NCBI GenBank assembly: GCA_003139995.1
Contig: PLIC01000138.1
Span: 5,710 to 42,018 of the forward strand
Reading direction: 5' to 3'
DNA length: 36,309 bases
Source: Candidatus Acidiflorens stordalenmirensis
GTDB lineage: Bacteria > Acidobacteriota > Terriglobia > Terriglobales > Acidobacteriaceae
The notes beneath the pieces are model-generated. The model did no database searches, was not told the origin of the DNA, and saw only the letters and a list, made by a program, of their open reading frames with translations. The position numbers and the translations under genes are program-made. Below, in pieces: positions 1 to 36,309 of this stretch. Numbering within the stretch: the stretch's first letter is position 1; every line of letters starts with the position of its first letter.

Positions 1-228
1 GTGGTCAGCTATAACGACCCCTACTTCCCCTTCGTCGGCCGCGGCCGCAAGTACGACCTGCAGATGAAGTGTTCCTCGCTCGACAATCTTGGCCAGTACG
101 ACTGCGTGCTCATCGTCACCGACCACTCCGACTACGACTACAAGAAGATCGTCGACCAGGCCCAGCTGGTGGTGGATTCGCGTAACGCCACCCGCGGCAT
201 TAAGAGCGGCAAGATCGTGCACTGCTAG
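1..228 (+). CDS. Nucleotide-sugar dehydrogenase, C-terminal fragment (cut by window start)
   Basis: The 75 visible codons read in frame from the first base to a TAG at 226-228, so the true start lies outside the window. The text resembles the C-terminal UDP-binding domain of the UDP-glucose/GDP-mannose dehydrogenase family: an early V-x-YNDP segment, then DCVLIVTDHSDYDY, then VVDSRNATRG near the end. This pattern fits the UDP-N-acetyl-hexosamine 6-dehydrogenase branch (WecC/WbpA/TviB-like), which oxidises UDP-sugars to uronates with NAD+ for surface polysaccharide synthesis. The substrate cannot be decided from this fragment. The next gene, glgC, also handles sugar nucleotides but is about 200 bases away and probably transcribed separately. 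Confidence 0.8.
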   Translation: MVSYNDPYFPFVGRGRKYDLQMKCSSLDNLGQYDCVLIVTDHSDYDYKKIVDQAQLVVDSRNATRGIKSGKIVHC

Positions 229-254
229 CGTGCTGCTAGAGGTGAACTGCTAAC

Positions 255-280
255 GTGTGGCGCGGACACTCTTGTCCGCG
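255..280. repeat. REP-like palindromic repeat, family A, copy 1
   Basis: This 26-base unit begins GTGTGGCGCGGACACTCTTG. Its inner part CGCGGACA...TGTCCGCG is an imperfect palindrome that can fold as a hairpin. The same 26 bases recur exactly at 31909-31934, and a two-mismatch inverted copy lies at 32012-32037. It lies in the gap between the dehydrogenase fragment and glgC. Confidence 0.85.
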
Positions 281-382
281 CGCGCTTATTCCAAAACCGG
301 CTCCCCGCGCGGCGTGCCAGTCATGCCGCTTTTTTATGCCGACTCTTGGGTCGGTAGCGCGGCGGTCAGAACGCACCGCTTG

Positions 383-391
383 TGCTAGTAT
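383..391 (+). promoter_or_regulatory. Possible extended -10 promoter for glgC
   Basis: The bases TGCTAGTAT form a TGn extended -10 element with TAGTAT matching 4 of 6 consensus positions. No convincing -35 box lies about 17 bases upstream. A start site near 398 would leave a short leader before glgC. The evidence is weak. Confidence 0.3.
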
Positions 392-434
392 TTCGCGTTG
401 ACCCGGAGCAGCGTCCGCGTTGCCTCCGTACTGT

Positions 435-1691
435 ATGCCGATGAAAGATACACTCGGAATCTTGCTCGCCGGAGGCGCGGGCGAGCGCCTCTATCCGCTC
501 ACCCGCGACCGCGCCAAACCGGCCGTGACCTTCGGCGGCAACTACCGCATCATCGACATTACGCTTTCCAACTGCGTCAACTCCGGCCTGCGCCGCATCT
601 ACATCCTCACGCAATACAAGGCGCTCTCGCTCAATCGTCAGATCCGCGAAGGCTGGAACATTTTCGGCCATGAAATCGGCGAGTTCATCGAAATCCTGCC
701 GCCCATGCAGCGGGTCAGTCAGAACTGGTACATGGGGACAGCCGACGCGGTCTATCAGAACATCTATTCCATCGGCTCCGAGCAGCCCAAGTACGTGCTC
801 ATCCTCGCCGGCGACCACATCTATAAAATGAATTACGAGCGCATGCTCAAGCAACACGTGGACGCCGCCGCCGACGCCACCGTCGCCACCCTGGCAATCG
901 ACCCGGACGGATGCCGCCAGCTCGGCGTCGTCGACATCGATCGCGAGAATCGCATCGTCGGTTTCCTGGAAAAACCCAAACAGACCGAGATCCGGTCGCC
1001 CTACGATCCAACGAAAATTTCAGCATCGATGGGCATCTATATCTTCAACACCGACGTGCTCATTCCCGTGCTGCTCAAGGACGCGGAGGATCCCGATTCC
1101 AGCCACGATTTCGGCAAGGATATTCTGCCCAAAATGCTGGCTGATTACCGCGTCTTCGCTTTCAATTTTGTCGACGAAAACAGAAAGGAAGCCCTCTACT
1201 GGCGCGACGTGGGCACGCTCGAAGCCTATTATGAAGCCAATATGGACCTGGTTTCGGTCTCTCCCGTCTTCAATCTTTACGATGAGCAATGGCCCATCCG
1301 CACCCACCAGCGCCAGTATCCACCGGCAAAATTCGTGTTTGCCGAGACTGGACGCATGGGCCACGCCCTCGATTCGCTGGTCTCCGCCGGCTGCATCGTT
1401 TCCGGCGGCTCCGTCCAGAATTGCGTGCTCTCTCCCGATGTGCGAGTCAACTCCTTCACCGAAATCGAGAACAGCATTCTGTTCGCGCACGTGAACGTGG
1501 GACGCAGTTGCCGCATCCGCAAAGCCATCATCGACCGCAACGTGCACATTCCCGAAGGCACCACTATCGGCTACGATGCCGAAGCCGACCGCGAACAGTA
1601 CTTCGTCACCGACAGCGGCATCACCATCGTGACCCGGGACTACTCCCTGTTTGAGAACCCCGTGAGCATCGACTACTTCACCAGTGAGTAG
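435..1691 (+). CDS. glgC: Glucose-1-phosphate adenylyltransferase (ADP-glucose pyrophosphorylase)
   Basis: The 418-residue product makes ADP-glucose from glucose-1-phosphate and ATP, the committed step of bacterial glycogen synthesis in the cytosol. The N-terminal nucleotidyltransferase signature is clear: LAGGAGERLYPLTRDRAKPA, followed by FGGNYRIIDITLSNCVNSG. The substrate-binding AGDHIYKMNY and the YWRDVGTLEAYYEANMDL block follow, and a C-terminal left-handed beta-helix region carries the hexapeptide-like repeats. Length matches the family (about 420). The start is uncertain: ATG 435, ATG 441 and TTG 420 are all in frame. Family members begin shortly before LGILLAGG, which favours 435 or 441, but the only purine-rich stretch (CGGAG, around 403) is better spaced for TTG 420. 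No glgA or glgB lies nearby. Confidence 0.93.
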   Translation: MPMKDTLGILLAGGAGERLYPLTRDRAKPAVTFGGNYRIIDITLSNCVNSGLRRIYILTQYKALSLNRQIREGWNIFGHEIGEFIEILPPMQRVSQNWYMGTADAVYQNIYSIGSEQPKYVLILAGDHIYKMNYERMLKQHVDAAADATVATLAIDPDGCRQLGVVDIDRENRIVGFLEKPKQTEIRSPYDPTKISASMGIYIFNTDVLIPVLLKDAEDPDSSHDFGKDILPKMLADYRVFAFNFVDENRKEALYWRDVGTLEAYYEANMDLVSVSPVFNLYDEQWPIRTHQRQYPPAKFVFAETGRMGHALDSLVSAGCIVSGGSVQNCVLSPDVRVNSFTEIENSILFAHVNVGRSCRIRKAIIDRNVHIPEGTTIGYDAEADREQYFVTDSGITIVTRDYSLFENPVSIDYFTSE

Positions 1692-1700
1692 GCAAATAGG

Positions 1701-1768
1701 TCTCAGGCCCCAGGCCTCAGCAGGAGCCCAAGTGGTCTGACTGAGAACTGGGAACTGAGAACTGTCTT
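1701..1768. repeat. Heptanucleotide tandem repeat, copy 1 (diverged hairpin)
   Basis: Bases 1741-1768 read as 7-base units CTGAGAA CTGGGAA CTGAGAA CTGTCTT. The first 22 bases are identical to 8922-8943. Upstream, 1701-1720 holds a variant of the opposite arm, TCTCAGG CCCCAGG CCTCAG. The layout of left arm, 20-base spacer and right arm copies the 8880-8949 element, but the arms here no longer pair perfectly. It lies directly upstream of the methyltransferase gene. Confidence 0.8.
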
Positions 1769-1788
1769 CCGGTACACTTCTTTACTCT

Positions 1789-2442
1789 ATGTCTCTAAGC
1801 CTTCGCCGCCTCTTCAAGAAAGAAAAGCAGGAGCGCCGCATCCTGCGCCAGATCGAGCGCGCCGGCGATCAATTGCAGCCCGAATATCATCGTCCCACGC
1901 CCGAGTGTCCGCACCCGGAGCGCTGGCGCATGTTCGATTCCATGACCGCCGAGGCCGAGGTGCTCGAGTTCCTGCGCACCGTCGTCACCACCATCAAGCC
2001 CGAACTGGTGGTCGAGACCGGAACCTTCAGCGGCATCAGCACGCTCTGGATCGCCGAGGGACTGAAAGCCAACGGTCACGGGCGCGTCATCACCTGCGAG
2101 TTCGACCGTGAAGTGTACGAGAACGCGAAGGCGCGAATCCAGGCTTCCGGACTCGGCGAGTGGATCGAACTGCGCAATGAGTCAAGCCTCGACATGAACG
2201 TCGAGGGCGCCATCGACCTCTTCTTCAGCGACAGCGACATGCCCATCCGCGAGCGGGAAATTCGCCGCTTTTTGCCGCAGATCAATCCCTATGGCCTGAT
2301 CCTGATGCACGACGCCAGTTCGCATTTGAAGATCGTCCGCGACGCCGCGCTCAAGCTCGAACAAGACGGCCTGATCTCAGTCGTCCTCTTGCCAACACCG
2401 CGCGGCCTGGTGGTGGCGCAGAAGCGACAGGGCCGAAAGTAG
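1789..2442 (+). CDS. Class I SAM-dependent methyltransferase (Methyltransf_24-like)
   Basis: The 217-residue protein has a basic, coiled N-terminus (RRLFKKEKQERRILRQIERA) and then a Rossmann-fold methyltransferase core. Motif I is VVETGTFSGISTLWIAEGL, and the acidic end of strand 2 is ITCEFDREVYENAKARIQ. The motif-IV region IDLFFSDSDM and the late LILMHDASSHLKIVRDA block fit the Methyltransf_24 family, whose members often act on sugars or small molecules. The substrate is unknown. The ATG at 1789 is kept because it opens the protein, although no strong Shine-Dalgarno sequence is visible. The gene stands alone, with convergent neighbours downstream. Confidence 0.8.
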   Translation: MSLSLRRLFKKEKQERRILRQIERAGDQLQPEYHRPTPECPHPERWRMFDSMTAEAEVLEFLRTVVTTIKPELVVETGTFSGISTLWIAEGLKANGHGRVITCEFDREVYENAKARIQASGLGEWIELRNESSLDMNVEGAIDLFFSDSDMPIREREIRRFLPQINPYGLILMHDASSHLKIVRDAALKLEQDGLISVVLLPTPRGLVVAQKRQGRK

Positions 2443-2521
2443 AGGTTAGGAGCGAATGGATAATGCGGGGTTCTTCCCTCCTAAATACCGCGTCTCGTAA
2501 ATTCGCGACCTGATCTTGGGT

Positions 2522-2612
2522 TGTCATCCTGAGCGCAGCGAAGGATCTCGTGTATAGCGAATTCAAATATATAGGTCCTTCCCCTTCGGCTGCGCTCAGG
2601 GTCAGGATGACA
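2522..2612. repeat. Palindromic intergenic repeat (VILSAAKDL-type)
   Basis: The arms TGTCATCCTGAGCGCAGC (2522-2539) and its near reverse complement at 2589-2612 flank a 49-base AT-richer centre. The second arm carries a few extra bases (CAGGGTCAGG). The translated signatures (LSAAKDL on plus, RSFAALRMTTQ on minus) are the ones often mis-annotated as proteins in Acidobacteria and other soil bacteria. It lies between convergent genes ending at 2442 and 2648 and could act as a transcription boundary. Confidence 0.85.
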
Positions 2613-2647
2613 TCATGGATTTATGCTACGAACTTCCGGGACAATCC

Positions 2648-3223
2648 CTAATGCTTCACCAAATCGTCCGCCAGCAAATGCGCCTTCTCCGCCAGCGTGC
2701 TCGCTCTCCGCAAATCGCCTTCCTGCAACGCCGAACGCGCGCCATCCATATAGTTCCGGATCTGTCCCACCGTCTCCTGCTGTTGCGCCTTCAGCGCCCG
2801 TCCCGCCAGCAGCTTTAGTTGGCCGCCGGTGGAGCCTAGCAACTGTTCCGCGTTCTGGCGCTGGCGGGCGGCTTCCGCGGGACTCATGCCGGGCGCAATC
2901 TGCGCCGCCGGCTCGCTCGCTCCGCCATGGCGGACCACAATCTTCCGCGGAGCGCCACCCGGCGCTGGCGCGGCGCGCTTGCGGCGTTTCCCGGTTCCGC
3001 TCGTCGGACCAGCATTCGTCTTTCCCTTCGCCACGCTCTCCGGCGCTTTCTTCCCCGCAGCCGGCGCGGTTTCTGCTGTCGCCTTCTCTGCTGGAGCTGC
3101 AGGCGCAGCCGGAGCCTGCCCAGCAGCATTCGCGGAGCCGGCCGGGGCCTGTTGCCGGAAAGCCATTCCCGTAGCCAGGAAACTCAGCCAAAGCGCCATC
3201 GCGAGTCCAAAGGCAAATCGCAT
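2648..3223 (-). CDS. Secreted Ala/Pro-rich hypothetical protein with helical C-terminus
   Basis: I do not recognise a family. From ATG 3223 the 191-residue product opens with a signal peptide or membrane anchor (MRFAFGLAMALWLSFLATGMAF). A low-complexity Ala/Pro/Lys linker of about 80 residues follows (repeated APA, AAGK and RRKR runs). The C-terminal 80 residues are helical and charged (AARQRQNAEQLLG, LKLLAGRALKAQQQ, YMDGARSALQEGDLRRASTLAEKAHLLADDL). This resembles short TPR-like or lipoprotein-associated helices in other acidobacterial secreted proteins. A GTG at 3286 would add 21 residues ahead of the signal peptide and is less likely. It lies downstream of the propeller gene, separated from it by a terminator. 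Confidence 0.65.
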   Translation of the reverse strand: MRFAFGLAMALWLSFLATGMAFRQQAPAGSANAAGQAPAAPAAPAEKATAETAPAAGKKAPESVAKGKTNAGPTSGTGKRRKRAAPAPGGAPRKIVVRHGGASEPAAQIAPGMSPAEAARQRQNAEQLLGSTGGQLKLLAGRALKAQQQETVGQIRNYMDGARSALQEGDLRRASTLAEKAHLLADDLVKH

Positions 3224-3288
3224 AACGGTGCCAAAAGGATTGTTTCCCACCCTAACAAAGAACGCAAGGGTAGGCGCTCCGTCCACAG

Positions 3289-3323
3289 CAAAAAACCGGG
3301 GCAGCGTTTCCGCCTCCCCGGTT
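3289..3323 (-). terminator. Intrinsic terminator after the beta-propeller gene
   Basis: On the minus strand the stem AACCGGGG / CCCCGGTT (3294-3301 with 3316-3323, 14-base loop) runs into a T tract (GGTTTTTTG). It sits 24 bases after the stop codon at 3347. Confidence 0.85.
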
Positions 3324-3346
3324 GGTGTTTCGGATTGAATGCAGTC

Positions 3347-5353
3347 TTACTCGGAGCTGCCGGCCTCAGCGGCTGCGCTGATGGATTCGTTCTCCGGTTG
3401 CAGGATGACGCCATCAAATGGAGTCGCGGCTACGAAGCGTCCGCCAATTACGATGACCCGGCGCAGCGGGAATCCGCTGTCGGGACCGCGCTGCCAGGAA
3501 CGTCCGCCGTCGCGGCTCTCGAAAATCACGCCGGTCGCGTCGCTGGTGGCCAGCAGGCGCTTGTGGGTGGGATCGAAGCTGACGGAAGTGATGTCCTTGC
3601 CGGGGAGACCGTTGCCGACATGTTCCCAGGTGGCGCCACCGTCTGCGCTGCGGAACGCACCTTCGCGTGAGGCGATCATGATCTGGCCATCGGAAGCAAT
3701 CGCCGCGCCGCGGATGCTGACCACATACGATGGCAGACCGGCCAGTTTCCAGGTCGCGCCGCTATCATTCGAGACCAGCACGCTGGCACGCGTGGCCGCA
3801 ACCACCGTGGAACCATCGGCTCGCACCGAAACGAAATCTATCTGTGCCAGGATCTCTCCGCCTTTCCAGGTTTTGCCCTGGTCGGTACTCGAGTAGATGC
3901 CAGAAGTGGTTGCCGCCAGCCAGCGTCCGGAACCGAGCTCCAGGTCGTTGACGCGCGATTCCAGTTGCGATTTCTGGAACGTGGTTGTGGTAACCGCCTT
4001 GCGCGAACCTTTACGCGGGGTTTTCAGCGTTGACTCGAGGAGCAAAACGTTCATCGGACGCCATTCGCTGGCATTGCGCTCCAGCGAATACACACCGTGA
4101 TTGGTCCCCGCAACCAGCATTCCGCTCGGGGCCTGCTTGAGCGCGAAAACGTCTTTTCCGCCGAGGCCGGCCGCTCTCTGGAACCAGTGTTGTCCGGCGT
4201 CATGGGAATAGAACACGCCGCCGTATTCGCGGTCGTTGACGACGCCAACGTAGAGCGTACTGGCATCTCTGTTATCGGCCAGAATGGCGGAAACATAACG
4301 ATGCGCGTAGCCGTGATTGGAAGCGGTCCAGTTGGAGGCGCCATCGGTTGAGGCCATCACGCCGCTGCGGTCGGTGGCAAGCAGCACGCGCTTGGAATCC
4401 CGCGGATCGATGAGCACATCATTGACGACGACCTCGGGATTGCTCACACGCTTCCACACCTTGCCCAAATCGGTCGATTTCCAAAGGCCTTCGGTGGTTC
4501 CGGCGTAGATGATATTTTCGTTCGCCGGATCCTGCTTGAGGACGCGGGTGCGGCGCGCCGAAAACGGGATGCCCTGAATCTTCGTGAACAGGTTGCCCCC
4601 GTTCTCGCTCCTGTAGATTCCCGAGCAGGCGCTCGCGAAAACAACCGAGGGGTTGTCATGGTCGACGATGACCGAAAAGACATCGGAGTCGTCGATCATG
4701 CCCTTATTGATATGCTGCCAGTTGGCGCCGGCATCGGAAGTCTTCCAGGCCAGGTGCCAGGTTCCGGCATAGACGGTGTTCGGGTCTTTGGGATCGACTG
4801 CGATCGATTCAATATTCTTGATGTCGGTGGAGTTCGCGGGTGACAGGCGCTCCCAGGTATCGCCGCCATCTTTGCTGCGATAGACGCCATCGAGCGCGCC
4901 GACGACCACGACTTTGGAGTCACCCTTGTGCATGGCTAGGGCGCGGATCGATTTGCCGTGCATCGCGGGCAGCGTTTCCCAGCTGCGGCCGCCGTCTCGC
5001 GTGCGGAAGATTTCTCCGATCTGCTGGCTCGATACGCTCCACGCCGAAACATAAATGCGGTCGGAATCCTGCGGATCGATAGAGATGTGGTCGAGCACGT
5101 AATCGTCGCCACCCAGCCGCGCCAGGCGCGACCAGGTGCGTCCCGCATCGTTCGAAACAAACATCTGGCCGGTGCTGGTGCCGAGCAGGATGTGATCCGG
5201 ATTGTGCGCGTCGTAAGCCAGACTGCGGGCATCGCCGCCGTCCGGACCTAACACCTGCCACGGTCCGGAGGCCAGCAGCGCGGTGCTCAAAAGACTGACA
5301 GCGAGAACCAACAAACTTGTGCGGAGAACGTTCCGTTTCCCTGTGAATTCCAT
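3347..5353 (-). CDS. Secreted BNR/Ycf48-type beta-propeller protein
   Basis: The 668-residue protein starts with a typical signal peptide (VLRTSLLVLAVSLLSTALLASG) and then consists of repeated blades. At least ten copies of an S-x-D-x-G-x-x-W motif are visible: SNDAGRTW, TRDGGRSW, SKDGGDTW, TSDAGANW, SENGGNLF, STDLGKVW, STDGASNW, SHDAGQHW, STDQGKTW, SNDSGATW, SADGGATW and SRDGGRSW. This is the Asp-box pattern of sialidase, VPS10/sortilin and Ycf48-like folds. Members are usually exported, and many lack enzymatic function. The final blade closes with FVAATPFDGVILQPE. The product is probably periplasmic or extracellular, and its ligand cannot be read from sequence. The gene is flanked by terminators on both sides, so it is transcribed alone. 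Confidence 0.85.
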   Translation of the reverse strand: MEFTGKRNVLRTSLLVLAVSLLSTALLASGPWQVLGPDGGDARSLAYDAHNPDHILLGTSTGQMFVSNDAGRTWSRLARLGGDDYVLDHISIDPQDSDRIYVSAWSVSSQQIGEIFRTRDGGRSWETLPAMHGKSIRALAMHKGDSKVVVVGALDGVYRSKDGGDTWERLSPANSTDIKNIESIAVDPKDPNTVYAGTWHLAWKTSDAGANWQHINKGMIDDSDVFSVIVDHDNPSVVFASACSGIYRSENGGNLFTKIQGIPFSARRTRVLKQDPANENIIYAGTTEGLWKSTDLGKVWKRVSNPEVVVNDVLIDPRDSKRVLLATDRSGVMASTDGASNWTASNHGYAHRYVSAILADNRDASTLYVGVVNDREYGGVFYSHDAGQHWFQRAAGLGGKDVFALKQAPSGMLVAGTNHGVYSLERNASEWRPMNVLLLESTLKTPRKGSRKAVTTTTFQKSQLESRVNDLELGSGRWLAATTSGIYSSTDQGKTWKGGEILAQIDFVSVRADGSTVVAATRASVLVSNDSGATWKLAGLPSYVVSIRGAAIASDGQIMIASREGAFRSADGGATWEHVGNGLPGKDITSVSFDPTHKRLLATSDATGVIFESRDGGRSWQRGPDSGFPLRRVIVIGGRFVAATPFDGVILQPENESISAAAEAGSSE

Positions 5354-5442
5354 GCGCGTAGATTGACCCCTGCGAACGATATTCGCCTGCGCTCACTCTA
5401 GACAGGCTAGCACGCCTCGGACAAGGTTACCGAAGGGTAGAA

Positions 5443-5480
5443 AATAGAAAAGCCGGCAGGGGCGAACCCCACCGGCCTTT
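5443..5480 (-). terminator. Intrinsic terminator after the OmpA-like gene
   Basis: The minus strand folds as GGCCGGTGGGG-TTCG-CCCCTGCCGGC with a tetraloop and one T/A interior position, followed by the T-rich run CTTTTCTATTTTC. It begins about 20 bases past the stop at 5500. Confidence 0.88.
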
Positions 5481-5499
5481 CGTGCTCTTCCTACCTCAG

Positions 5500-7149
5500 T
5501 TATTCGGCCTTTTTCGCCGCTTTCTTCTTGGCTACCGGTTTCGGATGATCCGGAACCGCCTTTACCTTCGTTTCATCCACCGGGGTCGTGCTGTCGGCCT
5601 CGGGGAAGGTCGCGCCGGCCGGAACGATCCATTGTTCCGAAGTCGCCGTGCCTGCGTTTCCGGTGCGGGTCTCGATGCGGCTTGGGTCGATGTTCTGTTT
5701 CGCCTCGCCTCCCGAGATGTACGCCTTCACGTTGAGCGCGCGCTCAGCCGCCAGGTTCTTACGCTTTTCCTTCGGACCGGCGTTCCCGACGACGACCAGC
5801 TTGGCGTCTGGATCCTGCTGCAACTTGAGTGCAACATCGTCCAGCTCGGCCTTGCAGGTGTTGTCCACGCGCCAGGGCTTCTTGAGGTTGGGATACTCGC
5901 ACTCGTTCACCTTGCTGGCTTGCGGTGGCGGCGGCGGTGGCGGCGGCGGGTTGTTGACTGTGACCGTGCTCGTAGTCGAGGCCGTCAAGCCGCGGGAATC
6001 GGTACAGGTTGCATTCACCGTTATCGGGCCTGCGGAAGCGCCGGTGGTGGTGAGCGTCGCGGAGTTGCCGCTGCCCGCGATGCTGCCCGCGCTGGAGGTC
6101 CAGCCGCCAACCGTGACCGTCGCGTTGTCAGGACTGGTGCAAGCGCAGGTGATGGTGGAGGGCGTTCCGGCGTCAACCGCTGCCGGACTTGCCGAGCAGG
6201 AAACCTGCGGCGGATTCAGCGGCTTCACGGTGAAATTCGCGGTGCAACTGGCCGTGTTGTTCTTCTTGGCCTTGGGATCGGTGACGGTCGCGGTGACGGT
6301 GTAGCTGCCAGCGTTGACGCCGTTAGTGTCGATGGCAGCGCCGGTGTCCTTGCCTTCGATCTTGCCCCCGTTGCTTGCCCAGGTGTAGGTGAGCGTGTGC
6401 TTGGGGTTGAAGTTGCTGGCGGCGACGGTGGCGTGCAGCGGCTCGCCAACCATGACTTCGTTGTGGTCAATGGAGCAGGCCGCCGCTACCGGAACTTCCG
6501 GAGCACCGCCAAAGTTGAACACCAGGCCGGTCGTCAGGCGGACGCCATCGAAATCCGAACGGCGCAACGAGCTATCTTCAGTCGGCACCTCGGCGGCAAA
6601 GTTTGCGTGCGCCCACTGGAAATCGGCTTCAAACAGGCGGAGCGTGACCGGTTTCCAGAGTTTCAAATCCATACCACCGCCAAGAAGCGCGGCGACGCCG
6701 TTGCTCGCATTGTTAGCCTGTGACGAGATGCGTTCGAATCCTATCAGCGTGTGCACGAAATAGTTCACCCCATCTCCACGATAGGTGAGCTTCGGTCCGA
6801 CGCTGAACATGCTGACGTTGTCGTAGCTGCTGTTCCAGTTAAAGCCGTAATTGGCTTCGAGAGCCAGATTATTGGTGAAGTTGTAGGCCACATTGGTGCC
6901 GAAGCCTTTTGGCATTGAGGGCAGCTTGAGAGCGTTGGGCGGTGTGCTCTGGTCGGGGACGTTGCCGCCCGGGTTTAACCACTGATAGCCAACGAATAGC
7001 TCCCACTTGGGCACCGTGTCATCCGACAGCACAGTTGGCGCCTTGGGCGCGGTTTGTGCATTCAACAAAGATGGCAACGCAATCAGAACGAGGGCCAGGA
7101 CGAGCGCGACTCTCGCGCATGTCCGGTAAGCTTTTTGACAAAGTGACAT
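5500..7149 (-). CDS. Outer-membrane beta-barrel protein with Ig-like repeats and OmpA-like C-terminus
   Basis: From ATG 7149 the product has 549 residues. This start has a strong Shine-Dalgarno GGAGGA seven or so bases upstream. An upstream ATG at 7173 would put eight residues before it and is less likely. After a signal peptide ending ALPSLLNAQ comes a barrel domain of about 180 residues (WELFVGYQWLNPGG, NVAYNFTNNLALEANYGFNW, GLVFNFGG), typical of OmpA-type porin barrels. Two Ig/PKD-like domains follow, each opening with a Cys-containing strand (AACSIDHNEVMVGEPL, VSCSASPAAVDAGTP). Then come a nine-proline linker and a C-terminal domain like the OmpA peptidoglycan-binding fold (LQQDPDAKLVVVGNAG, NLAAERALNVKAYI). 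A Lys/Ala-rich tail ends it. It probably links outer membrane and peptidoglycan. Confidence 0.87.
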   Translation of the reverse strand: MSLCQKAYRTCARVALVLALVLIALPSLLNAQTAPKAPTVLSDDTVPKWELFVGYQWLNPGGNVPDQSTPPNALKLPSMPKGFGTNVAYNFTNNLALEANYGFNWNSSYDNVSMFSVGPKLTYRGDGVNYFVHTLIGFERISSQANNASNGVAALLGGGMDLKLWKPVTLRLFEADFQWAHANFAAEVPTEDSSLRRSDFDGVRLTTGLVFNFGGAPEVPVAAACSIDHNEVMVGEPLHATVAASNFNPKHTLTYTWASNGGKIEGKDTGAAIDTNGVNAGSYTVTATVTDPKAKKNNTASCTANFTVKPLNPPQVSCSASPAAVDAGTPSTITCACTSPDNATVTVGGWTSSAGSIAGSGNSATLTTTGASAGPITVNATCTDSRGLTASTTSTVTVNNPPPPPPPPPQASKVNECEYPNLKKPWRVDNTCKAELDDVALKLQQDPDAKLVVVGNAGPKEKRKNLAAERALNVKAYISGGEAKQNIDPSRIETRTGNAGTATSEQWIVPAGATFPEADSTTPVDETKVKAVPDHPKPVAKKKAAKKAE

Positions 7150-7447
7150 TGAGTTCCTCCGAATCGAATCCACTACAAGTTATTTCGTAGAACTGGAAAA
7201 AATAAAGCGTTACGGCACGCACAGAATAGGCTGCATCCAGGAAACACAAGATTCTACAGCAACCGGGCATTTTGCAAAAGGGGGAGAATTAGGGGCGGAT
7301 CTATTTTGCCATCGTGAATCGCGGGGCGGATCTTTGCAACAAGGTGGTGCCAAAGCGATCTCAAATTGATATTCCCGCATTCCGGGCCGGGTTGCGGGGC
7401 GGCGCGCTTCCCTGAATAATGCTGATTGGGCCCGCAGCACACGAACT

Positions 7448-8839
7448 ATGACACAAGAACGCGTATTGATTGTCGAGGACGAGGAGAACGAACGAACCGG
7501 GCTCGCCGAACTGGTCTCGGGATGGGGCTATCGTACCGACATCGCGGCCGACGGCGTCGAAGCTCTGGAAAAAATTCCCCTCTTCGCTCCGTCCATCGTG
7601 ATCACGGACGTGAAGATGCCACGCATGGGCGGCATGGAACTGGTGGAGCGGCTGGCGGATATGGCGCAGTCGATCGCGGTAGTGATGGTGACCGCGCAGA
7701 AAGCGACCGACACCGCATTTCACGCGGGCCGGCTGGGCGTGCAGGATTACATCGAGAAGCCCATCGACTTCCGTCGGCTGCGCTCCATCCTCACCAACAT
7801 CGGCGAAATCCTGAACACCCGCACCGAAAACGAATCGCTGCGCCGCCGCTTGCGCGACAAAGGAGCGCTCGGCCTGCTGGTCGGCGCCTCGGCTGAAATG
7901 CAGGAGATTTTCCGGCTGATCGAGTTGGTGGCGCCGAGCACGGCCTCGGTGTTGATCACCGGGGCGAGCGGAACCGGCAAGGAATTGGTGGCGCGCACCA
8001 TCCACGATCTGAGTCCGCGGCGCAACAAACCTTTCGTCCCCATCAATTGCGCGGCCATTCCCGAGACGCTCATCGAGAGCGAAATTTTTGGCCACGAAAA
8101 AGGCGCGTTCACGGGCGCGCTGGAGCGCCGTACCGGCTGCTTCGAACTCGCCGAAGGCGGGACGCTGCTGCTCGACGAGATTGGAGAGATGCCGGTGGCC
8201 ACGCAGGCGAAGCTGCTGCGCGTGCTCGAAGACCACAAACTGCGCCGGCTCGGCAGCAAGGTCGAAACTTCGGTGGACGTGCGCGTGCTGGCCTCGACCA
8301 ACAAAGTTCCCGACGATGCCGTGGCCAATGGAGAACTGCGCGAGGATCTTTATTACCGGCTCAACGTTTTCAATATTCATATGCCGGCGCTGCGCGAGCA
8401 TAAAGAAGATATCCGCGAGTTAGTGAAGAGCCTGCTAGCGGACATGAACCTGAAGCACGATCGCAACGTGGCGGACGTAAGCGAAGCCGTGCTCAATATT
8501 TTCCAGAGTTACTCGTGGCCGGGCAATGTGCGCGAATTACGCAACACGCTGGAACGCGCCGTGATCGTCTGCGAAGGTGGACTGGTGGAAACCAGGCACT
8601 TGCCGCCGGGCTTTGGCCAGGGTGTGCGGCCCGTGGTGAACGATCCCGATGCCGTGCACCTGGGCGTGGGCACAACGGTCGGGGAAGCGGAGAAGCTGCT
8701 CATCCTGAAAACTTTGCAGGCGACCAATAACAACAAAACACGAGCCGCGGAGATGCTTGGCATCAGCCTGAAGACGCTGCATAACAAGCTGAAAGAGTAC
8801 GGGCGGCCGCAGGACACGATAATGGGAGCGAACGAGTGA
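7448..8839 (+). CDS. NtrC-family sigma-54-dependent response regulator
   Basis: The 463-residue protein has three domains in order. The receiver (about 5-120) shows the acidic pair E10-D11, phosphoacceptor D54 in VITDVKMPRMGG and the conserved Lys in IEKP. The AAA+ sigma-54 interaction domain (about 140-375) has the Walker A region GASGTGKE, the sigma-54-contact loop GAFTGA, Walker B LLLDEIGEM, and the sensor region [18 protein letters not shown]. The C-terminal Fis-type helix-turn-helix is NKTRAAEMLGISLKTLHNKLKEYG. Phosphorylation by a partner kinase should drive ATP-dependent opening of sigma-54 promoters. Its partner is almost certainly the kinase encoded next. The targets are unknown, and no -24/-12 site is evident immediately around it. 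Confidence 0.93.
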   Translation: MTQERVLIVEDEENERTGLAELVSGWGYRTDIAADGVEALEKIPLFAPSIVITDVKMPRMGGMELVERLADMAQSIAVVMVTAQKATDTAFHAGRLGVQDYIEKPIDFRRLRSILTNIGEILNTRTENESLRRRLRDKGALGLLVGASAEMQEIFRLIELVAPSTASVLITGASGTGKELVARTIHDLSPRRNKPFVPINCAAIPETLIESEIFGHEKGAFTGALERRTGCFELAEGGTLLLDEIGEMPVATQAKLLRVLEDHKLRRLGSKVETSVDVRVLASTNKVPDDAVANGELREDLYYRLNVFNIHMPALREHKEDIRELVKSLLADMNLKHDRNVADVSEAVLNIFQSYSWPGNVRELRNTLERAVIVCEGGLVETRHLPPGFGQGVRPVVNDPDAVHLGVGTTVGEAEKLLILKTLQATNNNKTRAAEMLGISLKTLHNKLKEYGRPQDTIMGANE

Positions 8840-8879
8840 CGAGTAGCGCGCATACCGCGGCGCGCCACTGCGGGCGAGA

Positions 8880-8949
8880 AGTTCTCAGTTCCCAGTTCTC
8901 AGTGAAAGCCACGAAACGTTTCTGAGAACTGGGAACTGAGAACTGAGAA
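8880..8949. repeat. Heptanucleotide repeat hairpin between regulator and kinase
   Basis: The left arm at 8880-8902 (GTTCTCA GTTCCCA GTTCTCA G units) and the right arm at 8922-8944 (CTGAGAA CTGGGAA CTGAGAA units) are a perfect 23-base inverted repeat around a 19-base loop. A further CTGAGAA unit extends the right side to 8949. No T tract follows, so a simple intrinsic terminator is unlikely. The right arm matches 1741-1762 exactly over 22 bases. Confidence 0.93.
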
Positions 8950-8962
8950 CTTCCTTATAAAG

Positions 8963-10846
8963 ATGAGCCGCAAATTCATCATCGTGCTCGCGATCACCAC
9001 GCTGTTCACGGCGCTGGTCATCGGCTTCTCCTGGATTTACCTGTCGCAACTGCTGCGCCAGCGCTTGCTGTGGGCCGATGAAACCGCTTCCCAGCTCACC
9101 AATCAACTGGAGTACGCTGCCTCCAAAGCGGTACCCGACCTGACCAGCACGCGGGTTGACACCGAAAATCCCAAGGCGATGCGCACCGCCATCACGAATT
9201 ATCTGCAGACCGACACCAACCTCAACGACATGCTGGAATCGGTGGTGGGAAATTCTCGCATCATCTACGACGCCGCCATCATCGATCCGAATGGGGTGGC
9301 GATTCTCGATACCAATCCAGCGCTGGATGGCAAGCCGGTTCCGGAACGCGCCCCTTTGGGCGTGTTGCGCGACGCGGGCTTCCGCCGCCAGTTGCGCATG
9401 CTTTACGCCCCCGGCGCCGTTTATGACGTGAGCATCGGGCTGGAACTTGACGGGCAGGCGTTTGGCAGCGTTCACGTGGGCGTCTCGACGGTTTTTCTGC
9501 GCAACGAACTGACGCCGAAACTGCAGCAGGCAGCTTTCTTTTCCGTGCTCGCGATTTTCTGTTCGCTGGTGCTGGCGGCGGTGGTTTCGAATGTCGCGCT
9601 CGGCCCGCTCAAGGCCATCAGCCGCAACCTCGACAGCGCGAGCGCCGGAGATCTGTTGCCGGCCGAGGAGTCCAGTTCGGACGACGAAGTTGGCCTGGTG
9701 TCGTTAAAGATCGCCCACCTCGGCCGGCAGATTCGCGATACCAACGAGATTTTTTCCGCGCTGAAAGACAACGTCGAGCAGGTCATGAGCAAGCTGCAGG
9801 ATGGGCTCATGCTGTTCACGCGCGACTCACGGGTGGTGCTGGTGAGCGCTTCGGCGGAAAAATTTCTGGGTCGCCCGCGCCGTGAAATTCTGGGACACAC
9901 CGCGGACGAAATTTTTTCCGATGGATCGGTTCTGGGCGCGGTGGTTCTGCCGGCATTCCAGAAGCAGCGGCCGCTGGCGCTCTACGAATTCGACGCCGTC
10001 GATGGCCGGCGGGTCCAGGTGTCGCTCGATTTCATTCAAGAAAAAGGAACGCCGATTGGCGCGCTGCTGACCATGCGCGATGCCGAATCGGTGCGGCGCA
10101 TCGAGGACGAGATTGAAATTTCGCGGCGCCTTTCCGCCAGCGGGCGGCTGACCCGAGGTGTGGCGCACGAGGTGAAGAACCCCATCAACGCCATTGTGCT
10201 CCATTTACAGTTGCTGCAAAACAAACTGCAGCAGGACGATCCCGATACGCGCCGCCACATGGACATCATCGGCAACGAAATCCATCGCCTCGACCGCGTC
10301 GTGCAAATTCTGGTGGACTTCACCCGTCCCCGCGATCTGCGGCTGGAAGACGTGGACTTGGGCAAGATTCTCGAGAGCGTATCGACGCTGGCCGCGCCCG
10401 ATGCCGCGCGTCACGGCGTGCGCGTGGCGCTGGAACTGCCCAACCACGAACTGCCCGACGAAGATGAGGCGCTGATGGTGCGCGTCGATTCCGACCTGAT
10501 CAAGCAGGCGACGATGAACCTGGTGCTGAACGGCGTGCAGGCGATGACCGAGGGAGGAACGCTCACGCTGAAGGCGCGGCGCGATGGCGAGACGATTCTC
10601 GCCGAAGTGATGGACCAGGGTTGCGGCATTCCTCCCGAAGCGCAAGAAAAAATTTTCGAACTCTACTACACCACCAGGGACGACAAAGGTGGAAGCGGAA
10701 TCGGGCTGGCGCAAACTTACCAGATCATGCAGTGGCACTATGGCTCGGTGGAGTTCGATTCCATCGTCGGAGCCGGCACGACCTTCCGCTTGCGCCTCCC
10801 AGCAGCAGCGGCGAAACCAGATCGCCGGGAAGAGATGACGGCCTGA
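8963..10846 (+). CDS. NtrB-like membrane sensor histidine kinase
   Basis: The 627-residue kinase has an N-terminal membrane helix (FIIVLAITTLFTALVIGFSW), a periplasmic sensor region (about 30-185) and a second helix (FFSVLAIFCSLVLAAVV). A HAMP-like linker follows (ALGPLKAISRNLDSASAGDL), then a PAS domain (about 275-375, DGLMLFTRDSRVVLVSASAEK). In the DHp domain, RGVAHEVKNPINAI carries the phospho-accepting His402. The ATPase domain has the N box NLVLNGVQAM, the G1 box DQGCGIP and the G2 box GGSGIGLAQ. It should autophosphorylate and pass phosphate to D54 of the sigma-54 regulator upstream. The two genes lie 123 bases apart, with the heptamer hairpin between them. The input signal is unknown. 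Confidence 0.92.
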   Translation: MSRKFIIVLAITTLFTALVIGFSWIYLSQLLRQRLLWADETASQLTNQLEYAASKAVPDLTSTRVDTENPKAMRTAITNYLQTDTNLNDMLESVVGNSRIIYDAAIIDPNGVAILDTNPALDGKPVPERAPLGVLRDAGFRRQLRMLYAPGAVYDVSIGLELDGQAFGSVHVGVSTVFLRNELTPKLQQAAFFSVLAIFCSLVLAAVVSNVALGPLKAISRNLDSASAGDLLPAEESSSDDEVGLVSLKIAHLGRQIRDTNEIFSALKDNVEQVMSKLQDGLMLFTRDSRVVLVSASAEKFLGRPRREILGHTADEIFSDGSVLGAVVLPAFQKQRPLALYEFDAVDGRRVQVSLDFIQEKGTPIGALLTMRDAESVRRIEDEIEISRRLSASGRLTRGVAHEVKNPINAIVLHLQLLQNKLQQDDPDTRRHMDIIGNEIHRLDRVVQILVDFTRPRDLRLEDVDLGKILESVSTLAAPDAARHGVRVALELPNHELPDEDEALMVRVDSDLIKQATMNLVLNGVQAMTEGGTLTLKARRDGETILAEVMDQGCGIPPEAQEKIFELYYTTRDDKGGSGIGLAQTYQIMQWHYGSVEFDSIVGAGTTFRLRLPAAAAKPDRREEMTA

Positions 10847-11022
10847 ACTCCTAGGCGATCATGTCGAAGTCTTTGAGGAAGACTTGGGAAGTAAACTGGA
10901 TCGCGACCTTCACACGGGTGAAAGATGAATCTGACAAGGCGCACTGAATTCCACTGTTTGCCAAATATGGGATCACACAAGTTTTTCGACCCGCTGCCCA
11001 AGCCTGCGGGCGGAGGCTGCAG

Positions 11023-11337
11023 ATGATCATCGAGATGAGAACCTATAAAACCAAGCCCGGCAGGCGCACCGAGTTCCTTGAGATATTTCGTTCCAAGTCT
11101 GTCCCGGCACACACAGAAATCGGGATGAAAATCCTCGGCCCATTTCTCTCCGTCGAAGATCCCGATACTTTCTTTTTTATGCGCGGTTTCCCTGACCTCC
11201 CTTCGCGGGAGCCGATGAAAGCAAAGTTTTATGAGGGGCCATTATGGAAGGGCGAACTGGAGAACGTCCTGATGCCGATGTTGGAAAAATATGAAGTTAT
11301 CCTGGTAGAAGACCCCGAAGAGCTGGTTCACTGGTAG
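11023..11337 (+). CDS. NIPSNAP family protein
   Basis: The 104-residue protein matches the NIPSNAP ferredoxin-like alpha/beta-barrel fold. It opens with the conserved MIIEMRTYKTKPGRRTEFL, followed by a middle segment FLSVEDPDTFFFMRGFPDL and a C-terminal strand KYEVILVEDPEEL. NIPSNAP domains are stress-responsive dimeric folds of unclear biochemical role in bacteria, sometimes found with degradative or monooxygenase-like activity. The start ATG is preceded by GGCGGAGG at a good distance. The gene stands alone, with no clear functional partner nearby. Confidence 0.82.
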   Translation: MIIEMRTYKTKPGRRTEFLEIFRSKSVPAHTEIGMKILGPFLSVEDPDTFFFMRGFPDLPSREPMKAKFYEGPLWKGELENVLMPMLEKYEVILVEDPEELVHW

Positions 11338-11466
11338 TGGCGGCTTGAGCACCGCAATGGCGAGGCATCGACTGGTTGGCCGATGCCCCGCCCGGTTCTC
11401 GTACACTGCCCGTTCAATGAAGTCTCTTTCCGTGAACGATTAGGGCTTTCCCCTCGGAGGACGATC

Positions 11467-12552
11467 TTACTTCCTGCCCGGTTCCCTGCTCTCTGGCTGC
11501 TGTCTCTGCTGCAATTGCTGCGTCTGTTGCTGGTGTTTTTGCTGCAATTGCTGCGTCTGTTGCTGGTGCTTCTGCTCTACCTGCTGCTTGGTCGCCTCAT
11601 TCGCCTTCTGTTTATCCAGCTTCACGTGCTCCTGGTCCTGCTGCTGCTGGAGTTTGTCTCGTTCCTGTTGCTGCTTCGCGACTACTTTATCCTGCTGCTG
11701 CTGGTACTTCCTGTCCAGCTTCGGGTTGCCTGTGTTGGGAGTGCTCCGTGTTAGGGGCGGAAGGTCGTGAGGATGGACGGCCGCGCTGGCTGCAGGGGCG
11801 TTTCCTCCACGATTGGCCGGAGTATAAGGCCCTCCTGCGGCTTTGGCCGGTGCCGCGCCACGGTCATTAAAATCTCCGGGCCGCGGTGTCGCGGCGACGC
11901 CAGGCTTGCCCATGTTCGCCGACGCGCGTTGCTGCGGGTTGGCTCGGGCCGCCTGCGCATGTTGAGTTTGAGCCGCTACCGGCGGGATATGTCTGTCCCG
12001 CGCCGCCGCCTCTTCTTGAGCTGTTGGGCGAGCGTCGATTCCACCGTTGCCGCCGTTATAGCTGACGTGGTTCTCGTTGTTGTTCCTCGCGGGGCTGTTG
12101 TAAACATTGTGAATATCGTTGATGTTCACGTTGCTCACCGAACGGTTATAAAAAAAGTGTCCGCCGTCCCAACGCCCGCCTTCAAAGCCCACACCGAAAT
12201 AGCCGAAGCCGTAATTGATCCCGCCGTAGAAGCCTACGTTTGAACCCCAGTAGCCGTCATAGAAAACAAATCCGTCTCCGCCCCAACCCCAATAGGCTGG
12301 AGTCCACAGGAAACCGATTTCCGGCGCCATCACCCATGTGCCCGGCACCCAGTAGTAATCGCTGATGTCGTAGTCGTAGGCCCAGTAGCCGGGTGTCCAA
12401 AGATAACCGTCGCCCGGGCAAATAGGCTGCTCATAGATAGGCAGCGGGGGCGGGCCGATCCTAATGGCCACGCCGATTTGCGCGAACGATGCTGCCGACA
12501 TCGACAGCACGACGAGCGCGAACAACAGTGTACGAATGAAACGAATATGCAT
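11467..12552 (-). CDS. Secreted YXWGXW-type protein with Gln-rich tail
   Basis: The start is ATG 12552, supported by AGAGGA upstream and by the signal peptide directly after it (FIRTLLFALVVLSMSAASFAQ). Longer in-frame readings would place 47 basic residues before it. The 361-residue protein has an aromatic repeat region (about 45-110) with GYLWTPGYWAYD, YYWVPGTWV, GFLWTPAYWGWG and FYDGYWG, the hallmark of YXWGXW repeat proteins. A Gly/Asn-rich stretch and an Ala/Pro linker follow. The last 80 residues are a Gln/Lys coiled coil with a near-duplicated QQKHQQQTQQLQ unit. Acidobacteria often encode several such proteins, probably envelope-associated. The exact role is not known. Confidence 0.82.
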   Translation of the reverse strand: MHIRFIRTLLFALVVLSMSAASFAQIGVAIRIGPPPLPIYEQPICPGDGYLWTPGYWAYDYDISDYYWVPGTWVMAPEIGFLWTPAYWGWGGDGFVFYDGYWGSNVGFYGGINYGFGYFGVGFEGGRWDGGHFFYNRSVSNVNINDIHNVYNSPARNNNENHVSYNGGNGGIDARPTAQEEAAARDRHIPPVAAQTQHAQAARANPQQRASANMGKPGVAATPRPGDFNDRGAAPAKAAGGPYTPANRGGNAPAASAAVHPHDLPPLTRSTPNTGNPKLDRKYQQQQDKVVAKQQQERDKLQQQQDQEHVKLDKQKANEATKQQVEQKHQQQTQQLQQKHQQQTQQLQQRQQPESREPGRK

Positions 12553-12841
12553 TGTAATTCCTCTGGCCTGATCCCTCGCTTGCCCGGTGATGCTCTTTTG
12601 ACGCGGGTTGCGTGGATTGAGGGCCGATTTTCGGACGAAACATAACTGCAGACTGCGTCTCGCTCGCAAATGGTTCTGGCAGAACTTTCTCATTCCGGAG
12701 ACATCGAAATCTGTTCAAAAAAGCTCACTTCCGAACATGCGTCCCAGATTGGAGGTCAACTGGGAAACGTCTGTCCTGTTCAGAAGTTGATCTCACGTCC
12801 AGAGCTTCACAAATAATCACACTGCTTTTTGCAGGCCGGGA

Positions 12842-13483
12842 TTATTGCAGGTCGACGGTCTGAGCGAAACGGAAGTTGAGACGGCGATCGGGTCCGAGCA
12901 CGATATCTTTGTCTCTGTCGCGATCTCGATCTTTCGTAGCGGTGCCAGAAGCCGCGCCGGTCGCAGGGTTTCTTTCTTCGCGGGAGCCGCCTTTGGCGAA
13001 GATGCTGGAGGTCTCGATCATGACCTGCCTGCCGCCCAGGTTCAAACTCACCAGCACGATCCGCAGATAGCCGGGTTCGAGAGAACGCCCGAGCGAGCTT
13101 TCGCGCGAATTTCCGGGAGAACTCGCGGAGGGCTTGGCTTCGAGCACGCGGCCGGTCGCGGCGGTGCCGCGGGCGACGAGCGTCTGGCCGTCGATCATGA
13201 CCGGCTCATCGACGGTGGCGCTGAAAGTGTCTCCCGCATGTGACGACGCGCTCGAAAGCGCGCTCTCGAGGCGAATCGGGATGGGCGTTCCCTCGGGCAG
13301 TCTCGTGGTGGATGGAATCAGCGACTGGCTGGGCGCAATGCCGGTCGAGCGCGGTTGGCGATCAAAGGGCAGCTTTTGCGATTCGGCGGAGTTCGAAGCG
13401 TTCTCAGCGGGCGGGCGGCCACAGGCGCAGAGCAGGCTGAACGTCAGCAGGATGATGGCGATGCGATTGGCATGGGATGGCAT
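12842..13483 (-). CDS. Putative lipoprotein, hypothetical
   Basis: The ATG at 13483 gives 213 residues with a lipoprotein signal (IAIILLTFSLLCACGRPP), where LCAC is a good lipobox. CGGAGAAG precedes this start, and an upstream start at 13534 would add 17 residues before the signal peptide. The mature part has a disordered Ser/Pro stretch. A compact domain follows with LPEGTPIPIRLESALSSASS, GDTFSATVDEPVMIDGQTLV and ARGTAATGRVLEAKPS, resembling TrbI/conjugal-transfer-type or SH3-like beta domains seen in many acidobacterial lipoproteins. The C-terminus contains a run of Arg/Asp dipeptides (KDRDRDRDKD). No enzymatic motif is visible. Confidence 0.75.
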   Translation of the reverse strand: MPSHANRIAIILLTFSLLCACGRPPAENASNSAESQKLPFDRQPRSTGIAPSQSLIPSTTRLPEGTPIPIRLESALSSASSHAGDTFSATVDEPVMIDGQTLVARGTAATGRVLEAKPSASSPGNSRESSLGRSLEPGYLRIVLVSLNLGGRQVMIETSSIFAKGGSREERNPATGAASGTATKDRDRDRDKDIVLGPDRRLNFRFAQTVDLQ

Positions 13484-13656
13484 GAACTTCTCCGCCGCGT
13501 AACACCCCCGCCCAAACAGAGCGTGGACGGACACCCTCGATAGTAAGACCCGATAGTAAGAATAGACCGCGTTAGCCTGGACTGCCAGCCATCGTTCCCG
13601 TTCCTTCGATTAAAGCGCCAGTGGCCCTGACAACCCCAGTAGCTGGAGCACGGGTT

Positions 13657-15342
13657 TCAAGCGTGCTGGTGCCGCGCCGTCCTCCACACAGCCTTTGACA
13701 GCAGCCAAATGCCGATTGCGCCGGCGGCGGCGATGATGCCCCACCAGAAGTAGATGACACTTTCAGCTGAGGAGGTCTGGTTGTGGACCTCTTGCGGAAT
13801 ATTGCACAAAAAAAGGAAATTCCAAACTGACTCGTGATCCCGCGCCCACGGGTTGGCGAGGTAGGACCTGTAGTATTCGGCGTATGGATGATAAGCGCAC
13901 AACAGGCCGGTGCAACTCAGAAGCAGCAGCAGCGGTGCGTAGGTCAGGCTGAACCGGACGAATCTCGGGGCGCGCCTCACGGCAAACATGAATAAGACAA
14001 CCGCCATCAGAAGGACCGAGGCCTCTAACACGATTGCGCAGATGTAAACCAAGAGGGCGCTCGCGAGAGAAAATGTAAAAAGCCTTTGCGTCACCGAGTT
14101 GTTGTGCGTGCGCGTTTCTTCGTTCTCTGCGTGCTGCAATTGCGCGGCATAGGCGAGGGTTTGGGCCTCCTGCGTTCGTCCCAGCTTGAACAAAAGCGGC
14201 TGCAAGCGTTTGAAGGACGTCTCCTGCAGTCCCCGGGCGATCACGGCTTCCAAATCCGTCTTACCACCTAGGCGCATACGCTGACCGAATTGGGCGACGA
14301 TCCAATACTCGCTTGCAGCGTTTTCCCATTGACCGGCACGCTCGGCCTCCTCGCCCTGGGCAACGCGCAGGGCAGCATATTCGTGCAAATTCTTAAGATT
14401 GGGAATCGGGTCGTTAAAAAAGTAGGCGGACATGGCACGTTGCGGATTCATCACGTCGAGCCGCTGCATGACCTGGAGGTCAAGGTCTAATCGCCGGTCG
14501 AAGTAAGTCTCATAAACCGGCGCCTCAAAAGCCCGATCCATCAGTTCGAGCCATCGGGGATCGCGTCCGCGGAGACGAGCGACTTCTTCTTGCTGGATCG
14601 GCGCATAGAAATAGAAACTGATACTCCGACGTCCGCGCCATTGCGGATCGTCATAGTGGGCACGAGCAATCTCATCCGCTTCGACAAGGTAAGGTACGGC
14701 GTTTTTTGGGTCCCAGTCTTGCATCCGCTGGGCTAGTTCGGGGTGCGGCGATCCGTGGAACCTGGAATCGACCCTGCGCTGCGCAAGAAAGTAGTAAATC
14801 CAGGTGAGGCTTGGATCTTTGGCGACGGCGTGCTCAGCCAGGCGCATCGCCTCGTCGAAGCGCGCGCCCTCGACATCGGGCAGCCGCATGGCGGCAACCG
14901 CCATGGCGGCGTCGTCGCCTTTGCTCTCGGCTTCGCGTCCGATCTTCTCCCACAAGGCGGTCTCGTCCGTCAGCTTCAATTCGGATCGCCAACTGGAGAA
15001 TGTGACGCTAAGCCCCTGGCGCAGTTCCGGAACGAACAGCAGCCCTCCTGAAATCGCTAAACACACGAGTGCAAGCTTCCACGGCAACGGCGGAGGAACC
15101 TGCGGCGGCCCGATGAGCGCCGGTTCGTTCTTCGCCGCCGAACGCCGGAATAGACGCGAAAAGAAGGCACGCAATGCAACCATAAGTCCTCCTACTGTCC
15201 AAGACAGCGCTGTGCTGAACTCGGTGATAGAGCCTGCTTCCGCCAGAACAGCCTCGCCCCACGCGCGGGTCTGCGGGGGATACAGGCTGATCGCCCTCGT
15301 AAGAATCCTCGTCATAATACGGTTTGCCAAAGTGTCGGCCAT
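13657..15342 (-). CDS. Multi-TM membrane protein coupled to PadR
   Basis: The 561-residue protein starts at ATG 15342, which overlaps the padR stop by one base (TAATG), so translation is probably coupled. The N-terminus (NRIMTRILTRAISLYPPQTRAWGEAVLAEAGSI) resembles the head of membrane proteins often encoded after padR genes in Acidobacteria. A helix (WKLALVCLAISGGLLFVPEL) leads to a soluble helical region of about 300 residues with TPR-like spacing (EAMRLAEHAVAKDPSLTWIYYFLAQ). At least three helices follow near the C-terminus (LASALLVYICAIVLEASVLLM, FSLTYAPLLLLLSCTGLLC, WWGIIAAAGAIGIWLL). Function is unknown. A regulated envelope role is inferred from the operon only. Confidence 0.78.
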   Translation of the reverse strand: MADTLANRIMTRILTRAISLYPPQTRAWGEAVLAEAGSITEFSTALSWTVGGLMVALRAFFSRLFRRSAAKNEPALIGPPQVPPPLPWKLALVCLAISGGLLFVPELRQGLSVTFSSWRSELKLTDETALWEKIGREAESKGDDAAMAVAAMRLPDVEGARFDEAMRLAEHAVAKDPSLTWIYYFLAQRRVDSRFHGSPHPELAQRMQDWDPKNAVPYLVEADEIARAHYDDPQWRGRRSISFYFYAPIQQEEVARLRGRDPRWLELMDRAFEAPVYETYFDRRLDLDLQVMQRLDVMNPQRAMSAYFFNDPIPNLKNLHEYAALRVAQGEEAERAGQWENAASEYWIVAQFGQRMRLGGKTDLEAVIARGLQETSFKRLQPLLFKLGRTQEAQTLAYAAQLQHAENEETRTHNNSVTQRLFTFSLASALLVYICAIVLEASVLLMAVVLFMFAVRRAPRFVRFSLTYAPLLLLLSCTGLLCAYHPYAEYYRSYLANPWARDHESVWNFLFLCNIPQEVHNQTSSAESVIYFWWGIIAAAGAIGIWLLSKAVWRTARHQHA

Positions 15343-15650
15343 TAGCGGTCTCCGAAGGCTGGCTTCAGAGCGCCGCTGGGGCGGGTGCGTTGCGCCTCTT
15401 CGCGAGCCCAGCGCTGGCCGAGGCCGGTCAGGCGATACATGTGGCGCGGCGGACGACCACCCCCGGCTGTTTCTTCCCAACGCGTCTCCAGCAGCGATTT
15501 CTCGGCCAGGCGCATGAGGATGGGATACAGCGTCCCGGACTTCAGCCCGGTCTCGCGAGACAGGTCGTAGCCGTAGCGCCACTCGGCGGGACGGTCGAGC
15601 AAAGATGCAATCAGCAACCGGGTTTGCGGAGATGTGCGGACAAGCTTCAT
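15342..15650 (-). CDS. PadR-family transcriptional regulator
   Basis: This is a 102-residue short-type PadR winged-helix protein. The recognition-helix region (RYGYDLSRETGLKSGTLYPI), the LMRLAEKSLLETRWEE helix and the wing GGGRPPRHMYRLTGLG are all present. PadR proteins repress adjacent genes and are released by ligands. Here the target is likely its own operon with the membrane protein downstream. Its ATG lies just beyond a -35/-10 pair with almost no leader. Confidence 0.9.
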   Translation of the reverse strand: MKLVRTSPQTRLLIASLLDRPAEWRYGYDLSRETGLKSGTLYPILMRLAEKSLLETRWEETAGGGRPPRHMYRLTGLGQRWAREEAQRTRPSGALKPAFGDR

Positions 15651-15651
15651 G

Positions 15652-15685
15652 ATGTTTAGTCTACATATATAGATTAAGATGTCAA
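15652..15685 (-). promoter_or_regulatory. padR promoter and candidate PadR operator
   Basis: On the minus strand, TTGACA (15685-15680), a 16-base spacer and TAGACT (15663-15658) form a good sigma-70 promoter. The predicted start, near 15651, falls at or within a base or two of the padR ATG (15650), so the mRNA would be leaderless. ATGT-N7-ACAT (15652-15666) overlaps the -10 box and resembles the ATGT/ACAT dyads bound by PadR proteins. A second ATGT lies at 15679-15682. Confidence 0.55.
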
Positions 15686-16014
15686 GTCCGCCTCGTCAAG
15701 TCTCGCCAAAGACCCTTGTATCAGCCTCCAAAAGAGCGGAAGGTGGTCTCGGTCAATCCAGTCTGTTCGATGGCTATGTTGGACGCTATGAACTGGCGCC
15801 GAATTTCATCCTGAGCGTGAAGCGGGAAGGCAACCAACTTTTCGTGCAGGCGACTGGCCAACCGAAATTCGAGTTGTTTCCAGAGAGCGAACGCGAGTAC
15901 TTCTACAAGGTCGCCGATGCCCAGATCACATTCGACACTGGCAGCCACGGCAAGGCGACGGGGCTAGTCCTGCACCAGGGCGGCATGAACCAGCCAGCAA
16001 AGCGAATTGAATAG
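15679..16014 (+). pseudogene. Orphan DUF3471-like C-terminal fragment of a serine hydrolase
   Basis: The reading frame encodes 111 residues, of which the last 80 (YVGRYELAPNFILSVKREGN, then LFVQATGQPKFELFPESE and FYKVADAQITFD) match the DUF3471 domain. That domain is usually the C-terminal tail of beta-lactamase-family serine hydrolases. The catalytic domain is absent, and the first 30 residues look unrelated. The ATG at 15679 lies inside the padR promoter region. It may be a decayed remnant or a free-standing small domain. No signal peptide or convincing ribosome-binding site is seen. Confidence 0.55.
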
Positions 16015-16036
16015 TGCTCCGCCGCAGTCCAATGAC

Positions 16037-18112
16037 TCAGTGTGTCGCGGTTCTTGCTTGCGTGTTCTCGCGCAGAACACTGGGTGCCTCCGGTTGCGAA
16101 GCGGGCGCGGCACTTACAGGTGTCGACACCTTCTCAAGTGGGAGTTCCACGGTGACGCGAGCGCCCTCCGACAGATTCTCGATGCGAATATCACCACCCT
16201 GGTCCTTGACGATGCCATAACAAATACTCAGCCCGAGGCCCGTCCCCTCTCCGACCGGCTTGGTGGTGTAGAAGGGATCGAATGTCCGGCTCGCATTGGA
16301 AAAGCCGAGCCCGGTATCTTCGACTTCGAGGATCCCTTTTCCTCCGCGCTCGTAAGCGCGCAAAGTGACCCGTTTCATCTTCACTTCCGGAACGTTCACG
16401 GCGTCGACTGCATTGTTGATCAGATTCAGCAGAATCTGCCTGATCTGATCTTCGTCGATGGCGACGGGCCCCAACCCCGGCTGGATATCGACAATTGTCT
16501 CCAGATTCCGCGCACGCGTGCTGTATTCGCGCAGGGCCAACACCTCGTGCACGATGGGTGCCAAATCCACAAACCCGCGCTCCATTGGCGCCTGCCGGGA
16601 AAAGCGCAGTAAGTTGTCCACGATTCGTTTCATCCGGCGACTCTCGTTTACCAGTTTGTCGAGGCGGCTGCGAGCCACTCCGGGCGCGATCGAGTCGCCC
16701 AACAGGTCGCCGTATCCCATCACTGCGGTCAAGGGATTGTTCAGTTCGTGGGCTACTCCGGCGACTAACTGCCCCAAAGCAGCGAGTCTCTCCGAGCGGG
16801 ACAACTGCTCCTGCAGCGCTTTCAGTTGCAGCGCAACCGCCAGGTCCGCTGCCAACAACTCGATGCGTGTCAATTGACTCGCATTCACTTTCTCAACGCG
16901 CTTGGGATCAGCGACGGCGATCGACCCCAGACAGCCTCCACGGGTTGAGCCCATGGGAATCAGCAACTCATCGCCGGTATTCCAGAAGGGGTTCGGCTCA
17001 TATTGCAATGAGCTCATCAAGGGCTTGTACTTCGCGGCCCTCTCGTTTGAGAGCAGAAACGAATTCTGGCCGATCATTCGCCCGCAGGCGCAAGCATCCT
17101 CAATATCTTCCGTAGTCCACTGCCGCGCTCTCTCATACATCTCGTTCTGCGCCGATGGGGAAAGACCGCAGGCGCCGGCCACGCCCAGGGCGCGTCCGGC
17201 ATCGTTGAGGTGAATCACGGCAACGCGGAAGTTCGTAACCTCGGTCAAGGCGGTGGCAATCTCGCCGCACAGGGAATTTACGGTGGCCCCGCTGAGCAAT
17301 TGCGACGTGATGGAAGAGAAACGTTGCATCTGCTGGTTCTGTTCGCGGTCGTTGCGATGCATGTCCTCGACAATGGTTAGGATCATGCCGAAGGCTACGA
17401 ACATCTTGGGAACGTTCCAGATCTCAGCCGGAATGTGCACTTGCGGGATCAAGTAATCCGTCAGCATTCCGACCGGAAATACCGCACCCCAGAAGAAGAA
17501 ACCAACCGTGACCGTAAGAACGCCGGGAGAGGCGCGCCAGTGGTTGCGGCACATGAGCAACGCGGGCAGCCCGAAGCCAAGTCCAAGGAGAGCAGTACCA
17601 CCGGTATCGAACGAACCGCGCGCGGCGGCATGGATTGCCCAGAAGCCAATCCCTGCTAGGAACAACGCAAAAGGGACCGAATATGCGGGGGCCCTCGGAT
17701 GGTTCCAGAAAAGAAAGGTAATTCCGCCGGCGAAACAGGCGAACAGGCAAAGCACAAAAGGCCAACGCAGATGCAAATCGTATGAGCTCAAAACAAAATA
17801 AGCCACCGAGGGGACTCCGGTGACGAGCAGCAACCAGGTTCTTTTTGCGCGATCCTCGGCCACCGAGGAAACAGAGGTCAGAAATACGATGGCGGACGCT
17901 TGCAGAGAACCCAAATCCACTGCCAGCAGAGCCGGGTTGATGTCTCCAGTGGCAGGCTCGAAGAGCTGGGCAAGAAAGTGAACGAATACCAAGTACCAGG
18001 CGACCTTGCAAAGCCTGGATCGCGCAGAGCGAACGTGCCGCTCGAGACAAGCGAAGATTCCCGCCAGCACCGCAACCGTGATCAGGGTGGGGATCTGTTC
18101 AAGCCAACTCAT
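16037..18112 (-). CDS. Multi-TM sensor histidine kinase with GAF domain
   Basis: The 691-residue kinase has about eight membrane helices in residues 5-250 (for example WYLVFVHFLAQLF, FVLCLFACFAGGITFLFW and VTVGFFFWGAVFPVGML). A GAF-like domain follows (about 260-425: LSGATVNSLCGEIATALTEV, ELLIPMGSTRGGCLGSIAV), then a short coiled helix. The DHp domain has His455 in VAGVAHELNNPLTAVMGYGD. The ATPase domain carries the N box LLNLINNAVDAV, the G1 box VEDTGLGFS and the G2 box GEGTGLGLSICYG. It has no receiver domain, so its partner is elsewhere. The divergent hybrid kinase and its sigma-54 activator start about 700 bases away, making them plausible but unproven partners. The C-terminal 25 residues are Pro/Ala-rich. 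Confidence 0.9.
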   Translation of the reverse strand: MSWLEQIPTLITVAVLAGIFACLERHVRSARSRLCKVAWYLVFVHFLAQLFEPATGDINPALLAVDLGSLQASAIVFLTSVSSVAEDRAKRTWLLLVTGVPSVAYFVLSSYDLHLRWPFVLCLFACFAGGITFLFWNHPRAPAYSVPFALFLAGIGFWAIHAAARGSFDTGGTALLGLGFGLPALLMCRNHWRASPGVLTVTVGFFFWGAVFPVGMLTDYLIPQVHIPAEIWNVPKMFVAFGMILTIVEDMHRNDREQNQQMQRFSSITSQLLSGATVNSLCGEIATALTEVTNFRVAVIHLNDAGRALGVAGACGLSPSAQNEMYERARQWTTEDIEDACACGRMIGQNSFLLSNERAAKYKPLMSSLQYEPNPFWNTGDELLIPMGSTRGGCLGSIAVADPKRVEKVNASQLTRIELLAADLAVALQLKALQEQLSRSERLAALGQLVAGVAHELNNPLTAVMGYGDLLGDSIAPGVARSRLDKLVNESRRMKRIVDNLLRFSRQAPMERGFVDLAPIVHEVLALREYSTRARNLETIVDIQPGLGPVAIDEDQIRQILLNLINNAVDAVNVPEVKMKRVTLRAYERGGKGILEVEDTGLGFSNASRTFDPFYTTKPVGEGTGLGLSICYGIVKDQGGDIRIENLSEGARVTVELPLEKVSTPVSAAPASQPEAPSVLRENTQARTATH

Positions 18113-18347
18113 AGCGACACCAAGATGACAAGTGTCTCTCCGCCGCCGGACCCGGACAAGGTGTCCACGGTCACGCGAAAGGCGTTACTCGCCTGTGAAC
18201 CATTGGTGCCATCGCCCGCGGGCCGCTCTCGCTCATTTGGGCATAGCACTCAAGTGGGGGTGAGTAAGCGCCCCTCACAACCGGAGCTATGGCAGCGCGC
18301 ACTGAGACCAAGCGGGGAAAGTTGGATGTCGATGTCAGACCCCTGAC

Positions 18348-18398
18348 CGGGCATTCGATTCCCCGTAGAGACGCGGCTTGCCCGGTCTCTACGGGCGG
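18348..18398. repeat. REP-like palindromic repeat, family B, copy 1
   Basis: The arms CCCGTAGAGAC (18362-18372) and GTCTCTACGGG (18385-18395) are a perfect 11-base inverted repeat around GCGGCTTGCCCG. The flanks share similarity with 31066-31116, and the core recurs at 25962-26014. Confidence 0.88.
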
Positions 18399-18581
18399 AA
18401 GAACTTACGATATCGCTGAAGCGATGCCCCCGGGCGAGGAGGCCCGTCGCTCCGCTGGGTCTCGAATTGGGGCGGCTGTCGTCCCCGTATTGGGATTTCG
18501 GCATCGGTGCCCCCATCTCCAGTCTTATTTTTTCCGAATCGTCATTCCTTACGAATTATCGCGGGAATCATCGCCCGGAAT

Positions 18582-18602
18582 CATCACAAATTTGGTGTGA
18601 TG
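18582..18602. repeat. Short inverted repeat CATCACA/TGTGATG
   Basis: Seven-base perfect arms flank a 7-base AT-rich loop. The left half plus loop (CATCACAAATTT) also occurs at 24057-24068. It could be an operator in the upstream region of the hybrid kinase, but no regulator is implied by the sequence alone. Confidence 0.4.
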
Positions 18603-18819
18603 GATCGCACTTAGCGGCGATGGGGTTCCGCACTAGACTTTCCCTAATCAGGTTTAGCGCGGTTCATTCGCGGAAAAGTTGGGCTGTCTTTTTCCCAGCT
18701 TGGAATCGCAAGATTTGCAATGTTCCGTCGCTGCCACCATTTTTTGCGGTTTCTCGGGACCGAACATGGATGCGGCGGTCGGGCGGGCGGCGGGCTAAAT
18801 CTTGAGGAGTGATGCCGGC

Positions 18820-20541
18820 ATGAACGTCGTGAGGCAATTTCCGGCGGCGCGCGAATACGAGCGCGATCCGCGGTTCCGGGCGATGTTTGAAGGGGCCGCG
18901 ATTGGAATCGGGATTTGCCAGCTCGATGGCCGGATTCTGGAAGCGAATCCTGCGCTCAGCAGAATGCTCGGCTACAGCCAAGAGGAACTGGCAGGCGCGC
19001 ACGCTGGCGAGCTCTATCCAGAACTTCGCCGTGGGCCAAATCCGGAACTTCATCGCGAACTTGGCCGCGAAACTCATCCCGACAATTTTTCGCCAGACGA
19101 ACGCTTGCTGCGCGAGTTGATGCGGGGCGAGCGCGGCTCGTTCGAAATCGAAAAACGCTACCGGCGCAAAGACGGTTCCGAGCTGTGGGGATATCTGACG
19201 GTGTCGCTGGGGCGCGACGCCCGCCGCCAGCCCGCCTTCCTGATCGCGATGCTGGCGGACGCGACCGAGCACAGGCGAGTGGAAGCACATCTGCGGGAAG
19301 CCGAGAAGATGGAAGTCATCGGACGACTGGCGGGAGGAATCGCGCACGACTTCAATAACCTGCTGACCGGCATTCTGCTGTACTGCGACCTGCTGAGCGC
19401 TGGGTTGGAGAGCGCTGGACGGGAGAGCGGCGGATTTGAAAGCGGTGGATTGGCCAGCGGCGGATGGGAGCCGAGCGAACTGTGCCAGCACGTGGAAGAA
19501 GTCCGCATGGCGGGCGAGCAAGGCGCTGCCTTGACGCATCAGCTATTGGCGATCGCGCGCAAGCAAGCGGCGGAGCCACGGCCGATCCCGATCAACGAAA
19601 TTGTGGCTTCCACGGAGAATCTGTTGCAGCGGCTGATCGGCGAGCAGATTGAACTGGTCATCGCGCTCGACCCCGGCGCCGGACGGGTCCTGGCCGATCC
19701 GGCACAGTTGCGGCAGATCCTGTTGAACCTGGTGCTGAACGCGCGCGATGCCATGCCGCAGGGCGGAAAGATCGGGTTGAGCACGCGGGTTGCGGAGTTT
19801 CCCAGTGAATTTCCTGGCAAAGTCTCTAGTAACGCTGGACCCGGCGCTGCCCGGCGCGCCGTCTCGCTGGTGGTGGAAGACAACGGCTGCGGCATGGATG
19901 CGGAGACTCGCGCGCGGCTGTTCGAGCCTTTCTTCACCACCAAGAATCCGGGAGAAGGGACGGGTCTGGGTCTGGCGACGGTGCAGCGCATCGTTAGTGA
20001 GTCGGGCGGGACGATCGCGGTGGAGACCGAGCCGGGACGCGGCACCTGCATTGAAGTGTTCTTCCCGGCGCTCGAGCCTGCTATCGGCGAAACCGCGGAC
20101 GAGGAGCGCTCGAAGCATTCCTCGAACCGCGCGAGTCCGCCGGTGGTGCCGGCGCGCGCAGGCAAAGTTCTTCATGAAGCCAGCCGCAAAACTATTTTGC
20201 TGGCGGACGACCATCCCACGGCGCGCAAATCCATGCAGCGCGTCTTGCTGCATGCCGGATACCGGATTCTGCCCGCGGCCAGCGGGATGGAAGCGCTGAA
20301 AATTTTCGCGGAACATTCCGGGGCGGTCGATCTGCTCATCGCCGACCGCATGATGCCGGGGATGAATGGGCAGGAACTCGCGGAAACATTGCTCCGGCAG
20401 AAGCCGGGCCTGAAGGTCGTGTTGGTTTCCGGCTACGAAGATGCGCCCGTGGGATTGGCAGCGGGCGCGGTTGAGCTGGTGCGCAAGCCATTTTCCGGAA
20501 AGGCTCTCATCGAACGCGTGGTGGAAGTTCTGCAATCGTGA
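18820..20541 (+). CDS. PAS-histidine kinase-receiver hybrid
   Basis: The start is ATG 18820, preceded by GAGGAG at 18804-18809. A TTG at 18802 is less likely. The 573-residue cytosolic protein has a PAS domain (about 20-140: FEGAAIGIGICQLDGRILEA, RRKDGSELWGYLTVSLG). The DHp domain has His176 in AGGIAHDFNNLLTGILLYCD. The ATPase domain has the N box LNLVLNARDAMPQGG, the G1 box VEDNGCGMD and the G2 box GEGTGLGLATVQ. The C-terminal receiver has the acidic pair ADD, the phosphoacceptor in LLIADRMMPGMNG and the Lys in VRKPF. Uniquely, residues 193-217 of the DHp helix hairpin are five repeats of S-[AG]-G-x-[EA]. It ends 75 bases before a sigma-54 activator gene and likely feeds it or a phosphorelay. 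Confidence 0.92.
   Translation: MNVVRQFPAAREYERDPRFRAMFEGAAIGIGICQLDGRILEANPALSRMLGYSQEELAGAHAGELYPELRRGPNPELHRELGRETHPDNFSPDERLLRELMRGERGSFEIEKRYRRKDGSELWGYLTVSLGRDARRQPAFLIAMLADATEHRRVEAHLREAEKMEVIGRLAGGIAHDFNNLLTGILLYCDLLSAGLESAGRESGGFESGGLASGGWEPSELCQHVEEVRMAGEQGAALTHQLLAIARKQAAEPRPIPINEIVASTENLLQRLIGEQIELVIALDPGAGRVLADPAQLRQILLNLVLNARDAMPQGGKIGLSTRVAEFPSEFPGKVSSNAGPGAARRAVSLVVEDNGCGMDAETRARLFEPFFTTKNPGEGTGLGLATVQRIVSESGGTIAVETEPGRGTCIEVFFPALEPAIGETADEERSKHSSNRASPPVVPARAGKVLHEASRKTILLADDHPTARKSMQRVLLHAGYRILPAASGMEALKIFAEHSGAVDLLIADRMMPGMNGQELAETLLRQKPGLKVVLVSGYEDAPVGLAAGAVELVRKPFSGKALIERVVEVLQS
19396..19470 (+). repeat. 15-bp in-frame minisatellite, five units
   Basis: Five consecutive 15-base units with consensus AGCGGCGGATTGGAG encode SAGLE, SAGRE, SGGFE, SGGLA and SGGWE. 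The array sits between the two helices of the dimerisation domain of the hybrid kinase. Copy number can change by slippage without breaking the frame. Confidence 0.93.
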
Positions 20542-20616
20542 AGCTGGCAACCCGGTAAGTTCGTCGATCGTGAAGTTTTGGGCCCGTGAAGTTCGGCATC
20601 GCAAGGGAGATTCGCC

Positions 20617-22068
20617 ATGGTTACTGCAACGAACGCTGCCGTCCTCAGCCATCCCCCGCAAATCGAGGGAGCGAATTTCTTGAATCTTCTGATCGTGGAC
20701 GACGACCGCGCCATCCGCGAGGGCTGCCGCGAGGTGGCGCAATCGCTCGGATTCAACACACAAGTGGCGGAGTCCGCCGAACAGGCCTACCGGCTGCTCG
20801 ACAGCTCCGGCACCGACGCCGTGCTGCTGGACATGCGGCTGCCGGGCGCGAGCGGCCTCGAAGCGCTGCATACGATCAAGAAGCATCGCGCCGACGCGCT
20901 GGTGATCGTGGTGACCGGCTATGGCACGGTGCAGTCGGCGGTGCAAGCCATGAAAGATGGCGCGTACGATTACGTCACCAAACCCTTCAGCATGGAAGAA
21001 CTGCGCCTGCTGCTGGAGCGGGTGGCCGGGCATCTGCGGCTGAAGACGGAGAACCGGGTGCTGCGGGAAACCATCAAATCGCGGCAGGGGTTCGGCAACA
21101 TCATCGGGCGCGCGCCGGAGATGGAGAAGCTCTACCGCATCATCGCCAAAGCCGGACAGAGCGCGCATCCGGTGCTGATTCTGGGGGAAAGCGGCACGGG
21201 TAAGGAGCTGGTCGCGAAATCCATTCACTTCGCCGGCGCCTTCCGCAACAAGCCGTTCATTCCGGTGGACTGCGGATCGCTGGTGCCGACGCTGATCGAA
21301 AGCGAACTGTTCGGCCACGTGCGCGGCGCCTTCACGGGCGCGACCCATCCCAAGGACGGGCTGCTGGCGATCGCCGAGGGGGGCACAGTATTCCTGGATG
21401 AGATTGGCGAGTTGCCGACCGACTTGCAGGCGAAACTGTTGCGGGCGATTCAGGAGAAGGAGATTCGTCCGGTGGGGAGCGTGAGGCGGGTTCCCATCAA
21501 CGTGCGGATTCTGGCCGCGACCAATCGCGATCTGGAGCGGGCCGTGGCCGAGGGCACGTTCCGCCGCGATCTTTTTTTCCGGCTCAACGTGCTGACCCTG
21601 CGGATCCCCCCGCTGCGCGAACGGAGGCAGGACATCCCGCTGCTGGTGGCGCATGTTCTCGAGCGCATCGGCCGCGAGGCGGGAAACGAAAAGACCATCT
21701 CGGACGAGGCGCTCAAGGCGCTGCTGAATTACGACTGGCCCGGCAACGTGCGCGAACTGGAGAACTCGCTGGAGCGGGCGTGCGCGCTCAGCAGCGCGAA
21801 CGAAATTCAGATGCGCGATCTTCCCACCCAGATTTACAGCGCGCCCATCGACTTGATGGGGATGAGCCAGCCGGCCAACGGCATCGTCCCCATGGCGGAG
21901 ATGGAGAAACAGACCATCATGAACGCGCTGACGCAGGTGAACGGAGACAAAATGCTGGCGGCGCGGCTGCTGGGTATTGGAAAAACCACTCTGTACCGCA
22001 AGCTGAAAGAGTACGAGTCCCAAAACTGGGCTGTCGGGCAAAGCGCTGGTGCCAGAACGGGAGGTTAA
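20617..22068 (+). CDS. Sigma-54-dependent response regulator (NtrC type)
   Basis: The 483-residue protein has an N-terminal extension of about 22 residues and then a receiver (acidic DDD at 28-30, phosphoacceptor D72 in [12 protein letters not shown], Lys in VTKPF). The AAA+ domain follows, with Walker A GESGTGKE, the GAFTGA loop, Walker [10 protein letters not shown] and [16 protein letters not shown]. The C-terminal Fis-type helix-turn-helix is [30 protein letters not shown] precedes ATG 20617. It probably receives phosphate from the hybrid kinase just upstream or from another kinase in the cluster. A near-consensus sigma-54 promoter lies about 46 bases after its stop, in front of the small REC/DHp-like gene. 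Confidence 0.93.
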
Positions 22069-22114
22069 GCGGAAGGCCGAGTGCGCAACCCATTTATTTT
22101 CAGGCTAAAACAAT

Positions 22115-22129
22115 TGGCCCGGAAGTTGC
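22115..22129 (+). promoter_or_regulatory. Candidate sigma-54 (-24/-12) promoter
   Basis: TGGCCCG-GAAG-TTGC matches the consensus TGGCACG-N4-TTGC at 10 of 11 fixed positions with correct GG/GC spacing. The predicted start would be about 22141, two bases before the ATG of the next gene. The site directly follows a sigma-54 activator gene, which makes autoregulated local control plausible. A match this good could also arise by chance about once in a window of this size. Confidence 0.5.
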
Positions 22130-22142
22130 GGAAGGATTCAGC

Positions 22143-22664
22143 ATGATCCTTCTTGTGACGGCGAGTGAGCGAGCATCCGAGTGCGCCGCGGCGCTGCGTG
22201 AGGCGACAGGCGAGAAGGTAGTGGTGGCGGAAAGTCTGGTCCGGGCAACCACACTTTTGCGGGCGGAATGCTACCTGGCGGTCGTGCTCGATCAGCACCT
22301 GCTCGAAACCGAGCCGAATGAAGTCGAGACCACGCTCGACCACCTGGGCACCGCCATGCCGGTGCAGGTCAATCTGGCGATCAGTGGAATGGAGCGTCTG
22401 GTGCGGGAGGTCCGGGCGGCCGTGCAGCGCCGCCAGCGCGAGGAAGTGAAGGCCCGCCGAGTGGCGATCTTCAGGTTCCACAGCGAACTGAATGGCACGG
22501 TCACGGCGTTGCTGCTGTCCATTGAACTCGCCCTGGAAGCCCCCGGTCTGCCGGCGGCGGCGGCCGAAAAGCTGCAGTCGGTGTACGAACTGGTGAAGAA
22601 ACTCCGGAAGCAATTAGAGAGCGCGGATCCAACAGGAGAGCCCGAACCAGCTGCGGGCGTTTAA
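22143..22664 (+). CDS. Small protein with degenerate receiver and DHp-like helices
   Basis: The 173-residue protein starts at ATG 22143, after GGAAGGA. Residues 1-100 follow a receiver pattern (MILLVTASERASECAAALRE, then a strand ending YLAVVLDQHLLE with Asp50 where the phosphoacceptor would be). The N-terminal acidic pair and the late Lys are missing. Residues 105-155 are two helices like a histidine kinase dimerisation domain, with His113 in FRFHSELNGTVTALLLSIEL, but there is no ATPase domain. I know no named family for this arrangement. It follows the sigma-54 activator and may be a phosphotransfer or inhibitory adaptor in the same circuit. That role is inference. An alternative is a receiver-fold protein of other function. 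Confidence 0.68.
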   Translation: MILLVTASERASECAAALREATGEKVVVAESLVRATTLLRAECYLAVVLDQHLLETEPNEVETTLDHLGTAMPVQVNLAISGMERLVREVRAAVQRRQREEVKARRVAIFRFHSELNGTVTALLLSIELALEAPGLPAAAAEKLQSVYELVKKLRKQLESADPTGEPEPAAGV

Positions 22665-22672
22665 GGCGGCTT

Positions 22673-22788
22673 TAGAGCGGATTCAGCGTTGCTGTATCCC
22701 GCTCGTGTGGGGACGGGCGCCCTCGCCCGTCCATGCCGAGCGCAACTCGGCAGTTGCCGGCGGCTACAGCAACTATGGATTTGCTCTA
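22673..22788. mobile_element. MITE-like 116-bp element, copy 1
   Basis: The ends are imperfect inverted repeats: the left reads TAGAGCGGATTCAGCGTTGC and continues TGTA, and the right end reverse-complements to TAGAGCAAATCCATAGTTGC plus TGTA. The outermost bases are TA on both sides, consistent with a TA target site. Inside are two hairpins, GGACGGGC..GCCCGTCC and GCCGAG..CTCGGC. The second copy at 25783-25898 has the same length and is about 90-95% identical by eye. It lies between the convergent REC/DHp-like gene and murB, ending 20 bases from the murB stop. Confidence 0.8.
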
Positions 22789-22808
22789 GCCCCTGAAGGC
22801 CATCCCGC

Positions 22809-23879
22809 TCAAAATCCTACGAACACCGGCTCCGGCTCGAGCAGGATTCCCCACGCTTCCTGCACGCCGTGTTGGATTTCATCTTTCAGGCCGACAATGT
22901 CGCTCGCCTTCGCGTCTCCGCGGTTGATCAGCGCCAGCGCATGTTTGCGCGAGATTCCGGCCGCTCCTAGCGCATACCCCTTGGAGAACCCCGAGTGTTC
23001 CACCAGCCATGCCGCGGAAACCTTGCGTTGCGCGTCGAGAGCGGGGTAGCTGGGAATCTCGATTCCTTTCGACGCGGCGCGTGCGGCCAGCTCTTTGAAC
23101 TGCGCCTCGCCGAGCACGGGATTCTTGAAGAACGATCCGGCGCTGCGGCAATCGTCGTCGCCGGGGACAATTAGCATTCCCTTGCTTCGCCTTATCTCGC
23201 GCACCGCCTCGCGCACTTCAGCGAGCGATGGCGGCGTCTTTTTTTCGGCAAGGCGCGCCGCAAAATGCCTTTGCAAATCGGCATACTTCAAATTCGGAGT
23301 GCCACCGCGCTTTAACCAGTAGTTCAGTCGCAAGATAATGTAGCGCCCACGTTCCGTGGTATTAAAGATGCTGGAGCGATAACGGAATTCGCACGCCGGC
23401 TTGGGCAGAACCACAATGCGATCTTCTCTTAGGTCGAGAGCGCGCACCGATTCGATCGTGTCCGCGACCTCCTGCCCATAGGCGCCGACGTTTTGCACGG
23501 GCGTGCCCCCGACGCTGCCCGGAATTCCGCTCAGGCACTCGACTCCCGCGCAATTCTGCGCGACCGCCTGCGCGACAAAGTCATCCCAGTTGACGCCTGC
23601 GCCCACGCTGAAGAGCACGGCGTTACCCGTTGCGTCGTTGGTATTTGGAGAAGAAATTCCGCCGATCGCGATTTTCAGCGCCAGTCCCGGCCAGCCGGAA
23701 TCGGAAACCACCAGGTTGCTTCCCCCGCCCAACACAAACAGCGGCAGGCCGCGGGCTTTCGCAAACTGCGCGGCCTCGCGAACGTCTTCTTCTCTCCGCA
23801 GTTCCGCAAAGTAGCGCGCCGCCCCGCCCACCTGCAAGGTGGTCAGCGGCGCCAGCGGAACGTTTTCCTGAATCGTCAT
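22809..23879 (-). CDS. murB: UDP-N-acetylenolpyruvoylglucosamine reductase
   Basis: The 356-residue flavoenzyme reduces UDP-GlcNAc-enolpyruvate to UDP-MurNAc with NADPH in peptidoglycan synthesis. The FAD-binding region is clear: TTLQVGGAARYFAE near the N-terminus, LFVLGGGSNLVVSD, then VECLSGIPGSVGGTPVQNVG. The substrate region includes the type I (E. coli-like) FRYRSSIFN and the catalytic Ser in GSFFKNPVL. The C-terminal EPEPVFVGF contains the conserved Glu. Length fits type I MurB. No other mur genes lie near, so it is transcribed alone on the minus strand. Confidence 0.95.
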   Translation of the reverse strand: MTIQENVPLAPLTTLQVGGAARYFAELRREEDVREAAQFAKARGLPLFVLGGGSNLVVSDSGWPGLALKIAIGGISSPNTNDATGNAVLFSVGAGVNWDDFVAQAVAQNCAGVECLSGIPGSVGGTPVQNVGAYGQEVADTIESVRALDLREDRIVVLPKPACEFRYRSSIFNTTERGRYIILRLNYWLKRGGTPNLKYADLQRHFAARLAEKKTPPSLAEVREAVREIRRSKGMLIVPGDDDCRSAGSFFKNPVLGEAQFKELAARAASKGIEIPSYPALDAQRKVSAAWLVEHSGFSKGYALGAAGISRKHALALINRGDAKASDIVGLKDEIQHGVQEAWGILLEPEPVFVGF

Positions 23880-24215
23880 GAGGCTAGTTTCGCTCTACCT
23901 CTAGTTGAGCATCTCATGTCTGCCCGCGCAGGCATATTGAGAACCGAGTTACGTTTCGAAGCGCGATTGTGAATCGACGGCTGGGCGTCTCCTCGGTGAG
24001 CAAGCGGGAGAACGCGTTGACTGGTTCCGTCCATCCGGGGCTCGGCCCGTCCGTTCCATCACAAATTTAAGTAAGCTGCATCACAGCCAAGACCGGCTGG
24101 ATGGGCGGATTATGCACAAATCGGTGACCTCGGCTGGATTCCGGTTACGGGAGCGATGTGGCCGCATGGAATCCGGGCCAGTGTTGCGCAAGAACTGAAG
24201 ACGTGGAGTACTCGA
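23880..24215. other. Intergenic region upstream of murB and a small gene
   Basis: These 336 bases between divergent starts show no gene. They contain two CATCACA copies 22 bases apart (24057-24063, 24079-24085), the first extended to CATCACAAATTT as at 18582-18593, and GC-rich CCGTCC/CATCC repeats before them. Confidence 0.55.
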
Positions 24216-24443
24216 ATGGCGACAGAATTGGATCTGTTCGCAGCCGTTAGCCATGATCGTGATCTGGCCGAGCCGCTCACATCCGCGCAGAAGGAAGCGC
24301 TGCAGCGGGCGATCGCCAAGATTGTTGCGTTGGGCGCGCAAACCGGAGTCAGTGCGGATCAGATGATTGAGTTGCTGAAGTCGGGCATGACCATCTGCGA
24401 ACTGCTGGAGTACCTGTCGGCTCGTTCCAGAGAAAGCGCCTGA
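24216..24443 (+). CDS. Small hypothetical protein (75 residues)
   Basis: ATG 24216 is preceded by GGAG at 24205-24208. Longer readings upstream look non-coding. The product is acidic to neutral and helical (LTSAQKEALQRAIAKIVALG, then VSADQMIELLKSGMTICELL), with a C-terminal EYLSARSRES. It has no signal peptide or membrane helix. I do not recognise a family. Its helix-loop-helix character and the ordered start suggest a real small cytosolic protein. Confidence 0.6.
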   Translation: MATELDLFAAVSHDRDLAEPLTSAQKEALQRAIAKIVALGAQTGVSADQMIELLKSGMTICELLEYLSARSRESA

Positions 24444-24471
24444 ATTCGCGCCGCGCGCAGTAAAGGTTCGG

Positions 24472-24516
24472 GAAGTCCAGGTTCAGGACGCCCAGGTTCA
24501 GGACGACTAGGCTCAG
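24472..24516. repeat. 15-bp tandem repeat, three units
   Basis: The units GAAGTCCAGGTTCAG, GACGCCCAGGTTCAG and GACGACTAGGCTCAG are directly adjacent, just after the 75-residue gene. Confidence 0.85.
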
Positions 24517-24844
24517 GACCGGGCATAGATTGGCAAGCGGAAGTACCCCGGAAACATCCAGAGTTCTCACCCTTTCCGGAATCTTGAGATTCCGCGCGTT
24601 TGCCGCCGTGCTTGCGATTGAGTAATCTCTAGCGATGCGGTCTCGCCAGGACAATCGGCATCTATGATCTGGATTTGGCAACTCGAGCGGGTGGAAACAT
24701 CTCTGCCAGTACTGGCCGGCGTTTTACGGGAAGATCGCCCACGCGCCCCGGACCACCACCGCGTATAGTCGACCGTCCGGGGAAAAAGGCTGGCTTTCGT
24801 TTTCTGGGCGCGCATCTAACTGAAGAACAGCGATCATGGTAGAA

Positions 24845-24886
24845 CTATGGCTTTACGAGCGTGGCTGTACGACCGCGGCTCTACGA
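24845..24886. repeat. 14-bp tandem repeat, about three units
   Basis: Units of the form (A/G)(T/C)GGCTNTACGANC repeat about every 14 bases: ATGGCTTTACGAGC, GTGGCTGTACGACC and GCGGCTCTACGAAA. It ends just before the Shine-Dalgarno sequence of the beta-barrel gene. Confidence 0.75.
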
Positions 24887-24902
24887 AAACAGGAGATCGA
24901 GA

Positions 24903-25604
24903 TTGAGGAATCGGATACTCTTCTTACTTGCCTTTTGCGGGCTCGTTGCATCGGCTTCGGCGCAATCGGATTTCAATCGTTTTTTCTTTAAGGCCGGCGC
25001 CGGACTTGGCATCGGCCGCGACGATGTCGCCAGCTATGTCGGCAACTCTTCTCAATTCACCGCCGGAGCCGGCATCAACTTTAACCGTTTCCATCGCCTG
25101 TTCGGCGCGGATGCCGAATACATGTACTACGCCCTCGGCTTCAGACCCAGCGTGATCCGGGGCCAGTCGCTGGCGGACCAGAAAGGACATATGCAGTCGG
25201 TAAGCCTGGACGGCATCGTCAACGTGCCCCGCCATCTCCGCAAGTTGAGCGCGTATGGAATTTTTGGCGTCGGCTTCTATGACCGCAGCGTTTCGGTACC
25301 CAAACATTTACTCCTAAATGGCACGCCCATGCAGCCCGCGTGGAGATGGTGGGACCTGTACTGGGTTGACTACAACCCCTCCGTCGGCCCGGTGATTCAG
25401 CAGCCTGGGCCGCCCGGGCCGCCGTACGGAGAATATATGTCCTCGAACTCCAAGGTCGCCGGCGGCCCCAACTACGGCGGCGGAATCGCCTACCCTCTGC
25501 GATCTTCCCGTGCCAAACTCTACTTCGAATGGCGCTATCATCGCGCTTATCAGAGCGACGGCAAGACCATCGTCATGCCCATCACGATTGGGCTGCGCTG
25601 GTGA
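24903..25604 (+). CDS. Putative outer-membrane beta-barrel protein
   Basis: I choose TTG 24903 because AGGAGA lies six bases upstream and a clean signal peptide follows (RNRILFLLAFCGLVASASAQ, AxA cleavage). A GTG at 24861 would add 14 unlikely residues that are encoded by the tandem array. The 233-residue product has alternating strands of an eight-stranded-type barrel (FFFKAGAGLGIGRDDV, FTAGAGINFNRFHRLFGADA, AYGIFGVGFYDRSV, AKLYFEWRYHRAYQSDG) and ends in LRW, typical of a C-terminal outer-membrane strand. An extended loop is rich in Pro/Gly (QQPGPPGPPYGEY). No enzyme motif is seen. Confidence 0.78.
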   Translation: MRNRILFLLAFCGLVASASAQSDFNRFFFKAGAGLGIGRDDVASYVGNSSQFTAGAGINFNRFHRLFGADAEYMYYALGFRPSVIRGQSLADQKGHMQSVSLDGIVNVPRHLRKLSAYGIFGVGFYDRSVSVPKHLLLNGTPMQPAWRWWDLYWVDYNPSVGPVIQQPGPPGPPYGEYMSSNSKVAGGPNYGGGIAYPLRSSRAKLYFEWRYHRAYQSDGKTIVMPITIGLRW

Positions 25605-25660
25605 AGACTGCGGGCTTTCTTGACGAGCGAGATTGCGCTGGCGGGGTTGATTTCAGCTTG

Positions 25661-25723
25661 TCAGCTGTCAACTTTCAGTTGTTAGTTTTTAGTCCTTAGC
25701 TCTTAGCTATTGGCTTTTAGCAA
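25661..25723. repeat. Heptanucleotide tandem array, nine units
   Basis: Consecutive 7-base units TCAGCTG, TCAACTT, TCAGTTG, TTAGTTT, TTAGTCC, TTAGCTC, TTAGCTA, TTGGCTT and TTAGCAA share a T(T/C)AG(C/T)TN consensus. It has the same period as the CTGAGAA arrays at 1741 and 8922 but a different unit, recalling the heptameric STRR repeats of cyanobacteria. Confidence 0.8.
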
Positions 25724-25782
25724 ACAACCCTTTCGTTTTTCGCTCTTCGCTGCAGTTCTCTTCGCTACTTGCTTTTCTTTTC

Positions 25783-25898
25783 TAGCGCGGAGTCAACATT
25801 GCTGTATCCCGCTCGTGTGGGGACGGGCGCCCTCGCCCGTCCAAGCCGAGCGCAGCTCGGCAGTTGCCGGCGGCCACAGCAACTATGGATTCGCTCTA
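25783..25898. mobile_element. MITE-like 116-bp element, copy 2
   Basis: This has the same length and order of internal hairpins as 22673-22788, with scattered substitutions (such as CATGCC to CAAGCC and CGGCTACAGC to CGGCCACAGC). Terminal inverted repeats with outer TA are retained. It again lies between convergent genes. Confidence 0.8.
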
Positions 25899-25961
25899 GC
25901 GCTTGACGCTTGCTTTCTATCTCGCTGCTGTCGTTTTTCCGCTTTTCTTTGGATCATTTTT

Positions 25962-26014
25962 CCGCAGAGACGCGGCTAGCCTCCTCTCAGACGCGGCTTG
26001 CTGCGTCTCTACGG
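25962..26014. repeat. REP-like palindromic repeat, family B, copy 2 (supplies a stop codon)
   Basis: The arms CCGCAGAGACGC (25962-25973) and GCGTCTCTACGG (26003-26014) differ at one position. AGACGCGGCT is duplicated inside, making this copy longer than the others. The minus-strand TAG of the spermidine-synthase-like gene (26009-26011) lies in the right arm. Confidence 0.85.
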
Positions 26015-28237
26015 TTGGCTTCGATCTGGCGGGATTAAGGAGGCCCGCGGCGATGGGAGTCCGAGGAAGCCCAGGGCGGCCAGGGAATACAAGAGAGCGG
26101 CTACCACGAGGAGCGCCTTCATGCCGACGATCAGCGACAGGTTTTCCAGCAGGCCACCGACGACCGCCCCGAGCATGTTGGCGCCGAGGGCTGCTGCGGG
26201 GGACTGAGTGGAGCGGAATTCCGAGGCGAACAATAATCCGGCAAAGAAAACCGGGATGGCGAAGACGAGGGTGGCGAAGGACCCGACCAGAGCCGCAGAG
26301 CCGGGAATGCGGTTGAAGGGCACGAAGTAGGCGCAGGCGATGCCGGCGAGGATGCCGATCAGAGTCCAGGAGCGCGGCCACGCGCGTTGTTGTCTTTGTC
26401 GTTCAATGACGAAGTTGGCGAGAAGAAGCGCCGCGAGAATGGCGGCGATCACGATGCCGTTGACTTGCCATGTGGTCCCAAAATACAAAGCCAGCCGGCT
26501 GACGACTTGCGTTTCCAAAAGCAGAAATCCCGCGCCCATGCTGAAGAAGAAGAGAGAAGGAACGCGGCTGCGGGCTTCGGGAATCTGAAAGTAGAAGACG
26601 GCCGCGAGCAAAATGACGAGGGCGCTGAGCAGGTAGAAGATACCGGGGATCCAGTGTCCCTGATGGTAGAGATAGGGCCAATCGTCTGTAGTTACGGCGA
26701 CTTCGGGCAAGGCGAGAAACGCTGGACGCCGTTCGGCGACAAACTGACTCAATCGAGAGTCGGCGGCAAGGCTCGCTTCCACCTGTCCTGAGGGCGAAAT
26801 GGCAAAGCAGGTGGCGTCTGCGCTGTAACTAGAAGGCGCGCGGAAAACCACGGGAGGTTTCCCGAAGGTGCGGATCAGCATTTCGGCCAGGCGCTGTCCG
26901 ACAAACGGATGATTGATCTGGAATTTGATGAACAGAACGCCGCCCGGCGCAAGCAGCGCGCGAGCTTCGCGAAAGGACTCTTCGGTGTAAACGAAGTTGT
27001 CGAGGCGCATGTTGGAATAGTCGGAAAGCTGGGTGTGGGAATCGAGCAATCCGAAAAGGATGAGGTCGTAACGGGCAGTGGCGCGCTTCATGAAGGCGCG
27101 GGCATCGGTGAGGTGGGCGGAGACGCGTGGATCGTCGTAGGGATGCTCGGGGTGGCGGCGGCGTCCGAGGTCGAGGATTTTGGGATCGATCTCCACGGCA
27201 TCGACGGCGCGGCTCTCGTGGCGCAGCGCGGCGGCAACGTCATTGCCGGTGCCCGAGCCAACGATCAGGACGCTGGGGTTCGGGGACGTGAAACGGAAGG
27301 GCAGATTGTAGGGATTGTCGTCGGGCGCTTCGCGCAGCAGTTGCGCGTGACGAGCCAGAAAATCGGGAGAGAGATTCACAATTGTCTGGTAACCGGTGTG
27401 GTTGACGCGAATCTGGGTGCCGAGAAGCTCGCCATCGGGAAAATTTTTATCCTCGACTTCGATCTGCTGGTAGGGAGTCCAGAGGTTGAAGTGGTGCGGA
27501 GTGGAAGGATCGAAGAGCAGGAACACGACGGGTAAGACGGCGGCGGCGATCCGGATGGTATCGCTCCGATTGGATTGCAGGAGGGCCATACCCGCCAGAA
27601 CGATAGTGAACCATACCGCGGGGGGCAGCGCCAGCCAGGACACGGCAAAGAATGCGAGGATGCCGGCCAGACTGCCGGCCAGATTCCAGGAGTAGCCATA
27701 AAGCGGGCGCGGGGCCAGTTCGATCTGGCGGCTTACGGTTTGTCCGATGGGAATGAAAATGTAAGTGATGAGTAAGAGCAGGATGGCAGTGACAGTCGCG
27801 GCCAGCAGAAAGCCAGGGGTGTCATGCGCGGCGTGAGTGGCCCATATTTCGACGTCCTGCGCGGCGCCGAGGTATTGCGAGAGGCTCTCCATGATCTGCG
27901 GGCCGCGCCAGGGCAGGCGGACGATGACGATCAATCCGACCAGCGCGGTGACGGCGGTTTGCCAGCGCGGACGCTGGCGTGCGAGAGCGCAGCCAAGTCC
28001 GAAGCCGAGAAAACAGAGCAGCAGCGCCAGGTTTTTTACGTAGGCAAACACACGGATTTCGGTAGCGACCCAGCGGATGAGAGCGAGTTCGGCGAAGAGG
28101 GTGAGCGCGCTGGCGAGAAGCAGGGTAGAGAGATTCCAGCGGCCGGGCAGGTCGGAGGCCCGGGTGCGCGGCTTGATTGCGCGGTAGCTGACGAGGAGCG
28201 CGGCGGCCAGGATGAAGCCTGGAATCCGCAAGGACAT
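26009..28237 (-). CDS. Multi-TM protein with spermidine-synthase-like domain
   Basis: The 742-residue protein has seven or so N-terminal membrane helices (for example LSTLLLASALTLFAELALIRW and FLLAATVTAILLLLITYIFI). A soluble Rossmann domain follows (about 315-480) with SAM-type motif I VLIVGSGTGNDVAAALRH, VDAVEIDPKILDLG, and YSNMRLDNFVYTEESF. Several helices lie at the C-terminus (IFYLLSALVILLAAVFYF, LVGSFATLVFAIPVFFAGLL). This matches the spermine/spermidine synthase-like membrane proteins common in Acidobacteria and other soil bacteria, whose substrate is unproven. The typical polyamine-site D-x-x-D pattern is not clear. Translation ends at a TAG supplied by a palindromic repeat. The start is ATG 28237. 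Confidence 0.82.
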   Translation of the reverse strand: MSLRIPGFILAAALLVSYRAIKPRTRASDLPGRWNLSTLLLASALTLFAELALIRWVATEIRVFAYVKNLALLLCFLGFGLGCALARQRPRWQTAVTALVGLIVIVRLPWRGPQIMESLSQYLGAAQDVEIWATHAAHDTPGFLLAATVTAILLLLITYIFIPIGQTVSRQIELAPRPLYGYSWNLAGSLAGILAFFAVSWLALPPAVWFTIVLAGMALLQSNRSDTIRIAAAVLPVVFLLFDPSTPHHFNLWTPYQQIEVEDKNFPDGELLGTQIRVNHTGYQTIVNLSPDFLARHAQLLREAPDDNPYNLPFRFTSPNPSVLIVGSGTGNDVAAALRHESRAVDAVEIDPKILDLGRRRHPEHPYDDPRVSAHLTDARAFMKRATARYDLILFGLLDSHTQLSDYSNMRLDNFVYTEESFREARALLAPGGVLFIKFQINHPFVGQRLAEMLIRTFGKPPVVFRAPSSYSADATCFAISPSGQVEASLAADSRLSQFVAERRPAFLALPEVAVTTDDWPYLYHQGHWIPGIFYLLSALVILLAAVFYFQIPEARSRVPSLFFFSMGAGFLLLETQVVSRLALYFGTTWQVNGIVIAAILAALLLANFVIERQRQQRAWPRSWTLIGILAGIACAYFVPFNRIPGSAALVGSFATLVFAIPVFFAGLLFASEFRSTQSPAAALGANMLGAVVGGLLENLSLIVGMKALLVVAALLYSLAALGFLGLPSPRASLIPPDRSQP

Positions 28238-28330
28238 TGGGGAATCCCTCGAGAAAAGTGCCGATCAGAATAGCACGAGGAGGGTGTAAGGGCAGTTTAG
28301 GGTGCAGCTTGAGCCGACCTGCGCACGGCT

Positions 28331-28354
28331 GGGACAGTCGAGGGCGGCTGTCCC
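28331..28354. repeat. Short palindrome after the M16 peptidase gene
   Basis: GGGACAG (28331-28337) and CTGTCCC (28348-28354) form a 7-base perfect stem with a GC-rich loop. It begins about a dozen bases after the peptidase stop on the minus strand. No T run follows, so terminator function is doubtful. Confidence 0.55.
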
Positions 28355-28366
28355 TACACTAAACCT

Positions 28367-29644
28367 TCAGCAGGCTAGCTGGTCGCGGGTTAGTTTCAAC
28401 CCGGTCAGGTTGCCGAGGATGGTTACGGCGATCTGCTCGGTGCGGAAAAATTCTTCGGCGGTTTGCTGAAGGTCGTCTATGGTGACAGCCTCGATGTGTT
28501 CGATGAGTTCGTCGAGTCCATAGAAGCGGTCGTAATACATTTCCTGGCGGGCGAGGTTCGACATGCGCGCGGTCGAGGATTCGAGCGAGAGCATGAGGCT
28601 GCCTTTGAGTTGGTCCTTGGAGCGGCGCAGTTCTTCTTCGGGGACGGGCGTGGTTTTCAGGTTGCGGAATTCCGCGACGACGCACTCGACAACTTTGATG
28701 GCCGACGCCCGTGACGTACCCGCGAATACGCACATGGAGCCGGTGTCGCGGTAGGGGTTCAGGTCGCTGTAGATGGAGTAGGCAAGCCCCTGGCGCTCGC
28801 GGATGTTCTGAAACAGGCGCGAGCTCATGCCTCCTCCGAGCAGCGTATTCAGGATGTAGGAAGCGTAGCGCCGTTCGTGTGCCATGGGATGCGAGGGGAC
28901 GCCGATGCAGATCTGCACCTGCTCCAGCGATTTCTTATTGCGCAGGTTGATGCGGAAAAAAGTCTTGGGCTGGGGCGAGTGCAAGCCGTTTTCCGCCGGC
29001 TTTACGTGTTCGAAATGTTTCGCGACGAGTTCGACGAAGTTCTTGTGGTCGAGATTCCCGGCGGCGCTGACGATGAGATTGCCGGGAGCGAAGTGGTGTC
29101 CGTAGAAGCGGCAGACGACCGGGCGCTCGAATTTTCTTACGGTTTCGCGCGTGCCCAGGATCGGCAGACCGAGGGCGTGGTTCTTCCAGAAACTTTGCGT
29201 GAAGATTTCGTGGACGAGGTAGTCGGGATTGTCCTGGTCCATTTTTATTTCTTCGAGAATGACGCCGCGCTCCTTCGCGATATCGCCGGCATCGAAGACG
29301 GGATGAAGAACGAGATCGGTGAGGACATCCAGGGCGAGCGGAAGATGCTCATCGAGGACTTTGATGTTGAAGCAGATACATTCCTTCGCCGTGAAAGCAT
29401 CCATATTGCCGCCGATGGAATCGACCTGGCGGGCGATGGCTTCGGCGGAGCGCGTCTCCGTGCCCTTGAACACCATGTGCTCGATGAAGTGCGAGATGCC
29501 GTTCCATTCCGAATCTTCGTCGCGCGAGCCGGACTTGAGCCAGACGCCGATCGCAACCGAACGGATGTGGGGCATCTGCTCGGTGATGACGGTCAGGCCG
29601 TTCGGCAGTACCTCACGGCGAATGTTGCGGGTTTCTTTGACCAT
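28367..29644 (-). CDS. M16-family zinc metallopeptidase
   Basis: The 425-residue protein is a pitrilysin/processing-peptidase type M16 peptidase. The inverted zinc motif HFIEH (His52, Glu55, His56) is present in NGISHFIEHMVFKGTETRSA, and the downstream Glu pair in GVILEEIKMDQDNP supplies the third ligand. The second half has the inactive-homologue-like repeat domain with the conserved GGGMSSRLFQNIRERQGLAY. Length matches single-chain bacterial M16B members, which cleave peptides in the cytosol or periplasm. No signal peptide is seen. The gene is divergent from rlmN. Confidence 0.93.
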   Translation of the reverse strand: MVKETRNIRREVLPNGLTVITEQMPHIRSVAIGVWLKSGSRDEDSEWNGISHFIEHMVFKGTETRSAEAIARQVDSIGGNMDAFTAKECICFNIKVLDEHLPLALDVLTDLVLHPVFDAGDIAKERGVILEEIKMDQDNPDYLVHEIFTQSFWKNHALGLPILGTRETVRKFERPVVCRFYGHHFAPGNLIVSAAGNLDHKNFVELVAKHFEHVKPAENGLHSPQPKTFFRINLRNKKSLEQVQICIGVPSHPMAHERRYASYILNTLLGGGMSSRLFQNIRERQGLAYSIYSDLNPYRDTGSMCVFAGTSRASAIKVVECVVAEFRNLKTTPVPEEELRRSKDQLKGSLMLSLESSTARMSNLARQEMYYDRFYGLDELIEHIEAVTIDDLQQTAEEFFRTEQIAVTILGNLTGLKLTRDQLAC

Positions 29645-29821
29645 TACGCTTTTACCTTCAGATTTCTTGCCAAGAAACTCGGATCCAAGTATTCATTCCG
29701 GGGCGGGTTACTGTTACTATTCTCCCACAATCCGGGGCGAGGCGACGGCGGCTGAAATTCGGCCTTATTTTTGTTTAACTTACAGGCAATTCTTGGCATC
29801 ATAATTTCAGTATTATCGACA

Positions 29822-29841
29822 GACGGGCGGGGACGCCCGTC
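29822..29841. repeat. Palindrome GACGGGC/GCCCGTC upstream of rlmN
   Basis: Seven-base perfect arms flank a 6-base loop, and the element ends 16 bases before the rlmN ATG. It resembles the GGACGGGC hairpin inside the MITE-like elements and the CCCGTCGCTCC stretch near 18445. Folding in the mRNA leader could influence translation. Confidence 0.6.
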
Positions 29842-29857
29842 GCTCCACCACCGCCGA

Positions 29858-31063
29858 ATGCAAAGTCAGCCATCCAACTCGCTCTTAGGACTTAACTTGC
29901 AGGAACTCACGGATCTTGCGATTGCGTCGGGGCAGCCTGCCTACCGAGGCCAGCAACTATTTGATGCGGTATATCGGCAAAAGATTGAGCGGCTGGATCG
30001 GGTTTCGACGCTGCCGCTCGAATATCGCGCTCGCCTGGCAGAGCAAGGCTGGGGAATGGGGTTTCCGGAGATTGCGCGCAAATTTGTTTCGAGCGATGGC
30101 ACGGTGCGTTATCTCGTGGAGCTGGCCGACGGCGAGACGGTCGAGACGGTCTGGATGCCCGAGGGCGATGGCGGGGAGAGCGGCGACGGCAGCGAAGCAG
30201 GCGACGAGGAAGCGGGTAACGAGATTGATGATGCGGAACGTGTGGTGGCGGGGCTTCGCCCCGCCGGACGGGGCGAAGCCCCGTCACCACACATCAATTG
30301 GCGTCGGGCGACGATCTGCGTCTCGAGCCAGGTGGGATGCGCGGTCAATTGCAAGTTCTGTTTCACGGCGCTGCTGGGGATCAAGCGGAATCTGGAGGCG
30401 GGAGAAATCGTTGGGCAGATCGCGGCAGTGCTCCGGGAGCAAGGAGTCGAGCCGCCGCTGCAGCGCGTCAACATAGTATTCATGGGCATGGGCGAACCCT
30501 TTTTGAACTATGACAACTTCATGAAATCGGTGCGGCTGCTGGTGGAGGGCGTGGGGATCCCGGAGTCGCGAATGACGGTGTCGACGGCGGGGATCGTGCC
30601 GCGGATTCGCGATTTCGGGCACGAAGCGGTACGCCCGAAGCTGGCGATTTCGCTGAATGCGTCGAACGACGCGTTGCGCAGCGAAGTGATGCCGCTGAAC
30701 CGCAAGTGGAATCTCGCGGAACTGATGCAGGCGGCGCGGGAGTTTCCGCTGCGGACGCGGGAGCGAATGACGTTTGAGTATGTGCTGATCGAGGGCGTGA
30801 ACGACGCTCCGGAGCAGGCGCGCGAGTTGGTGGAGTTGGTGCGAGGGATGCGGGCGAGAATCAATCTGATTGCACTGAATCCGGGGATCGAACTGCCCTA
30901 TCGGACGCCGGAAGAGGAGCGGGTGGTGGCGTTCCGGGAAATATTGGTGGCGGCGGGAATTCCGGCATTTGTGCGGCGTCCGCGAGGGCGCGATATTTTT
31001 GCGGCGTGCGGGCAGTTGAAGAGAACGGTGGAAGTGGCGCCCGGCCGCGAGTCCAGCCCCTAA
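29858..31063 (+). CDS. rlmN: Dual-specificity 23S rRNA/tRNA (adenine-C2) methyltransferase with an in-frame insert
   Basis: The 401-residue radical-SAM enzyme methylates C2 of A2503 in 23S rRNA and A37 in some tRNAs. The radical SAM cluster motif is CAVNCKFCF in SSQVGCAVNCKFCFTALLGI. The iron-sulfur/SAM segment VFMGMGEPFLNYDN, STAGIVPRIR and the C-terminal Cys in FAACGQL are present. The start is ATG 29858. TTG 29771 would add 29 residues across a palindrome. Between PEG and RATICVSSQVGC lie about 46 extra residues: an acidic stretch (GDGGESGDGSEAGDEEAGNE) and a palindrome-encoded VVAGLRPAGRGEAPSPH. All signature residues are retained, so the enzyme is probably active. Confidence 0.94.
   Translation: MQSQPSNSLLGLNLQELTDLAIASGQPAYRGQQLFDAVYRQKIERLDRVSTLPLEYRARLAEQGWGMGFPEIARKFVSSDGTVRYLVELADGETVETVWMPEGDGGESGDGSEAGDEEAGNEIDDAERVVAGLRPAGRGEAPSPHINWRRATICVSSQVGCAVNCKFCFTALLGIKRNLEAGEIVGQIAAVLREQGVEPPLQRVNIVFMGMGEPFLNYDNFMKSVRLLVEGVGIPESRMTVSTAGIVPRIRDFGHEAVRPKLAISLNASNDALRSEVMPLNRKWNLAELMQAAREFPLRTRERMTFEYVLIEGVNDAPEQARELVELVRGMRARINLIALNPGIELPYRTPEEERVVAFREILVAAGIPAFVRRPRGRDIFAACGQLKRTVEVAPGRESSP
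30241..30291. repeat. 51-bp palindromic element inside rlmN
   Basis: The arms 30241-30263 and 30269-30291 (23 bases, one mismatch) flank a 5-base loop. The left arm begins TGTGGTGGCGGGGCTTCGCC. At 51 bases the element is 17 codons long, and it is read in frame with no stop codon. The opposite strand encodes a similar peptide. It is embedded in coding sequence, unlike the other repeats of this window. Confidence 0.93.
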
Positions 31064-31065
31064 AG

Positions 31066-31116
31066 GGGCGTCTGATTTCCCGTACAGACGCGGCAAGCCC
31101 GGTCTCTATAGGCGAA
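31066..31116. repeat. REP-like palindromic repeat, family B, copy 3
   Basis: The arms CCCGTACAGAC (31079-31089) and GTCTCTATAGG (31102-31112) are partly decayed, and the loop GCGGCAAGCCCG resembles copy 1. It lies between the convergent rlmN and uracil-DNA glycosylase genes. Confidence 0.75.
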
Positions 31117-31173
31117 TATAAGGGCGGCGCATCCCGGAGCGACGGATCCCCCATGCCGGCCCAGAGGTGTCCG

Positions 31174-31887
31174 TTACCGCGGGATCCGCCCGGTGGATTC
31201 ATCGGCCAGTTCGCGCGCTCGCCTGAAAATCTTTCGAAACATCTCTTTGGTTAACTTGCCCGTCTGGGTGTTTTGGTTGGAGGGATGGTAGGACGCTAAG
31301 AGGACGCGCCCATCGGGCAAGGCGTATTCGGCCCCGTGGCGAAATTCATAATCCCGCTTGCCGGCAATCAGCTTTCTTCGCATCAGGTAGTTGACATAGG
31401 CTTCGAATCCGATTCTTCCCAAAGCAACCACGACGCGCAGATCTTTCAGTCCTTCGAGCTCGCGTTCCAGAAACGGAGCGCAGTTGGCCAGTTCCTCGGG
31501 CAGAGGCTTGTTGCCGGGCGGCGCGCAGCGGGCAGCGGCGGTTATGTAGAGACCGGTCAGCACCTGTCCATCGTTGCGGGCGGTCGCTGTCGGCAGAAGG
31601 GCGAATCCGGTTTCGTGCAGCACCGGGTACATGAAGTTACCGGAAGAGTCTCCGGTAAACATGCGGCCGGTGCGATTGGAGCCGTGGGCGCCGGGAGCGA
31701 GTCCGAGAACGAGAACGCGGGCATGGGGATCGCCGAAGCCCGGGACAGGCTTGCCCCAGTACTCGCAGTCGCGGTAAGCGCGGCGCTTCTCGCGGGCAAT
31801 GCGCTCGCGATATGCGACCAGACGCGGACAGCGCGTGCAGGCGATGACGTCGGCATTCAGAACCTTGAGCCAGTTGGGGATGGGCAT
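31174..31887 (-). CDS. Family 5 uracil-DNA glycosylase (UDGb-like)
   Basis: The 237-residue protein removes uracil (and often hypoxanthine or other damaged bases) from DNA in base-excision repair. Motif 1 is GLAPGAHGSNRTGRMFTGD, characteristic of family 5, and the late motif is SYHPSNQNTQTGKLT. Cysteines for a 4Fe-4S cluster are present: the pair CTRC at 17-20, one in AARCAPPGN and one in ELANCAPFL. The catalytic Asp of families 1/4 is absent at the usual place, as normal for this family. The gene converges on rlmN with only a repeat between them. Confidence 0.92.
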   Translation of the reverse strand: MPIPNWLKVLNADVIACTRCPRLVAYRERIAREKRRAYRDCEYWGKPVPGFGDPHARVLVLGLAPGAHGSNRTGRMFTGDSSGNFMYPVLHETGFALLPTATARNDGQVLTGLYITAAARCAPPGNKPLPEELANCAPFLERELEGLKDLRVVVALGRIGFEAYVNYLMRRKLIAGKRDYEFRHGAEYALPDGRVLLASYHPSNQNTQTGKLTKEMFRKIFRRARELADESTGRIPR

Positions 31888-31908
31888 TCGGCTTCATTGT
31901 ATTTGGTT

Positions 31909-32037
31909 GTGTGGCGCGGACACTCTTGTCCGCGGCTGTTGCTTTTGCTTTTGCCTTTTGAATGGTGCGGGACTCTCCCATCCCCAGGGAGCCTATTCGC
32001 TGCACGCTTTTCGCGCACAAGAGTGTCCGCGCCGCAC
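31909..32037. repeat. 129-bp element bounded by family A repeats in inverse orientation
   Basis: The left end (31909-31934) is identical to 255-280. The right end (32012-32037) is its reverse complement with two mismatches. The spacer of 77 bases is T-rich and codes for nothing recognisable. The structure is like a small transposon derivative or a paired REP (BIME-like) and lies upstream of tig. Confidence 0.8.
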
Positions 32038-32085
32038 AAGAAGCTCTCCCGTTACTTTAGTGGGTAGGACATCCCCCTCCGCCGT

Positions 32086-32115
32086 TTGACGTTGCTCTTC
32101 GAGAGTCTTTACACT
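32086..32115 (+). promoter_or_regulatory. Probable sigma-70 promoter of the tig operon
   Basis: TTGACG (32086-32091), an 18-base spacer and TACACT (32110-32115) match 5/6 and 4/6 of consensus. Transcription from about 32122 would give a 72-base leader before tig. Confidence 0.6.
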
Positions 32116-32193
32116 CAAGACAGCGGCACCTGCGTCGCAGCGGAGACACTTCCCTCCCGACTCTGCTGCCGCAGCCGCACTGGAAAGGTAATT

Positions 32194-33519
32194 GTGAGCC
32201 CTGCTGAGACCAAGGAAAACGCGACCAAGGAAAGCGCCACGAAACGCGAGATTGAGGTTGAGATTCCGGTCGCGGATGTCAACCGGCAGACCGATTCGCT
32301 GATCCAGAAATATCAGAAGGTGGCGCGCATTCCCGGCTTCCGGAGCGGCCATGTTCCGGCATCGATTATTCGCCAGCGTTTTTCGGAACAGATCAAGACC
32401 GACATGGTCGAGGCGCTGGTCCCGCGCTACTTCCGGCAGGAGGCCGAGAAGCTGGGCATGCATCCGGTATCGCAGCCGCGGGTCACCGACCTGCAACTGC
32501 GCGAGGGCGAGCCGCTGCGCTTCAAAGCCGCCTTTGAGGTGCTGCCGGAAATCAAGCTGGAAGGTTACAAAGAGCTGCGCGCCGAGAAATCGGAGATCGC
32601 GGTTTCCGAGGCCGATGTGGGGCAGGCGCTCGCCGATCTGCGCGAACGCCATGCGAGTTTCAATCCGGTAGAGGGCCGCGCCCTCGCCGATGGCGATTTC
32701 GCGCAAGTCTCGCTCGATGGCAATCCCAAGTCCGTCGAAGGCGTCGAAGGAAAGCCCGGAGGAGAAAAGACCGGCGAAGGCCAGCCCGTTCACATGGATG
32801 AAGTGTTGGTCGAAATCGCGGGCCAGAACACGATGCCGGAATTCACCGAACACCTGCGCGGGACCGTTGTCGGGGATGAGCGGACCTTCGATGTGAACTA
32901 TCCGGAAGACACCGAGGACAAACGCCTGGCGGGGAAGACGTTCAGTTATGCGGTGAAGGTGCAGGCGATCAAACAGAAGAGCTTGCCGGAACTGAACGAC
33001 GAGTTCGCCAAGCAACTGGGCGAATTCCAGACAATGGACGACTTACGGAAGGCCATTCGCGAGCAAATCGAATCCGAGCGCAAGCACCAGGCGGAACGCG
33101 ATGCCAAGGAAAAGCTGGTGGGAGAACTGATTCAGCGGAATGATTTTGAGGTGCCCGATTCGTTGATCGAACAGCAGATTGACATACGGCTGGAGCGCGG
33201 ACTGCGCGCGCTGGCGGCGCAGGGTCTGACCGCCGAGCAAATGAAGAAAATGGATGTGGCGCGTCTGCGCGCGGGGCAGCGCGAGCAGGCGATCCACGAT
33301 GTAAAAGCCGCGCTGCTGCTCGAAAGAGTAGCGGAAGAAGAGAATGTGCAGGTCAGCGATGAAGAACTGAGTCAGGAATTGGAAGCGCTGGCCAGACAAT
33401 CGAAACAGACATCCGAAGCAGTGCGCGCTCGTTTGGCACGGGATGGGGGAATCGATAGGATTAAGACAAGACTCCGCAACGAGAAGACCCTCGAATTTCT
33501 GTATCGCCAGTCCGCGTAA
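32194..33519 (+). CDS. tig: Trigger factor (ribosome-associated chaperone)
   Basis: GTG 32194, after GGAAAGGT, is the most likely start and gives 441 residues. A TTG at 32086 lies in the promoter and would add 36 unlikely residues. The N-terminal ribosome-binding domain has the signature IPGFRSGHVPASII (the GFRxGxxP loop). A peptidyl-prolyl isomerase-type middle domain follows (about 150-245, carrying a small Gly/Lys-rich insert, GVEGKPGGEKTGEG). The C-terminal substrate-binding arms have helical segments such as NDEFAKQLGEFQTMDDLRKA. The protein meets nascent chains at the ribosome exit. Downstream clpP, clpX and lon complete the quality-control operon. Confidence 0.95.
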   Translation: MSPAETKENATKESATKREIEVEIPVADVNRQTDSLIQKYQKVARIPGFRSGHVPASIIRQRFSEQIKTDMVEALVPRYFRQEAEKLGMHPVSQPRVTDLQLREGEPLRFKAAFEVLPEIKLEGYKELRAEKSEIAVSEADVGQALADLRERHASFNPVEGRALADGDFAQVSLDGNPKSVEGVEGKPGGEKTGEGQPVHMDEVLVEIAGQNTMPEFTEHLRGTVVGDERTFDVNYPEDTEDKRLAGKTFSYAVKVQAIKQKSLPELNDEFAKQLGEFQTMDDLRKAIREQIESERKHQAERDAKEKLVGELIQRNDFEVPDSLIEQQIDIRLERGLRALAAQGLTAEQMKKMDVARLRAGQREQAIHDVKAALLLERVAEEENVQVSDEELSQELEALARQSKQTSEAVRARLARDGGIDRIKTRLRNEKTLEFLYRQSA

Positions 33520-33594
33520 TTAAAGATGCGGACCATCTCAATCCTCCCCTGGGCCGACGAGACCGAGTTCAGGGCAGGAGCGTGGAAAGGGTGA

Positions 33595-34191
33595 ATGATG
33601 CTGGTACCGATGGTGATCGAGCAAACCGGACGGGGCGAACGGGCGTATGACATTTATTCCCGTCTCCTCCGCGACAATATCGTCTTTATTGGCACGCCGA
33701 TCGACGACAATATCGCCAACGTGGTAATCGCCCAGATGCTGTTCCTGGCGCAGGAAGACCCTGAAAAAGACATCCAGCTCTACATCAACTCGCCGGGCGG
33801 GTCGATTACGGCGGGCATGGCGATCTACGACACGATGCAGTACGTAAAGAACGACGTGACCACGATCTGCATCGGTCAGGCCGCTTCCATGGCGGCGCTG
33901 CTGCTTTCGGCGGGCGCGGTCAAAAAGCGGCTGGCGCTGCCGAATTCGCGCATCCTGATCCACCAGCCCTCGATGGGCGGGCTCTCCGGACAAGCGACCG
34001 ACATTGACATTCATGCCCGCGAGATTTTGCGCATGCGCGAGATTACTAATCAGTTACTGGCCAAGCACACCGGCCAAAAGCTGGATAAAGTGGAGAAGGA
34101 CGTGGAGCGCGACTTCATCATGAATTCGCAGCAGGCTAAGGAATACGGAATCATTGACGATATTATTTATAAGACGAGAGAGAAGGTATGA
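33595..34191 (+). CDS. clpP: ATP-dependent Clp protease proteolytic subunit
   Basis: The 198-residue serine peptidase has the canonical start [20 protein letters not shown]. The catalytic triad is Ser98 in GQAASMAA, His123 in [11 protein letters not shown] and Asp173 in [16 protein letters not shown] precedes the double ATG at 33595/33598. It assembles into a tetradecamer and is fed by ClpX, encoded next. Confidence 0.97.
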
Positions 34192-34203
34192 TCGGCAGCT
34201 CGT

Positions 34204-34259
34204 GACGATCGTCCCGTAGACGGTCGTGCGAGTAGACGATCGTCCAGTCGACGATCAGT
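34204..34259. repeat. Imperfect 15/16-bp tandem repeat between clpP and clpX
   Basis: Four units start at 34204, 34219, 34235 and 34250. Two contain the perfect 10-base palindrome GACGATCGTC, and the others are GACGGTCGTG and GACGATCAGT. The array occupies part of the 171-base gap before clpX. Confidence 0.8.
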
Positions 34260-34362
34260 GCCAGCAGGTCTCGGCGTTAGCGGAGCCGGCCGTGGGCTGA
34301 AAAGCAGCACCAGGAGCAGGAAGCCAGCCGCGGCTAGGCCGCCAGAAAAGGAGTAAGGCCGG

Positions 34363-35643
<1,281 letters not shown>

Positions 35644-35668
35644 ACGCGACCAGAGACGGGAGACTGAG

Positions 35669-36309
35669 TTGTCGAACCCCAAGGAAAAGTTTGAGAGCAA
35701 GAAACTGCCCATGATGCCCATTCGGGATGTGGTCATCTTCCCCTATATGATGACTCCGTTCGTGGTGGGCCGGGAGTCGAGCGTGCGCGCGCTCGAAGAA
35801 GCTCTCGCAAGCGATAAGAAGATATTTCTCGCCACCCAGCACGATGCCAGTATCGATGAGCCCAAGGCCGGAGACATCTTTCAGGTCGGCACCATCGTCA
35901 ACATCGTGCAGAGCCTGAAGCTTCCCGACGGGAACATCAAGGTGCTGGTCGAAGGCATCGAGCGCGCCAAGATCCTGCAGGTCGCGGAAACCGAAGGCTT
36001 TCTCGAGGCAACCGTTCGCGTCGCGCGTTACGCCACCGAGACCACGGCGCAGATTGAAGCGGGCATGCAGCGCGTCACCGGAATGTTCGAGCAATATGTA
36101 AAGCTTTGCCAGTCGTTGAACTACGAAACCATGATCGCGGCCGTTCGCATGGAAGATCCGGCGAAGCTGACCGACACCATCGCCGCCAACCTGCAGCTCT
36201 CGATTGAAGAGAAGCAGGGACTGCTCGAAATCTTCGATCCCGCCGAGCGTTTGAACCGCATCGGCGACGTGCTCGACGTGGAAATCGAAAAGCTCAACAT
36301 GGACCGCAC
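35669..36309 (+). CDS. lon: Lon protease, N-terminal part (cut by window end)
   Basis: The frame is open from TTG 35669 (preceded by GGGAGA) to the last base, giving 213 full codons. The LON N-terminal substrate-binding domain is clear: KKLPMMPIRDVVIFPYMMTP, VGRESSVRALEEALASDKKI, then DGNIKVLVEGIERAKILQVA. The AAA+ and Ser-Lys protease domains lie beyond the window. The start codon is 25 bases after the clpX stop, consistent with co-transcription. Lon degrades misfolded and regulatory proteins in the cytosol. Confidence 0.95.
   Translation, partial: MSNPKEKFESKKLPMMPIRDVVIFPYMMTPFVVGRESSVRALEEALASDKKIFLATQHDASIDEPKAGDIFQVGTIVNIVQSLKLPDGNIKVLVEGIERAKILQVAETEGFLEATVRVARYATETTAQIEAGMQRVTGMFEQYVKLCQSLNYETMIAAVRMEDPAKLTDTIAANLQLSIEEKQGLLEIFDPAERLNRIGDVLDVEIEKLNMDR

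Follow-up and report, generated by a model that had tools for sequence, protein, structure and literature searches.

The best-known palindromic repeats that are read as part of proteins are those of Rickettsia, an obligate intracellular genus in which relaxed selection readily explains them. Short palindromic REPs, often arranged as inverted dimers and also as dimers of unlike units, were described inside open reading frames of several species, many of them in genes for DNA synthesis and repair, and in recB of two Xanthomonas species different REPs occupy about the same site (Di Nocera et al. 2013, PMC3733652). The phyla given in that paper for the GTAG and CGTC tags do not include Acidobacteria, for which it names only tyrosine transposases with terminal repeats, and rlmN is absent from its main text. 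RepRanger (PMC12306157) has a table row for REPs of Granulicella aggregans; the terms 'intragenic', 'within genes' and 'coding sequence' are absent from its main text. None of the titles returned by a literature search reported palindromes that are read in frame in rlmN or in any Acidobacteriota.

The repeat family analysed here shares with the intragenic GTAG/CGTC REPs the short palindromic form, the inverted or unlike dimers and the location in open reading frames (PMC3733652), but its unit ends in GTGTGG and has the inner stem CGGGGCnnnGCCCCG. Like the RPEs of Rickettsia, compared here by description only, it consists of dispersed palindromes translated in frame in conserved genes, whereas RPEs are about 150 bp long, belong to another phylum and in some cases end in CGTC (PMC10969869, PMC3733652); the unit of the present family has 53-54 bp. 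Coxiella QMITEs, which are short repeats too, contribute codons to genes, but they measure 150-400 bp, involve direct repeats and again come from another phylum (PMC5896051). REPINs have the inverted pair of REP hairpins as unit in common with the present family; they were counted in extragenic space, with their types beside RAYT genes (Bertels and Rainey 2011, PMC3116915), whereas at least 10 of 47 copies described below lie in genes and none of 39 Y1 transposase loci carried the repeat. Taken together, the data support a new Acidobacteriota family of protein-coding palindromes that is RPE-like by its behaviour. Its behaviour resembles that of RPEs and of intragenic REPs; a place among the RAYT-linked REPINs is not established. 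The same behaviour occurs in Acidobacteriota, in genomes of several million bases and in core enzymes, and a palindromic repeat in the reading frame of rlmN illustrates a way in which proteins can acquire repetitive DNA.

The window, i.e. the whole stretch of DNA analysed (36,309 nucleotides), contains one full copy of the element, located in rlmN (Table 1).

Table 1. Position of the palindromic element, its arms and the surrounding gene in the window.
Feature	Position	Strand	Remark
Dispersed palindromic element, complete copy of 53 bp	30240..30292	+	in frame inside rlmN
Arm 1, own hairpin, G-C type, tag GTGTGG at 5' end	30240..30264	+	fold and covariation across copies
Arm 2, inverted, own hairpin, A-T type, GTGTGG on the minus strand	30268..30292	-	fold and covariation
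rlmN, dual-specificity RNA methyltransferase	29858..31063	+	ATG at 29858 is the assumed start; element touches codons 128-145
Variable rlmN linker, residues 108-149	30179..30304	+	joins N-terminal part and radical-SAM part

The inverted repeat has arms of 24 nt (30240-30263 and 30269-30292) that are 96% complementary and enclose a loop of 5 nt, and its perfect stem of 15 bp exceeds all other perfect stems of the window that enclose 3-6 nt. Folded as RNA, the palindrome reached -54.8 kcal/mol in comparison to a mean of -24.05 kcal/mol for 200 shuffled sequences (z = -10.2). A search of the window with a 19-nt arm and up to three mismatches (0.05 hits expected) retrieved the two arms only. The element is free of stop codons, sits between WMPEG and RRATICVSSQVGC and would be translated as residues 128-145, RVVAGLRPAGRGEAPSPH; VVTGLRPVQAGQSPATTQ is an example of a predicted element-encoded peptide. 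The initial annotation had placed a 51-bp palindrome with 23-base arms and a 5-base loop at 30241-30291, between the MPEG strand and the RRATICVSSQVGC block of rlmN, and had counted 17 codons without a stop. The location, the palindrome, the loop and the stop-free VVAGLRPAGRGEAPSPH were confirmed. The extent had to be revised, with arms measured at 24 nt and a unit of 53 bp as defined by the other copies, and since the 17 codons VVAGLRPAGRGEAPSPH occupy 30242-30292, the coordinates given before were one base off.

Assignment of the gene is based on a match to TIGR00048 (NCBIfam) with 331 bits (cut-off 290), and the protein has the CxxxCxxC motif and the C-terminal cysteine; it is the single RlmN match in the host genome (G000, 5.49 Mb in 313 contigs). 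Among the Terriglobia RlmN proteins compared, the linker between ETV and VGC varied from 36 to 99 residues. In the RlmN model (mean pLDDT 78), residues 108-124 and 133-146 scored below 50 and are located between strands 94-100 and 151-156; three further low-pLDDT stretches follow beyond residue 160. A second copy in the host genome occupies residues 31-49 of LpxB (family match 3-385), and in the AlphaFold2 model of this protein (mean pLDDT 75) the element peptide falls within residues 30-50, which scored below 50 and are preceded by helix 9-27 and followed by strand 54-59; other low stretches were 79-85, 142-147 and 316-352. Both models thus place the predicted peptide at a low-confidence loop position. 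The low pLDDT values are compatible with disorder of these loops, without proving it, and the encoded peptide is presumably functionless.

Searching the host genome with a 20-nt arm and up to three mismatches gave 34 + 26 hits, compared with 2 + 1 for the reversed control. GTGT preceded the arm in 26 of the 30 loci examined out of these 60 hits; it was unselected, as the arm pattern contained only GG at the tag. With the strict unit pattern GTGTGG-nnn-CGGGGC-nnn-GCCCCG-(1-6)-CGGGGC-nnn-GCCCCG-nnn-CCACAC, 12 copies were found in the host genome and none in the reversed control. In total, 47 strict copies were present in 8 of 61 genomes, of up to several hundred contigs each, and all controls gave zero. 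The highest numbers were 17 in G003, 12 in G000, 6 in G015 and 5 in G008; G004, G007 and G010 had two each, and G027, from another genus of the same family, had one. G000 and G003 thus show a trait of REPs, a short palindrome repeated many times in one genome. All 47 copies differed from one another when unit and flanks were counted, and 44 units were distinct. The unit measured 54 bp (18 codons) in 36 copies, 53 bp in 10, including the one in rlmN, and 52 bp in one. Outside the unit, the flanks of both sides lean towards AAGC, with A, A, G and C the commonest bases at positions 1-4 (54, 59, 36 and 50 of 94, respectively).

The structure of the unit was evaluated by covariation in 33 distinct 54-bp copies against shuffles, a comparison that overstates independence because the copies are related to each other. 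The arm-internal pairs 8-26, 9-25, 29-47 and 30-46 were Watson-Crick in 94, 97, 82 and 88% of the copies (shuffle means 63, 51, 42 and 46%), and the outer arm-internal pairs 7-27 and 28-48 were weaker at 52 and 64% (shuffle means 23 and 27%). Variable positions that would face each other across the arms in a single long hairpin paired in only 3-39%; cross-arm pair 16-39 was paired in 97% but is nearly invariant. As the variable columns pair inside the arms and rarely across them, the unit consists of two hairpins that differ from each other, and covariation assigns it the layout of a REP dimer in which each arm forms its own hairpin. The constant stem was fixed by the search pattern and is uninformative in this respect, as is the inverted pairing of all 47 strict copies, which follows from the pattern definition. 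In 27 of the 33 copies one arm carries A-T and the other G-C at the variable place, and the rlmN copy conforms. Arms retrieved by the arm-only search mostly had a partner when inspected by eye, with L008 and L030 as exceptions. The GTGG beside the stem presumably fits the GTRG consensus of REP tags; GTAG, seen as a variant in the CarB genes of G023 and G014, is not the rule in this family.

Open reading frames that run across the element were collected for each of the 47 copies (minimum 80 and then 100 amino acids), and 29 of them, the remainder being mostly shorter, were scanned with Pfam. At least 10 of the 47 copies are in frame in genes with family support, which comes from NCBIfam for rlmN and from Pfam for the other nine; several copies had no spanning frame listed, and the other 37 copies may lie inside or outside genes. 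In the host genome, at least five of the 12 copies belong to such genes: rlmN, lpxB, an Lhr-type helicase, an LptD_N/LptC-domain protein and a class-V aminotransferase (Aminotran_5). The initial annotation had named copies in other genes as support for insertion. The others lie in CarB and a DUF4015 protein of G015, in PurL and RecJ of G003 (the domain matches of RecJ lie on one side of the element only) and in aconitase of G027, between its two domains. Over both strands of the 47 copies, 236 of 282 frames were open, with stops in 3 of 94, 13 of 94 and 30 of 94 cases for the first, second and third phase. Eight of the ten in-gene copies are read in the V-V-T-G-L-R-P-type phase and two in the L-C-G-D-G-A-type phase, counts too small to claim a phase bias. 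Ribosomal protein L1 (L164) was discarded as a host gene, because about 50 residues separate the end of the element from the Pfam domain and the true start may lie downstream of the element. In an Lhr-type helicase frame (L022/L162, about 1501-1554), the element adjoins a second palindrome, GAGATGGGGCAAGCCCCGTCTCTAC, as if one repeat had entered another.

Orthologues were compared for rlmN, LpxB, CarB and the aminotransferase, and for each of them some lacked the element, which together with the in-frame copies in conserved genes is a trait of protein-coding palindromes. Occupied and empty alleles of rlmN, LpxB and CarB were called by eye. In rlmN, 5 of 23 genomes of the genus were occupied, G000, G018 and G015 by the short unit and G010 and, in decayed form, G013 by a variant with a longer second arm. 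The other 18, of which one (G006) has a different palindrome-like stretch, lacked the palindrome, and possible remnants were seen by eye in G004, G017 and G002; a 24th genome, G007, with a fragment of rlmN only, was kept outside the 23. The copies in G000, G018 and G015 have the 53-bp unit (with substitutions) and the left flank GATGCGGAAC in common, so that the insertion is not fresh. LpxB carried a palindrome in nine of 18 alleles, five of the window type (two shortened) and four of other types; five were empty and four ambiguous. CarB contained a palindrome in 11 of 23 genomes and was empty in 12; some of the palindromes are decayed or reduced to half, and the inner stem differs between species, being GGGGC, GGGTC or GGGCG. 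By eye, a single loop is filled by different palindrome types in different species in both CarB and LpxB. The aminotransferase element was found in G000 only among 22 genes compared, three others having longer, different linkers; the occupied allele comprises 63 bp versus 27 bp in the empty ones, so that about 18 bp of host sequence are missing beside the 54-bp unit and the insertion was not clean. As related genomes display empty, occupied and decayed alleles, the entry of repeats into proteins, the loops that accept them and their persistence become testable.

These data bear on the suggestion of the initial annotation that, in parallel to the RPEs, a REP-like element had inserted into a conserved gene without breaking it. 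The likeness to RPEs is supported by the in-frame copies in conserved genes and by the orthologues devoid of the element, which for rlmN are the homologues without the segment that the annotation had named as support for an insertion. The reading frame is intact; as no mobilising enzyme was found beside a copy, we infer the insertion itself from the occupied and empty alleles. We regard it as probable (about 0.87) that the rlmN segment is a dispersed REP-type inverted dimer that entered the linker and was tolerated. A palindromic dimer with unlike arms would have entered the linker in an ancestor of this species or in a relative, and it would have been tolerated because most frames are free of stops, the frame was kept and the roughly 18 added residues belong to a loop that lies outside the core of the enzyme. 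Loops of further core enzymes in the genus would likewise have received members of this family and of sister families whose inner stems differ.

If the segment were instead an ordinary ancestral part of the RlmN linker, palindromic by chance or by demands of the protein, the variable linker length would be readily accommodated, but not the occurrence of the same nucleotide unit at 47 places, in two phases in unrelated genes, or a hairpin with z = -10.2. The initial annotation had named an insert in most relatives with no other copy in the genome as the sign of ancestral sequence; with 5 of 23 genomes of the genus occupied and 12 copies in the host genome the opposite was found, and the other copies of the unit rule this origin out for practical purposes. 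Selection of the hairpin for a role in the mRNA, in translation pausing, stability or regulation, would account for its very high stability (-54.8 kcal/mol) and for arm pairing that survives two-sided changes across copies, a feature that dispersed hairpins would show as well. However, 18 of 23 genomes of the genus do without the palindrome in rlmN, and the unit also occurs in unrelated genes and, in several copies, outside any listed spanning frame, which makes such a role improbable. More serious, at somewhat below even odds, is the view that each gene received one ancient insertion that descended vertically and was eroded or lost, with stem differences arising by compensatory mutation or gene conversion. 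The common rlmN copy and left flank of G000, G018 and G015 and the possible remnants in three further genomes fit this view, as does, by eye, a common right-flank type in many occupied CarB alleles that is absent from the empty ones. Against it, the four-gene tree of 24 genomes, of whose 21 inner branches 10 are open, demands at least five state changes for rlmN (5/23 occupied), six for CarB (11/23) and five for LpxB (9/14, leaving out the ambiguous alleles of G001, G020, G002 and G005), and the LpxB palindromes are visibly different in different species. In addition, among the CarB copies compared, those of G023 and G014 have the first-arm stem GGGTC, and the GGGTC/GACCC arm was found at 16 places in each of these two genomes (CarB copy included), at two places in G008 and nowhere in the nine further genomes searched. 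One event before the split of G023 and G014 would also fit this distribution, since they are near relatives. Beyond a single entry per gene, the loops of RlmN, LpxB and CarB might serve as docking sites that are emptied and refilled by the palindromic family active in the genome, a tentative proposal that we rate a little short of an even chance; if true, the loop sequence of a conserved enzyme would report the current repeat family of its host.

The putative REP dimer was probably moved in trans by a RAYT- or TIRYT-type Y1 (HuH) transposase. Nine Y1_Tnp genes were detected in the host genome and 44 matches in six relatives, i.e. 53 in seven genomes. At the 39 loci examined out of these 53 (flanks up to 1.5 kb), the arm of the window family was absent at up to three mismatches, so that a direct transposase link is unsupported at this threshold and no RAYT gene flanked by the same repeat was found at these loci. 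An arm-like stretch with four mismatches, GTGTAGAGACGGGGCTTGCCCCGT, lies about 510 bp from a Y1_Tnp gene (L065, 965-988), and one with two mismatches about 2.1 kb from the L070 Y1 gene, as seen in the longer stretch L202. The absence of the unit from all Y1 genes examined, together with the terminal symmetry that extends outward into the flanks (A, A, G, C at positions 1-4), would suit a MITE moved by another transposase that recognises GTGTGG ends, perhaps GCTTGTGTGG. A unit of 54 bp with two self-complementary, unlike arms has the layout of a REP dimer, though, and several of the nine Y1 genes of the host genome are flanked by palindromes of their own, so that we consider a MITE unlikely. 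The closest design is that of L072, where both sides of the Y1 gene carry GTGGGGAC-stem-GTCC repeats with another inner stem, which is a resemblance only. In two other Terriglobia, the linker of rlmN in L093 resembles a repeat about 70 bp from the L068 Y1 gene (64 of 78 columns identical), and that in L095 a repeat about 215 bp from the L230 Y1 gene (66 of 84), suggesting that repeats beside Y1 transposases reach the rlmN linker.

Several further palindromes were noticed. The Y1_Tnp gene of L072 is flanked by ATGTGGGGACARCCGCCCTCGGCTGTCCG repeats (1276-1304, 1837-1865 and 2002-2030), whose outer tag and stem base match many arms of the window family. Fold z-scores of 107 rlmN linkers were tried as a detector and, besides G000, G015 (also L089) and G018, flagged L106 and L137; because of these extra picks, the weak value of G010 with its longer loop (-2.5) and the position of G013 outside the 26 linkers listed, they were not used as a count. 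Different palindromic or repeat-like DNA also seems to be present in rlmN linkers of other genomes (L046, L094, L106, L107 and L117), as if the linker collects repeats. In the window, another palindrome family, GGACGGGCGnnnnCGCCCGTCC, is found at 22711-22732, 25821-25842 and, with two mismatches and just 5' of rlmN, at 29821-29842; its strict arm occurs at 55 places in the host genome. Type CG arms were dropped as a discriminator, being present in 11 of 12 genomes searched. Palindromes of the form GTAGAGAC...GTCTCTAC are located at 18365-18392 and 31082-31109, the second with two mismatches and just 3' of rlmN. Inverted repeats of AGTTCTCAGTTCCCAGTTCTCAG occupy 8878-8953, and a similar CCCAGT-type sequence was recognised by eye in the rlmN linker of G005 (L040).
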